DNA of 55,148 bases from a candidate division WOR-3 bacterium (GTDB lineage Bacteria; Hydrothermota; Tepidihabitantia; SM23-42). The stretch covers positions 1 to 55,148 of the forward strand of contig JAOUFJ010000017.1 of NCBI GenBank assembly GCA_029858255.1. The letters are read 5' to 3'. The translations under genes and the position numbers were made by a program. Below the pieces are notes generated by a model. The model was not told the DNA's origin. It ran no database searches and saw only the letters and a list, made by a program, of their open reading frames with translations. Every line of letters starts with the position of its first letter. The first letter of the stretch is position 1. Positions 1-55,148 of this stretch are shown piece by piece.

Positions 1-122
1 ATACTGGATTGTATAACAACACGGATGTCTACTATCCTGATCATCCAGGGATACCGGTATCCGATTATACTGATAAAGAGAATACTACAAAAATAGATTT
101 GCAGATAGATTACCTCTTTTAA
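1..122 (+). CDS. C-terminal end of a probable outer membrane beta-barrel protein (partial)
   Basis: An open frame enters from the left edge (first full codon at 3) and ends at TAA 120-122, giving 39 residues. The tail alternates polar and hydrophobic residues and ends KIDLQIDYLF. A terminal Phe with aromatic or hydrophobic residues at alternate positions is the usual beta-signal read by the BAM complex, so this is probably the last strand of an outer membrane barrel. Only the C-terminus is visible, so the family cannot be named. Confidence 0.55.
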   Translation, partial: TGLYNNTDVYYPDHPGIPVSDYTDKENTTKIDLQIDYLF

Positions 123-127
123 AGAAC

Positions 128-253
128 GTTGCTATCGTTACTCCCGTTGCGTTCGTTAATTCCGTTATTCCCGTTGCACTCGTTATTCTCGCTAGTATCG
201 TTACTCCCGTTACGTTCGTTATTTTCGTTACTCTCGCTAATTGCGTTAAGGAT
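128..253. repeat. Degenerate 9-nt tandem repeat, about 13-14 units
   Basis: From 128 the sequence divides into consecutive 9-mers that nearly all begin GTT (two begin GCT), for example GTTACTCCC, GTTGCGTTC, GTTAATTCC, GTTATTCTC. The consensus is roughly GTTAYTYYC. Thirteen units run to 244 and a decaying unit follows at 245-253. It directly follows the stop of the barrel gene. The reading frame across it (129-341) is a 3-residue repeat with no other support. The same 9-mer family recurs at 48081-48125. Confidence 0.8.
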
Positions 254-261
254 AGATTATT

Positions 262-281
262 GTTCGAGCGGAGTCGAGAAC
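262..281. repeat. Short REP-like palindromic element
   Basis: The 20-nt stretch begins GTTCGA and ends GAGAAC, with CGA and TCG arms around a GCGGAG centre. It forms a short imperfect hairpin just after the 9-nt repeat tract. It looks like a small interspersed element; no gene is visible between 123 and 351. Confidence 0.35.
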
Positions 282-351
282 CAGGTTATGCCCCCGTTAA
301 CCGTTTTGATGATTGGGATTTTCATATTTGGTATTATTTAGGATTTCGTAT

Positions 352-1428
352 TTAGGGATTAGTATTTTTGAGATGCATCGTTTGGGCAACGATGCTAACG
401 ACAGTGCGTCGTATCGGTGTCATCAATCCGAGCTGAACCTTCGGGTGCACTGCATTTGTGAGTAATATTATTATCAGATTTGACCGGGGCTCGACCGCGA
501 GCATGGTGCCAGTGAATCCGGTGTGACCGAATGAATCAGGTGAAAGCGATCCGGGGAATGGATCTACGCGCCAACCGAGGTTGCGTTTTTCGTTTTTCCC
601 TGCACACTCCTTTATCATCATAGACAGCGTATTTGGTTTCAGCAGCTCCGCACTCAGGTATGCTCTGGTTATTGTAACAAGGTCGGTAAGATTGGAGAAC
701 AATCCTGCATTGCCTGCAACTCCGCCATAACTGTAGTAGGCGTTGCCATCATGAACCTCGCCCTGGATCAAGTACCTGCGCCATTCGATACGAGAAACAT
801 CGCCGTGGCGGCCTGCCATTGTCCGTTCGTGTTCATTACCCAGCTCGGTTGCTGCAACTGTTTTTTTGTCAAATACAGGACCGAATCCAAGCGTATGGAA
901 CCCTAATTTTCTAGTCACATTTTGTTCAAAACAACTGTCGAGTCCCGTTCCGGCGACACTTTCGATTATCTTACCGAGTATTATATATCCTAAACAGGAA
1001 TATACGGGTTCTTCATCAGTGGCGCTGAGATTGGATAGAAATTCGAGCCTGGTCGCCTCCGGTATCAGATATGTTGGATACCACGCCGGCAACCCACACG
1101 TATGTGTCATGAGTTGCCTGATAGATTTCTTTGCATTTGGTTTTCCCTTAAACACCGGCAGGAAATTCTCCAGTGCATGTTCGATGCTCAACATTCCTTT
1201 CTCCCACAAAAGCATCACCAATAGGGCGGTCACAAGCGGTTTGGTCAGCGATGCCAGGTCGAATACCGTATCCCCGCTCATGCGGACTTTCTGCGGTTTG
1301 ATTTGTGCATAACCGTATGTCTTCTGAAAAAACGATGTACTGAGATTGCCGACCCAGCATACAAAGCCAGGGATTTTTCTTTTGTCAACCAGATCGGTGA
1401 GAAAATGGTCTAATTCGTTGAAGGCCAT
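352..1428 (-). CDS. Beta-lactamase-family serine hydrolase, AmiE-like (putative MurNAc-L-Ala amidase)
   Basis: 358 residues, class C beta-lactamase/penicillin-binding fold (PF00144). Visible motifs are the catalytic SLTK (Ser60, Lys63), a YSC at 143-145 in the position of the usual Tyr-x-Asn, and an HTG near the C-terminus. There is no clear signal peptide, so it may act in the cytoplasm. It is the last gene of a four-gene minus-strand operon, 4 nt after the AmgK-like kinase. In Bacillus subtilis the family member AmiE (YbbE) cleaves the MurNAc-L-Ala bond and is encoded beside NamZ, so the same role is inferred here. A generic esterase or D-aminopeptidase cannot be excluded from sequence alone. 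Confidence 0.7.
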   Translation of the reverse strand: MAFNELDHFLTDLVDKRKIPGFVCWVGNLSTSFFQKTYGYAQIKPQKVRMSGDTVFDLASLTKPLVTALLVMLLWEKGMLSIEHALENFLPVFKGKPNAKKSIRQLMTHTCGLPAWYPTYLIPEATRLEFLSNLSATDEEPVYSCLGYIILGKIIESVAGTGLDSCFEQNVTRKLGFHTLGFGPVFDKKTVAATELGNEHERTMAGRHGDVSRIEWRRYLIQGEVHDGNAYYSYGGVAGNAGLFSNLTDLVTITRAYLSAELLKPNTLSMMIKECAGKNEKRNLGWRVDPFPGSLSPDSFGHTGFTGTMLAVEPRSNLIIILLTNAVHPKVQLGLMTPIRRTVVSIVAQTMHLKNTNP

Positions 1429-1432
1429 GATA

Positions 1433-2365
1433 TCAGGCTTGTAGTGAGGATATTATTGAATGAAGCATCCTGTATTCAGTATCCTTCGATCCTTGTGCCA
1501 ACAGTTGAATTCCGCGTGGTATGTATTTAAGAAAGTGGGTCTTGTTTTTGTTCAAAGAAAGATTAGCGAAGGCACCAAGTGCCTGCATGCCGCGCTGCAG
1601 CGCAGTCAGTCTGTAGATCTGCCATAATTCTTCCCGGGCGATAGCGATCCCCTTTTTCTGTAGCTGTGAATGGTAGTAGTTAAAGAGTTCGTACTCGGTT
1701 TGCTGGTCGACCTCTGCGTATGCATCTCTGAGCAGGGCTCCAAGATCATAAGTTAAAGGACCTATTCTCGCTGATTGAAAATCAATGATCCGGATTCTAT
1801 TTTCCTTGTAGTATATATTCTGAGATTGAAAATCGCGATGCATTAGATAGTCGCTTATGGGTTCTGCCAATTGCAGGATGCGCTTAGCGATGCCCTCGAG
1901 GTCGATATCGATGCTCCTTGATGCGTCTTGCGTGATCCCGCAATATTGAATGAGAAAAAACTTGCGAAAATATTCTTGTTCCCAGCGTATGTGTTCGGCA
2001 TCATAGTGACATTCTACGGAGACGCCGGGTCTGCCTTCTACTTGTAGCCGGATGAGTTCATCGATGACCTGCCTGTATATGGCATGCAGACCAATGCCCG
2101 ACCTGCTCATTTCATAGAGAGAACGCGAACCGAGGTCTTCCTGCACCATAATTCTTTTCTCAATATCATACCAGTATATTTCCGGAACTGCGATTTTTCT
2201 TTTTGCCAGATGCTGCTGCAATTTCAGGTACTGCTCGACGTCTTTGTCGTAGACCATGATGAAGGGGGTATTGTCTTTTGTGCAGCGGAAGAACTCACGG
2301 TCGGAACCGCCCCGGTCGATTCTTTCTGTCAGCTTGTAGCCCTGGACTATATCACCAACCTTCAT
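1433..2365 (-). CDS. amgK: APH-family sugar kinase, AmgK-like
   Basis: 310 residues if started at ATG 2365, which overlaps the stop of the upstream gene as ATGA. A longer frame to 2482 lies entirely inside that gene and is rejected. The protein has the aminoglycoside-phosphotransferase/choline-kinase fold: Brenner motif HRDFQSQN and metal-binding IDFQSARIGPLTYDL. The DFQ variant and the GPxxYDL run are typical of AmgK, which phosphorylates MurNAc/GlcNAc at C1. With the adjacent nucleotidyltransferase it would make UDP-MurNAc from salvaged MurNAc, bypassing MurA. The substrate is inferred from family and neighbours. Confidence 0.7.
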   Translation of the reverse strand: MKVGDIVQGYKLTERIDRGGSDREFFRCTKDNTPFIMVYDKDVEQYLKLQQHLAKRKIAVPEIYWYDIEKRIMVQEDLGSRSLYEMSRSGIGLHAIYRQVIDELIRLQVEGRPGVSVECHYDAEHIRWEQEYFRKFFLIQYCGITQDASRSIDIDLEGIAKRILQLAEPISDYLMHRDFQSQNIYYKENRIRIIDFQSARIGPLTYDLGALLRDAYAEVDQQTEYELFNYYHSQLQKKGIAIAREELWQIYRLTALQRGMQALGAFANLSLNKNKTHFLKYIPRGIQLLAQGSKDTEYRMLHSIISSLQA

Positions 2366-3249
2366 GCAACTGCTATCCTGAGGGAATCGGAAATCACACA
2401 ATTTCGATAGCGGCCAGTCGAGAGCGAGGTTCCGGGCAGGACAATTGTGTTCTCCAGGCACACGCCTTTGGCGATTCTGCAATTGTCGGCAATACTTACG
2501 AATCCGCGCAGTTCTTCGGTTTCTACCCGGCTCGAGGGCGCGATGTAGATGGGTGATTGGTATTTTAGTCCATCAAGCGTGGTCCTTCCTTGTAACAAAT
2601 CACCGTGTATTTTCCAATAATCATAGTATGAATTTATGTTGTACCAATGCATCACAGAAGGTATCCCCAGGATCGGTTCATTCTTTCTAAAAACGTTTCT
2701 TAGTACTTCGAGTATTGTGAATGCCGGTTTCTCGGGCAGAAAAGAGTATATTCTGCTCGAAAATACACCGATGCCGGCGTACGTGTACGGGGTTGAGTCG
2801 TAACCTAAAATCCGGTCGACCCGGTTTTCTTTATCGATTCTGAATTTTGTTCCCTGGTGACGGACCATCACCAGCGTGGCGATCGGTCTGTGTTTTTTGT
2901 GAAAATCAAAGATTTCTTCATAACTGATATCTGAAATCACATCAGCGGACTGCATTATGAAATTATCTTCAGTGAAATCTCGGAAATTAAGGAACGCGCC
3001 GCCCGTGCCTTTCAACATATCTTCTACCACTGGAAACACACGCCGGTCGTATTTTTTAAGATGATGTTCAATGATTTCATGTTTGTGGAATAGATTGATT
3101 CCGACGCATGATGCTCCTGCATTCAGGAGGCGTCCGAGGTTTATGTCGATCATGCAAGTGTCTACTATCGGAAGGAGTGGTTTTGGTATCACATCGGTTA
3201 ATGGTTTCAATCTATTCCCGTAACCCGCCGCCAACAGTATAGCTTTCAT
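2362..3249 (-). CDS. murU: Sugar-1-phosphate nucleotidyltransferase, MurU-like
   Basis: 295 residues, Rossmann-like NTP transferase. The N-terminus MKAILLAAGYGNRLKPLT holds the GxGxRLxPLT nucleotide loop, followed by PKPLLPI; the metal-binding region includes QSADVI. The C-terminal third (about 235-290) reads like a short left-handed beta-helix, which the roughly 220-residue Pseudomonas MurU lacks, so it may be a longer relative. It starts 2 nt after the namZ stop and overlaps the kinase by ATGA. Expected product is UDP-MurNAc from MurNAc-1-phosphate. Other sugar-1-phosphate substrates remain possible. Confidence 0.65.
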   Translation of the reverse strand: MKAILLAAGYGNRLKPLTDVIPKPLLPIVDTCMIDINLGRLLNAGASCVGINLFHKHEIIEHHLKKYDRRVFPVVEDMLKGTGGAFLNFRDFTEDNFIMQSADVISDISYEEIFDFHKKHRPIATLVMVRHQGTKFRIDKENRVDRILGYDSTPYTYAGIGVFSSRIYSFLPEKPAFTILEVLRNVFRKNEPILGIPSVMHWYNINSYYDYWKIHGDLLQGRTTLDGLKYQSPIYIAPSSRVETEELRGFVSIADNCRIAKGVCLENTIVLPGTSLSTGRYRNCVISDSLRIAVA

Positions 3250-3251
3250 AG

Positions 3252-4409
3252 TTAATAAAGTAGATATTTCTTTCTTGCCATTCTGTACTTTTTCAGCTCA
3301 GGCATCCAGCGCTCCTGTAATGTTCTGATCCTGGCGCCTTGTTCAATCCCTTCTCTGACCCAACGGTTACCGATCAGTATATCAAAGGGCATTTTCTTCT
3401 TCTCAAACTCATAAGGCGGATCACGCCAGCGGAAGGAGCCTGGGAAGAGCCGATAAAGTGTTCTGATAATTTCAAGACCTGCTGTTATGGGTTTGAATTT
3501 TCTGCAGTCCTTCACATATATTTGGAGACCTGCGCACAACTCGCCGCGATACTTATGAAAGGTTGGTATGAAGTGAACGGGCCTGAAAGCCGCTCCTGGG
3601 ATGCGTTTTCTGTTGAGTTCACAGAGCAAGCGCTTGGCATCGACCCACGGTGCGCCGAATATCTCAAACGGCCGTGTTGTGCCTCGTCCCTCGGACACGT
3701 TCGTCCCTTCGATGAGACACATCCCCGGATAGATCATTGCTGTCGAGAAATGGGGCATGTTTGGCGAGGGCATGTTCCAGAACAGGGAAGTCTGATCGTA
3801 ATGATCACTGCGGCGCCAGCCACGCATTTTTACTATTCTGAGATCGGCCTTTAAATTCTCTGTTTGGTTGAGCATGGCACACATCTCACCAATGGTCATG
3901 CCATGACGTATTGGTACGGAATAAAGTCCAACGAATGATGCAAAAGTAGCATCGAGCACTGGGCCCTGCACGTCAATCCCATTGAGCGGGTTCGGACGGT
4001 CGAGAACAAAGATGATCTTGTTGCTCTTTGCCGCTTGCTTTATCATCAACACGGCTGACCACAGAAACGTATAGTAGCGCGCGCCAATATCCTGTAGGTC
4101 GATGACAATCGCCTCAGTGTCCTCCAGTGCTGCCAGGGCGGGCTTTCGTTGTCTGCCGTACAGGCTTTGTATTCTTATTCCTGCGTCATGAGTCGAATCA
4201 GGGACGGCTATCTGATCCTGCAGAGCTCCGTGCAATCCGTGTTCAGGCGCAAATAGAGCCACGATCTTTGTCCTTTTTGCACTTGCGAGTAGTGAGATTG
4301 TAGGGATGAGCCTTGAATCACAGCATGAAGACATCGACAGCAGACCTATTTTCATCCCCTTGAGCGACCTGAAATCCTCGGTAACCAGGCGGTCAATACC
4401 TAATAACAC
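3252..4409 (-). CDS. namZ: NamZ-type exo-beta-N-acetylmuramidase (DUF1343)
   Basis: 385 residues from GTG 4409. The family blocks are clear: LFAPEHGLHG, DLQDIGARYYTF, DRPNPLNG, SVPIRHGMTIGE and EGTNVSEGRGTTRPFE. NamZ of Bacillus subtilis releases MurNAc from the non-reducing end of glycan chains and peptide-free murein. An upstream ATG at 4424 overlaps the -10 box of the predicted promoter. GTG 4409 lies 5 nt after that box and begins at the conserved GIDxL start of the family, so it is preferred. First gene of the murein salvage operon. No signal peptide is obvious, so the site of action is uncertain. Confidence 0.8.
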   Translation of the reverse strand: MLLGIDRLVTEDFRSLKGMKIGLLSMSSCCDSRLIPTISLLASAKRTKIVALFAPEHGLHGALQDQIAVPDSTHDAGIRIQSLYGRQRKPALAALEDTEAIVIDLQDIGARYYTFLWSAVLMIKQAAKSNKIIFVLDRPNPLNGIDVQGPVLDATFASFVGLYSVPIRHGMTIGEMCAMLNQTENLKADLRIVKMRGWRRSDHYDQTSLFWNMPSPNMPHFSTAMIYPGMCLIEGTNVSEGRGTTRPFEIFGAPWVDAKRLLCELNRKRIPGAAFRPVHFIPTFHKYRGELCAGLQIYVKDCRKFKPITAGLEIIRTLYRLFPGSFRWRDPPYEFEKKKMPFDILIGNRWVREGIEQGARIRTLQERWMPELKKYRMARKKYLLY

Positions 4410-4414
4410 ATGGA

Positions 4415-4442
4415 AATATAGCATAAATAGTCATCGTGTCAA
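4415..4442 (-). promoter_or_regulatory. Leaderless sigma70-type promoter of the namZ operon
   Basis: On the minus strand: TTGACA (4442-4437), 16-nt spacer, TATATT (4420-4415), then 5 nt to GTG 4409. No Shine-Dalgarno site can fit between the expected transcript start and the start codon. Confidence 0.7.
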
Positions 4443-4477
4443 CATGTGTCTGAGACAGGAACGAGGTAGACGATAAA

Positions 4478-4570
4478 TGCGGGGGTATTCAATCAGAAAA
4501 TGATTGCGTGGAATATGCTCAAAATCATTATGCTACATTTATGTCGATTTTTTAGCGTTTTTCCCCCGCA
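4478..4570. repeat. 8-bp inverted repeat between divergent promoters
   Basis: TGCGGGGG (4478-4485) and CCCCCGCA (4563-4570) are perfect inverted copies 77 nt apart in the 213-nt gap between the divergent namZ and pilB operons. The right arm ends 15 nt before the pilB -35 box. A pair of operator half-sites or a looping element is possible; chance is also possible for an 8-mer. No gene is seen in this gap. Confidence 0.3.
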
Positions 4571-4585
4571 GAATGGTCTTTTCTC

Positions 4586-4613
4586 TTGACAAATTATTAT
4601 TTATTTGTATTAT
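4586..4613 (+). promoter_or_regulatory. Promoter of the type IV pilus ATPase operon
   Basis: TTGACA (4586-4591), 16-nt spacer, TATTAT (4608-4613), then 9 nt to ATG 4623. The start codon has no purine-rich ribosome site upstream (the preceding bases are A/T-rich), so the transcript is probably leaderless or has a leader of only a few nucleotides. Confidence 0.7.
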
Positions 4614-4622
4614 TTATAGATT

Positions 4623-6332
4623 ATGAAGCTCGGCGAAGTATTGGTAAATCAAGGGTTAATCAGCGAAGATATGCTGGCGCAGGCCGTTGAGGAGCAGAAG
4701 ACAGATGGTGAAAGGCTCGGCGCTACACTCATTAGGATGGGCTTCATATCTGAAGAAGAATTACTGCAAGCGCTTTCGAAGCATTTCGGAGTAAGGTCTG
4801 TTGACTTGAGAGCAAAACAACCCAATGAATCAGTCCTGAAACTTCTGCCGGGTGATATCGCAGCCAAATACATGGTCGTTCCCGTGTCGAGATTCGGTCG
4901 CAAACTAACTCTGGCAATGCTTGACCCTCATGACATGGCTGCGATCGAGGACATAAAGTTCGCAACCGGTTTTGAGATCGAACCGGTTGTCGCTAATATT
5001 GAGGATATTGCGAAGATAATCGAGAGCCACTACCATGTTCAACGTATTTTCTCCGACGTCATGTTTGAAATGGACATGGCCGATGCCGCTGGTGACATGG
5101 AGAACAAGGGCGAAGTCGAAGTAAAGGAGAGAAAGGAAGAGGATCTGGCAAGCGTCGTTGATGACAGCGATAGCGGGCCTGCTCTCAAACTCTCCAGCAA
5201 AATTATCAGCGACGCGGTTATCCTCAATGTATCTGACGTACACATCGAGCCATATGAGAGTGACATGCGTGTCCGTTATCGAATTGATGGTATGTTACAC
5301 GAGGTGATGAAACCCCCTAAGAAATTGAACAGGGCTCTGGCGACGGTCATCAAGGTCATGGCAAAACTGAAAGTTGAAGAGAAAAGGCTACCCCAAGACG
5401 GCCGGATAAAAGCCAGGGTGCAGAACAAAATCATCGACATCCGTGTGTCCACTGTTCCCACCCTCTTTGGAGAGAAGGTCGCGTTGAGAATCCTTGACCG
5501 GTCCGCGATTCAGCTGAATCTGGACCTCCTTGGTTTTGAGGCGGAGAGTTTGAAGTGCCTCCGCCGGGCAATAAAGACGCCGTACGGTATCGTCCTCGTG
5601 ACTGGCCCAACCGGTTCAGGAAAAACTACAACACTTTACTCGGCCTTAACCGAGCTAAATGATCCCGGTTTGAACATTATCACTGCCGAAGACCCTATCG
5701 AATACTCACTCGGCGGTGTAAACCAGTTACAGGTGAACGAAAGAATAGGTTTGACATTTGCATCTGCCCTGCGGGCATATCTACGACAGGACCCGAATAT
5801 CATAATGGTAGGTGAAATCCGTGACCTGGAGACTGCCGAGATTGCGATCCGTGCATCATTGACCGGACATCTTGTTCTTTCTACTGTACATACAAACTCG
5901 GCCGCGGCAACGGTGACAAGATTGATCAACATGGACGTTGAACCATTTCTCATTGCTTCAACCCTGCTGGCCGTTGAGTCGCAGCGGTTGTTGAGGAAGG
6001 TCTGTCCCAAATGCCGCAAGGAAATAGAATATTCAAATGAAGTTCTGACCGATGCGGGCGTCAATCCAAAGAAAATTGATTTCAAGCTTTATCGCGGTGA
6101 TGGCTGCAAGCACTGCCGGGGCACTGGCTATAAAGGGAGGATCGGTGTGTTCGAGACGCTACTCGTGACTGCGCCGATCAGAGAGGCGATTCTGAAGAGA
6201 GCATCAAACGCTGACATTGAGAAAACTGCGGTTGGGGAAGGCATGATTACTCTCCGCGATTCTGCGTTGAACAAATTAAGGGATGGCGTGACGACCCTCG
6301 AAGAGGTCATCCGCGAAACAAAGGTGGAGTAG
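4623..6332 (+). CDS. pilB: Type IV pilus/type II secretion assembly ATPase (PilB/GspE), copy 1
   Basis: 569 residues. The N-terminal MshEN-type domain (1-150) begins MKLGEVLVNQGLISEDML, followed by an acidic linker and the N2/ATPase domains. Walker A GPTGSGKTTT lies near residue 327, the Asp box around ITAEDPIEY, Walker B at MVGEIRD and the His box at LSTVHTN. A tetracysteine zinc site is formed by CPKC and CKHC. Hexameric cytoplasmic ATPase that powers pilin polymerisation through the PilC platform. First gene of the pilus operon; its TAG stop overlaps the GTG start of copy 2 by one base. Confidence 0.9.
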   Translation: MKLGEVLVNQGLISEDMLAQAVEEQKTDGERLGATLIRMGFISEEELLQALSKHFGVRSVDLRAKQPNESVLKLLPGDIAAKYMVVPVSRFGRKLTLAMLDPHDMAAIEDIKFATGFEIEPVVANIEDIAKIIESHYHVQRIFSDVMFEMDMADAAGDMENKGEVEVKERKEEDLASVVDDSDSGPALKLSSKIISDAVILNVSDVHIEPYESDMRVRYRIDGMLHEVMKPPKKLNRALATVIKVMAKLKVEEKRLPQDGRIKARVQNKIIDIRVSTVPTLFGEKVALRILDRSAIQLNLDLLGFEAESLKCLRRAIKTPYGIVLVTGPTGSGKTTTLYSALTELNDPGLNIITAEDPIEYSLGGVNQLQVNERIGLTFASALRAYLRQDPNIIMVGEIRDLETAEIAIRASLTGHLVLSTVHTNSAAATVTRLINMDVEPFLIASTLLAVESQRLLRKVCPKCRKEIEYSNEVLTDAGVNPKKIDFKLYRGDGCKHCRGTGYKGRIGVFETLLVTAPIREAILKRASNADIEKTAVGEGMITLRDSALNKLRDGVTTLEEVIRETKVE

Positions 6333-8050
6333 TGGAAGAGAAACTGGGAACCTATTTAGTCAAGCAGGGTCTTTTAACCGAAGAACAGTTGCGTGAAGCG
6401 GTGCGTGAGAAAAAAGATACCGGGCAGCGTCTCATAAGTATTTTAAACGGGCGCAACTATGTCTCAGAAGGCAAATTACTTGCTCAGTTGAGTAACCTCT
6501 ACAGGATGGAGGTGGTCGATCTGGATTATGTAATACCAGATAAAAAAGTTTTGGATAGAATTCCGGCAGAAAAAGCATATCACTACGAAGTTCTGCCCAT
6601 TGATGTCAAAGGTCGATACTTGACAGTCGCAATGGTCGATCCGACTGACATCAGTGCCATAGAAGACTTACGATTCATTACCGGTAAGGAAATCAGTCCG
6701 GTGCTTGCGTCGGAGTCAAGTATTCGTGATGCGCTTGATCGTTACTACAAAATGGAGAAAGGATTGGCCGAGGTTAGGGTGGAAGCCGCCACTGAAACGA
6801 AAGAACTGGACGTCGAGGACCTCGAACTGCTTGAAACGGGGTTTGAAGAGGACATTGAAGAAACCAAATTGCGTGCCGATGCTGAGGGTGGACCGGTTAT
6901 CCGTATTGTTAATTTCTACATTGCGGATGCGGTTAACAAAGAAGCGTCGGACATACACGTCGAACCTTATGAAAAACACGTAAGAATAAGATTTCGTATT
7001 GATGGTGTGCTGCGCGAACAACAGCTGCCGCCCTTTAACATGAAAGCGGGTATTATAACAAGACTCAAGTTGATGGCAAAGATGGATATTGCCGAGAGGC
7101 GTCTCTGCCAGGACGGCCGGATCAATATCTTGGTTGGTACTAAGATGATCGATTTGCGTGTTTCGGCCATTCCTACGTTATACGGCGAGAAGATTGTGAT
7201 GAGAATCCTCGACCGCAGTTCTCTGATGCTGGACCTGACAAAACTTGGATTTGGCGAGGATTCGCTGAAGAAATACCTAAGAAGCATTGAGAGTCCGTAT
7301 GGCATCATATTGATCACGGGACCGACAGGGAGCGGCAAAACAACAACTCTGTATTCAACGCTTGCCCGCATGAACAGCCCCGACCGGCAGATCATGACGA
7401 TCGAAGACCCGGTTGAGTATAATCTTCATGGTATCAACCAGATACAGGTTCATGAGGAAATCGGGCTCACCTTCTCCAATGCATTAAGGGCTTTTCTGCG
7501 CCAGGCGCCAAACATAATCCTCGTCGGTGAGATTCGGGACTCTGAAACTGCAGAAATCGCAATTCGCGCCGCACTCACCGGACATCTCGTTTTCTCGACG
7601 ATCCATACGAATGATGCACCGACTACGATAAACCGCTTGATTGATATCGGTGTGCCACCTTATTTGGTATCGAGTGCTCTGATATTGATACAGGCACAAC
7701 GTTTAGTACGGCGTATTTGTCCTCAGTGTCGAGAGAAAATAGAGGCAGATCCGAAGTTACTCGAAGAAGCAGGGATTCCGAAAGGTGCTCTGCCAGATAA
7801 TATGATTTTTAGGGGAAAAGGATGCCCGAACTGTAATCAGACCGGATACAAGGGCCGTATCGGTCTTTACGAAGTCATGCCTTTATCTTCGGACATGCGT
7901 TCCATGATTCTGAAAGGCGCGAGTTCCGATGATATAGCCAAGCAGGCCGAAAAGGAAGGCATGTTTACGCTGCGGGATGACGGCATTGACAAGGTTAAAC
8001 AGGGCGTTACTACTGTTGAAGAGTTAATGAGAGAGACAGTATCTTTCTAA
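6332..8050 (+). CDS. pilB: Type IV pilus/type II secretion assembly ATPase (PilB/GspE), copy 2
   Basis: 572 residues from GTG 6332, with the same order as copy 1: MshEN domain (MEEKLGTYLVKQGLLTEEQL), acidic linker, GPTGSGKTTT near residue 329, LVGEIRD, FSTIHTN, and zinc pairs CPQC and CPNC. It differs from copy 1 throughout, so this is an old duplication or two systems, not a recent tandem copy. One may serve a pilus and the other secretion or another pilus, or they may form a mixed hexamer. The sequence does not decide. Confidence 0.9.
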   Translation: MEEKLGTYLVKQGLLTEEQLREAVREKKDTGQRLISILNGRNYVSEGKLLAQLSNLYRMEVVDLDYVIPDKKVLDRIPAEKAYHYEVLPIDVKGRYLTVAMVDPTDISAIEDLRFITGKEISPVLASESSIRDALDRYYKMEKGLAEVRVEAATETKELDVEDLELLETGFEEDIEETKLRADAEGGPVIRIVNFYIADAVNKEASDIHVEPYEKHVRIRFRIDGVLREQQLPPFNMKAGIITRLKLMAKMDIAERRLCQDGRINILVGTKMIDLRVSAIPTLYGEKIVMRILDRSSLMLDLTKLGFGEDSLKKYLRSIESPYGIILITGPTGSGKTTTLYSTLARMNSPDRQIMTIEDPVEYNLHGINQIQVHEEIGLTFSNALRAFLRQAPNIILVGEIRDSETAEIAIRAALTGHLVFSTIHTNDAPTTINRLIDIGVPPYLVSSALILIQAQRLVRRICPQCREKIEADPKLLEEAGIPKGALPDNMIFRGKGCPNCNQTGYKGRIGLYEVMPLSSDMRSMILKGASSDDIAKQAEKEGMFTLRDDGIDKVKQGVTTVEELMRETVSF

Positions 8051-8083
8051 GTAAGCATGGAGTTTAGAAATTAAGGAGGTAAA

Positions 8084-9160
8084 ATGCCGGTTTCAATGAG
8101 GCAACTTTTGGAGGAAATGGTTCAAAGGAACTCTACGGATCTTCACCTGACAACGGGCGCGCCGCCGATGTTTCGTATAGATGGGGAATTAGTGCCGACC
8201 AATTACGAGATAATGACGCCAGAGGTCATACAAAACTTGATATACAGCGTGCTGAACGATCAACAGAAGAAGAAGTTCGAAATGGAATGGGAATTGGATT
8301 TCTCGTTCGGAATTGCAGGTTTATCCCGTTTCCGCGGTAACTGTTTTCAACAGCGGGGTAGCGCTGCAGCAGCTATTCGTACCATCCCCTTTGAGATCAG
8401 GGGGTTCAAGGAGCTCGGCATACCAGGCGTGGTCGAGCAACTGGCAAAAAGACCGAAGGGATTGATACTGGTCACCGGTCCTACCGGTTGCGGTAAGTCC
8501 ACAACCCTTGCGGCTCTTATTGATCGCGTAAATAGTGAAAGGCGCTGTCATATCGTTAGCGTGGAGGACCCCATTGAGTATCTTTTCCGACACAAAAAAG
8601 CGATCGTTAACCAACGTCAGATAGGCAGCGACACAAAATCTTTCGCCAATGCGTTGAAGTATGTGCTGCGTGAGGATCCGGATGTTGTTATGGTGGGTGA
8701 GATGCGTGACCCTGAAACTATCGGCACAACGTTGACAATAGCCGAAACTGGTCATCTTACCCTTGCGACACTCCACACAAACTCTGCTGCTGAATCAATA
8801 CATCGTATCATCGACGTGTTCCCGCCACACCAGCAGGGGCAAGTCCGGTCGCAGCTCGCATTCGTAGTTGAGGCGGTCTTGACTCAGCAACTGTTGCCAA
8901 AAATCGGCGGTGGCAGGGTCCTTTCCGCTGAGATCATGGTTGGTACACCGGCGATAAGAGCATTGATAAGGGATGAGAAGGAACATCAGATTTATTCATC
9001 AATCCAGGCCGGCCAGAAATATGGAATGCAGACAATGAATCAGGCGCTCTACACGCTGTATGCAAAACGGTTGGTAACGCTTGAGACGGCATTCGATTAC
9101 TCACCCAATATTGAGGAATTCGAGCACATGGTGGAACAGAAGTCACCCGTGTTGAAATGA
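8084..9160 (+). CDS. pilT: Type IV pilus retraction ATPase PilT
   Basis: 358 residues with a strong site (AAGGAGGT) before ATG 8084. Short N-terminal PAS-like domain, then Walker A GPTGCGKST near 131-138, Asp box VSVEDPIEY, Walker B MVGEMRDPET and His-box LATLHTNSAAES. The family's AIRTIPFEI-type motif is visible as AIRTIPFEIRGF. No zinc tetracysteine, as expected for PilT. It depolymerises the pilus and drives twitching. It lies 33 nt after pilB copy 2 in the same operon. Confidence 0.9.
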   Translation: MPVSMRQLLEEMVQRNSTDLHLTTGAPPMFRIDGELVPTNYEIMTPEVIQNLIYSVLNDQQKKKFEMEWELDFSFGIAGLSRFRGNCFQQRGSAAAAIRTIPFEIRGFKELGIPGVVEQLAKRPKGLILVTGPTGCGKSTTLAALIDRVNSERRCHIVSVEDPIEYLFRHKKAIVNQRQIGSDTKSFANALKYVLREDPDVVMVGEMRDPETIGTTLTIAETGHLTLATLHTNSAAESIHRIIDVFPPHQQGQVRSQLAFVVEAVLTQQLLPKIGGGRVLSAEIMVGTPAIRALIRDEKEHQIYSSIQAGQKYGMQTMNQALYTLYAKRLVTLETAFDYSPNIEEFEHMVEQKSPVLK

Positions 9161-9249
9161 GAGATTAATGAGCGGGCTTTATTGTCTATTTATCGTAGCA
9201 TTATCGGTTAGGTTCATATTCTACATTAATATAACAAGAGAGACAATGC

Positions 9250-9267
9250 ACCCCGGCAATTCGGGGT
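9250..9267 (+). other. Small hairpin upstream of pilC
   Basis: ACCCCG (9250-9255) pairs with CGGGGT (9262-9267) around a 6-nt loop, in the 124-nt gap between pilT and pilC and just before the pilC ribosome site (AAGGAGG). No T-run follows, so it is not a typical terminator. It could stabilise or modulate the downstream message. Confidence 0.35.
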
Positions 9268-9284
9268 CAGAATAAGGAGGTTCG

Positions 9285-10490
9285 ATGCCATTATTTGTCT
9301 GGAAGGGTAGGACGGCCACAGGCGCCGCAGCAAGTGGTGAGATTGCCGCTAGTTCACAGGCCGATGTTGTCGCTGCTTTACGCCAGAAGAAAATAATTCC
9401 GACATCCATCAAGATCAAGGAGGAAAAGAAGGGTCTTGGGCTATTTGGTATTCGTGTTTCGCGACGTGCTCTGGCAGTCTTCACGAGGCAATTTGCCACG
9501 ATGCTCAATGCCGGATTACCATTGTTGAGTTGCTTGGAGATCCTTGCCAAGCAGACAGAGAGTCAGGCTCTACGCCGGGTCTTGGGTGAGGTGAGAACTG
9601 ACGTCGAGGGCGGTCTTTCTTTAGCCGATGCCTTGCGCCGTCAGCCAAAGGTTTTTGACAATCTCTACGTCAACATGGTCGAATCGGGCGAGACTGGTGG
9701 TGCACTTGATGTGATCCTCGTGCGTCTTGCGAATTATCTTGAAAAATCAGCCGCGCTCGTGCGCAAGATCCGTGGTGCCATGATATATCCGATCATCATT
9801 CTATCCGTGGCGATCATGGCGATTGCCATCCTTCTCATCTTCGTCATTCCGATATTCGCGAAAATGTTTGAAGGGGTGGGAGCACAACTACCTCCAATGA
9901 CACAATTGGTGGTCGGGATGTCAAATCTTCTCAAGGTCTGGGCAATACCATTGGTGCTAGTATTCATTGCGTTTTTTACTATCGCACGACGTTGGCACAA
10001 GACTGAATCCGGGGCAAAGACGATCGACCCATTACTGCTGAAGCTTCCTGTTTTCGGTAACCTGATCCGCAAACAATCAATTGCGCGGTTATCGAGAACG
10101 CTCTCGACCTTGCTGTCCAGCGGTGTTCCTATCATCGACGCACTTGAGATTACCGCTAAGAGTTCCGGCAACTGGGTAATTGAAGATGCGATTCTAAAAG
10201 CACGCTCTTCTATCAAGGGCGGTGAGAATATTGCCGATCCGTTGACGAAGACCGCTGTCTTTCCTCCCATGGTGACTCAAATGATTGCGATCGGTGAGGC
10301 CTCTGGTGGTCTGGATGAGATGCTCGCAAAGGTCGCCGATTTTTATGATTCAGAGGTAGACCAGGCCGTTGAGAACTTGACCAGTGCACTTGAGCCTGTG
10401 ATCATGGTCGTTTTAGGCGGGGTTGTTGGTTTCATAGTCATTTCAATGTACCTGCCGATCTTCCAACTCGCCGGAACAATTATGGAGTAG
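9285..10490 (+). CDS. pilC: Type IV pilus inner membrane platform protein PilC/GspF
   Basis: 401 residues with AAGGAGG 7 nt before the ATG. Two T2SSF domains: the first around 70-190 (ARQFATMLNAGLPLLSCLEIL, ESGETGGALD) and the second around 270-390 (RTLSTLLSSGVPIIDALEI, GEASGGLDEML). Each ends in hydrophobic membrane helices, including MIYPIIILSVAIMAIAILLI. It couples PilB/PilT hexamers to pilin addition and removal. No pilin, prepilin peptidase, PilM-Q or secretin gene is in the window. Confidence 0.9.
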   Translation: MPLFVWKGRTATGAAASGEIAASSQADVVAALRQKKIIPTSIKIKEEKKGLGLFGIRVSRRALAVFTRQFATMLNAGLPLLSCLEILAKQTESQALRRVLGEVRTDVEGGLSLADALRRQPKVFDNLYVNMVESGETGGALDVILVRLANYLEKSAALVRKIRGAMIYPIIILSVAIMAIAILLIFVIPIFAKMFEGVGAQLPPMTQLVVGMSNLLKVWAIPLVLVFIAFFTIARRWHKTESGAKTIDPLLLKLPVFGNLIRKQSIARLSRTLSTLLSSGVPIIDALEITAKSSGNWVIEDAILKARSSIKGGENIADPLTKTAVFPPMVTQMIAIGEASGGLDEMLAKVADFYDSEVDQAVENLTSALEPVIMVVLGGVVGFIVISMYLPIFQLAGTIME

Positions 10491-10566
10491 GGAAAAAGCG
10501 AAAACCGGCGTGTACTGTAGTAATGCGAGATGATTTTACTCGCCGTGTTGGCAGGGAAATACAGCA

Positions 10567-12033
10567 ATGAAATATCCAGCTAAGATCAGCCGGGTTTCCG
10601 GTTTAATTGTACTTCATCCATTCATAGTAGCATTCATTCTGCTAACCTCTTATCCGCCTCTTTACCGTGAACCCAATCCTTCATGGTATTTGATCATCAT
10701 GTCGGTCATACTCGCAGTAGCTTTTCTGTTATTACGCAGGATAATACCTGAGAATACCTTGCTCTACACAATATTCTTCTCCGATATTCCTCTGGTTGGT
10801 GCAGTTATTCACTATACGGGCGGGATTGAGAGCATGTTCCCTTTGTTATACGCGATCTTGATTCTGGCAAGTTCCATTTATCTATACAAACGCGGCGCGT
10901 ATATCATATCGCTAACTGTTGCTCTTTTCTTCCTGGGGTTGGTATTCGTCGAGAGCCGCGGGATCGAAGGCTATACAGCCTCAATGGTAATGTATCGCTT
11001 TTATGTTTTTGCTCTCCTTTTTCTGTTGATGGGGATATTGAGCGGAGGACTATCTGAGAGCTATCTACGGCGGGTCGAGGAGGCTACCCGTCTCCGTCTG
11101 ACGACCGAAGATATAATAAAGAATTTACCTTCTGGTGTGATAACCGTGGATAGCAAAGGCGACATACTGTATAGTAATATTGGCGACAGCCGGTTACGCG
11201 CCACGGTTCACCTACACGTCGCAAGGTTCTTGAAAGACCGCGGCACGAGGAAGTCGATAGAGTTGAAATTCGGTAACCGCTATTACGTAGTATCATATGC
11301 CTGCATATTCAAAGGCAAAGCCGGTCTTGCTATACTCCAGGACATGACCGAGATCAGGAAGCTTGAGGAGAATGCCAGAATTACCAGCCAGACAAAACTG
11401 CTTGCCGAACTGGGAGGTTCGCTCGCGCACGAAATTCGTAATCCTCTGTCGTCTATCAGGGGCTCGCTTGAGGTTATCCGTGACACTAAACGCCGCAAGA
11501 GCGTAGCACCATTCATCGACATTGCGCTGAAGGAAACAAAAAGATTGAATGAAATAGTAACCGATTTTCTTAATTTCTCTCAGTTCACACCCAAAAACAA
11601 GAACCGCGTAATGATAAGCGAAGTGATAAGTGAAGCGATACTTGGCAGCATGTTAAGAACTAATGAGCGAAAGCTGAACGTGAAGAGAAAGGATGCCGAT
11701 TTCTTTGTGCTCGCCGACCTGAACAAATTGAAATCAGGATTCACCAATATAATCAATAACGCCTACGAGGTAAGCAAAAAGGATGGCACGATAGAAATTA
11801 TTACATCTCAGAATACGAAATTTGGGCGTGTTGAGATCCGTGACCACGGTGGGGGTATGAAAAAGCAGGACCTTAAGAAGATCTTCGAACCGTTCTTCAC
11901 GACGAAGAAAGGTGGCACTGGGCTGGGTCTTGCGATCGCCAAGAATATAATCGAAGCCCATGGCGGTAGCATTGTGGTAAGGAGCAGGTTCGGTACAGGT
12001 ACTACATTTTCGGTCAGACTACCTCTGGCGTGA
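10567..12033 (+). CDS. Membrane sensor histidine kinase (PilS-like)
   Basis: 488 residues. About six N-terminal hydrophobic helices (10-165), a short PAS-like segment (NLPSGVITVDSKGDILYSN), a HisKA domain with LAHEIRNPLSS (phospho-acceptor His288), and an HATPase domain with NIINNAYEVS, the DHGGGM box, FEPFFTTKKGGTGLGL. The domain order and membrane N-terminus match PilS, and the position after pilC supports this. No response regulator follows: the next gene is truA from its own promoter. The partner (PilR-like) must be elsewhere, or the kinase serves another pathway. The 76 nt upstream hold no clear gene. Confidence 0.8.
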   Translation: MKYPAKISRVSGLIVLHPFIVAFILLTSYPPLYREPNPSWYLIIMSVILAVAFLLLRRIIPENTLLYTIFFSDIPLVGAVIHYTGGIESMFPLLYAILILASSIYLYKRGAYIISLTVALFFLGLVFVESRGIEGYTASMVMYRFYVFALLFLLMGILSGGLSESYLRRVEEATRLRLTTEDIIKNLPSGVITVDSKGDILYSNIGDSRLRATVHLHVARFLKDRGTRKSIELKFGNRYYVVSYACIFKGKAGLAILQDMTEIRKLEENARITSQTKLLAELGGSLAHEIRNPLSSIRGSLEVIRDTKRRKSVAPFIDIALKETKRLNEIVTDFLNFSQFTPKNKNRVMISEVISEAILGSMLRTNERKLNVKRKDADFFVLADLNKLKSGFTNIINNAYEVSKKDGTIEIITSQNTKFGRVEIRDHGGGMKKQDLKKIFEPFFTTKKGGTGLGLAIAKNIIEAHGGSIVVRSRFGTGTTFSVRLPLA

Positions 12034-12088
12034 TGCCAGCATTCCACAGCAGCCAAACAAAATCCCCATACTCTTTTGACAACTATTA

Positions 12089-12116
12089 TTGATTTATGTG
12101 TTCTTTTGGCTATAAT
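12089..12116 (+). promoter_or_regulatory. Leaderless promoter of truA
   Basis: TTGATT (12089-12094), 16-nt spacer, TATAAT (12111-12116), then 7 nt to ATG 12124. A TTGACA at 12076-12081 is 29 nt from this -10 and is not its partner. Confidence 0.65.
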
Positions 12117-12123
12117 TGAACAG

Positions 12124-12843
12124 ATGCGGAATTTGAGCGTTTTAGTTGAATATGATGGAACTCGTTTTTTCGGTTGGCAATACCAGCCAGCCAAGAGAAC
12201 GGTACAAGGTGAATTGCAGAACGCACTAAGAAAGATCACCGGGGAGGAAATAAAACTGATCGGTGCCGGGAGGACCGATCAGGGAGTTCACGCGCTCGGG
12301 CAGGTCGCCAACTTTCATACAGAAACGCAGATTCCGCTGTTCTCTTTAAGAAAGGGTATGAACTCGTTGGTCGGGGATGACCTGTATGTCAAAGATATCG
12401 CGGTTGTTCCGGACGAGTTCCATAGCAGGTACTGGGCTAAGAGTAAAATCTACGATTACCATCTCACACTGGAGCCCTCGCCATTCAAGTTACGTTACAG
12501 TTGGTATCTCAAACAAATGCCTGATGTTACGATGATGCAAAAGTCGATTCCTTTACTCGCGGGAAAGAGGGATTTCAAGAACTTCTCAGTGCATAATGGA
12601 AGCGACAATACCTTATGCAACGTGCAGCAGATATCCGTAACGCATGAAGATACTCAGATCGTTGTCAAAATAGAAGGCGACAGGTTTTTACGTAAGATGG
12701 TTCGTGGCATCGTAGGTTTCATGGTTGACCTTAGCCGGCGAAGGTTCACGCTCGCCGATGTTCCAGCCTTTTTCGATGAACGCACAGGCGAGGTTAATTT
12801 TGCACCACCACAAGGTTTGTTTCTTAGTGAAGTTAAATATTGA
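12124..12843 (+). CDS. truA: tRNA pseudouridine(38-40) synthase TruA
   Basis: 239 residues from ATG 12124, MRNLSVLVEYDGTRFFGWQ, the usual TruA start. A TTG at 12076 extends the frame but falls upstream of the -10 box, so it is rejected. The catalytic Asp lies in GAGRTDQGVHALGQ. It isomerises U38-40 in tRNA anticodon arms. Its TGA stop is followed closely by htrA. Confidence 0.9.
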   Translation: MRNLSVLVEYDGTRFFGWQYQPAKRTVQGELQNALRKITGEEIKLIGAGRTDQGVHALGQVANFHTETQIPLFSLRKGMNSLVGDDLYVKDIAVVPDEFHSRYWAKSKIYDYHLTLEPSPFKLRYSWYLKQMPDVTMMQKSIPLLAGKRDFKNFSVHNGSDNTLCNVQQISVTHEDTQIVVKIEGDRFLRKMVRGIVGFMVDLSRRRFTLADVPAFFDERTGEVNFAPPQGLFLSEVKY

Positions 12844-12887
12844 GCGGTCGGTTTTTTCCAGGGGAGGATAAAATCCGAGTATTGAAT

Positions 12888-14345
12888 ATGAAACGCAGTG
12901 ATTTTTTGCTTATCTTTGCAGGTATTATCATTGGCCTGGCTGCGGTCCAATTGTACATTTGGCTCAGGCCTAGACCCAGAACCTATTACTACGAAGATGC
13001 GCAGTTGGTGAGTCTTGGCGATGAGATATCCAGGCAGAGGGCAAACGCGATCGTTGTAGCGGCGCAAAAGGTCAGCCCCTCGGTCGTCTCGCTAACCGTC
13101 GTTCAGACGAAAGTCGTGTCTGCTTCGCCTTTCTATTCACCTTTCGCGGATGATTTCTTCCGTAATTTCTTCGGGGATTTTTTCCCGGAGCGCTACTACC
13201 GTCAGCAGATAAGGAGTCTTGGTACAGGATTGATCATATCCCAGGACGGTTATATTGTAACAAATGAGCATGTGATATCGAACGCGACTCGTATTAATAT
13301 TACGCTGCCGGACAGCCGCCAGTTTGAGGGGCTTCTGATTGCTGCGGATGTCACTCATGACCTGGCCCTTCTCAAGATCGATGGGGCCGAATTTCCTTAT
13401 GCTGAATTGGGGAATTCGGATGAGTTGATGATCGGTGAATGGGTCGTCGCGTTCGGTAATCCCTTCGGTTTTCTACTTGAAGACACACGGCCTACGGTGA
13501 CGGTCGGAGTTGTCTCGGCATTGAATCGCTCGATCAAGTCGACAAGGGAAGACCGGATATACAAGAACATGATCCAGACCGATGCCGCGATAAATCCTGG
13601 TAATTCTGGCGGGCCTTTGGTCAATGTTCTCGGGGAGGTTGTCGGCTTGAATACGGCGATATTTACCTCGGGTGGCGGATCTGAAGGTATTGGATTTGCC
13701 CGGCCGATAAACGATGTTAAGAAATTCATAGATGAAACTCGCCAGCACGGACGGGTGAGAATCCCGTGGGTCGGATTATGGATAGCCGAGGTCGCTCAGG
13801 ACAGCACCACACCCGTGCAAGTCCGGGAGGGCACTGTTGCCGTCAGCGCGGTTGACTCTGAGAGTGCTGCGAGCAAAGCAGGGATCAAAGATGGTGATCG
13901 GATAGTTAGCATAAACGGGAAGACGGTTTCAGGGATTGCAGACTGGAACAGATTGGTTGCGAATGTCTACGTTGGCGATAAGCTCGATTTAACCCTGAAG
14001 CGTAAGACCGAAACGATAAATGCCAGCTTTGTGGTCGAAGAATTCAAAGAATCCGACCTTCTCAAAACGAGGGTCGTGGTTTACGGTATGCATGTTCAGG
14101 ACATAAATAAAGAACTTGTTCGTAAATATAGTCTTGCATATAATGAGGGTGTGGTTGTTACAAAGGTCGATCCAAACAGCCTGGGTAATAGACTCGGTAT
14201 TGCGCCGGGTGATGTAATTCTGATGGTCGGCAATACACGCATCCATAACAAAACAGATTTCCAGAGGGCATCAAAGTACCAGCGTGATATGAGCATTATC
14301 ATTGACCGTAATGGTCGTATTGTCCAACTTTATTTAGGATTATGA
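12888..14345 (+). CDS. HtrA/DegP-type periplasmic serine protease
   Basis: 485 residues from ATG 12888. GGGGAGG sits about 20 nt upstream, so a TTG at 12882 is possible too. A single N-terminal membrane anchor (FLLIFAGIIIGLAAVQLYIW) precedes a trypsin-like domain with His in TNEHVIS, Asp in THDLALLKID and Ser in NPGNSGGPLV. Two PDZ domains follow (about 300-390 and 400-480). It degrades or refolds misfolded envelope proteins. The stop overlaps purB by ATGA. Confidence 0.88.
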   Translation: MKRSDFLLIFAGIIIGLAAVQLYIWLRPRPRTYYYEDAQLVSLGDEISRQRANAIVVAAQKVSPSVVSLTVVQTKVVSASPFYSPFADDFFRNFFGDFFPERYYRQQIRSLGTGLIISQDGYIVTNEHVISNATRINITLPDSRQFEGLLIAADVTHDLALLKIDGAEFPYAELGNSDELMIGEWVVAFGNPFGFLLEDTRPTVTVGVVSALNRSIKSTREDRIYKNMIQTDAAINPGNSGGPLVNVLGEVVGLNTAIFTSGGGSEGIGFARPINDVKKFIDETRQHGRVRIPWVGLWIAEVAQDSTTPVQVREGTVAVSAVDSESAASKAGIKDGDRIVSINGKTVSGIADWNRLVANVYVGDKLDLTLKRKTETINASFVVEEFKESDLLKTRVVVYGMHVQDINKELVRKYSLAYNEGVVVTKVDPNSLGNRLGIAPGDVILMVGNTRIHNKTDFQRASKYQRDMSIIIDRNGRIVQLYLGL

Positions 14346-15619
14346 TAAAACGTTATCAGACTGAAGGACTTACCAGGATACTGAGCCAGGAGTATAAGTT
14401 TCAGGTATGGCTTGATGTTGAAAGGGTCGTTGCCGAAGTCGAAGAGGCTGAGCATATCATACCAAAGGGATTGAGCCGCAGATTGAAGAAGGTCAAGGTG
14501 ACGCCGGAGCGGGTAGAGCAAATCGAGAAGATAACGAATCATGACGTCATTGCATTCCTTGAGGCTGTACGCGAGAGGGTTACGAAAGAAGGGCGGTGGC
14601 TCCACTTCGGGATGACTTCCTACGATCTCGTCGATACCGCCTTCGTCCTGATCATTATACAGGCAACTGACGTTATTCTGAAAGACATTAGTCGATTATG
14701 CGAACAACTGCATAGACTCAGTATAAAATACAGGAACTGCCCTCAAATAGGGAGGACGCATGGTGTCTTTGCCCAGCCAATTACCTTCGGCTACAAGGTA
14801 GCATCGTGGTACGAGGAGGCGCAGAGAAACCATAACAGGTTATTGAACGCGAAGAAGAACATATCATACGGCAAATTATCTGGCGCTGTTGGTACTTATA
14901 CAATTTTACCACCGCGGATCGAAAAAAAAGTCATGCGGAAATTGGGTCTTAAACCAGAACCCGTGAGCACTCAAGTTTTGCCGCGGGATCGTTTCGGAGA
15001 ACTGGCTGCAGCTTATACCCTGTATGCGTGTGGGCTGGAACGCATCGCCACTGAGATACGCAACCTTTCGCGTTCCGAAATAGGGGAAGTCTCGGAGCCT
15101 TTCACTAAGGGGCAGAAGGGTTCATCGGCCATGCCGCACAAAAAGAACCCGATCATCTGCGAGCGGGTATGCGGACTTGTTAAGGTCATCCGTGGCTACA
15201 TGTTCAGTTGCCTGGAAAATGTGAGTTTGTGGCATGAAAGAGACCTCACGAACTCATCCGTTGAACGTGTGATCTTTCCTGATATGCTACACCTGGTACA
15301 CTATATTACCGAAAAGATGCTGTGGGTCATCGGGAACCTTCAAGTATTTCCGGATCGCATGAAGGAGAATATTGATATGAGCCAGGGTGTGTACGCATCC
15401 CAGCGTCTTATGAACGCGCTCATTGAGAAGGGCATGGAACGTGTACGCGCTTACAGCATCGTGCAGAAAGCATCCTTCGTGGCAGTTCAGACGAAGACTC
15501 ATCTGAGAACGGTCGCCAAGTCTGACCGCCAAATCAACGGGTTTCTCGACGATGCGGAGCTCGACAAGATATTCGACATGAAATGGTTCCTCAGACACAT
15601 AACCACCAAGAAGAGATGA
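14342..15619 (+). CDS. purB: Adenylosuccinate lyase
   Basis: 425 residues, fumarase/aspartase superfamily. Visible are HFGMTSYDLVDTA, the RTHGVFAQP block and the signature GSSAMPHKKNP. It cleaves SAICAR and adenylosuccinate, releasing fumarate in purine synthesis. ATGA overlap with htrA implies translational coupling. No other purine gene is nearby. Confidence 0.92.
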   Translation: MIKRYQTEGLTRILSQEYKFQVWLDVERVVAEVEEAEHIIPKGLSRRLKKVKVTPERVEQIEKITNHDVIAFLEAVRERVTKEGRWLHFGMTSYDLVDTAFVLIIIQATDVILKDISRLCEQLHRLSIKYRNCPQIGRTHGVFAQPITFGYKVASWYEEAQRNHNRLLNAKKNISYGKLSGAVGTYTILPPRIEKKVMRKLGLKPEPVSTQVLPRDRFGELAAAYTLYACGLERIATEIRNLSRSEIGEVSEPFTKGQKGSSAMPHKKNPIICERVCGLVKVIRGYMFSCLENVSLWHERDLTNSSVERVIFPDMLHLVHYITEKMLWVIGNLQVFPDRMKENIDMSQGVYASQRLMNALIEKGMERVRAYSIVQKASFVAVQTKTHLRTVAKSDRQINGFLDDAELDKIFDMKWFLRHITTKKR

Positions 15620-15632
15620 AATATGGCCAATA

Positions 15633-15660
15633 TTGACTTGTTCGTGCCTATGTGTATAAT
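15633..15660 (+). promoter_or_regulatory. Leaderless promoter of the spt-like operon
   Basis: TTGACT (15633-15638), 16-nt spacer, perfect TATAAT (15655-15660), then 7 nt to ATG 15668. This is among the clearest examples of the leaderless arrangement in the window. Confidence 0.75.
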
Positions 15661-15667
15661 TGCCTAA

Positions 15668-16855
15668 ATGGATCTATTCAAGAAGTGCGATACAATCGTT
15701 AAAACGGTAGAAACAGCGAAGCAGTCAGGGATATATCCCTATTTCACGCCCATCGAATCCACCCAGGACCATCGTGTTAAAATTCATGGTGAGGAGTACA
15801 TCATGATCGGCTCAAACGGCTATCTTGGTCTTGCGGCTGATCCGCGGATGAAAGAGGCTGTTATCGATGCGGTGCGGAAATATGGTTCAACGTGTTCCGG
15901 GTCACGTTTTCTCAATGGGACGCTCGACATCCACTTAAAGCTGGAAAACGAACTCGCTGAATTCTTCAATAAGGGAGGGGCTGTTGTCTTTTCTACCGGG
16001 TTCCAGACCAATCTTGGTATCATATCCTCGATCGTCGGCAAGGATGACATTATTATTATCGACCGTCAAAATCATGCTTCGATCATCGATGGATGTCGTC
16101 TGTCATTCGGTGTTGTCAAAAAATATCCTCATAACAACATGGAGGAGCTTGAGCGGATACTCCAGTCTCTGCCGGACGATAAAGGGAAGCTCATTATCGT
16201 CGATGGAGTCTTCAGCATGGAGGGTGATCTGGCCAACCTCAGTGAGATTGTGCGGCTGAAAAAGAAGTATAATACCAGGCTCCTTGTTGATGACGCGCAC
16301 GGCATCGGAGTGCTTGGGGAGCATGGGCGAGGTGCCTGCGAGCATTTTGGAGTGTTAGATGATGTGGATCTGATAATGGGGACTTTCAGCAAAGCATTTG
16401 CGTCGCTCGGTGGTTTCGCCGTTGGGGAAAAGGATGTGATTACACACATAAAACACACGGCGCGGGCGTTGATCTTTTCAGCCAGCATGACACCTGCGGC
16501 GGTCGCGAGCGCTCAGTTTTCACTGGATATAATCAAGTCCGAGCCGGAACGTCGGCGTCGGCTCTGGGAAATAACCGAGCGTATATTAGAAGGTTTCAAG
16601 AGTATCGGACTCGATGTGGGGGAGTCTGAGACCCCGGTAGTGCCGGTAATCGTAGGCGCCGACGAGACCTGTTTCATGTTGTGGAAGATGTTATTTACCA
16701 ATCACGTGTTTGCCAATCCTGTGATATCTCCCGCGACACCTCCAGGCCGGGCGTTGATAAGGACCAGTTATATGGCAACACATACCGATGAAGACATAGA
16801 GATAGTACTCGATACTTTTGCCAAATGCGCCAGGGAAATCGGGTTGATAAAATGA
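15668..16855 (+). CDS. spt: Serine palmitoyltransferase-like PLP enzyme (alpha-oxoamine synthase family)
   Basis: 395 residues, PLP-dependent alpha-oxoamine synthase fold with catalytic Lys242 in GTFSKAF and cofactor residues in VDDAHGIG. Generic annotation would be 2-amino-3-ketobutyrate CoA ligase (Kbl) or BioF. The text is closer to bacterial serine palmitoyltransferase as I recall it: GSRFLNGTLDIHLKLE, VVFSTGFQTNLGIIS, NHASIIDGC and NPVISPATPPGRALIRTS. Spt condenses serine with an acyl-CoA or acyl-ACP to 3-ketosphinganine, the first step of sphingolipid synthesis. The stop overlaps by ATGA a large acyltransferase that could make the ceramide. No tdh (threonine dehydrogenase) or bio genes are adjacent. 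Confidence 0.65.
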   Translation: MDLFKKCDTIVKTVETAKQSGIYPYFTPIESTQDHRVKIHGEEYIMIGSNGYLGLAADPRMKEAVIDAVRKYGSTCSGSRFLNGTLDIHLKLENELAEFFNKGGAVVFSTGFQTNLGIISSIVGKDDIIIIDRQNHASIIDGCRLSFGVVKKYPHNNMEELERILQSLPDDKGKLIIVDGVFSMEGDLANLSEIVRLKKKYNTRLLVDDAHGIGVLGEHGRGACEHFGVLDDVDLIMGTFSKAFASLGGFAVGEKDVITHIKHTARALIFSASMTPAAVASAQFSLDIIKSEPERRRRLWEITERILEGFKSIGLDVGESETPVVPVIVGADETCFMLWKMLFTNHVFANPVISPATPPGRALIRTSYMATHTDEDIEIVLDTFAKCAREIGLIK

Positions 16856-17976
16856 TTTCGATTGTCCATGTCGGAAACGAAGAGCAACTCAAAGAATTCG
16901 TGGAATTCCCATATCAACTTTATAAGAATGATAGGTACTGGGTTCCTCCACTGAGGAAGGACGTGTATCATCTGTTCGATATGTCCCAGAATCCTTTCTG
17001 GGAGCATTCGGAGCGGGAGTTGTTACTTGCTTATCGAAAAGAACATCTGGTCGGTAGGATAGCGGCAATCGTGGACCGAAATTATGTTGAATGCTGGAAA
17101 GAGAACACCGGGTATTTTGGTTTCTTTGAATGTGAGAATGATGCCGAAGTAGCGCAGGCACTCTATGCAGCGGCGGGAAAATTCCACCGCGAAAAAGGTA
17201 TGGACAAATTCATAGGACCGATGAATCCGTCGACGAATGACGAATGTGGATTTCTGCTGGAGGGATATTTTTCGTCGCCCTTTATCATGATGACCTTCAC
17301 CCCAGAATACTACCACGATCTTGCACTGGCATCGGGCTTGAAAAAAGCCAAGGACCTCTACGCATATTACGTCAATACCGACGATGCACCGATCGAATAC
17401 CTTGAGCGTATCACATCCATCGTCCGCCGGCGCATCCAGGATATAAAAGTCCGTCCTGTTAACATGAATGATTTCTCGAATGAATTAAGAAAGATCCGCG
17501 AAATTTACAACGATGCTTGGAGTCCCAATTGGGGTGCTGTGGCGATGACCGAATCGGAATTCAAAGAAATAGCCAGGGTCCTCAAACCCCTGCTAGTGCC
17601 GGAATTAGTGATCGTAGTCGAGGTAAATAACATACCAGTTGGGGTATCGTTGAGCGTCCCCAATTATAATGAGGTATTGAAGAAGCTCAACGGCAATCTC
17701 GGTTTGATCGAGATGCTAAAATTCCTCTACTACAAACGGAAGATAACGGAAGTCAGACTCGTGATCATGGGTGTCCGTAAGGAATTTCAAAAAATGGGTC
17801 TGGAATCACTGTTATATCTGGAGTCCTTTAAGGCGGGTAAACGACTCGGGTACAAGGGAGGCGAACTTTCCTGGACTCTGGAGGACAATCACCAAGTCAA
17901 CAACGGCATCAAGAAAATGGGGGGGAAGCTTTACAAGAAGTGGCGTATCTATCAAGGTACGGTCAATCAACAATAA
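16852..17976 (+). CDS. Large GNAT-fold acyltransferase, candidate bacterial ceramide synthase
   Basis: 374 residues from ATG 16852, which overlaps the upstream stop as ATGA. An alternative start at 16825 lies inside that gene. The protein shows GNAT-like blocks: VGRIAAIVD, GYFGFFECENDAEVA, GPMNPSTNDECGFLLEGY, PEYYHDLALASGLKKAKDLYAYY, and a C-terminal acyl-CoA-binding-like region VIMGVRKEFQKMGLESLL. Similar proteins are usually annotated as hypothetical or GNAT acyltransferases. Bacterial ceramide synthase (bCerS) of Caulobacter is, as I recall, an acyltransferase of this superfamily and similar length. The tight coupling to an Spt-like gene suggests N-acylation of a sphingoid base. The function is inferred. 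Confidence 0.5.
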   Translation: MISIVHVGNEEQLKEFVEFPYQLYKNDRYWVPPLRKDVYHLFDMSQNPFWEHSERELLLAYRKEHLVGRIAAIVDRNYVECWKENTGYFGFFECENDAEVAQALYAAAGKFHREKGMDKFIGPMNPSTNDECGFLLEGYFSSPFIMMTFTPEYYHDLALASGLKKAKDLYAYYVNTDDAPIEYLERITSIVRRRIQDIKVRPVNMNDFSNELRKIREIYNDAWSPNWGAVAMTESEFKEIARVLKPLLVPELVIVVEVNNIPVGVSLSVPNYNEVLKKLNGNLGLIEMLKFLYYKRKITEVRLVIMGVRKEFQKMGLESLLYLESFKAGKRLGYKGGELSWTLEDNHQVNNGIKKMGGKLYKKWRIYQGTVNQQ

Positions 17977-18098
17977 AAAAAGAGAATCGAGATCTGCATT
18001 CGACGGCTTCGGCGTGTCCGGCGAAGTGGTACATCTATGCAGGTACAGAGGACTGGTTTCCTCATTGAGTTACGGCACTGATCGCAAAGGAGAATGAG

Positions 18099-19190
18099 AT
18101 GGCAAAACATAGGATCGCCTGGTTGCCAGGTGATGGTATTGGTAAGGATGTACTCGATGCGACCAAGATAGTCCTTGACAAAATTGAATTTGATGCAGAA
18201 TATGTGCACGGCGATATCGGTTGGGAATTTTGGTGCAAGGAAGGGGATCCCCTTCCAACGAGAACGATCGATCTGATGAAGGATACCGATGCGGCAATGT
18301 TCGGAGCGATTACTTCAAAGCCGAAGATGGTTGCGGACAAAGAGCTTGATAAAACATTGCAGAACAAAGGTTACGTATACCGGAGTCCGATCGTTCGCAT
18401 GCGGCAGTTATTCGATCTTTACATTTGCCGCAGACCGTGTCGTGCCTACCCTGGTAATCCATTGAACTATAAAGAGAACATTGATTTTGTCATATTCCGG
18501 GAAAATACCGAGGACCTTTATTCAGGTGTTGAATACTATCCGGTACCCGAAGAGATGTTGAAGATAAAAGGCATGGAAAAAGTGGCGCGAGATGCTGCGA
18601 TTTCCATCAAAGTTAATACTCCGAAGGGGTGCCGGCGGATAATCGAAGCGGCATTCGATTTTGCCAGGAAGGAGAAGCGCAAGAAGGTGACGTGCGTCCA
18701 CAAGGCTAATGTGGTCAGGGCAACGGATGGACTGTTTCTTGAGATCTTCTATGATGTGGCGAAATCATATTCTGAAATCCAACCGGATGACGCGAACGTT
18801 GATTCACTCTGCCAGTGGCTGCTGAAAAGACCCCATGATTACGATGTGCTGGTTGCCCCGAATCTCTACGGTGATATCATTTCTGATCTGTGCGCCCAGA
18901 TGACCGGCGGGCTGGGTTTCGGTTCAAGCGGCAACATAGGGGTCGATTACGCAGTATTCGAACCAACTCACGGATCTGCACCGAAGTATGCAGGCATGTA
19001 CAAGGTAAATCCTATAGCGACGGTTCTGGCTGCCAGGATGATGCTCGAATGGCTTGGTGATACGAATGCGGCAAAACGGGTGGAGGATGCCGTCTCAGCG
19101 GTCATAAGAGAAGGCAAAACCCGCACCTATGACATGGGTGGCAATGCTACGAGTTTAGAGATGGCCGAAGCGATCGCTGATAAATGTTAG
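18099..19190 (+). CDS. Isocitrate/isopropylmalate dehydrogenase family enzyme, isocitrate-dehydrogenase-like
   Basis: 363 residues with AAAGGAG before ATG 18099. It matches the isocitrate dehydrogenase branch: LPGDGIG, RQLFDLYICRRP, FRENTEDLYSG, HKAN, NLYGDIISD and HGSAPKYAGMYKVNP. In that last block Lys296, Tyr297 and Val303 align with E. coli Icd Lys344, Tyr345 and Val351, which favour NADP. The substrate loop reads SPI (96-98) where E. coli has S-x-N (Ser113, Asn115); Arg102 and Arg112 are kept. Likely reaction is isocitrate to 2-oxoglutarate, but the Asn-to-Ile change leaves a different 2-hydroxy-acid open. The 122-nt gap upstream shows no clear promoter. Confidence 0.8.
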   Translation: MAKHRIAWLPGDGIGKDVLDATKIVLDKIEFDAEYVHGDIGWEFWCKEGDPLPTRTIDLMKDTDAAMFGAITSKPKMVADKELDKTLQNKGYVYRSPIVRMRQLFDLYICRRPCRAYPGNPLNYKENIDFVIFRENTEDLYSGVEYYPVPEEMLKIKGMEKVARDAAISIKVNTPKGCRRIIEAAFDFARKEKRKKVTCVHKANVVRATDGLFLEIFYDVAKSYSEIQPDDANVDSLCQWLLKRPHDYDVLVAPNLYGDIISDLCAQMTGGLGFGSSGNIGVDYAVFEPTHGSAPKYAGMYKVNPIATVLAARMMLEWLGDTNAAKRVEDAVSAVIREGKTRTYDMGGNATSLEMAEAIADKC

Positions 19191-19216
19191 AGGGAGATTT
19201 AATCATCTAAATAGAA

Positions 19217-20461
19217 ATGACCATCATTGAAAAGATCTTCTCACGTGCGGCCGGCAGGGATGTTAAGCCCGGTGACTATTTATGGGCGAGGTTGAACCTT
19301 GTTGCCATGCGTGATTTTGGCGGTCCCAATGTCATTCAGGAATATGAAAGTTGCTACGGTACTCAGCCGGTGTTCGACCCGGACAGGGTAGCGATAACTT
19401 TTGACCTCCATATTCCGGCGCGTAATGAGAAGGTTGCAGAGAACCAGAAGATACTGCGGGATTTTGCGCGGCGCCAGGGTGTGCGACTGTTCGATGTGAA
19501 TACAGGCATAGGGCAGCATATACTCTTAGAGAACGGCTTGGTGAAACCATGGGATGTTATCGTGGGTACTGACAGTCACATGAATCTCCTTGGAGCAGTG
19601 GGTGCCGCCGGTTTTGGCATGGGTACTACTGATATAGCCGGTGCAATGTACAAGGGTAAACTCTGGTTCCAGGTCCCGGAGACGATTAAGATCGAAGTCA
19701 GCGGCAAATTCATGGATTTTGTTGGAGCGAAGGATCTAATTCTTTCGATAGTCAAAGAACTCACGACAAGCGGCGCCCTCAATAAGGCGATCGAATTTTC
19801 CGGCGAGACCGTAGCATCCATGAATCTGTCGGAGCGTATTACCGTGACCAGTCTTGTTACCGAGATGTCCGGCGATGTTGGTTTCATAGTACCGGATGAA
19901 CAAGTGCTGGATTTTATCAGGGTACGCACCGAAGAACCGCTTGAGCGAATATCGGCAGACCAGGATTCAAGATACTGTGAGACCTACGAGTTCTCCGTCG
20001 ACGATCTTGTCCCCCAGGTGGCCTGTCCTCACTCGCCCGATAATGTGAGGGATGTGGCCGATGTAGCCGGGGTAAAGGTCGATCAAGTTTTCATTGGTTC
20101 TTGTACGAATGGCCGTCACGAAGATCTGCAAACGGCCGCAAGAATATTGAATGGGCACAGGATAAGAGATGGGTTGAGATTGGTCGTTGTGCCGGCGACA
20201 ATCGACGTGGCAAAGGAGGCGGTGCGTTCTGGTGTTCACGAGATTTTCCTTGCCAGCGGCGCGGTCGTTACCAACCCAGGTTGTGCTCTCTGTACGACCG
20301 GGCATCCCGGGATACTCGCTCCAGGCGAGACAATGGTTTCTACTTCCAACCGTAATTTTGTGGGGAAACTCGGCAAGGGTGCGAATGTGTACCTTGCATC
20401 GCCTGCGACCGCCGCAGCGACAGCTCTGAAGGGTGAGATTACTGATCCGAGGAGTTTATGA
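19217..20461 (+). CDS. Aconitase/LeuC-type hydratase large subunit, set 1
   Basis: 414 residues, short (LeuC/homoaconitase) form. The [4Fe-4S] ligands are in GSCTNG and in NPGCALC; the last cysteine pair reads CALC instead of the usual CGPC. It also has VGTDSHMN and the C-terminal block TSNRNFVGKLGKG. With its small subunit (ATGA overlap) it would hydrate and dehydrate a tricarboxylic or substituted malic acid. Position beside an isocitrate-dehydrogenase-like gene suggests aconitase activity. LeuC, homoaconitase and dimethylmalate dehydratase are relatives, so the substrate is not settled. Confidence 0.75.
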   Translation: MTIIEKIFSRAAGRDVKPGDYLWARLNLVAMRDFGGPNVIQEYESCYGTQPVFDPDRVAITFDLHIPARNEKVAENQKILRDFARRQGVRLFDVNTGIGQHILLENGLVKPWDVIVGTDSHMNLLGAVGAAGFGMGTTDIAGAMYKGKLWFQVPETIKIEVSGKFMDFVGAKDLILSIVKELTTSGALNKAIEFSGETVASMNLSERITVTSLVTEMSGDVGFIVPDEQVLDFIRVRTEEPLERISADQDSRYCETYEFSVDDLVPQVACPHSPDNVRDVADVAGVKVDQVFIGSCTNGRHEDLQTAARILNGHRIRDGLRLVVVPATIDVAKEAVRSGVHEIFLASGAVVTNPGCALCTTGHPGILAPGETMVSTSNRNFVGKLGKGANVYLASPATAAATALKGEITDPRSL

Positions 20462-20949
20462 CGGCGAGAGGACGTGTTTGGAAATTCGGTGATGATATCG
20501 ATACAGACCAGATCTATCCGGGCAAGTATCTGCCCTTGACTGACAAGGCTGAGATGGCGCGTCATGCGATGGAAGGCACTGATCGGGGTGATGAATTCAA
20601 AAGCGGCGTGAGCACCGGTGATATTATTGTTGCCGGCAGGAACTTCGGTTGCGGTTCGTCACGCGAGCACGCGCCAGTAGCAATCAAGGGTATCGGGATA
20701 GCGGTTGTGATTGCCGAATCATTCGCACGTATATTCCACCGGAATTGTGTGAACACAGGTTTGCCGATCTTAATATTGGAAAATACCGGAAAGCTGGCCG
20801 ATGGCGACATTTTGGAGATTGATGTGAGTAGCGGATCGATAAAAAACGAGACACGCGGTGAAAAGTTGCAGGCGCGTACTCTGTCGGCACTTGAGATCAA
20901 GATAATGCAGGCAGGTGGTTTGCTGGAATATCTCAGGCATACTGAGTGA
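20458..20949 (+). CDS. Aconitase/LeuD-type hydratase small subunit, set 1
   Basis: 163 residues, swivel domain. It begins GRVWKFGDDIDTDQIYPGKYL and has the signature GCGSSREHAP. The specificity loop after PGK reads YLPL. Characterised archaeal enzymes have YLRT (homoaconitase) or YLVY (isopropylmalate isomerase) here, so neither is matched. Partner of the preceding large subunit by ATGA overlap. Confidence 0.75.
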   Translation: MTARGRVWKFGDDIDTDQIYPGKYLPLTDKAEMARHAMEGTDRGDEFKSGVSTGDIIVAGRNFGCGSSREHAPVAIKGIGIAVVIAESFARIFHRNCVNTGLPILILENTGKLADGDILEIDVSSGSIKNETRGEKLQARTLSALEIKIMQAGGLLEYLRHTE

Positions 20950-20968
20950 AATGTAGAGAGGGTGGTAT

Positions 20969-21478
20969 ATGGATCGAAAATATATCGAAGACATTTTTCC
21001 ACAAATAGACAAAATAGAGAATAAGGAATTGCGGGATGGTGTCGTCAAAGCGTGGCTACTTGCGATCGAAAAGGGAAAATGGGACAAAATAGATGACGTT
21101 CCTTTCACGCTTCTGGCTAAGGTGGAAGCCAGTTTGATAGAGCATACCAGGACCGTTACTGACATGGCAATGGCGATAGGGCAGACAAGGAAAGACCTCG
21201 ATATGGATGTTTTGATTGCAGGTGCCCTTGTGCATGATGTGGGTAAACTGCTCGAATATGAGCGGCAAGGCACAACCATTACAAAGAGCGGGTACGGAAA
21301 ACTGGTCCGTCATCCGGTCTCAGGCTATGGTCTTGTCCTCGAGGCAGGCTTGCCGGTCGAAGTTGCCCATATAGTCGCTGCACATTCAAAAGAAGGCGAA
21401 AGCGTAACCCGGTCGCCGGAAGCGATCATAATCCACCATTGTGATTTTATTGATTTCGATATTGCGAAGACGACTTAG
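20969..21478 (+). CDS. HD-domain phosphohydrolase-like protein
   Basis: 169 residues. An HD domain spans about 55-155, with EHTRTV, ALVHDVGKLLEYE and RHPVSGYG; later AAHSKEG and a terminal IIHHCDFIDFD supply further metal-ligand histidines and aspartates. The family hydrolyses phosphoesters, often nucleotides. It sits 19 nt after the set-1 hydratase and before an internal promoter. No substrate can be named. The location inside a carboxylic-acid cluster is odd. Confidence 0.7.
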   Translation: MDRKYIEDIFPQIDKIENKELRDGVVKAWLLAIEKGKWDKIDDVPFTLLAKVEASLIEHTRTVTDMAMAIGQTRKDLDMDVLIAGALVHDVGKLLEYERQGTTITKSGYGKLVRHPVSGYGLVLEAGLPVEVAHIVAAHSKEGESVTRSPEAIIIHHCDFIDFDIAKTT

Positions 21479-21488
21479 CGCCTAGCTC

Positions 21489-21516
21489 TTGCATTGACAC
21501 CCGGAGTAAATATAAT
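21489..21516 (+). promoter_or_regulatory. Internal promoter before the acyl-CoA synthetase/citryl-CoA lyase genes
   Basis: TTGCAT (21489-21494), 16-nt spacer, perfect TATAAT (21511-21516), then 9 nt to ATG 21526 with no ribosome site. A TTGACA at 21494-21499 is only 11 nt from this -10 and is unlikely to pair with it. Confidence 0.6.
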
Positions 21517-21525
21517 AGGACACCT

Positions 21526-22710
21526 ATGAGACTCTACGAATATGAAGGAAAAAGGATCTTTGCGCGGTATGGTTTGCCAGTTCCTCCCGGTGTCGTGATC
21601 GATTCGAACAGCTATCAGCAATTGGACAAGGTAACATATCCTGTAGTGATAAAGGCCCAGGCCTTTGTGGGCGCCCGCGCTAAATCCGGCTTTGTTCAGT
21701 TTGCCTCTAACCGTGATGAGGCCCGGGAAAGGATTTCTTCGATATTGGGTAAAATGCATGGCGGCCACAGTATTGAGCGTGTTCTGGTTGAGCAGAGAAT
21801 AAAGATCAAGCGGGAACTATATCTTTCGGTCATAGTTGACCGCCTCCAGCATCGGTTCCTGGTAATGACCAGCCGGCATGGCGGCATTGATATCGAAGAA
21901 GTGGCCCGCTCTAAACCGGAAGAATTATTAAAGTTCTACTTGAACACCGGTGCGGATATGCATGCTTTTATGGCTCGAACGATCGCCAGCGGATTGGGAT
22001 TGAACGGTGCATTGCTAAATGCTGGCGCAGGGGTGATCCTGGGGCTTTACCGCCTCTTTCTCGGTTACGACTGTAAAGTCGCCGAGATCAATCCCCTCGT
22101 TGTGACGGAGGGTGACAGGCTGTTTGCGCTCGATGCAAAGGTCGATCTGGATGAGGATGCAATGTTCCGCCATCCTGATTTGAAGGAAATGGGCATCACA
22201 GCCCGGCATGAAGTTGGCGAATTGAGTGAGCGTGAGCGGATCGCGAAAAAGGCTGGGATTCCTTATGTAGATCTCGATGGTGATATCGGAGTTTTCCCCG
22301 GTGGCGCGGGTTTCGGTATTGCGGCAATTGATTTGATACAGCATTACGGCGGAAAGCCGGCGAATTTCATGGATTCTGGCGGAGCGCCGACCCAGGAGAA
22401 ATTACGCGCTATGCTCGGACTATTGCTCGATAATCCGCGGGTGAAGGCTATTTTTGGTGCAAGATTTGGCGGCATATCGCGTTGTGATGATTGGGCGAAA
22501 GCCGTTGTTCAGTATGTGATCGAGAAAAAACCGGTGAAACCAATGGTGATGAGAATGGCCGGCAATATGGAAGAACAGGGGAGGAAAATAATCGAACAGG
22601 CGAAGAGTGAACATCCTGAACTCTTTCAGAAAATAACGGTCTATGCGTATGATATGCCTATCGAAGAGGTGATTAAGGAAACGATACGTGCTGCCAAGGC
22701 GGAGAAATAG
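21526..22710 (+). CDS. Acid-CoA ligase beta-type (ATP-grasp) subunit: succinyl-CoA or citryl-CoA synthetase
   Basis: 394 residues. The N-terminal ATP-grasp domain has MRLYEYEGKRIFARYGLPVP and VVIKAQAFVGARAKSG, with metal/ATP residues in AEINPLVV and ALDAKVDLDEDA. The C-terminal ligase domain has GGKPANFMDSGGAP and RFGGISRCDDWA. The length matches succinyl-CoA synthetase beta, but the DSGGAP segment departs from the usual DVGGGA. Citryl-CoA synthetase of Hydrogenobacter belongs to the same superfamily. The next two genes are the alpha-type subunit and a citryl-CoA lyase, so activation of citrate is the attractive reading; succinate or malate remain possible. Confidence 0.75.
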   Translation: MRLYEYEGKRIFARYGLPVPPGVVIDSNSYQQLDKVTYPVVIKAQAFVGARAKSGFVQFASNRDEARERISSILGKMHGGHSIERVLVEQRIKIKRELYLSVIVDRLQHRFLVMTSRHGGIDIEEVARSKPEELLKFYLNTGADMHAFMARTIASGLGLNGALLNAGAGVILGLYRLFLGYDCKVAEINPLVVTEGDRLFALDAKVDLDEDAMFRHPDLKEMGITARHEVGELSERERIAKKAGIPYVDLDGDIGVFPGGAGFGIAAIDLIQHYGGKPANFMDSGGAPTQEKLRAMLGLLLDNPRVKAIFGARFGGISRCDDWAKAVVQYVIEKKPVKPMVMRMAGNMEEQGRKIIEQAKSEHPELFQKITVYAYDMPIEEVIKETIRAAKAEK

Positions 22711-23592
22711 ATGTCGATAATAATCGACAGGAATACAGAGACAATTGTGCAGGGGATCACCGGGACCAATGCTGCGCTGCATACAAAATTCATGCGGGAG
22801 TATGGGACGAGGATAGTAGGTGGTGTCACGCCGGGCAAAATTGGTCAGGAAGTCGAAGGTGTTCCTGTCTATGATACGGTCAGGGATTGTTTGGTTGAAC
22901 ATCCCAATGTGACAGTTTCGAGTATCTGGGTACCTCCCCGTTTTGCCAAAGATGCGATCCTTGAAGCGGTCGAAGCTGGTATCAAGCGTATTGTTGTGAT
23001 CACCGAGAGAATACCGGTTCATGATATGCTGTATGCACGGCGGGTGGCAAAAGAGAATAACGCGATGATCATAGGCGGCAATACCCCCGGGATCATTTCA
23101 CCGGGCAGAGCCCTGATCGGCATGTTGCCAAAAATCGCTTTTCAATCCGGTCGTATCGGAACGGTCGCACGCAGCGGCGCCGTAACTTATTATATTGCCA
23201 ATTCGCTCAACCTTGCCAGGCTCGGTGAATCCACGTCCGTGGGATTGGGCGGGGATCCAATATTGGGTACGAATTTCGAGGACGTACTGAGGCTGTTTGA
23301 AGAGGATGATGAGACCGATGCCGTGGTAATGGCAGGTGAGATAGGCGGCGTGTATGAAGAACTGGCCGCTCCATACATCAAGGAAATGTCGAAACCCGTA
23401 GTGGCCTACATCACTGGTAAAGCGGCGCCCCAGGGAAAAAGACTGGGTCATGCAGGTGCCATAATCGAAGGAAACATGGGTACGGCAGCCAGTAAGATCA
23501 GGGCATTGGATGAAAACGGAGCGCTCATTGCAGAAACTCTCAGCGAGATACCCATGTTAGTGAAAAAGGCACTCGGCCACGAAGCACAGTGA
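22711..23592 (+). CDS. Acid-CoA ligase alpha-type (CoA-binding) subunit: succinyl-CoA or citryl-CoA synthetase
   Basis: 293 residues, starting directly after the TAG of the beta-type gene. CoA-binding Rossmann domain ([36 protein letters not shown]), then the ligase domain with [16 protein letters not shown] and the phospho-histidine loop [11 protein letters not shown]. The catalytic His is therefore present. The size matches SucD. Together with the beta-type subunit and the separate lyase it could reproduce ATP-citrate lyase as three polypeptides. Confidence 0.75.
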
Positions 23593-23627
23593 GGTTAGAC
23601 AATCATTGTGGTTGATGAGGAGGAGGT

Positions 23628-24392
23628 ATGTGGAAGACTGGTATTTCGAAGATTGAACCTAATCATATTGTAACCCGAGGTTATCGGCAGGAGGATCTGA
23701 TCGGTAGCGTTCCCTTCGCCTCTGTTTTTTTTCTTCTTTTAACCGGCAAAATGCCGGACAAGAATGAGGCATCTATGATCGACGCTCTCATCACCTCTTC
23801 GGTCGATCATGGCGTAACACCTCCCACGACGCATGCAGCGAGATTGGTTGCCTCTGCCGGTGTTCCACTGCCGACTGCAGTAGCGGCCGGAGTGCTTGCT
23901 GTGGGTGATGTGCATGGTGGCGCAATTGAGGAGGGAGCCCGTATTCTGCAGGAATGGGTTAAGAAAGGTAAAGAGAACGGTTGGTCCGACGGGACGACCG
24001 CCCGCGAGTTGTTGAAGCATCTAAGTGATACGCAGAAACGAATGCCTGGTTTCGGTCACCGTATTCACAGTCAGGACCCCCGGACACGGCGTTTGTTCTT
24101 GCTTGCCAAGGATCTGGGTTTTGAGCGTGAGCACGTGAAGCTATCTCTGGCAATCGAGCAGGAATTCGCATGCAAGAAGGCGCTGCCAATAAATGTCGAC
24201 GGTGCGATCGCAGCAATCATCTCTGACATGGGTTTTGACTGGCGGCTTGGAAAGGCATTTTTTCTCATTGGCAGGGTTGCAGGCATGATCGCACATGTTT
24301 ATGAAGAAATGACATCGGAGAAGCCGATGAGGCGAATGTGCACACAGGAGACCGAATATGACGGACCGTGGGAGAGATCCTCTGAAGAATAG
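23628..24392 (+). CDS. ccl: Citryl-CoA lyase (citrate-synthase C-terminal-like, short form)
   Basis: 254 residues with GAGGAG before ATG 23628. Citrate synthases are usually 370-430 residues; this matches the C-terminal module of ATP-citrate lyase and the free citryl-CoA lyase of Hydrogenobacter. Visible blocks are SKIEPNHIVTRGYRQEDLIG, VHGGAIEEGA (first catalytic His), MPGFGHRIHSQDPR (second His) and LPINVDGAIAAI (catalytic Asp). It would split citryl-CoA to acetyl-CoA and oxaloacetate. The reverse direction or a related acyl-CoA, such as citramalyl-CoA, is possible. Confidence 0.8.
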   Translation: MWKTGISKIEPNHIVTRGYRQEDLIGSVPFASVFFLLLTGKMPDKNEASMIDALITSSVDHGVTPPTTHAARLVASAGVPLPTAVAAGVLAVGDVHGGAIEEGARILQEWVKKGKENGWSDGTTARELLKHLSDTQKRMPGFGHRIHSQDPRTRRLFLLAKDLGFEREHVKLSLAIEQEFACKKALPINVDGAIAAIISDMGFDWRLGKAFFLIGRVAGMIAHVYEEMTSEKPMRRMCTQETEYDGPWERSSEE

Positions 24393-24410
24393 AGATACAG
24401 GGTGCGTGGC

Positions 24411-25679
24411 ATGACACTTGCTGAGAAGATTCTTGCCCGAGCTGCGGGCAGAAAATCAGTGAAGCCGCGGGAAGTAGTTACTGCGAAGATAGATGTGGCA
24501 ATGTCTCATGAAAACGCCGATGTCGTATTGCGGGCTTTCAGAGAAATCGGTGTTGAAAAGGTATGGAATCCAGATCGCATGGTGATCCTATTCGACCATC
24601 GCGTTCCTGCTGAAAGTGAAAAGACCGCAGCGACACACCAGCGGATAAGACAGTTCGTGACCAAACAGCATATAAAGTATTTTTATGATCTGAAAGAAGG
24701 CATCTGCCATCAGATACTGCCCGAGCACGGGCATAGCCGCCCAGGTGATGTCATGGTTGGTACTGATTCTCACACGACAACCCATGGAGCGTACGGAACT
24801 TTTGCGACCGGCATTGGAGCCACCGAGATGGCGGGGGTGTGGGCGACCGGCGAGCTTTGGTTCATGGTTCCGGAGACGATGATGATAAATGTCACCGGTA
24901 AATTCCAGAAGTACGTGTCGGCGAAGGATCTTATACTCAATATCATCGGTAAGATAAGTGCATCTGGCGCTGATTATCGCGCGGTTGAATTTTCCGGAGC
25001 GACAATCAGTGACATGAGTCTTGCATCAAGAATGGTTTTGACAAACCTCTCGATGGAGATGGGCGCCAAAGTAGCATTTGTTGCTCCCGATACGAAAACA
25101 ATTGACTATGTTAGGGATCATACCGAGCAAAAATTCGAACCACTTTTGCCGGACTCTGATGCCGAATATGTTGAGGAGATGAACATCGATGTCTCTTCTT
25201 TGACGAGCATGATTGCGTGTCCGCACACCGTGGATAACGTAAAGCCGGTATCTGAAGTTGCCGGCACCAGGATCGATCAGGCACTGATCGGCTCGTGCAC
25301 CAATGGCCGCCTTGAAGACCTGGCAGCTGCTAGTGAGATTCTTGCTGGTAAAAAGGTCTCACCGGACGTCCGTCTTCTGGTTATCCCTGCTTCTCGGCGA
25401 GTTTATCTCGATGCAATGCGAAAAGGTTACCTTGAGATTTTCGTCAAGGCAGGAGGGGTAGTGCTAAACCCGGGCTGCGGCCCTTGTCTTGGTGCCCACC
25501 AGGGATTGATGGCTCCAGGTGAAGTATGTATATCAACGACAAACCGTAATTTCAAAGGCAGAATGGGAAGTTCTGAATCATTCATCTACCTGGCATCGCC
25601 AGCCACCGTGGCGTCATCGGCGCTGACCGGCGTCATAACTGCACCAGAGGCCTCTCGCAAGGCCCAGAAAGTTGTATGA
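24411..25679 (+). CDS. Aconitase/LeuC-type hydratase large subunit, set 2
   Basis: 422 residues from ATG 24411 (a GTG at 24402 would add three residues). It begins [13 protein letters not shown], a normal LeuC-like start, and carries [14 protein letters not shown], the cluster ligands in GSCTNG and [13 protein letters not shown], and the end block [11 protein letters not shown]. It is closer to typical LeuC/homoaconitase than set 1. It follows the lyase by 18 nt and overlaps its small subunit by ATGA. Acting on citrate would make this an aconitase; an isopropylmalate or methylated substrate is possible. Confidence 0.75.
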
Positions 25680-26194
25680 AGATGATCAGGGGCAAGGTCT
25701 ATAAGTTTGGCGATGACATCAATACCGACGTCATCTATCCCGGGACATACCTGTCGATTACAACCGACCGACAGGAAATGGCAAAGCATTGTTTTGAAAC
25801 GGTGTATCCTGATTTCCTGAAAACAGCCAAACCAGGAGAAATAATCGTTGCCGGCAAGAACTTCGGTTGCGGGTCGTCGCGTGAGCAGGCAGCAACGTGC
25901 CTGAAATTTTTCGGCATAAGTGCCGTTGTTGCTGATTCTTTTGCGCGGATTTTCTTTCGCAATGCCATCAACCTTGGTCTGCCGGTGATTGTCGCACCCG
26001 GGGCGGCGCGCATGGTGGAGCACGGTGATGAAATAGAGGTCGATCTTGAGAAAGGCCTCGTCAGGAATTGTAAGACAGGGAAAACGGTTCAATCGTCGAG
26101 ACTGCCCGATTTTGTCATGGGAATACTCAGTGATGGAGGACTGATCGCACACCTGCAGAAAAAAATCCGTGGAGGTAAGACAAGAGGAGGATGA
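25676..26194 (+). CDS. Aconitase/LeuD-type hydratase small subunit, set 2
   Basis: 172 residues. The fold signature is clear: [17 protein letters not shown] and [19 protein letters not shown]. The specificity loop reads YLSI, unlike YLRT of homoaconitase and YLVY of isopropylmalate isomerase, and unlike YLPL of set 1. The two sets therefore probably differ in substrate. The stop codon abuts the next ATG. Confidence 0.75.
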
Positions 26195-26881
26195 ATGAGA
26201 CAATTCGTGGTTATTGGCCTGGGCCGTTTCGGCTCAAGCATTGCTCGCGCTTTGAGCGAGAAGAATTTTGAAGTTCTGGCAATAGACAAGGACGAAGCGC
26301 AAGTGAAGGCGATGGAAGGTGTAGTATCGCAGGCAGTTGTTCTTGATGCCACGGATGAAAAATCCCTGCGCGAGTTGGGTGTGCAGGATTTTGATACGGC
26401 AATAGTAAGTATGGGTGATACAGTTGAAGACAGCATCATGATCACATTGACATTGAAGGAACTCGGGGTGAGACAGGTCATTGTCAAGGCAAAAAGCGAC
26501 CTGCACTCAAAGATTCTCAGAAAGGTGGGCGCTGACCGGATAACCATTCCGGAGCGAGAGATGGCCGACCGTCTGGCTCAGAGTCTTGCCAGTCCCAAGA
26601 TCTTCGATTTCATTGAGGTTTCGGAGACTTATGGCATAGTTGAGATGGTTGCGCCGAAAAAATTTGCCAACAAGACTCTTTCCGAGCTCAAGCTGCGTGA
26701 TAAGTACAAGGTGAGTGTTGTCGCGATCAAGAGAAAAATTCCATACTCCAAGCCGGACGGTTCAACCGATTTCAAAGAGGAATTCATTGTCGGCCCTGGT
26801 GGAGCTGATGAAATCATACCTGGCGATGTCTATATCTTGCTCGGGCGTAATGAAGACATAGACAAGATCAGGAAACTATGA
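26195..26881 (+). CDS. KtrA/TrkA-type potassium channel regulatory subunit
   Basis: 228 residues with GAGGAGG before the ATG. RCK_N Rossmann domain: FVVIGLGRFGSSIARAL with acidic AIDKDEAQ, then RCK_C from about 140 (SETYGIVEMVAPKKF). It gates a KtrB/TrkH membrane channel in response to nucleotides. No channel gene is adjacent, so the partner must be elsewhere. It overlaps the next gene by ATGA. Confidence 0.85.
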   Translation: MRQFVVIGLGRFGSSIARALSEKNFEVLAIDKDEAQVKAMEGVVSQAVVLDATDEKSLRELGVQDFDTAIVSMGDTVEDSIMITLTLKELGVRQVIVKAKSDLHSKILRKVGADRITIPEREMADRLAQSLASPKIFDFIEVSETYGIVEMVAPKKFANKTLSELKLRDKYKVSVVAIKRKIPYSKPDGSTDFKEEFIVGPGGADEIIPGDVYILLGRNEDIDKIRKL

Positions 26882-27135
26882 ACGACGACTACAGTGATCT
26901 GATCGAGCTGGGGGGATTCTACATCTTGAGCCAACGTTATGACGAAGCGATAAAGGTTCTGCGCAAGGCCGAGAAGATTCAGAAGACCGATCCCAAACTC
27001 TACTATAACCTGGGTATTGCATATGAGGCACTGAATGAAATAAGTGATGCACGTGATGCATTCAGACTAGTTCTCAAGCTGTCGCCCGATAACAAATCCG
27101 CGCAGGAACATCTTGATAAATTGATCGAAGAATGA
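26878..27135 (+). CDS. Small TPR protein
   Basis: 85 residues with about two tetratricopeptide repeats (YDEAIKVLRKAEKI, LYYNLGIAYEALNEISDARDAF). Probably a cytoplasmic protein-interaction module. ATGA overlaps on both sides couple it to ktrA and the DUF366-like gene. It resembles the small TPR protein at 40590-40877. Confidence 0.7.
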   Translation: MNDDYSDLIELGGFYILSQRYDEAIKVLRKAEKIQKTDPKLYYNLGIAYEALNEISDARDAFRLVLKLSPDNKSAQEHLDKLIEE

Positions 27136-27689
27136 AGCATCATGTCGTGAAGGAAAGAATCACCTACACGGGTGAGCAGCTCAGGAGCAATTTTGCCTAT
27201 TCAGTCTTTGGTGTCATCGGTGACTCAATAGTTGCTTTCTGCGGTCCCTGCGATGTAAAGAGGACTGCCATGGTCGATATTGAAGACCTCAAGGCCGGCA
27301 ACAGGATATACTCGGATAATATGCTCCACTTCATTGTTGAACATCACGATACAGATCTTGAGAAGAGTGTGCTCAGGCAGTTAATGCTTGTAAATATCGT
27401 CAAGGATTCCTTGAACCGACAACTCGGTGACCTGGCCGTAAGACGAGTTCATACCGATCTATACGATGATGACTCAAAACTATCTGTGTCGGTTACCACG
27501 GTGACACCTCTTTCTACCCTCATACACATGGGTATCAATATATCTTCACAGAACACCCCGGTGAAAACAAAGGGCCTGGCCGATTATGAAGTTGACCCTC
27601 TGACCTTTGCCGGTGCAGTCATGCAAGAGTACGTTGAGGAAGTAGATAGGATATACAAGTCACGGTGCAAGGTTAAGTGGGTGGAGTGA
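27132..27689 (+). CDS. DUF366-like conserved protein
   Basis: 185 residues. The text, including YTGEQLRSNFAY, CGPCDVKRTAMVDIED, HFIVEHHDTDLEK and an RLHTDLYDD-like RRVHTDLYDD, matches my memory of the DUF366 family, which has no established function. It is followed 51 nt later by queE, so a role near queuosine or other deazapurine metabolism is worth testing. The conserved Cys, His and Asp residues could form a metal site. Confidence 0.55.
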   Translation: MKHHVVKERITYTGEQLRSNFAYSVFGVIGDSIVAFCGPCDVKRTAMVDIEDLKAGNRIYSDNMLHFIVEHHDTDLEKSVLRQLMLVNIVKDSLNRQLGDLAVRRVHTDLYDDDSKLSVSVTTVTPLSTLIHMGINISSQNTPVKTKGLADYEVDPLTFAGAVMQEYVEEVDRIYKSRCKVKWVE

Positions 27690-27708
27690 GAGTAGTCATC
27701 CAATGATC

Positions 27709-27736
27709 TTGTCGAACAATAGCAGATAGTTATTTT
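27709..27736 (+). promoter_or_regulatory. Candidate leaderless promoter of queE
   Basis: TTGTCG (27709-27714), 16-nt spacer, TATTTT (27731-27736), then 4 nt to ATG 27741. The boxes are weaker than at the other sites, but spacing and position follow the same rule and queE has no ribosome site. Confidence 0.45.
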
Positions 27737-27740
27737 CCCA

Positions 27741-28424
27741 ATGAAGGGTTTTGTCAGAGAAATTTTCTCATCGCTGCAGGGCGAGGGTGTGCAGGTAGGG
27801 CAGAGGATGACATTCGTGAGGTTATACGGATGCAATCTTTCATGCGCTTACTGTGACACCCGCGAAGCAAGGGCTAAGAACGGAGAATTATTGTACAAGG
27901 GTACTGTTTTCGAAAATCCTGTGACCCCTGATTTTGTTGTCGATAAGATCGAAGACAGATTCGTGGCGATCACGGGTGGCGAACCGTTGCTGCAGAGGGA
28001 GTTCCTGCGCGAAATCTGTATTCATCTTAGCGAGTTAAAGAAGTCATTGTACCTGGAAACCAACGGATCGCTGCCTGAGAATCTTGAGGGATTAGTCGAT
28101 TATTTTGACTCCGTTGCTCTCGATTTCAAGATACCCAGCGCCACTGGACAATCTGCATTATGGGCGGAGCATGAACGTTCCTTGGTATCTGCCGCGAACA
28201 AGAGTGTTTTTGTGAAAATCGTGATAACGAACGATATCCAGATGCATGAAATCATGACGGTTTGTGAGATCGTTGCTCGCGTGCGGAAGACTATACCACT
28301 CGTCATTCAACCTGTCTTTGGCGATCGCATAGATGGTCTGCTCGATATACAGAAAACAGCCTTACAGGTGCTCGATGACGTCAGGATAATCCCGCAGATC
28401 CACAAATATCTTGGACTAAAGTAA
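27741..28424 (+). CDS. queE: 7-carboxy-7-deazaguanine synthase QueE (radical SAM)
   Basis: 227 residues. It starts REIFSSLQGEGVQVGQRMTF, the QueE hallmark, and carries the cluster motif C-x3-C-x2-C in YGCNLSCAYCD, then ITGGEPLLQ and ETNGSLP. It converts 6-carboxytetrahydropterin to 7-carboxy-7-deazaguanine on the way to queuosine. QueC, QueD and QueF are not in the window. It converges on the next gene with 20 nt between stops. Confidence 0.88.
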   Translation: MKGFVREIFSSLQGEGVQVGQRMTFVRLYGCNLSCAYCDTREARAKNGELLYKGTVFENPVTPDFVVDKIEDRFVAITGGEPLLQREFLREICIHLSELKKSLYLETNGSLPENLEGLVDYFDSVALDFKIPSATGQSALWAEHERSLVSAANKSVFVKIVITNDIQMHEIMTVCEIVARVRKTIPLVIQPVFGDRIDGLLDIQKTALQVLDDVRIIPQIHKYLGLK

Positions 28425-28444
28425 TGTTGAAATGCCTGTTGATG

Positions 28445-29749
28445 TTATGGCGGGTATCCAACCTTTTCGAGAAAATTGCTGCGGTACGAAAGATTCGGGA
28501 TCAGATAAAAGAATATCGTGTTATAAAAACCGAGCCGCGGTGACACAATAATGTTGCGTAGCATTATTGAATCCCACGAGTAAAAGCGATCCCGCAGCCA
28601 CTCCATTGTTGAATAGAGCGCTTGAGGTGCCATCCCGGGAGTATTCACTACCGGCATCCATTGATCATAGAGCGAGTAGTCTTGCACGATCTGACCTTTT
28701 GCCAGGTATTCTTTATATGTCTTTGTGTCGGGTAACGGGGTCTGTACAGCGAGTTCGATTATGTCGACTCTTAGTCTTGTAAGGAATTTCAATAGACGCT
28801 GGTAGAACTGGCTGTCTTCTCCCTCGTACCCTAATCTGATCTTGCATCCTGCTGTTATACGGCAGTTATGGATCATTCCTATTTGATACTCTTTTTCTTT
28901 TAGATATGATTCATTATCAATGTTGTCGATCAGATCACGCCCCAGCCAGTCTTCTTTCAGATAGATAATGCGCACGCCGTCGTCACGCAATTGATGAAAT
29001 AACTCCGGCCTTTTGAAAATATCGCTCGTGGTTTGAAATATCCACATTTTTTTGTAGCGCCAGCATTTTTCCAGAAGCCTCATACTATAGCTGATATCAT
29101 AGAGGAAATCATCATCCAGAACAAATACTGCTTTGCGTTTCGTTTGGGCAATTGCCTCGGTTGCCCTGTTGATATTCCATCGGTCTGCACTTTTGTAAAG
29201 AACATTCTCGTAACAGTAGTCTTTGTGTGCCTCCACGCAGTGACAGCCGAAAGATGTTCTTATCTGTGAGAAGAAGGGATTAAAACCGAATTTCATTTCA
29301 AATCCCCTGTCGACGTCAAAGTGCCGGATCTTGTCCGACGTGTAGATGTCCTTGAGGTTTTTCTTTCTGAAATCGGTGATTATATTATTCCATACGGCAC
29401 AGATATCACCGATAACGGTCGATGTGCAATATCCCATGGTTCCGGATGGAAAGAGAGTTGGATATGAACCGTAGCACACTGTAGGTGTTTCACTGCCCCA
29501 TTTGGAGACGGTCAGGTTTTCCACGTGACGACCGAGATTCAGCGGTACGTGGATTACAACGATATCAGGCGATATGTCAGGCAGGGTCTCAATATGCTCG
29601 TCTACATATATGAAATCATGGCTCCTGGCAAGATGTGCAAGGCGCATTGCGTCATAATTTGGTCTTCTGAAGAAGGGACTTCCTCTTAGTGCCTCAAAAG
29701 GCGTGTAGCGACGTTGACTCGGTGCGGGATTATAGAAGAGAATCTTCAT
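28445..29749 (-). CDS. B12-binding/radical-SAM-like protein with non-canonical cysteine motif
   Basis: 434 residues. It reads like the cobalamin-binding radical SAM family: a Rossmann-like N-terminus (MKILFYNPAPSQRR, VIHVPLNLGRHV), then FVLDDDFLYD and a TIM-barrel-like region ending in PLPDTKTYKEYLAKG. The SAM-cluster position, normally C-x3-C-x2-C after a TSRGC-like start, reads TSFGCHCVEAHKDYC, i.e. C169-x-C171-x7-C179. It may bind a cluster in an unusual way or be a degenerate, non-SAM member. It is the last gene after rseP (25-nt gap). No substrate is indicated. Confidence 0.6.
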   Translation of the reverse strand: MKILFYNPAPSQRRYTPFEALRGSPFFRRPNYDAMRLAHLARSHDFIYVDEHIETLPDISPDIVVIHVPLNLGRHVENLTVSKWGSETPTVCYGSYPTLFPSGTMGYCTSTVIGDICAVWNNIITDFRKKNLKDIYTSDKIRHFDVDRGFEMKFGFNPFFSQIRTSFGCHCVEAHKDYCYENVLYKSADRWNINRATEAIAQTKRKAVFVLDDDFLYDISYSMRLLEKCWRYKKMWIFQTTSDIFKRPELFHQLRDDGVRIIYLKEDWLGRDLIDNIDNESYLKEKEYQIGMIHNCRITAGCKIRLGYEGEDSQFYQRLLKFLTRLRVDIIELAVQTPLPDTKTYKEYLAKGQIVQDYSLYDQWMPVVNTPGMAPQALYSTMEWLRDRFYSWDSIMLRNIIVSPRLGFYNTIFFYLIPNLSYRSNFLEKVGYPP

Positions 29750-29774
29750 AAATCTACCGATTTGATGATGTAAA

Positions 29775-31094
29775 TCACCTGGTTATGTCGTTGAATGTGA
29801 CGAAAATGATAAGGAGCAGGATGATTGCGTAACCTACCTGCTGGATAATCAGGCGCGTCCGGTGGGAGAATCTCCTGTTTCTTAGTGCCTCGATAATGGA
29901 TATCATAACATGCCCACCATCGAGCGCAGGAATCGGAAAGAGGTTTATCAACCCCAGATTGATCGATATGATCGCTAATAGTCCCAGTAAATTCTCAAAA
30001 CCCCAGCGCGCCGACTCACCACTCAACTGCGCGATCGCGATAGGTCCACCTATGGAACGCCGAGAAATGCGTCCGATGATCAGTTGATATAGTGTCTTGA
30101 GGGTCAACCACAGAACCTCAATGCTTCTCTGCACTGAGAGCGACACAACGTCTATTAAGGGTACGTGCTTGCGCTCTAACGGCATTATCGCACCTATCTG
30201 TCCTATCGTGTCGGCGCTAATGGGATCGTAAAATGGTACCGGTGTGATCTGTGCATCTTTGATAACACCATCTTCTTCCCAGACAAAGTACAGCGGAACA
30301 TTCTTCGAAGGCCGAACTATTTCTATCATTTGATTCCACGAGCTTATGTCTTGGTTATCGATCTGAATGATGCGAACGCCTTCCTTCATGCCTGCCTTTT
30401 GGGCCGGACCGTCAAGTTTGAGAGACCCCAGCAGAGGTGGAACGAGCGGCGTGATGCCCAATGAGTCTAATCTTATTACTATATTCTTCTCCAAATACGT
30501 TCCGTCGCGCATCAGACCGATTGACACATCTTCACCTTCAAGCTCAATAAGTATTTCTGATGCTTCATCCCAATCACGAACGCGCATACCGGATACAGCG
30601 ACTATGGAATCGTTCGTCAGCAGACCAGCGTTCTCGGCAACAGTGCCGGGTTCAACTACGACTTTCATATAGGGATTTATCAACATGCCGTATATACCGA
30701 TTATTGCCGCGAATACGAAGAATGATGAAAAAATATTGAAGAGCGGTCCGCTCAGCACTATGAGCACACGTTGATATATTGGTGCATCATAAAAACCCGC
30801 AACCTTATCCTTAACTTCAGTGTGTGTTTTTTCTGTGTGTTCAGTGTCTTTCAGTGTCTTCTGGGAAATTTCACCCTCATCTTCACCGGCGATCTTCACA
30901 TAACCACCCAAAGGGAAATAGGCGATACGAAAATCGGTTTCGCCGATTTTCTTGCGGATAAGTGGAGGACCGTAGCCGATAGAGAATTTCTCAACGGGTA
31001 TCTTGAAGAATTTAGCCATCAAGAAGTGTCCGAATTCATGTATTGTTATTGAAAATGCCAGGATGAAGAGAAAGGCGAGCAGCGTAACTAGCAT
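29775..31094 (-). CDS. rseP: Site-2 protease RseP
   Basis: 439 residues from ATG 31094, which overlaps the dxr stop by 7 nt; a longer start at 31124 lies inside dxr. Zinc-protease motif HEFGH in the first helix, two PDZ domains (about 150-300) and NLFPIPALDGGH near the C-terminus. It cleaves anti-sigma factors and spent signal peptides in the inner membrane. Between GEDEGE and FYDAP it carries a Lys/Thr/Glu/His-rich segment (about 79-97) encoded by a CAGTGT-type DNA repeat also found between genes at 48638-48680. Confidence 0.88.
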   Translation of the reverse strand: MLVTLLAFLFILAFSITIHEFGHFLMAKFFKIPVEKFSIGYGPPLIRKKIGETDFRIAYFPLGGYVKIAGEDEGEISQKTLKDTEHTEKTHTEVKDKVAGFYDAPIYQRVLIVLSGPLFNIFSSFFVFAAIIGIYGMLINPYMKVVVEPGTVAENAGLLTNDSIVAVSGMRVRDWDEASEILIELEGEDVSIGLMRDGTYLEKNIVIRLDSLGITPLVPPLLGSLKLDGPAQKAGMKEGVRIIQIDNQDISSWNQMIEIVRPSKNVPLYFVWEEDGVIKDAQITPVPFYDPISADTIGQIGAIMPLERKHVPLIDVVSLSVQRSIEVLWLTLKTLYQLIIGRISRRSIGGPIAIAQLSGESARWGFENLLGLLAIISINLGLINLFPIPALDGGHVMISIIEALRNRRFSHRTRLIIQQVGYAIILLLIIFVTFNDITR

Positions 31095-32215
31095 GCTATG
31101 CTTTTGACCCTCTCTTTCGCCCACGCTGTAGCCTGCAAGTAATGCTCGAGGTTACCTTGACGGGGTTGATGCTGTTCAACAACTTCCGCAATAATCGACG
31201 GTATTTGGTTGAATTTGATTTTATCATCAAGGAACAGTTTAACTGCCTCTTCATTGGCTGAATTGAGTACAGCTGGCATGGTCTTGCCTACTTCGAGCGC
31301 CTGATATGCTAACCGCAGACAAGGGAATTTTTTGAAATCTGGCGAAGTAAAGGTGAGTGACCTATTTTGCGTGATATCGAGATAAGTTGTCGGGGACGGC
31401 AATCGGTCCGGCGCAGTGAGCGCGTATTGTATAGGCAAACGCATGTCTGGAGTTGATAGTTGGGCCAGTAACGTCCCGTCTTTGAATTGAACGAGCGAAT
31501 GGCATAGTGCTTCGGGATGTATCACGACCTTTATCATGTGCGCAGGGAAATTGAATAGATGGTAAGCTTCGATAACCTCAAGTCCCTTGTTCATCATTGT
31601 TGCGGAATCAACCGTGATTTTTCTGCCCATTTTCCAAACCGGATGATTCAGCACGTCCTTTTTGGTCACATTACGCAACGATCTCTTGAGGAACGGACCA
31701 CCCGATGCGGTGAGGATAATACTCATGACATCCGCTTTTTTCCTACCTTCGAGGCACTGGTAGATTGCCGAGTGTTCGCTGTCGATGGGGATGATCTTTA
31801 CACGCGCTTTCCTTGCTTTCTGCATGACAAGATTTCCATAATTCACGAGTATTTCCTTTGTTGCCAGGCACAACTCCATTTTCTTTTCGATCGCACGCAT
31901 GATGCCTCTGATACCGATAGAACTTGCTAGTGCACAGATAATCTTGTCTGCATCGAGGGTGTCGATCATTTCTGCAATACCGTTTTCGCCAACAAGCAGT
32001 TTGACACGGCCGAGTTTCTTCCTGAGGTGTTTCTGTTGCTTATCTTTTATGAGTGTGATGATTTGCGGTTTTAGTAGCGATGCCTGCTCAGATAGTAACC
32101 GGTAATTGCCGTATGCAGCAAGTCCGACAACTTTGTATTTCCCGAGGTTATTTATTACCCGTACTGTGTTCCGACCGATCGACCCTGTTGAACCAAGGAT
32201 TATTACTTTCTTCAC
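31088..32215 (-). CDS. dxr: 1-deoxy-D-xylulose 5-phosphate reductoisomerase
   Basis: 375 residues from GTG 32215, overlapping the ispD stop as GTGA. NADPH-binding ILGSTGSIGRNT, metal/substrate block PIDSEHSAIYQCL, SASGG-like TASGGPF, and HPVWKMGRKITVDSATMMNKGLE split over 190-220. It makes 2-C-methylerythritol 4-phosphate in the MEP isoprenoid pathway. The ispD-dxr-rseP order is a familiar bacterial arrangement. Confidence 0.92.
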   Translation of the reverse strand: MKKVIILGSTGSIGRNTVRVINNLGKYKVVGLAAYGNYRLLSEQASLLKPQIITLIKDKQQKHLRKKLGRVKLLVGENGIAEMIDTLDADKIICALASSIGIRGIMRAIEKKMELCLATKEILVNYGNLVMQKARKARVKIIPIDSEHSAIYQCLEGRKKADVMSIILTASGGPFLKRSLRNVTKKDVLNHPVWKMGRKITVDSATMMNKGLEVIEAYHLFNFPAHMIKVVIHPEALCHSLVQFKDGTLLAQLSTPDMRLPIQYALTAPDRLPSPTTYLDITQNRSLTFTSPDFKKFPCLRLAYQALEVGKTMPAVLNSANEEAVKLFLDDKIKFNQIPSIIAEVVEQHQPRQGNLEHYLQATAWAKERVKSIAC

Positions 32216-32877
32216 GGTAGGCTTCTCTCAACTATTCCCAGGTCTTTGCGGTCCGTGACCTTGATGTTGCCTGGGTGGCCCTGGCATACGTAGACCGATT
32301 TGCCCAGTGATTCGAGGATTGCCGATTCATCAGTATATTCGATGCGGAAATCGGCTTGTTTCATGGCTTTTCTAATGGTCTGCAAGTCGTAGAATTGTGG
32401 CGTTTGCACAAGAAAAAGGTCTTCACGTGGGATCGTGTCCTGAACGCGACGTTTGACAACTCTCTTGACCGTATCGCTCACTCTGACTGCAAGAATGACC
32501 GCTTTGTGTTTGCGGCACATCGCAATGCCCTTTGTTATCATTGATTGTGTGACTAGCGGTCTGACCGCGTCGTGGATGATGACGATGCCCGATTTGCTTC
32601 TCAGGGTACGTAACCCGTTGACAACGGAATCTTGCCTCCGCTTGCCGCCGGCCACGACGCTGCTTATCTTGTTCAGGCCGGCATCCCTGATTGTTCTCTT
32701 CGTGCTTCTTATCTTCGCTTTTGGCACAACGATGGTGATTGTGTCGACTTTGTCATGCTTCTGAAAAACAGACGCCGCGTAGAAGAAGAGGGGACGGCCG
32801 CGGACAAGGAAGAACTGTTTCTTGTCACCGAATCTTCTTCCGGCACCGGCAGCTACTATTATGGCATGAATTCCCAT
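32212..32877 (-). CDS. ispD: 2-C-methyl-D-erythritol 4-phosphate cytidylyltransferase
   Basis: 221 residues from ATG 32877 (MGIHAIIVAAGAGRRFG). A longer frame to 32922 would begin upstream of the promoter and is rejected. It shows the CTP loop AAGAGRRFGDKKQF, HDAVRPLV and the C-terminal TDRKDL. It couples CTP to methylerythritol phosphate in the MEP pathway. First gene of the operon with dxr and rseP. Confidence 0.9.
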   Translation of the reverse strand: MGIHAIIVAAGAGRRFGDKKQFFLVRGRPLFFYAASVFQKHDKVDTITIVVPKAKIRSTKRTIRDAGLNKISSVVAGGKRRQDSVVNGLRTLRSKSGIVIIHDAVRPLVTQSMITKGIAMCRKHKAVILAVRVSDTVKRVVKRRVQDTIPREDLFLVQTPQFYDLQTIRKAMKQADFRIEYTDESAILESLGKSVYVCQGHPGNIKVTDRKDLGIVERSLP

Positions 32878-32882
32878 GCCAA

Positions 32883-32910
32883 ATGATAGCCATATATTGG
32901 CAAAAGTCAA
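32883..32910 (-). promoter_or_regulatory. Leaderless promoter of the ispD operon
   Basis: Minus strand: TTGACT (32910-32905), 16-nt spacer, TATCAT (32888-32883), then 5 nt to ATG 32877. Confidence 0.65.
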
Positions 32911-32999
32911 CAGGTGTGGCATGAAAAGTGTTGAAAAACCTGCAAATTAACACATTCATTCACGATTGCATTGCCCTCTGCTTGGGTATTTTTTGGCTA

Positions 33000-33027
33000 T
33001 TGACATACTATCAAATATGAATATAGT
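33000..33027 (+). promoter_or_regulatory. Promoter of the lipoprotein/LysM operon
   Basis: TTGACA (33000-33005), 16-nt spacer, TATAGT (33022-33027). The expected transcript start is near 33034, about 28 nt before the ATG at 33062, which has a strong GGGAGGAGG site. This is one of two promoters here that yield a true leader. Confidence 0.65.
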
Positions 33028-33061
33028 TTGATATATGACAAGAATGCAGGGAGGAGGTATT

Positions 33062-33319
33062 ATGAAAAAGACACTTGCGTTATTGTTCCTGGCCGTCTTG
33101 ATTATCGGTTGCGGTCCTAAGATGGCGAAGCAGGAAACGCTCGATGCTTTGGCTGAAGCCCGAGCTGCCCTCGAATCTGCACAATCGAAACTGGCTGGTC
33201 TACAGGCTGAAAAAGACGAACTGATGGCAAGGCGTACAGAACTCGAAGCGGACATAGCGGGACTGCAGGCTGAAATCGACGAATTGCAGGCGAAGATCGA
33301 TGCCCGTTGCGCGAAGTGA
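33062..33319 (+). CDS. Small coiled-coil lipoprotein (Lpp-like)
   Basis: 85 residues from ATG 33062, chosen because GGGAGGAGG lies just upstream and the signal peptide begins there; an upstream ATG at 33035 is rejected. Lipoprotein signal MKKTLALLFLAVLIIGC with Cys17 as the lipid site. The mature 69 residues are one heptad coiled coil (Leu47, 54, 61, 68, 75 and Ile65, 72, 79) ending ...RCAK. A short lipidated coiled coil with a C-terminal Lys recalls Braun's lipoprotein, but homology is not shown. The next gene, 10 nt on, is a secreted LysM protein. Confidence 0.7.
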   Translation: MKKTLALLFLAVLIIGCGPKMAKQETLDALAEARAALESAQSKLAGLQAEKDELMARRTELEADIAGLQAEIDELQAKIDARCAK

Positions 33320-33329
33320 GGAGGACAAA

Positions 33330-33926
33330 ATGAAAAAGATACTATCAATCGCACTTGTTCTATGCTTCGTGGTTCCTGTTATGGCTTTTGCCCAAGACAA
33401 AATGACTGAAGAGGAAGCACAGGCTGAGCTCTCAAGCGTCATGGCCGAACTCGACCAGGTGAATGCAGATATCGCCGCACTGGAGCCTGAGGTTGCTGAA
33501 TTGAGGACGTCTGTCTCCAAAATGGAGATGATGTACTCAGGTTTGAGTGAGCAGGTGGCAGAGTTGCGGGAAACATGGAAACGCTGCCAGTGGGGCAGGT
33601 ATACCGTGATAGAGGGAGATTGGCTCTCGAAGATCGCAAGTATGAGCAAAGTGTATCGCGATGGTTCAAAATGGCCTTGGATACATGAAGCGAACACAGA
33701 CAAGATCACTGATCCCAATCTTATATACCCGGGCTGGGTACTACTCATCCCAACCCTGGATCAATATACCGTTGGATCCGGGGATTGCCTGTGGCTGATT
33801 GCATCATATCTGTCGATATACTCTGATGCAAAAAGATGGCCCGAAATCTACGAGGCAAACAAAGATAAGATCAAAGATCCTGATTTCATTTATCCGAATC
33901 AGGAATTTGTGATACCTCATGATTAA
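33330..33926 (+). CDS. Secreted coiled-coil protein with two LysM domains
   Basis: 198 residues from ATG 33330, with GAGGAGG upstream. Signal peptide about 1-21 (MKKILSIALVLCFVVPVMAFA), acidic coiled coil about 25-75, then two LysM-like repeats: YTVIEGDWLSKIAS...IYPGWVLLIP and YTVGSGDCLWLIAS...IYPNQEFVIP. Between the LysM ends each has a WPxIxEANxDKIxDPxxIYP block. LysM binds peptidoglycan, so it probably anchors to the wall in the periplasm. Partner of the preceding lipoprotein. Confidence 0.8.
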   Translation: MKKILSIALVLCFVVPVMAFAQDKMTEEEAQAELSSVMAELDQVNADIAALEPEVAELRTSVSKMEMMYSGLSEQVAELRETWKRCQWGRYTVIEGDWLSKIASMSKVYRDGSKWPWIHEANTDKITDPNLIYPGWVLLIPTLDQYTVGSGDCLWLIASYLSIYSDAKRWPEIYEANKDKIKDPDFIYPNQEFVIPHD

Positions 33927-33933
33927 TATACAA

Positions 33934-33960
33934 GGGAGGGGTTGAACACTCGCCCCTCCC
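33934..33960 (+). terminator. Strong GC hairpin after the LysM gene
   Basis: GGGAGGGG (33934-33941) pairs perfectly with CCCCTCCC (33953-33960) over an 11-nt loop. No T-run follows; the GTG start of phoH is 6 nt downstream. It could be a terminator of the lipoprotein/LysM message, an RNA-stability element, or a control of phoH translation. Confidence 0.5.
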
Positions 33961-33966
33961 ATTCAA

Positions 33967-34872
33967 GTGAAAGTATCAATACCAATTTCAGGATGTGATC
34001 CAACAACAATATCGGGATTCCAAGACGACTTTCTGAAAGATATACACGCGCGCTACGGTATTGCCGTGTCGATGCGTGACAATTACATCTATCTCAAAGG
34101 TAATGAGAAGAATGTTAAAGCAGCGCAGAAGATGATTAGTGATCGTCTGAAGAATATGACAGGAGGGGTGGAACAGACCTCTGAGGCTACCAATAAGCAT
34201 GAGGGAGGGCAGGGGAATTCTATTCCCACGCCGAAAAGACTCATCAAGGCAAAATCGCCTGGTCAGTCTGTCTATATGGAGACCATTGATAATCATGATA
34301 TTGTCGTAAGCATTGGACCGGCTGGTACTGGCAAGACATATCTTGCAGTAGCCAAAGCCGTATCATTTCTCATTGAAAAGAAAGTAGAACGTCTGGTGTT
34401 GACGCGGCCGGCAGTTGAGGCGGGTGAATCCCTGGGTTTCTTACCTGGAGCTATTGAAGAAAAAGTCGATCCTTACTTGCGCCCGTTGTATGATGCACTC
34501 AACGATTTTCTCCCGTACGACCGGATTAGAAGATATCTGGATATAAAGACCATAGAAATTGCGCCTCTCGCTTACATGAGGGGTCGAACTCTTAATGATT
34601 CGTTCATCATACTGGATGAGGCACAGAACACCACCGGTATGCAGATGAAGATGTTTCTGACACGGATGGGTTGGCGCTCCAAGGTCGTGGTAACGGGGGA
34701 TATTACCCAGATTGACCTCCCGCCTAACGTTTTCTCTGGCTTGATCGAAATACAGCACTTGCTTAAGAACATTGATGGTATTGAATTCATATATCTGAAC
34801 GAAAAAGATGTCGTCAGGCATCACCTTGTGCAAAAGATAATCAAGGCTTATGATATCAAAAGTTCAACCTAA
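33967..34872 (+). CDS. phoH: PhoH-family ATPase
   Basis: 301 residues from GTG 33967. KH-like N-terminal segment (about 15-60), then the PhoH ATPase domain with Walker [28 protein letters not shown], Walker [12 protein letters not shown] and [12 protein letters not shown]. It is thought to act with YbeY in RNA metabolism. A later start would remove the KH-like part, so GTG 33967 is kept although its ribosome site is weak. It overlaps pgpH by 23 nt. Confidence 0.85.
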
Positions 34873-36934
34873 ACTACTCTTATTCATAGGGACGATACTT
34901 CTGCTGAATGTTATCTTTCCGCCACCTGCCGTACCGCAGAAATATGATATAACCACTGGTGAGATTGCTCCTTATGACATTATCGCGCCGTATGATTTCT
35001 ACATACCAAAGACTGAACAAGGGTTACAGGAAGAACGCGAAGAGATTGCGCGAAGAATACCGCCGGTCTTCGAACTGGATAATACGGTATTCAGTGGTAT
35101 ATCTGCGGATATTACTCGATTAGCTGTGTTGATAGATTCAGTGCGTGCATTGAACCTAAATAGAGATTCGATGATATCTCTCATTCAGAAGCAGTATGCG
35201 TTGAGCAGCGGTGCCATCAGATATTTGATGAGAAGTCCCAGAACCACTCTTGAGCGCCTGCGTAAGGGGCTTTCTGAACTATATGCCAATGGGATAGTGA
35301 ATCAGAAGACTTCCGCCAACCGGATCATAGCGATAGTGAGCGGTAGCGAAGAGACCCTGGAATCCATGGATCGCCTTTTTACATTGGAAGAAGCAGTCAG
35401 TGTGGTCTCACTAAACCAACCATCCGAATACCGCAGTCTCGCATCGTTCTTTGTTACTCCTAATATTACGTTCAACTCAGATAGAACGGATGAACGAATT
35501 GACGAAGTATTCGCCAATATCCCCAAGACAAAAGGAAAAATACTGAGAGGCGAAATTGTAGCCGAGAAACACAGACGCGTTGACAGTGAAACCATGGAAA
35601 AAATTCTCGCCTTGGAGAGCACATACACATCAATAGGAACCTGGGAGATAATCAAGACTATCCTGTTCCGTAATGTACTTTATTTAGCGCTGCTCTTTCT
35701 GATTTTCAAATTCGACCAAACGACAAAGGCCAAACTGCTCGAGTTGAAGAATCTCTATTTTATCTGTCTGCTGTCTGCCGCCTATCTGATGATCGCCAGG
35801 TTCACATACGCCACCGATCTGATATATTTGACTCCTGTCGCATTCTTTATTTTTATGTTCGCTTTGTATTTCAATTTTCAGGTGGCGATATTGTTTTCTG
35901 CAATATTCGCTACGATATTCGGTGTTGTTCTCAATTCTGTGGGAATTTTCACATTCCTTTTTGTGAGTGGCCTTGTGGCCTCCTTTTCGAGCCAGACAAT
36001 AGATTCGAGACTAGCATTCTATCGGCCTTTGATATATCTGGCAGTGGCCAATGTGAGTGCGATTCTTTTCATCGACATCTATCTGTCCGACGGTGGCATA
36101 AACTTGATACATCTTGGATCGGGTATTCTCAATAGTATCCTCGTAAATTTGAGTTTTGTGCTGTTTTTGCCTCTATTTGAGAGATTATTCGATTTCACGA
36201 CGGATCTCACGCTACTTGAACTGGGAAATCTCAATTTACCCATCTTCAAGGAAATGGCGATTGAAGCGCCTGGGACATATCATCATTCAATCGTTGTCGG
36301 TAACCTCGCCGAGGCAGGAGCCCGGTTCATTGGTGGCGATCCTATTCTCGCCAGGGTTGGTGCTTATTATCATGACATCGGGAAATTGAGAAAACCGGAG
36401 TATTTCATTGAAAATCAGATTGGGATACGTAATCCCCATGATACGCTGAAACCGCAAATGAGTGCCCTGGTGATAATTTCTCATGTTAAGGACGGTATCG
36501 AGGCCGCGCGCAAGATGAAGCTGCCCAAGAAACTGATCGAAGTGATCGAACAGCATCATGGTACTACAATGATTGAAATGTTCTACAAGATGGCTCTCGC
36601 CGAGTCAAAGGATACTGCACAGGATTCCTATCGCTATCCAGGTCCTCGGCCAAAGACCAAGGAGACAGCATTGGTCATGCTCGCGGACAGTGTTGAAGCT
36701 GCAGCACGAGGCGAGCATAATATAACGGTTGCCAAGATTCAGAAGATCGTAAAGGAGAATATAGACAAGAAGTTCAACGATGGGCAGTTGGACGACTGCC
36801 CAATTAACCGTAGTGATCTTGAACAAATCAAGACCGCTTTCATACCGATCCTTACGGGCGTTTTTCATCCACGTGTCGATTATGAACAGGCTAACAAGCG
36901 GGCAGCCGCCGGTGAAGGAAGAAAAGAAAAATAA
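34850..36934 (+). CDS. pgpH: 7TM-HD family membrane protein PgpH (cyclic-di-AMP phosphodiesterase type)
   Basis: 694 residues. One N-terminal helix, a large extracytoplasmic domain (about 30-260), seven or so helices (about 270-460), then a cytoplasmic HD domain with [26 protein letters not shown] and [10 protein letters not shown]. The architecture matches PgpH of Listeria, which hydrolyses c-di-AMP. No diadenylate cyclase is in the window. The phoH-pgpH-ybeY-corC order is common in bacteria. Confidence 0.88.
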
Positions 36935-36961
36935 ATATACAATTCCGGCGCAATCCAGCTG

Positions 36962-37333
36962 ATGCGAATAAACATCTATAATACAACGGATCGCCAACGT
37001 ATCGATAGGCCATCCATTCGCAGATTAGTGAAAAAAGTTCTGAAAGACGAACGAAAAGACCTTCCCGCTGTGAATATTATCATTGCTGATGGAAGATATC
37101 TCAGGCGTTTGAATGAAATATTCCTCAATAGAAAGCGAACGACTAACGTTATCTCATTCAATCTCGGGGAAGTCTCAGAAATATACTTATGCGATAAGAT
37201 GGCCCGGGATTCTTATGAGCTAAACTACTATATTGTGCACGGACTGTTGCATCTTCTTGGTTATGACCACCGCAATAAGCGTGAAGGCGCAGACATGCAC
37301 AGGAAGTGCGCCGAGTATCTTAGTAATGAATAA
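36962..37333 (+). CDS. ybeY: Endoribonuclease YbeY
   Basis: 123 residues, short for the family. The zinc motif HGLLHLLGYDH is intact, with NVISF upstream. It is needed for 16S rRNA 3' end maturation and ribosome quality control. It overlaps the next gene by 8 nt. Confidence 0.9.
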   Translation: MRINIYNTTDRQRIDRPSIRRLVKKVLKDERKDLPAVNIIIADGRYLRRLNEIFLNRKRTTNVISFNLGEVSEIYLCDKMARDSYELNYYIVHGLLHLLGYDHRNKREGADMHRKCAEYLSNE

Positions 37334-38585
37334 TCTTCCGGTCAATATTTTGCTCATCTGCATATTTCTATGCTGTAGTGCATTTTTTTCAGGAATGGAA
37401 GCCGCGATATTCTCGATATCACGGTTCCGGCTGAAGACTCTTCTTTTCGAAGATAGAAAGGGCGCTCGATCGCTCGAGAGAATAAAGAAGAACCCCGGCA
37501 AGACACTCGCGACCATACTTCTTGCCAACCTTCTGGTGAATGTCGGTGCTTCGTCCGTTGGCGCGGTCATACTGCTCCAAACGATTCAACGCTACCATTT
37601 TGACACAACAGTTTCTTTCGTCGTTGAGTTCATTCTGATGACGTCCATAATACTTATCTTTGGAGAAATCGCGCCCAAGACCGTTGCTATTTCCAATGCC
37701 GAAACTCTTGCGTTGCGTTTCGGTAAGTTCGTTGAATATCTCTCCTGGTTATTCTCTCCGGTTTCTCGTGGTATGGAAGGAGTTATGCATCGCATGCTCG
37801 GGCGTCGGATGATCGCAAGACCGGAGACAATTTCTGACAGAGAGATTAAATTGATGCTATCTGAGGCCAAGCGCTTCAAGGTATTGGATGAAGGCGAAGA
37901 GGAGTTCGGCTTCCAGATACTCAAATTTGGCAAGATGACCGTAAGCCAAATAGTGACTCCGCGGCAGAAGGTGGTGGGCGTCGAGTCCACGTCAAGTCTT
38001 GAACACGCCAGGAAGGTGGTTACTGAAGAGAAACATTCCAGGATATGTGTCTTTGATGAAAAGAGCGAAGTTATTGGTATCCTCTACGCTAAGGATCTCT
38101 TTATGCATAGTATACGAAAGCAGCAGCCAGAAACAACCATCAAGGACATGATGCGAGAACTCTACGTGGTCCCCGAAACGAAGCATTTAGACAACTTGCT
38201 GGGGGAATTCAGGAAGAAAGGTATCCATATAAGCATCGTCGTAGATGAATTCGGGAATTTCACCGGCATAGTTACACTAGAAGATATTTTAGAGTCTCTT
38301 TTTGGGGAGATCATTGATGAGTATGATGAAATCGCAGATCTGCCTTACAAGAAAATTGACGCAAACACTTTTCTATTCGAGGGAGACATCAATATCGGCG
38401 ATCTTGCGCGCATCCTGCAGGTCGAGCCATTCGCCGATGAAGGCGAGAGGCTCGCGGGGTATATCCTAAACCATTTCGGTGGTATTCCTAGTGAGAAAGC
38501 ACGAATTCATATATCGGGTCTCGAGTTGACGGTCGAGGAAATTCATGACCGTATCATCGAGAAGGTACTGGTGAGGAAGCTGTGA
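37326..38585 (+). CDS. CNNM/CorC-type membrane protein with CBS domains, copy 1
   Basis: 419 residues from ATG 37326; a start at 37233 would lie deep in ybeY. DUF21/CNNM membrane domain with about four helices (ILLICIFLCCSAFFSGMEAAIFSI, IAPKTVAISNAE), a CBS pair (about 195-330; VTPRQKVVGVE, VVDEFGNFTGIVTLEDILE) and a C-terminal CorC_HlyC domain. The family is linked to Mg2+ export. Its stop overlaps copy 2 by GTGA. Confidence 0.85.
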   Translation: MNNLPVNILLICIFLCCSAFFSGMEAAIFSISRFRLKTLLFEDRKGARSLERIKKNPGKTLATILLANLLVNVGASSVGAVILLQTIQRYHFDTTVSFVVEFILMTSIILIFGEIAPKTVAISNAETLALRFGKFVEYLSWLFSPVSRGMEGVMHRMLGRRMIARPETISDREIKLMLSEAKRFKVLDEGEEEFGFQILKFGKMTVSQIVTPRQKVVGVESTSSLEHARKVVTEEKHSRICVFDEKSEVIGILYAKDLFMHSIRKQQPETTIKDMMRELYVVPETKHLDNLLGEFRKKGIHISIVVDEFGNFTGIVTLEDILESLFGEIIDEYDEIADLPYKKIDANTFLFEGDINIGDLARILQVEPFADEGERLAGYILNHFGGIPSEKARIHISGLELTVEEIHDRIIEKVLVRKL

Positions 38586-39505
38586 CAGATTTCATTTTGC
38601 CGCTCATACTATCCATTAGCATCGGTGTTTTTACAGCAAGCGAAACTGCCCTCGTAAGTATTGAAAGAGTAAAGATACTCAAAGCAAAGTGGGAGAAGAA
38701 GAGATGGGCATTACGGCTTGAAAAGTTCATCACTCGTCCCGAAAGATTCTTCTCCACGATTCTGGTTTGCGAGAACTTCATAATTGTTGTTGCATCGACT
38801 CTCTACGCAAGATTCTTCGTCGACATAATGGGTAGTAATGGTATCATCGTATCTACGGTCACATTATCCCTCTTCTCTCTACTCTTTGGGCAATTCATAC
38901 CTAAATCGATTGCCCTCTCTCATCCGGTCAGCACAATGGCTACACTATCTAATGTGATTTATTATATCGAGATCGTGACCTATCCGGTCGTTTGGCTATA
39001 TGCTAACATGGCAAAGTATGTTGCGATTCTCTTCCGCAGCACAAGTGAATCTCATTCAACCCAGCGTCTTGATATTGTACATGCGATGAGCGAATACGAA
39101 GAAGAAGCCAGCAAGCTTGCTTCCCGGCTCTTCAACTTTTCAACAAGAAGAGTTGGTGAAGTCATGATCCCAATGGATGCTGCCTTTATGTGTACACAAG
39201 GTTATGAGCTCGACACAATTGTGAAAAGCGAAACCAGGATATTTACGCGGATCCCTGTCTACGTCGGTACACGGAACAATATTATCGGTATATTCAATAT
39301 CAAGGACTATCTCTATTCAGGCGAAATTACGTTACGTGAACCTTTCTTCGTACGTGCTGATGAAAGGTGCATGACAATATTCCTTGCGATGAAGCAAAAA
39401 GGGGAACACATGGCAATCGTCATCGATGGAGAACATCAAGTAGGGATAGTAACACTTGAAGATTTGATCGAAGAGTTGGTTGGTGAAATCAGAGATGAAA
39501 AATGA
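38582..39505 (+). CDS. CNNM/CorC-type membrane protein with CBS domains, copy 2 (short)
   Basis: 307 residues from GTG 38582. Same membrane and CBS plan as copy 1 (FTASETALVSIERVK, GQFIPKSIALSHP, GIVTLEDLIEELVGEI) but it ends right after the CBS pair and lacks the CorC_HlyC domain. The two copies probably work together or form a heterodimer. A terminator follows. Confidence 0.82.
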   Translation: MTDFILPLILSISIGVFTASETALVSIERVKILKAKWEKKRWALRLEKFITRPERFFSTILVCENFIIVVASTLYARFFVDIMGSNGIIVSTVTLSLFSLLFGQFIPKSIALSHPVSTMATLSNVIYYIEIVTYPVVWLYANMAKYVAILFRSTSESHSTQRLDIVHAMSEYEEEASKLASRLFNFSTRRVGEVMIPMDAAFMCTQGYELDTIVKSETRIFTRIPVYVGTRNNIIGIFNIKDYLYSGEITLREPFFVRADERCMTIFLAMKQKGEHMAIVIDGEHQVGIVTLEDLIEELVGEIRDEK

Positions 39506-39535
39506 AGTGATTACATTATGGTATAATTCTGTCTC

Positions 39536-39562
39536 TGCTCCGTTCTCAGGAGCATTTTTTTT
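39536..39562 (+). terminator. Rho-independent terminator after the CBS gene pair
   Basis: TGCTCC (39536-39541) pairs with GGAGCA (39549-39554) over a 7-nt loop and is followed by a run of eight T. It ends the phoH-to-CBS operon and overlaps the 3' end of the convergent gene. Confidence 0.8.
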
Positions 39563-39797
39563 CGAATAATTCTTTCAGCTTTGACGGTAGTACAACATCC
39601 TTGAGTTCGATGCTGCGCATTTCATGCAGGAATATGTGTTCTTTCGCTTCGGCCGAGAGTCTCTCGTTAATGATGAAGTAGGATTTATCTCTCAATCGGC
39701 AATATCCTCCTTTACCGAAAAACCTATCATATTTGACGACGATCGAAAGCTTCTCACAGAGTTCCTCGAAAAGCGCGAGCGTGGGCGTCTTCTTCAC
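39546..39797 (-). CDS. Small conserved-looking protein of unknown function
   Basis: 83 residues, last gene of the nadB operon, coupled to the J-domain gene by an ATGA overlap. It has a GKGGYCRLRDKSYFIINERL core that looks like a small alpha/beta domain, with two cysteines and no membrane segment or signal peptide. I do not recognise a named family. Confidence 0.6.
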   Translation of the reverse strand: MKKTPTLALFEELCEKLSIVVKYDRFFGKGGYCRLRDKSYFIINERLSAEAKEHIFLHEMRSIELKDVVLPSKLKELFEKKCS

Positions 39798-40435
39798 TTA
39801 TTACCTCCGAATAGCTTGGAAATGAAGCCCTTTTTCGATGTACTGAGCCGTACCACACCTAATTTTGCGCGCTTATGTTTTGAGTCCCAGGTAAGTACCT
39901 GTTTGTATGAACGAAGGGCTTCTTTTGTCTTACCGACGAATTCAAACGCCAATCCAATGTTGTAATGCATTGTCGGGTTGAATAATTCCTTTTTTAGTGC
40001 ATGTTCTAGTTTTTTGAACCCGTCGGATTGGTTTCTTTTTGTATATACTTGTGCAAGTCCCAGGTATGAAAGATACAATGGGCGCATGTCATAGCTGTAC
40101 GCAGTCTTGAGTAGATTGAGGGCAGGCCATGGCTCCCCGTTATTTATGTGCTCTACCGCCCGGTTGAAGAGATTTTGCGCTTGGATTTCCTTTGCTTCGT
40201 CTGCATCTGTAGTGTATTTGGTTAGGGATTGGTCGTATTTGGCCCGAAGTTTCTCATCCGATAGAGTTCGGTATGCTGCCGTTACGCGTGAGAATATTTC
40301 GTGTGCCTTTTGTTTCTCTCGCGCATCGGCAAAACGATCGGGGTGATATTTCTGCACGAGCCCGAGATAAGCTCTCTTTATCTCCCCGGGAGTTGCGTTC
40401 TGCATAATACCCAATATGGAGTAGTAATTATCCAT
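39794..40435 (-). CDS. J-domain protein with TPR repeats
   Basis: 213 residues. N-terminal J domain (4-68) with the HPD motif in LVQKYHPDRF, then TPR-like helices (about 85-195; NLLKTAYSYD, MHYNIGLAFEFVGKTKEALRSY). The HPD tripeptide means it can stimulate an Hsp70 (DnaK). The TPR tail probably picks the client. It starts 26 nt after the small zinc-ribbon gene and overlaps the next by ATGA. Confidence 0.85.
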   Translation of the reverse strand: MDNYYSILGIMQNATPGEIKRAYLGLVQKYHPDRFADAREKQKAHEIFSRVTAAYRTLSDEKLRAKYDQSLTKYTTDADEAKEIQAQNLFNRAVEHINNGEPWPALNLLKTAYSYDMRPLYLSYLGLAQVYTKRNQSDGFKKLEHALKKELFNPTMHYNIGLAFEFVGKTKEALRSYKQVLTWDSKHKRAKLGVVRLSTSKKGFISKLFGGNK

Positions 40436-40461
40436 GCCTGGTTAGGTGATATGTATATCCA

Positions 40462-40593
40462 TTATTGGATCGACTTCCTTCGTTTTAACTGGACGAATCG
40501 TACCATGCCGCATCTGGAGCATACATATTTTTTCTTCTTGTGATGTGTGCCTCTTTTCTCGATCATTCTTTGCCGGCACCTCGGGCAAATCAT
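40462..40593 (-). CDS. 43-residue zinc-ribbon protein
   Basis: A short frame begins at ATG 40593, overlapping the TPR gene stop as ATGA, and ends at TAA 40464-40462. It encodes MICPRCRQRMIEKRG..., a basic linker with HHKKKKYV, then CSRCGM. Two CxxC pairs 18 residues apart form a classic minimal zinc ribbon with many Arg/Lys, suggesting RNA, DNA or ribosome contact. Translation coupling and the intact CxxC pairs make it credible despite its size. Other frames over it are shadows. Confidence 0.65.
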   Translation of the reverse strand: MICPRCRQRMIEKRGTHHKKKKYVCSRCGMVRFVQLKRRKSIQ

Positions 40594-40877
40594 TTCTTTT
40601 TTTTCTTTGTTTCTTCAAGTTTCTTTTTGACTTCGTTGAGGCGGATTTCAGCATTGCCATGGCCACGATCGATCTTGAGTGTTTTTTCGTATGTTTGCAC
40701 CGCTTCCGAATACCTTTCGGCGCCCTCATATGCAAGCCCCAGATAATAATACGTCTCTGGGTCGTGAGGGTTTATTCTAAGCGCCTCGCTGAATTTTGTT
40801 ATTGCTTTTCCATAATCCTTACTTAATAAGTACGCCTGACCTACTTCTAGTAAAACCTCAAATTCTCCTGTTTCCAT
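40590..40877 (-). CDS. Small TPR protein
   Basis: 95 residues with about two TPR units (LLEVGQAYLLSKDYGKAITK, YYYLGLAYEGAERYSEAV) and a Lys/Glu-rich end. GGAAAAAGG precedes the ATG. It lies 36 nt after nadB and overlaps the zinc-ribbon gene by ATGA. It resembles the TPR protein at 26878-27135. Confidence 0.75.
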   Translation of the reverse strand: METGEFEVLLEVGQAYLLSKDYGKAITKFSEALRINPHDPETYYYLGLAYEGAERYSEAVQTYEKTLKIDRGHGNAEIRLNEVKKKLEETKKKKK

Positions 40878-40913
40878 CCTTTTTCCTATTTAGTTGATGA
40901 CTCCTTAATAGTG

Positions 40914-42449
40914 TCATTTGCGGTTGTCATCGATTCTCTTTATTGTATCACTGGAATACTCTCGACGTTTTTCAGGGTGGTCAGTCATGAAGTGCAGACC
41001 ACGGGATTCTTTACGCTCGAGTGCACTTTCAATGATGAGCTTTGCGATTACGGTCGTGTTGCGCGACTCGGCGTTGATTATGTGGATACCGTCTTCAAAG
41101 AGGTCCCTGAATTTCGCTATCATAGATTGTGCCGCACGTAGTGCTTTTTCATTCCTGATCAACCCGACATTTTGGTCCATTATCTCCTTGATTTGAAACA
41201 TCAGGTTCGGACCGGTCCTGGCACTTTGCTTAATCTGTACCTTTTTTGCCGGGCTGACGTTTTTCATTTCCTTTACCCGTTCTGATGCTCGGCTGGCGAA
41301 CACCAGTGCTTCGAGCAGGGAATTCGACGCGAGTCGATTCGCCCCGTGCACTCCTGTACAGCTGCATTCACCCAGTGCAAATAATCTGGGTATAGAGGAT
41401 TCTGCCCATTCATTAACCTGTATCCCGCCACAGAGGTAGTGCGCTGCCGGTACTACAGGGATTGGTTCACGTGTGATGTCGATACCCCAGGAGAGGCAGG
41501 TTTCGTAGATTGTAGGGAAGCGATTCTTAATAAAATCCGCCTGGAGGTGGGCTACATCGAGAAGCACGTATTTGGCATTTGTCGCGATCATTTCACTCAA
41601 GCATGCGCGGGCGACGACATCACGTGGTGCTAGATTTCCAGCCCTTGCATATTTTTCCATGAACGCGGTCCCGTCTTTTGTTTTCAGTGTCCCTCCTTCG
41701 CCACGCACTGCTTCCGAGATGAGAAAGGAGCGTCCGTCGATCTTTATGTTGTATACCGCAGTCGGGTGAAATTGCACGAATTCCATATTTGCTATTTTTG
41801 CTCCAGCACGATATGCCATTGCAATACCGTCACCCGTAGCGATCGGGGGATTTGTAGTATGCTGGTATACCTGGCCAATGCCGCCCGTTGCCAAAACCGT
41901 CACGTTTGCATATATTATGTCGATCTGACGCGTGTCCGCATCAAGGTAATAGATACCAAGGCAATCGCCGTTCTGGATGAGAAGGTCCAGCGCGATTTCA
42001 TTTTCGCTTATGGACACGCCAGCTTTCTTGGTTTCCTCGAGCAGCACTCTTTCTATTTCTTGCCCGGTATAGTCCTTCGCATGCACGATGCGTCTTCTGG
42101 AATGACCGCCTTCTTGTCCAAGGTCAAAGTTGCCCTGGGGATCCATTGAAAATCGACATCCCATGGACTGGAGTTCTTGCACCAATCCGGGTCCTTCGTG
42201 CACCATGGTCGCAACCGCATCCTCATGGCATAAACCCTCGCCTGCCTTCACAGTATCCTCTATATGATACTGCGGAGCATCATCCCTGCCAAATACGGCC
42301 GCGATTCCACCTTGCGCATAATTGGTGCTGGAATCTGCTTTTCTTTTTTTTGTGAGGACTGATACTTTGCCATACTTGGCTGCTTTGGTAGCAAAAGTCA
42401 ACCCGGCAATGCCCGAACCTACGACCAGAAAATCTACCTGCTTAGGCAT
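40914..42449 (-). CDS. nadB: L-aspartate oxidase
   Basis: 511 residues, FAD-dependent succinate dehydrogenase/fumarate reductase fold. FAD site FLVVGSGIAGLTFA, QGGIAAVFG, active-site block FVQFHPTAV, HYLCGGI and ECSCTGVHGANRLASNSL. It oxidises aspartate to iminoaspartate for quinolinate and NAD synthesis. NadA and NadC are not here. ATG 42449 sits 6 nt after the -10 box of its promoter. Confidence 0.92.
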   Translation of the reverse strand: MPKQVDFLVVGSGIAGLTFATKAAKYGKVSVLTKKRKADSSTNYAQGGIAAVFGRDDAPQYHIEDTVKAGEGLCHEDAVATMVHEGPGLVQELQSMGCRFSMDPQGNFDLGQEGGHSRRRIVHAKDYTGQEIERVLLEETKKAGVSISENEIALDLLIQNGDCLGIYYLDADTRQIDIIYANVTVLATGGIGQVYQHTTNPPIATGDGIAMAYRAGAKIANMEFVQFHPTAVYNIKIDGRSFLISEAVRGEGGTLKTKDGTAFMEKYARAGNLAPRDVVARACLSEMIATNAKYVLLDVAHLQADFIKNRFPTIYETCLSWGIDITREPIPVVPAAHYLCGGIQVNEWAESSIPRLFALGECSCTGVHGANRLASNSLLEALVFASRASERVKEMKNVSPAKKVQIKQSARTGPNLMFQIKEIMDQNVGLIRNEKALRAAQSMIAKFRDLFEDGIHIINAESRNTTVIAKLIIESALERKESRGLHFMTDHPEKRREYSSDTIKRIDDNRK

Positions 42450-42455
42450 TACGTA

Positions 42456-42483
42456 ATTCTATACATTCGCACCAAAAAGTCAA
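42456..42483 (-). promoter_or_regulatory. Leaderless promoter of the nadB operon
   Basis: Minus strand: TTGACT (42483-42478), 16-nt spacer, TAGAAT (42461-42456), then 6 nt to ATG 42449. It is divergent from the ligA promoter only 17 nt away. Confidence 0.65.
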
Positions 42484-42500
42484 CAATATTATTCAGAATA

Positions 42501-44540
<2,040 letters not shown>

Positions 44541-44558
44541 CAATCATCGGAACACTCA

Positions 44559-44599
44559 GGGAAACTTCGTTTTTTCCGTCAATTCTTCCGAGGTTTCCC
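44559..44599. other. 11-bp hairpin between convergent ligA and membrane-protein gene
   Basis: GGGAAACTTCG (44559-44569) pairs along its whole length with CGAGGTTTCCC (44589-44599), one pair being G-T; the loop is 19 nt with a T6 run. No T-run follows either arm. It may be a bidirectional transcription stop or RNA-stability element. No gene lies in the 120-nt gap. Confidence 0.45.
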
Positions 44600-44660
44600 C
44601 TAATTTCTTATTTGAAATGGCAATCTTAAGGGATATGGGTTTACTTACCGACAGGACCTG

Positions 44661-45032
44661 TTAGAATTTGAACTTATAGCTAACGCTTACCTTATCAATA
44701 TCAGTTTCCACATCAAAGCCATGCATTTTGGCCCCTACGTAGGCATCTGCTAATGAAAAACCGAAGGTGAACAACCCCCACCAGAGCATGGAGTTGCGTT
44801 TTGTATAGTCATCGTCACGATGGTACTTGTAGGCATAATAGCCGATGGCGATTTCAGCAGCTCCAATAACTACGCCGGTTACATAGCGCTCCGTGTAGAA
44901 TTGCCCGCCGCCAGGAATCACACACAAAAGCATTGCCACGTTAGAATTTTTCTCCGCCGTCGCCAGACCGACAGACATAAGGAGCAATACGATCATGCAG
45001 AATAGTGTTTTTCGGTATAAAATGGCAATCAC
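44661..45032 (-). CDS. DUF5683-like small membrane protein
   Basis: 123 residues. N-terminal signal or anchor (TLFCMIVLLLMSVGLATA), then IPGGGQFYTERYVTGVVIGAAEIAIGYYAYKYH, which recalls the DUF5683 family, and a second helix near WWGLFTFGFSLADAYVG. The end VSVSYKFKF resembles an outer membrane C-terminus. It overlaps the upstream gene by ATGA, so it is translated with the valS operon. Confidence 0.6.
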   Translation of the reverse strand: MIAILYRKTLFCMIVLLLMSVGLATAEKNSNVAMLLCVIPGGGQFYTERYVTGVVIGAAEIAIGYYAYKYHRDDDYTKRNSMLWWGLFTFGFSLADAYVGAKMHGFDVETDIDKVSVSYKFKF

Positions 45033-45439
45033 TTGATAAATTTGTATTCAAAGCGTTCGACTGAATCGACTGCAACGTACATGGATAGATTTCGGTACTT
45101 GATGTGCTGTTCAGTAAAAAACCTGAGAAGATCACCTGCCCGCGTGAACGCATTTGGCGCGGTCAGGTAGATCTCTACACCTCTATTACGCAGGTCGAAC
45201 TTCCGTAGAATTTCGACTTCGGCAAACGGTGTAAGCTTGTCGTTGTCAAAAAACCGGTCGGTGGCGAATCGCTCGCGTTCACCTTTGACACCCTGTTCGC
45301 CTCTGAGAACGCCCTCCCACATCGAGATTTCCTCGCGTAATTCAGTGACATCTTTCTTGAGCGGGGCATATTTTGTGCGATATGCATAAAAGAGCGCTGC
45401 CACCAGCAAAATTGCGATTATCCAACCCAGATATTTCAT
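45029..45439 (-). CDS. Single-pass membrane protein of unknown function
   Basis: 136 residues. One N-terminal helix (YLGWIIAILLVAALFYAY), a short coiled coil (PLKKDVTELREEISMWEGVL) and a soluble alpha/beta domain (about 65-136) with EVEILRKFDLRNRGVEIYL. The layout recalls small periplasmic anchored proteins, but I recognise no family. It is coupled to valS and to the next gene by ATGA overlaps. Confidence 0.55.
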   Translation of the reverse strand: MKYLGWIIAILLVAALFYAYRTKYAPLKKDVTELREEISMWEGVLRGEQGVKGERERFATDRFFDNDKLTPFAEVEILRKFDLRNRGVEIYLTAPNAFTRAGDLLRFFTEQHIKYRNLSMYVAVDSVERFEYKFIK

Positions 45440-48030
45440 AATCTCTTCATCGCTTTCTGAATACCTTCCTTTTTCTTCAGGAAGGCTTCAAGACGTTCTC
45501 TTTCCCTCTGTTTGGTTGTTTCGTTTGCTTTATTCATGTAATTCGGATTGTTCAAACGGTGCTTGATCTCATCGATCCGTTTTGCGAGAAAATCAATTTC
45601 GCTGTCCAGGCGCCCTTTTTCCTTAGCTATGTCGATCCCTGATAGTATAACGTAGCACTCCATATCAGACATGATGATGCTCGCCATCGCTTCTTTGCCC
45701 GGTCGAGAATACATGATAGTTTCTGTAAGGGATAATTTCTTTACAATATCTTCATTCCCTTTGAAGAAACCTGTAATATCATCATCCGCATTTATTGTGA
45801 TATTCAGTTTTTCTTTTGCATTAATATTGAAGATTCCACGGACATTACGGATTTCTTCAATCAGATGGACGAGCCGATCGACATGCTGAGCATCCTTCTT
45901 GATGCTGATCTTATCCGGCCAAGTCTCGAGCATGATGCTTTCTTTCTGGAACCCGAATTTCTGATATAACTCTTCGGTGATAAACGGCATGAACGGGTGC
46001 AGGGTCACCAGCAATTGCTTCAGTAAATATCTTGCTACAGCGGAAGGTTTCGCCTTCAGGAACTCCAGATACCAATCGCAGAACGTATGCCAGACAAAAT
46101 CATATATCTCTTTTGTTGTTGCATTGATTTCATAAGTAGCGAAATTTTCTTCAACTTTCGACAGCAGTGTGTTAAAGCGGCCTATAACCCAGGCATCGTA
46201 CACCGAGATTCGTTCAATATCGAATTCCCCATCGGCTGCAGTGATCGATATCAATCTTGCGGCATTCCACAATTTGTTACAGAATTTCCTGCCCACATCA
46301 ATAGATTTTTCAGTGAAGAGAACATCCTGCTCTCGCGGTGTTATCAAGAGCAAGCCGAATCTCAGCGCGTCAGCACCATATTTCTCTATGAGTTGTATAG
46401 GATCGGGTGAGTTGCCCAGGCTTTTGGACATCTTTCGTCCTTTATCGTCGCGGATCATGACGTGAAATGCGACGTCCGTGAAGGGAACTTGTTTGGTAAA
46501 TTCCAATCCTGCCATGATCATACGCGCGACCCATAGATATATTATGTCCCAACCGGTAACGAGTGTTTGAGTAGGGTAGAAGCGACGGTAATCCTCGGTA
46601 TCAGCTGGCCAGCCGAGTGTTGCGAAAGGCCACAACCATGAAGAGAACCACGTATCGAGGACGTCTTCATCCTGGTATATATCTACCGAGCCGCAATTAG
46701 AGCAACGGTCAGGTTTTGCTTCGGCAACCGTGATACCTTGCTCTGAATCAGCACTATCAGGGTCGTAGCAGGAATTACAGTAGTATACCGGTATGCGGTG
46801 CCCCCACCAGAGCTGCCGTGAAATGCACCAGTCTCTTACATTTTCCATCCAGTAATTGTAAAGGTTCACCCACCTCTGAGGGAAAATGCGTACCCTGCTT
46901 TCTTTTACCGCTTTGAGCGCCGGGTCGGCCAGTGGTTTCATTCTAACGAACCATTGTTTTGAGATTCTCGGCTCAATCGCAGTGTCACAGCGCTCGCATT
47001 TTGCGAGCGGTAGTTTGTAGTCTTCGATCTTTTCAAGCAAGCCCGAAGCTTTTAACTGTTCGACAATCTTCTTTCTTGCTTCGTAACGGTCCTGTCCGTT
47101 GAACTGCCGGGTAAGGGCATTCAGAGTGCCGTCCGGATTCATGATATCAATGAAATCAAGTTTATGCTTCTTCGCCAGCTCAAAATCGAACGGATCATGC
47201 GCCGGGGTGACCTTCAGTGCGCCCGTACCGAACTCCGGGTCAACGTATTCATCAGAAATGATGGGTATTTCCCTTTCCATGATCGGTAGGATAGCCCGGC
47301 GGCCGATGAATGCTTTATATCGTTTATCACGTGGATTGACGCATACAGCTGTATCCCCAAGCATTGTTTCAGGTCTGGTCGTAGCGACGGTTATGTATTC
47401 ATCGCTGCTGGCTATCGGATATCTGATAAAGTATAGTTTGCCGGGTTTCTCCTCGGTTTCTACCTGTTCGTCAGAGAGCGCGGTCAGGCACCGCGGGCAC
47501 CAGTTAATAATATATTCCCCCCGGTAGATCAGACCCTTATTGTACATGTCAACGAATACCTTTATTACTTTCTTAGAGTAATTCTCAGAGAGCGTGAATT
47601 GTTCACGAGACCAGTCTAGGGCGTAGCCGGCTCTTTTCAATTGTTCCCGAATAATCTGGGCAGATTCTTCCTTCCATTTCCATACTTCCTCCACGAATTT
47701 TTCCCTACCCAGCTCCTCTTTTGTAATACTCCTGCTGCGTAGCTTTTCTTCGACCACTACTTGAGTAGCGATTCCAGCATGGTCCATACCCATCAACCAT
47801 AAGGTTTCGTGTCCGGTAAGCTTCTTGTATCTTATGAGTATGTCTTGAAGGGAATTATTGAGAACGTGCCCCAGGGTAAGTCGTCCCGTGACATTGGGTA
47901 GGGGTATCATGATTGTGTAGGGTGGTTTGTCCGAATTGATATCTGGCGTGAAGAACTTCGATTCTAACCAGAAATCGTATAACTTTTTCTCCATTTCGGC
48001 AGGATCATACCGGCTGGGAAATTCTTTCAT
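45436..48030 (-). CDS. valS: Valyl-tRNA synthetase
   Basis: 864 residues from ATG 48030; a start at 48045 would overlap the -10 region of the promoter. Class I motifs: PNVTGRLTLGH (52-55 read TLGH where HxGH is usual), MGMDHAGIATQ, and KMSKSLGNSPDP. Editing domain with TTRPETMLGDTAV and zinc-type CPRC, CERC, CNSC pairs; C-terminal coiled coil at about 800-864. It charges tRNA-Val. The first His of the HIGH motif is replaced by Thr. Confidence 0.93.
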   Translation of the reverse strand: MKEFPSRYDPAEMEKKLYDFWLESKFFTPDINSDKPPYTIMIPLPNVTGRLTLGHVLNNSLQDILIRYKKLTGHETLWLMGMDHAGIATQVVVEEKLRSRSITKEELGREKFVEEVWKWKEESAQIIREQLKRAGYALDWSREQFTLSENYSKKVIKVFVDMYNKGLIYRGEYIINWCPRCLTALSDEQVETEEKPGKLYFIRYPIASSDEYITVATTRPETMLGDTAVCVNPRDKRYKAFIGRRAILPIMEREIPIISDEYVDPEFGTGALKVTPAHDPFDFELAKKHKLDFIDIMNPDGTLNALTRQFNGQDRYEARKKIVEQLKASGLLEKIEDYKLPLAKCERCDTAIEPRISKQWFVRMKPLADPALKAVKESRVRIFPQRWVNLYNYWMENVRDWCISRQLWWGHRIPVYYCNSCYDPDSADSEQGITVAEAKPDRCSNCGSVDIYQDEDVLDTWFSSWLWPFATLGWPADTEDYRRFYPTQTLVTGWDIIYLWVARMIMAGLEFTKQVPFTDVAFHVMIRDDKGRKMSKSLGNSPDPIQLIEKYGADALRFGLLLITPREQDVLFTEKSIDVGRKFCNKLWNAARLISITAADGEFDIERISVYDAWVIGRFNTLLSKVEENFATYEINATTKEIYDFVWHTFCDWYLEFLKAKPSAVARYLLKQLLVTLHPFMPFITEELYQKFGFQKESIMLETWPDKISIKKDAQHVDRLVHLIEEIRNVRGIFNINAKEKLNITINADDDITGFFKGNEDIVKKLSLTETIMYSRPGKEAMASIIMSDMECYVILSGIDIAKEKGRLDSEIDFLAKRIDEIKHRLNNPNYMNKANETTKQRERERLEAFLKKKEGIQKAMKRL

Positions 48031-48036
48031 AGTGTA

Positions 48037-48064
48037 AATATACACATTTGTGCACGTATGTCAA
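48037..48064 (-). promoter_or_regulatory. Leaderless promoter of the valS operon
   Basis: Minus strand: TTGACA (48064-48059), 16-nt spacer, TATATT (48042-48037), then 6 nt to ATG 48030. No T-box-like leader is present; the transcript has no room for one. Confidence 0.7.
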
Positions 48065-48080
48065 CGTGGGACGGGAATAC

Positions 48081-48125
48081 GATACTTTCGTTAATTCCGT
48101 TACTTTCGTTAATCCCGTTGAAGAC
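48081..48125. repeat. 9-nt tandem repeat, second copy of the 128-253 family
   Basis: The units GATACTTTC, GTTAATTCC, GTTACTTTC, GTTAATCCC, GTTGAAGAC run in register from 48081. The GTTAATTCC unit is identical to one at 155-163. It lies just upstream of the valS promoter. Confidence 0.65.
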
Positions 48126-48127
48126 TG

Positions 48128-48160
48128 AGATTGCTTCGCCAGAAAACGGCTCGCAATGAC
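48128..48160. repeat. ATTGC...GCAAT interspersed hairpin element
   Basis: GATTGCTTCGCC and GGCTCGCAATGAC face each other over a 7-nt loop: ATTGC (48130-48134) pairs with GCAAT (48153-48157), and GCC with GGC inside. From memory, elements with this GATTGCTTCG/CTCGCAATGAC form are scattered in many bacterial genomes. Here it follows the 9-nt repeat directly. The stretch 48161-48463 shows no gene I can support. Confidence 0.45.
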
Positions 48161-48463
48161 ACGCGCGCGGTGTCTCCGTCGCGAATTATGCCCACGCCAT
48201 GTTTCTTCAAATCTTGATTTGATTGGAAATCTGAGCGTGCCAAATCTCTGCTTAGGTGAATCTTTGATTTGCCCCGCTTCCGTTGAGCGGGATTCTCGCA
48301 AATTTGGTCTCCAATACCGTTCGACAATTTGCGGAAGCAGCAGAATTCAGTGTCCGAAGGCCGCGAGGGATGAGGGGATCTCCGATTCTCCAGCATGGCG
48401 TGTCTTCAGGAGCGCAGCGATATGAATTCAGCGTAAGCATGTCTGCAGCGTGAGCATACTCCA

Positions 48464-48478
48464 GTCCGTAATACGGAC
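48464..48478. repeat. 7-bp perfect hairpin
   Basis: GTCCGTA (48464-48470) and TACGGAC (48472-48478) are perfect inverted copies around one base. Around it are several similar short strings (GCGTAAGCAT, GCGTGAGCAT) that suggest decayed repeats. No gene is visible. Confidence 0.35.
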
Positions 48479-48522
48479 GTGTCTTCAACGATAGGGTGTC
48501 TCCAGCAAAGCGGGACATCCCC

Positions 48523-48552
48523 GGGGACAGGCACCTTACGGAGCCAGTCCCC
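48523..48552. repeat. GGGGACAGGCACC...GGAGCCAGTCCCC REP-like inverted repeat
   Basis: Two 13-nt arms (48523-48535 and 48540-48552) separated by TTAC; 11 of 13 positions are complementary. This GGGGAC...GTCCCC form resembles REP-type elements linked in other genomes to REP-associated tyrosine transposases; none is in the window. Confidence 0.5.
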
Positions 48553-48637
48553 TTGTTACCAATGTTTTCCTCTATGCGCCATGCGCTATGCCCTTTGCAT
48601 AATAATCAAGTAGCGCCATTGCTCTATGCATGATGGC

Positions 48638-48680
48638 CTTTCAGTGTCTCAGTGTGTCCTTTATTTCAGTGTGTTCAGTA
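48638..48680. repeat. CAGTGT-type simple repeat beside fpg
   Basis: The stretch contains TTCAGTGTCTC, CAGTGTGTCC, TTCAGTGTGTTCAG in tandem and ends just after the fpg stop. CTTTCAGTGTCT (48638-48649) is identical to 30849-30860 inside rseP, where the same repeat type is read as protein. Confidence 0.55.
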
Positions 48681-48681
48681 T

Positions 48682-49506
48682 CTAGTGCTGGCACTTCGGG
48701 CAGTACCTGGTGCCTCGATTGCCGATCTTCTTCAGCGCTATCATGGTGCCGCATTTTCTGCAAGGTTCACCTTCTCGCCCGTATACGCAAAGGAAATTCT
48801 GGAAATTACCATCCTTCCCGTCGGTTCTTGTGTAGTCAGAGACCGATGTGCCAAAATTGAGGATTCCTTCGGTTATCACATCTCTCAACGCTTTTGTGAG
48901 TTTCTCTATTTCTCTGTTCGTTATCCGATTGGCCCTTCTCAGCGGTCTAATGCCAGCGCGGAATAAAGCTTCGTCAGAATATATATTACCCATGCCCGCG
49001 CAGATATTTTGGTCCAGGAGAAGCGATTTTATCCTTGCTTTTCGGTTCTTTATCTTTGCCTTCAAGTAATCAGGTGTGAAGTCGTCAGAAACCGGTTCAC
49101 AACCGAGGTTGTAGAATCCCTTGAGGTTGGGAGGAGTATCTTTAGCCTTGATCAGATATACCCGTCCCAGCACACGAGGTTCGTTGAACAATAACTGGCA
49201 GTCGTTCAATACTAGAGCGAGTCTTGAGAATTTGTGCGGTTCAAGATGTGTTGGAATGATAGCCATGGTTCCGGAAAGACGCAGATGGAAAACAAGCCGT
49301 TTCTCGTGACCCAATTCCAGAATCAGATACTTGGCTCTTCTGCTTACGTCAAGTATTTTTTCTCCAACAATTGCTTTGCAGAATTGTGCCGGCTTCGGAT
49401 GTGCTATTACGTCAGGCCGTAGTATCACACAATCAGTAATGGTTCTACCGCGGATCTTGGGTCGCAGCTCGCGGGCGATGGTTTCTACTTCTGGCAGTTC
49501 AGGCAT
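48682..49506 (-). CDS. mutM: Formamidopyrimidine-DNA glycosylase
   Basis: 274 residues. N-terminal catalytic PELPEVET (Pro2, Glu3 after Met removal), helix-two-turn-helix around DQNICAGMGNIYSDEALFRA and a zinc finger CRKC...CPKC at the end. It removes 8-oxoguanine and formamidopyrimidines. It follows the AsmA-like gene by 24 nt and ends the operon. Confidence 0.93.
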   Translation of the reverse strand: MPELPEVETIARELRPKIRGRTITDCVILRPDVIAHPKPAQFCKAIVGEKILDVSRRAKYLILELGHEKRLVFHLRLSGTMAIIPTHLEPHKFSRLALVLNDCQLLFNEPRVLGRVYLIKAKDTPPNLKGFYNLGCEPVSDDFTPDYLKAKIKNRKARIKSLLLDQNICAGMGNIYSDEALFRAGIRPLRRANRITNREIEKLTKALRDVITEGILNFGTSVSDYTRTDGKDGNFQNFLCVYGREGEPCRKCGTMIALKKIGNRGTRYCPKCQH

Positions 49507-49530
49507 TTCCGATTGCTTTCATTGTAACGG

Positions 49531-51831
49531 TCATTTTATGCCCTTGAGAATGTTTTTCAAATCTGACTCGAAGTCCTTTATTTTCTTATCGAACTCGTTC
49601 TTGATATTTCCTTTTATTCTTTCCTGTATACGGCTACGGTCCAGAGTGAACGTAGGGGCTTTCATTTTTCCTCTTGCGATAACATCGATAATGGTCCGTC
49701 CATCTTTATCGTTGAAGAATAACCAATCACCATGGTACCGTTTGACAATATCGGAGTAATGCTTTGACAGTGTGACCGCGATATTCATGTCAACCGAACC
49801 GTTCAAGCCAATGGTTCCTCTGGCCAGAAAATCCCCTACTCGCGCGGACATTGTCCAATCGTCAGCGCTTGCACGCCCGTTCGCTATCGTAAATCCGGTA
49901 TTAAGATTGTTAAATTTGACCACCTTCTGGTCTTTGAGTCCCATCCAATCCAGAAGTTTCACCATGAACTCAAAATTGTTGAACTCGCCGTTAGTGATTT
50001 TCAAATTCCCGGTTCCGTTAATATTAGATTGTACGGCTTGCTGGTCCAGTCCATTTCCGTTAAAGTTCGCAATGCCGCTAAGATCTCCTTTTACTCGATC
50101 GAAGCCAAGAAAGCGCTTGGTGACTTTCTGCGCCTGAACGGATGTCATTCTTGAATTTATCCGGTAGGGTTCAGGACTATACGCATTGTAGTAAAAGTCA
50201 AAGTTAACCTGACCATCATATGCCTGCGCCCGGCAATTCTTGAGATCGATCACCCCGTCTACATAGCTGAAATCAACATTGACATCGGTAAACTCCATAT
50301 CCAAACCCGTCAGCTTTTTGACAACGACCGTGCCCTGTAAGGTCAGTGGAACGGGTTTACCCGGCTTGCTCTTGCCTGCTCTACTCGCACTGGTTCCTTT
50401 CTCTGGCAACAGTTCATCGAGATCGATGATATTTGAACGGTTATTGATCTGCACAACAGGTCTCTTGAAATTAGAGACAAAACCGCTTAGTGAGAAATCA
50501 GATCTTCCGATTCGGCCATGGCATTCACTGATTCTTGCCGCATTGTTCTGCATGGTTCCTTTGACCGTGAAATCACTGATGGGTCTACCCAATCCGATGC
50601 CATCGATCAGGCCTTCGCGAATATGGATATCTCCGAAATAGCTCAGATCGTTCATCGTTCCCTTCAATGCTATATTACCGGTGATTATACCCGATAATTT
50701 GACATCCTTCATTTCCGGGGTCAGCGATTGGAAGTCATCAAGATTCCCATTGAGTTGGGTCGAAATGTTGAAAAGCGGCGCAGGTTTATCAAGATTCGAA
50801 ATGTTCCCCCCGATACTGAATTTTGTTTTGCCGATATTACCCTCTATCTTAATATCACGGATCGAGCTGCGTGTGAATGCGAATGCTCCATTGATCTGTT
50901 CCACTGCGCGGCTCATGCCCTTCGGCACAATAGTGACATCTTCGATCTGACAGCTGCCTTCGATCGCTGGTTCCTTTGTTGTTCCCGATATGGAGAATTC
51001 GCTCTTCAGTGCACCGTCCAATTTTTCAAAACGGTATTTTTCAGGTAGAAGTTCGGTTAGCCTGGACATTTTGTCAACTGCTATCTCACCGTGCAGATCT
51101 ATGGATTCTCCTCGTTCGATCTGTCCAGAGATCGTCAGGGATGCTGGATCCATGCGCACTTTGATGCTCTTTACGTTCATGTCTTTTGATGAAGTGTCAT
51201 ATTCTACGGCATTTTCGATAATAATATCCCTTTCGGGCACTATTTCATTCTTGGGCAAATATGCGAGTTGATTGCCGGTGAGCGATATCCGGTTTTTCCT
51301 GAAACTTACTTTCTGGTTGATATCATGCAATCGGTACGTGGATTTTGTGACCGCATCATAATACATAAGCTCGCAGTTCTTGAGCCGCAATTTGTCCAGT
51401 GACAGAGCCCATCCGGGTCCTTTTGCCTCTTTAGGCATCAATGCGAGAACATTGAGCTCCTTACTTGTATTACGTTCAAGATTGAGCGTGAATTTATTGA
51501 AATCGATGCTGCCGATCACAATGCGTCTTTGGAGCAGAGGCAGCAATTTTAGATTGAGTGCGGTTTTTTCTATTTCAATCATCGGCTGAGCGTTATATCC
51601 CTTAACATTCGGGATCGATACATCCCTTATACTTATTGAGATTCCGAAGCCGACTGATAGGTTGACACTGCCTATTTCTACTGGACGTTGTAGAGATTGA
51701 CTGGCGATCTGTTCTGATATCTGGCGCAGTTTTTCTGGCGTCAGAAATGACCTGATCGCGATATAACCTGCTAATGTGAGAACAACTATTATGGAGACAA
51801 TGGCTATGATGATTTTGATGGTTTTACTCAT
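49531..51831 (-). CDS. AsmA-family protein
   Basis: 766 residues, with AAGGGGG before ATG 51831. One N-terminal helix (IIIAIVSIIVVLTLAGYIAI) anchors a long beta-rich region of AsmA/DUF748-type repeats (for example GVAGNI-like SGIITGNIALKGTMND, LSGIANFNGNGLDQ) and a charged C-terminal helix. Such proteins form bridge-like lipid conduits or assist outer membrane assembly between the membranes. This supports a diderm envelope. Confidence 0.75.
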   Translation of the reverse strand: MSKTIKIIIAIVSIIVVLTLAGYIAIRSFLTPEKLRQISEQIASQSLQRPVEIGSVNLSVGFGISISIRDVSIPNVKGYNAQPMIEIEKTALNLKLLPLLQRRIVIGSIDFNKFTLNLERNTSKELNVLALMPKEAKGPGWALSLDKLRLKNCELMYYDAVTKSTYRLHDINQKVSFRKNRISLTGNQLAYLPKNEIVPERDIIIENAVEYDTSSKDMNVKSIKVRMDPASLTISGQIERGESIDLHGEIAVDKMSRLTELLPEKYRFEKLDGALKSEFSISGTTKEPAIEGSCQIEDVTIVPKGMSRAVEQINGAFAFTRSSIRDIKIEGNIGKTKFSIGGNISNLDKPAPLFNISTQLNGNLDDFQSLTPEMKDVKLSGIITGNIALKGTMNDLSYFGDIHIREGLIDGIGLGRPISDFTVKGTMQNNAARISECHGRIGRSDFSLSGFVSNFKRPVVQINNRSNIIDLDELLPEKGTSASRAGKSKPGKPVPLTLQGTVVVKKLTGLDMEFTDVNVDFSYVDGVIDLKNCRAQAYDGQVNFDFYYNAYSPEPYRINSRMTSVQAQKVTKRFLGFDRVKGDLSGIANFNGNGLDQQAVQSNINGTGNLKITNGEFNNFEFMVKLLDWMGLKDQKVVKFNNLNTGFTIANGRASADDWTMSARVGDFLARGTIGLNGSVDMNIAVTLSKHYSDIVKRYHGDWLFFNDKDGRTIIDVIARGKMKAPTFTLDRSRIQERIKGNIKNEFDKKIKDFESDLKNILKGIK

Positions 51832-51880
51832 TTTGCCCCCTTATTTTAACCCTGCAACAAATTTGAAATTGAAAGGACCA

Positions 51881-52543
51881 CTATGCTAAAAGACCGAGGC
51901 CCAAAGCTATGACGGCAGGCGTGCCAGCAAATAGTCGTGTGAAAATATTCACGAAAGGTCCAATCCATCCCCATAGTATTGGAATACCTGTAATCCGGTC
52001 GAAAAATATCAATCCAATGAGTAGCACGAACCCGTAGCGTTCGAGCCAGTGCTCGATATGGACGTAACGTGGTGGCAGTAGGCTGAAAAGGACTTTTGAC
52101 CCGTCAAGCGGCGGGATCGGTATTAGATTGAACGCGCAAAAGATCAGACTGTAGATAAGTCCGAGACCGAGCATGAGACCTATCGGCCTGAGAACGTTAT
52201 TCTGTAACAACCCAGGGAACACGCGCAGCAAAATGCCCAGAGGAATTGCAAAGAGAAAATTCGACGTGGGGCCGGCGAGGGACGTATAAAGCATACCTTT
52301 CTTCATGTCTCGGAAATTATAGGGATTGACTGGTACTGGCTTAGCCCAGCCAAATCTAAGGAGCAGAAAAGCAATGAACCCAAAGAGGTCTATGTGCTTG
52401 ATTGGGTTCAGTGTAAGGCGTCCTGCGAATTTTGCCGTCGCGTCGCCGAGGCGGTATGCTACGTAGCCGTGAAAATACTCGTGCACCGTGATTACTGTCA
52501 GAATTGCGGGTATTGAGATGACAAGACCTAGAAGTCTGTTCAT
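51881..52543 (-). CDS. M50 family site-2 metalloprotease
   Basis: 220 residues, mostly membrane. Zinc motif HEYFHG (HExxH) in the first helix and NLIPIPPLDGSKV as the third ligand region. It has no PDZ domain, unlike RseP at 29775-31094, and fits the Rip1/SpoIVFB-like compact group. Substrate unknown. It overlaps cca by ATGA. Confidence 0.85.
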   Translation of the reverse strand: MNRLLGLVISIPAILTVITVHEYFHGYVAYRLGDATAKFAGRLTLNPIKHIDLFGFIAFLLLRFGWAKPVPVNPYNFRDMKKGMLYTSLAGPTSNFLFAIPLGILLRVFPGLLQNNVLRPIGLMLGLGLIYSLIFCAFNLIPIPPLDGSKVLFSLLPPRYVHIEHWLERYGFVLLIGLIFFDRITGIPILWGWIGPFVNIFTRLFAGTPAVIALGLGLLA

Positions 52544-53694
52544 TTCTTCTTGATGGTCTTGAGGTGGGCGATTGCTTCTTTGCGGTTCTTGAACTTCCTG
52601 TCCAACTGCAGAGCAAATAGCTTCTTTAGGACCTTAGCGTATTGTTTCTGAGGTTTTATGTTGTATTTTCGCAGATCCTTCCCGGTAATGAAGGGTTCTA
52701 TTCTCATCAGCTTGCGGTAAGTCTTAATTTTTCCAGCCAGTTCCGGCTTGATTAGCATTATTGCCTCTGCTAATTCTTCAGTGACTGGGCAGAGTATTGC
52801 GTAGATGGCGCTTCTTTTACTCGCCCTGCTCAATTTTGTTATGACACCGCTAATACTCCGGAAATCATCAACAATTCTCTTGCTTTCTTTTGGCAACGGG
52901 ATGCTGTTTCTCGGTAATTTTGACAGCAGGAAGTAGAAAGCATGTTTGCTTGAAGTAGGCATGAGTTTCAGTTCGCTCCGTTTTATTGGCAAAACTTCAT
53001 GATTGCACAAATCATTGACCGTTGACGGGTATGATACTTCGGCGAATATCAAACCGAGTTCGTTAAATATCCGCTGTCCGCTCAGCTTCTGCACCATTCC
53101 GTCCTTTAATGCCTGTCGCATCTGGCGCTCGGTTTCATCTTCCAGTTTGAATCCGAAGCGGTTCTTGTACCTCAATGCCCGAAAGATGCGCGTTGGATCG
53201 TCTACGAAACTGTTCCGGTGAAGAATTCTTATCAGTTTCTTCTTAATGTCGCTCATGCCGTCGAAAGGATCGAATATTTCCCCAAAGTTTTCCCGCGAGA
53301 TAGACATGGCTATGGCATTTATTGTGAAATCCCGGCGATTTAAATCCTCCACTATAGTCGATGGATATACATGGGGGAGATGCGCTGGCGAAGGATACTT
53401 CTCGGTTCGCGCGCTGGCCAGATCCACCCTGTAACTGTTAATGCTGATGGATGCAGTGCCAAATTCGTCGTGACTTGTCAGTTTTCCCTTGATTTTCGTA
53501 TTTAACAGACGAGCGACCTTAATGCCATCGCCTTCGACCACTACGTCAATGTCAATTGATTCTCTGCCCAGTGTGGAGTCTCGTACGTAGCCACCGACCA
53601 GGTAAGCGTGATACTCGGATTTTACAAAGAAATCAATTACTTTTCTTAAAACCGATTTCTTTTTCGTTTTTGCCGAAGATCTTGATATTGCCAA
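52540..53694 (-). CDS. cca: tRNA nucleotidyltransferase/poly(A) polymerase family protein
   Basis: 384 residues from ATG 53694. Class II nucleotidyltransferase head: YLVGGYVRDSTLGRESIDIDVVVEG with metal-binding DIDVV, then RRDFTINAIAMS and DPTRIFRALRYKNRFGF. It adds or repairs the tRNA CCA end, or adds poly(A). There is no other in-frame start codon before the catalytic region, so the 62-nt overlap with the upstream DUF3467 gene seems real. Confidence 0.85.
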   Translation of the reverse strand: MAISRSSAKTKKKSVLRKVIDFFVKSEYHAYLVGGYVRDSTLGRESIDIDVVVEGDGIKVARLLNTKIKGKLTSHDEFGTASISINSYRVDLASARTEKYPSPAHLPHVYPSTIVEDLNRRDFTINAIAMSISRENFGEIFDPFDGMSDIKKKLIRILHRNSFVDDPTRIFRALRYKNRFGFKLEDETERQMRQALKDGMVQKLSGQRIFNELGLIFAEVSYPSTVNDLCNHEVLPIKRSELKLMPTSSKHAFYFLLSKLPRNSIPLPKESKRIVDDFRSISGVITKLSRASKRSAIYAILCPVTEELAEAIMLIKPELAGKIKTYRKLMRIEPFITGKDLRKYNIKPQKQYAKVLKKLFALQLDRKFKNRKEAIAHLKTIKKK

Positions 53695-53929
53695 AACGTT
53701 CCTCGTATTTCTTAATATTGTCGTCCAATGCGTTCCTCAGCAGTGTGACATTCTGGGGCGTCATGATAATACGCGTGAAAACCTTGGCTTTTTGGGCCCC
53801 AGGCAGCACGCGCAGAAAATCAAGGATGAATTCTGAAGGTGTATGATGGATCCCGACTCCGTTGGCATATATACCTTCAGACTGTTCAGGACTAATCTCA
53901 ATGTTCAACGGCGGTTTTTGCTCTTGCAT
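53633..53929 (-). CDS. DUF3467 protein
   Basis: 98 residues, with AAAAGGAG before ATG 53929. The family pattern is clear: ANGVGIHHTPSEFILDFLRV, KAKVFTRIIMTPQNVTLLRNAL and DNIKKYEERFG. Function is not established. It starts the operon DUF3467-cca-M50-AsmA-mutM and overlaps cca by 62 nt. Confidence 0.8.
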   Translation of the reverse strand: MQEQKPPLNIEISPEQSEGIYANGVGIHHTPSEFILDFLRVLPGAQKAKVFTRIIMTPQNVTLLRNALDDNIKKYEERFGNIKIFGKNEKEIGFKKSN

Positions 53930-53947
53930 GCTAAATCTCCTTTTGGT

Positions 53948-53975
53948 ATTATAACTGAATATTAGCCAAAGTCAA
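53948..53975 (-). promoter_or_regulatory. Promoter of the DUF3467-cca-M50-AsmA-mutM operon
   Basis: Minus strand: TTGACT (53975-53970), 16-nt spacer, perfect TATAAT (53953-53948), then 18 nt to ATG 53929 with a Shine-Dalgarno site. The remaining gap (53976-54164) shows no gene. Confidence 0.75.
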
Positions 53976-54164
53976 CAATTCTGCACGCGTGTGCCCCAAT
54001 AATATTAGCCAGTTTCTCGAGGTTTTTTGATAGAACTTTTGCACTGTGGTAATGAATTTTATTAGAAAGTGGTTTAGCTATGTGCAATATGACATTGAAT
54101 TTCAAATGTTATGGCGTAGTCTTCTAATTGTATGTAACTTTGTACCTGTTATGCTCATGTCGCG

Positions 54165-55004
54165 TTACAGAACGGTTGTCGCTGCTTTCCAGGCCGTGCG
54201 CGTGTCATAGACATGAGGGTCATGAAAGAACATCGCCGCCGTTCTGATCAGGGGTTTTGACTCACGATAGTTATTCATCGGGTTGATTAGGATGCCACGA
54301 ACCGCTCTGACAATTCCAGGAGCGCGCCTGCGGTAAGGGAAACGGAGGATTCTACCCGGTATATAGTCATTGGCGAAGATGTTATCCCATATCAGGACTG
54401 GTCGATTAACAGTTTCGGTGATCCTGGCTACATCCCTCTCGGTTATTGCCCAGGAGACAACATTCTTGCCGGTCCAAATCATGTCAATGTCCTTGTGAAG
54501 ATTCACCGCGACGTGCTTCAAATATTCGGTCTTCTTGAATCCACGATACTGGGTAGGGCAGAAGAAGAGACTTGTTTTCTCCAATCTTTCCTTAAGATGC
54601 TTGAAAAGGGCATTGGTTGCATCCACCTGCTTCTTGGCAGTACGAGCATCAAGCGGCACTCTTATATCGTCAAAGAAGATACTGAAATGGCGGATGCCAA
54701 CGTCTATCAGTGTGTCGATCTTCTCGATCACGTCACCGGTATCTGGCCTGTCACCCGGGCTCAATGCATATACGAAGTTGACATGTCTTTCCGTGCTGTG
54801 TTGATTGAGTCTTTCGAATTCCTTCAGTTTCCTGTCAGGGTACTTTTCCCGCCATTTTTTGCGGTGATAGATATCGGCCTTGGGTCCATATACATAGGTG
54901 TTGAGGTTAAGACTTCCGATAAATTCTATGAGGTCCAGTCTTTGTTCAAAGGTGTATTGCCTTCGGTAGAACCCTTCCACAACGCCGAAGATTTTACCGA
55001 CCAC
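54165..55004 (-). CDS. GH84-like beta-N-acetylglucosaminidase catalytic domain protein
   Basis: 279 residues from GTG 55004, overlapping the upstream stop by 11 nt. It matches the GH84 (NagJ/O-GlcNAcase) barrel: GVVEGFYRRQYT, LNLNTYVYGPKADIYHR, FVYALSPGD and the catalytic Asp pair in IFFDDIRVP (Asp112, Asp113). No signal peptide, so cytoplasmic action is likely. It is short: the C-terminal helical part found in secreted members is missing. It may salvage GlcNAc conjugates; the substrate is not shown. Confidence 0.75.
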   Translation of the reverse strand: MVGKIFGVVEGFYRRQYTFEQRLDLIEFIGSLNLNTYVYGPKADIYHRKKWREKYPDRKLKEFERLNQHSTERHVNFVYALSPGDRPDTGDVIEKIDTLIDVGIRHFSIFFDDIRVPLDARTAKKQVDATNALFKHLKERLEKTSLFFCPTQYRGFKKTEYLKHVAVNLHKDIDMIWTGKNVVSWAITERDVARITETVNRPVLIWDNIFANDYIPGRILRFPYRRRAPGIVRAVRGILINPMNNYRESKPLIRTAAMFFHDPHVYDTRTAWKAATTVL

Positions 55005-55148
55005 GTTTCAATTCCCTTAGCAGGTCAATCCACTCGCCCGGGTTTTCGCCTAATTTACGGATCTCGGCATCTCGATCTATACCGTATTTTTCCTCCAATA
55101 GCTTCAATGAATCCTGGAGCGCCTCTTCGCTCGATTCACTGTCCCTGA
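54994..55148 (-). CDS. C-terminal end of an unidentified protein (partial)
   Basis: An open frame on the minus strand enters from the right edge and ends at TAA 54996-54994, giving 50 residues: acidic helical start (SESSEEALQDSLKLLEEKYG), then IRKLGENPGEWIDLLRELKRGR. It overlaps the GH84-like start by 11 nt, as in an operon. Too little is visible to name a family. Confidence 0.5.
   Translation of the reverse strand, partial: RDSESSEEALQDSLKLLEEKYGIDRDAEIRKLGENPGEWIDLLRELKRGR

What the first reader, a model, noticed from the sequence alone, without database searches (positions are those of the whole stretch)
15668..17976. Candidate sphingolipid pair: Spt-like enzyme coupled to a bCerS-like acyltransferase
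A PLP enzyme whose motifs (LNGTLDIH, VFSTGFQTNLG, NPVISPATPPG) look like serine palmitoyltransferase overlaps by ATGA a 374-residue GNAT-like protein. In Caulobacter the ceramide synthase is an acyltransferase of this superfamily. Default annotation would hide this as Kbl plus hypothetical. If right, this lineage makes sphingolipids with a compact two-gene core from one leaderless promoter.
Basis: partly seen in the sequence, partly recalled or inferred. Interest (0 to 1): 0.68.

Follow-up and report, generated by a model that had tools for sequence, protein, structure and literature searches.

The report
Ceramide-making enzyme pair in WOR-3 bacteria
Two overlapping genes in an uncultivated WOR-3 bacterium very probably encode the first two enzymes of bacterial ceramide (sphingolipid) synthesis, a known pathway that routine annotation would miss here, with the third enzyme encoded elsewhere in the same genome.

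Summary
Observation confirmed: a 395-aa PLP enzyme (15668-16855) overlaps by ATGA a 374-aa protein (16852-17976), behind TTGACT-N16-TATAAT ending 7 bases before ATG.
The PLP enzyme aligns without gaps to Sphingobacterium multivorum serine palmitoyltransferase over 379 residues, keeps its active-site residues, and groups with characterised SPTs apart from Kbl/BioF (100/97). The 374-aa protein is a tandem-GNAT acyltransferase, 31-38% identical end to end to GNATs of SPT clusters, including YghO, published as the ortholog of Caulobacter CC_1154 (bCerS). SPT and GNAT are adjacent in 54 of 55 relatives that have the SPT, and in 59 of 80 loci from many phyla, 46 of these with a CerR-like reductase. 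In this genome that reductase is unlinked (G000:C3, 275 bits against 124 for the next candidate).
Most likely: Spt makes 3-ketosphinganine, the GNAT N-acylates it, the CerR-like enzyme reduces it. No activity was measured. The lineage is candidate division WOR-3/Stahlbacteria. The pathway is known and widespread, so this is a new member of a known kind; the conserved leaderless, coupled spt-bcerS unit is the less expected part.

The parts
15633..15660 (+). sigma-70-like promoter TTGACT-N16-TATAAT; the predicted transcript starts at or within 1-2 bases of the ATG (leaderless)
   Evidence: 11 of 12 match; same arrangement in 21 of 21 order-level relatives
15668..16855 (+). spt: serine palmitoyltransferase-like alpha-oxoamine synthase, 395 aa; N50, S79, H136, S183, D208, H211, T239, K242, A272, R365 correspond to S. 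multivorum SPT N52, S81, H138, S185, D210, H213, T241, K244, A274, R367
16852..17976 (+). bcerS-like tandem-GNAT N-acyltransferase, 374 aa
16852..16855 (+). ATGA stop/start overlap; adjacency of the two genes kept in 54 of 55 class-level genomes that have this SPT

Best explanation
The pair encodes the first two, cytoplasmic steps of bacterial ceramide synthesis. Spt condenses L-serine with a long-chain acyl thioester (CoA or ACP, not known which) to 3-ketosphinganine. The tandem-GNAT enzyme, a bCerS homolog, then transfers a second acyl chain to the amine, giving 3-keto-(oxidised) ceramide. A CerR-like extended SDR encoded elsewhere (G000:C3:38640-39611) reduces it to dihydroceramide. The two proteins are made from one leaderless transcript with translational coupling through ATGA. 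Shown here: homology, active-site conservation, fold, gene linkage, promoter conservation and presence of the reductase gene. Inferred: substrates, order of reactions, the transcript start and coupling, and that the cell contains sphingolipids.
For: NCBIfam CFB-type SPT model 547 bits, against 295 and 369 for the two Kbl models. Gapless 379-residue alignment to S. multivorum SPT; the tree places it with characterised SPTs and apart from Kbl/BioF at 100/97. Substrate- and PLP-binding residues are kept, including the alanine that is Lys in the cysteate enzyme SulA. The GNAT is 31-38% identical over its full length to GNATs of SPT clusters in Rubrobacter, Streptomyces, Aureispira, Sphingomonas and E. 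coli; E. coli yghO is listed as the ortholog of Caulobacter CC_1154 (PMC9386255). SPT is adjacent in 59 of 80 GNAT loci from many phyla, 46 of these also with a CerR-like SDR, and in 54 of 55 WOR-3-class genomes that have the SPT. The own genome has one CerR-like SDR, 275 bits against 124 for the next, inside the SPT-linked SDR clade. It also has separate Kbl and Tdh genes. Tandem-GNAT fold, mean pLDDT 92.8, Z up to 24.5, with N-myristoyltransferases among lower matches.
Against: No lipid or enzyme data. The SPT scores below the curated NCBIfam cut-off (547 against 640). Alpha-oxoamine synthase homology cannot fix the amino acid used (serine, alanine or another). CerR-like genes are not perfectly co-inherited: no strong match in G035, G037, G052 and the g28 genomes that have the pair, and present in G006, which lacks the pair. 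The Caulobacter bCerS sequence was not compared directly, only proteins published or clustered as its orthologs.
Confidence: 0.87

Rival explanations
1. The same two-step chemistry with a different amino acid: the Spt-like enzyme uses alanine, glycine or another amino acid and the pair makes 1-deoxyceramides or amino-acid-derived ceramide analogues.
For: SPT accepts alanine and glycine weakly (PMC10196870, abstract), and the Black Sea study describes alanine use and hypothesises lysine use by Spt-like enzymes (PMC11334938).
Against: Serine-contacting residues of S. multivorum SPT (N52, S81, H138, with T241 and S185) are kept, and the enzyme is of the Bacteroidota-like SPT type.
Confidence: 0.08
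2. Sulfonolipid (capnine) synthesis: the PLP enzyme is a cysteate acyltransferase.
For: Same fold and superfamily; the cysteate enzyme in the PDB also matches.
Against: The match to the cysteate enzyme is far weaker (242 bits against 431 for SPT), and the SulA-diagnostic Lys is Ala272 here.
Confidence: 0.01
3. Threonine catabolism: the PLP enzyme is a Kbl (glycine C-acetyltransferase) and the GNAT is an unrelated acetyltransferase.
For: The superfamily is shared and Tdh exists in the genome.
Against: A genuine Kbl sits near Tdh on contig C15. The tree separates the two groups (100/97), and the window enzyme has the SPT-type GSRFLN motif where Kbl has SVRFIC.
Confidence: 0.01
4. The pair makes a secreted or signalling N-acyl aminoketone rather than a membrane sphingolipid.
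For: Some WOR-3-class genomes have the pair without a strong CerR match (G035, G037, G052), so N-acylated ketones could be end products there.
Against: CerR-like SDRs accompany the SPT-GNAT pair in 46 of 80 loci, and the window's genome has one.
Confidence: 0.03

Closest known systems
Caulobacter crescentus ceramide pathway (Spt CC_1162, bCerS CC_1154, CerR CC_1164)
   Same: Homologous Spt, tandem-GNAT acyltransferase and extended SDR; same proposed reactions
   Different: In Rhodobacteria cerS is said always to lie in another operon than spt, with dedicated AcpR and AasR (PMC11324152). Here spt and bcerS overlap, no acpR or aasR was seen beside them, and cerR is unlinked. The Spt is of the Bacteroidota-like type, not the alphaproteobacterial type.
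spt-bcerS-cerR clusters of Rubrobacter, Streptomyces, Aureispira, Ignavibacteria, Zixibacteria, Desulfuromonadota and others
   Same: SPT immediately followed by the GNAT
   Different: Those clusters mostly carry the SDR as well; in the window's WOR-3 lineage the SDR is elsewhere
Sphingobacterium multivorum serine palmitoyltransferase (PDB 8guh, 3a2b)
   Same: Gapless alignment over 379 residues, active-site residues kept
   Different: Organism and gene context; activity not measured here
E. coli (BL21/ETEC-type) sphingolipid locus with yghO
   Same: The GNAT is 32% identical over its full length
   Different: The E. coli locus has an acyl carrier protein gene, a fatty acyl-AMP ligase gene and lptFG

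Membership tests
Serine palmitoyltransferase (bacterial, CFB type) | Clusters with characterised SPTs apart from Kbl/BioF | tested here: met
   100/97; 99% of bootstrap trees
Serine palmitoyltransferase (bacterial, CFB type) | Catalytic and serine-binding residues (Lys244, His138, Asp210, His213, Asn52, Ser81, Thr241, Arg367 in S. multivorum numbering) | tested here: met
Serine palmitoyltransferase (bacterial, CFB type) | Curated NCBIfam NF047600 cut-off of 640 bits (a naming threshold, not a biochemical property) | tested here: not met
   547 bits. The other SPT models also fall short, as do all Kbl, BioF and HemA models, so automatic naming fails. I file it as SPT-like with predicted SPT activity, on the tree and residues.
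Serine palmitoyltransferase (bacterial, CFB type) | Forms 3-ketosphinganine from serine and an acyl thioester | not testable with these tools
   needs an enzyme assay
bCerS (bacterial ceramide synthase, CC_1154/YghO family) | Full-length sequence homology to recognised orthologs | tested here: met
   YghO 32%, E 9e-65; Sphingomonas cluster GNAT 31%, E 1e-61; YghO = ortholog of CC_1154 in PMC9386255. Caulobacter sequence itself not compared.
bCerS (bacterial ceramide synthase, CC_1154/YghO family) | GNAT acyltransferase fold | tested here: met
   tandem GNAT, pLDDT 92.8, Z up to 24.5 (rmsd 3.4, 303 aligned) to tandem GNATs
bCerS (bacterial ceramide synthase, CC_1154/YghO family) | N-acylates 3-ketosphinganine or sphinganine | not testable with these tools
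   needs expression and mass spectrometry
Bacterial ceramide pathway | CerR reductase encoded in the genome | tested here: met
   G000:C3:38655-39608, 275 bits against 124 for the next SDR; inside the SPT-linked SDR clade, though branches within that clade are poorly resolved and co-occurrence with the pair is imperfect
Kbl (glycine C-acetyltransferase) | Scores over TIGR01822/NF005394 and groups with Kbl | tested here: not met
   295 and 369 bits against cut-offs of 493 and 460; tree
SulA (cysteate acyl-ACP transferase) | Lys at SulA position 281 | tested here: not met
   Ala272 in the window enzyme

The most novel reading that the evidence does not exclude
The overlapping, leaderless spt-bcerS unit, with SPT and GNAT kept adjacent through nearly all of this class while the reductase is unlinked or undetected in some genomes, reflects a pathway in which N-acylation directly follows condensation (the disputed bacterial order), and some WOR-3 lineages without a strong CerR match (G035, G037, G052) carry 3-keto-ceramides as end-product membrane lipids.
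Probability: 0.15. Interest if true: 0.6.

Novelty: new member of a known kind. Interest (0 to 1): 0.38.

Why it matters
It gives an uncultivated candidate phylum a concrete, testable membrane-lipid trait and shows that curated names miss it: the SPT falls under its cut-off and the acyltransferase has no family model. The tight spt-bcerS coupling outside Proteobacteria bears on the unsettled order of bacterial ceramide synthesis and limits to Rhodobacteria the statement that cerS is always in a separate operon. bCerS-like proteins with no SPT nearby, for example in a Cloacimonadota genome that encodes SPT on another contig, offer a candidate for the ceramide synthase reported as not co-localised in that phylum.

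Tried and rejected
Kbl, BioF and SulA identities for the PLP enzyme were tested and rejected. A 15-sequence GNAT alignment was too diverse for the collection scan; a 7-sequence one worked. Pfam and NCBIfam give no hit for the GNAT. No RNA family at gathering threshold in the window, so no known riboswitch control. A literature search for WOR-3 with sphingolipids found no paper in the held library, and one for BtaA with ceramide found nothing relevant. L047 as CerR was checked for co-occurrence with the pair and does not show it perfectly; I keep it as the likely CerR because of its clear score gap and its place in the tree. Flanking genes in the window were not analysed further, since the neighbourhood changes between WOR-3 families while the pair stays together.

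Full report
What is there. The two open reading frames are as described: 15668-16855 (395 aa) and 16852-17976 (374 aa), sharing ATGA. A near-consensus promoter, TTGACT-N16-TATAAT, ends 7 bases before the first ATG, so the message should have no leader. The same promoter, with TTGACT and a spacer of exactly 16 in every case and 5-8 bases from TATAAT/TATACT to the ATG, stands before the orthologous gene in 21 of 21 order-level relatives; base-shuffled controls reach a score of 10 or more in 1.5% of cases. It is not kept in most of the more distant families, several of which have Shine-Dalgarno-like sequences instead. Two other genes of the window (starts at 42534 + and 42449 -) have the same type of site, so leaderless starts look common in this lineage rather than special to the operon.

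The lineage. Relatives of the window's genome coincide in coordinates or contig length with records titled candidate division WOR-3 bacterium (G012 = CP070834.1, G047 = CAIPLT010000043.1) and Candidatus Stahlbacteria (G018 = JAUVZL010000008.1).

First enzyme. NCBIfam gives 547 bits to the CFB-type serine palmitoyltransferase model, 401 to a second SPT model, and 369 and 295 to the two Kbl models; none passes its curated cut-off, so automatic naming would be generic. S. multivorum SPT, whose structures are solved, aligns over 379 residues without a gap. Residues reported to hold PLP and serine in that enzyme (PMC10196870) are all kept: N50, S79, H136, S183, D208, H211, T239 and K242 here. The conserved superfamily arginine is R365, and the position that is Lys in the cysteate enzyme SulA (PMC9304779) is Ala272. 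In a 45-row tree it lies among SPTs, including two with solved structures, apart from Kbl and BioF (100/97), in a clade of WOR-3 sequences (94/95). The genome has a genuine Kbl (L001, 622 bits against a cut-off of 493) and, about 2.4 kb away on the same contig, a Tdh over its cut-off. The window enzyme is therefore not needed for threonine catabolism.

Second enzyme. Pfam and NCBIfam do not recognise it. It is 38% identical end to end to a GNAT of Rubrobacter, 36% to one of Streptomyces, 33% Aureispira, 32% E. coli YghO and 31% Sphingomonas, all encoded beside or near SPT genes. PMC9386255 lists yghO (ECD_02850) and CC_1154 together as the acyl-CoA N-acyltransferase (aca) of dihydroceramide synthesis; CC_1154 is the Caulobacter ceramide synthase (PMC11324152). 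A profile of the family reaches GNAT structures at its C-terminal part, and the AlphaFold model (mean pLDDT 92.8) is a tandem GNAT, closest to MAB_4324, glucosamine N-acetyltransferase and mycothiol synthase, with N-myristoyltransferases lower in the list. In a tree of the family the window protein lies in an SPT-linked lineage; a separate clade (95/98) of mostly SPT-unlinked paralogs exists in WOR-3 and other phyla.

Linkage. Reading the coordinates together, 55 of 61 genomes have this SPT, and in 54 the GNAT is immediately downstream (overlap to about 110 bases, or a longer gap in the broken or paralog-bearing cases G019 and G043); in G055 the two are on different contigs. Across genome collections, 59 of the 80 best GNAT loci, from phyla including Desulfuromonadota, Nitrospirota, Elusimicrobia, Zixibacteria, KSB1, Gemmatimonadota, Caldiserica, Ignavibacteria, Bacteroidota and Acidobacteria, have SPT next to it, and 46 of these also have a CerR-like SDR. 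In PMC11324152 cerS is said always to be in another operon than spt; outside Rhodobacteria that does not hold.

Third enzyme. A profile of 22 SPT-linked SDRs finds one clear match in the window's genome, G000:C3:38655-39608 (275 bits; next 124). All five reference SDRs tested have it as best match among the genome's epimerase-type SDRs, and it falls inside the SPT-linked SDR clade against sugar-nucleotide SDRs (100/99), although branches within that clade are poorly resolved. Its start shows no signal peptide by eye, whereas Caulobacter CerR is reported as periplasmic (PMC11087976). Co-occurrence is imperfect: G035, G037, G052 and the g28 genomes have the pair without a strong CerR match, and G006 has the SDR without the pair.

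How it most likely works. Spt and the bCerS-like enzyme are made together from one leaderless, translationally coupled message; Spt makes 3-ketosphinganine, the GNAT N-acylates it, and the unlinked reductase finishes dihydroceramide. The coupling of Spt with the acyltransferase rather than with the reductase fits the acylation-before-reduction order argued from Caulobacter localisation (PMC11087976), but gene order is weak evidence for reaction order, and in many other phyla the SDR is in the cluster too.

Novelty. The pathway and its breadth are known: the Black Sea study reports Spt-like proteins in MAGs of 38 phyla and raises the known potential producers to 40 phyla (PMC11334938). I found no paper on sphingolipids in WOR-3 in the held library, but supplementary tables of that study were not readable here, so WOR-3 may already be among its phyla. 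I rate it a new member of a known kind, of moderate interest.

Noticed in passing
L118:1863-8189 (G007), L117:5793-11096 (G003), L116:5719-8777 (G012): Relatives carry further lipid operons with no counterpart seen in the window's genome (no DUF3419 there): in G007 a second SPT-like gene with a DUF3419 (BtaA-like) gene, a GNAT, UbiA and a diacylglycerol-kinase-like gene; in G003 a bCerS-like paralog overlapping by ATGA a PEMT-DUF3419 fusion, with a lipid kinase beside it; in G012 a second SPT with UbiA and kinase. This suggests an aminocarboxypropyl or betaine-type head group on a ceramide; no paper linking BtaA with ceramide synthesis was found.
   Followed up: partly
window 42534 (+) and 42449 (-), also upstream of 15668: Several genes of the window start 5-7 bases after TTGACT-N16-TATAAT/TAGAAT with no Shine-Dalgarno sequence, so leaderless transcripts are probably common in this lineage.
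   Followed up: partly
L142, L144, L151, L158, L111, L112, L113: A clade of bCerS-like GNATs without a neighbouring SPT occurs in WOR-3, Cloacimonadota and Zixibacteria. The Cloacimonadota genome of L142 encodes SPT (53% identity) on another contig, so that phylum may have an unlinked bCerS.
   Followed up: partly
L119:1065-7840 (G032), L126:3845-9335 (G028); G042:C155:2323-6421, G044:C258:2957-6933: Arrays of several CerR-like SDRs (six in a row in G032), and separate tandem arrays of three divergent bCerS-like GNATs, in one WOR-3-class family.
   Followed up: no
G006 (same genus), L125: A 94% complete genome of the same genus lacks both spt and bcerS yet keeps the CerR-like SDR, so either the pair was lost or the SDR has another role.
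   Followed up: no
L006:1444-2541 (G000:C20): A divergent 365-aa alpha-oxoamine-synthase-like protein, far below every family cut-off, is encoded next to a large ORF that looks SecA-like; function unknown.
   Followed up: no
L060:7968-9125: The bCerS-like gene of Roseomonas plasmids is annotated as dATP pyrophosphohydrolase or hypothetical protein, an evident misannotation, in a cluster with LptF/LptG, a CDP-alcohol phosphatidyltransferase and a nucleotidyltransferase.
   Followed up: partly
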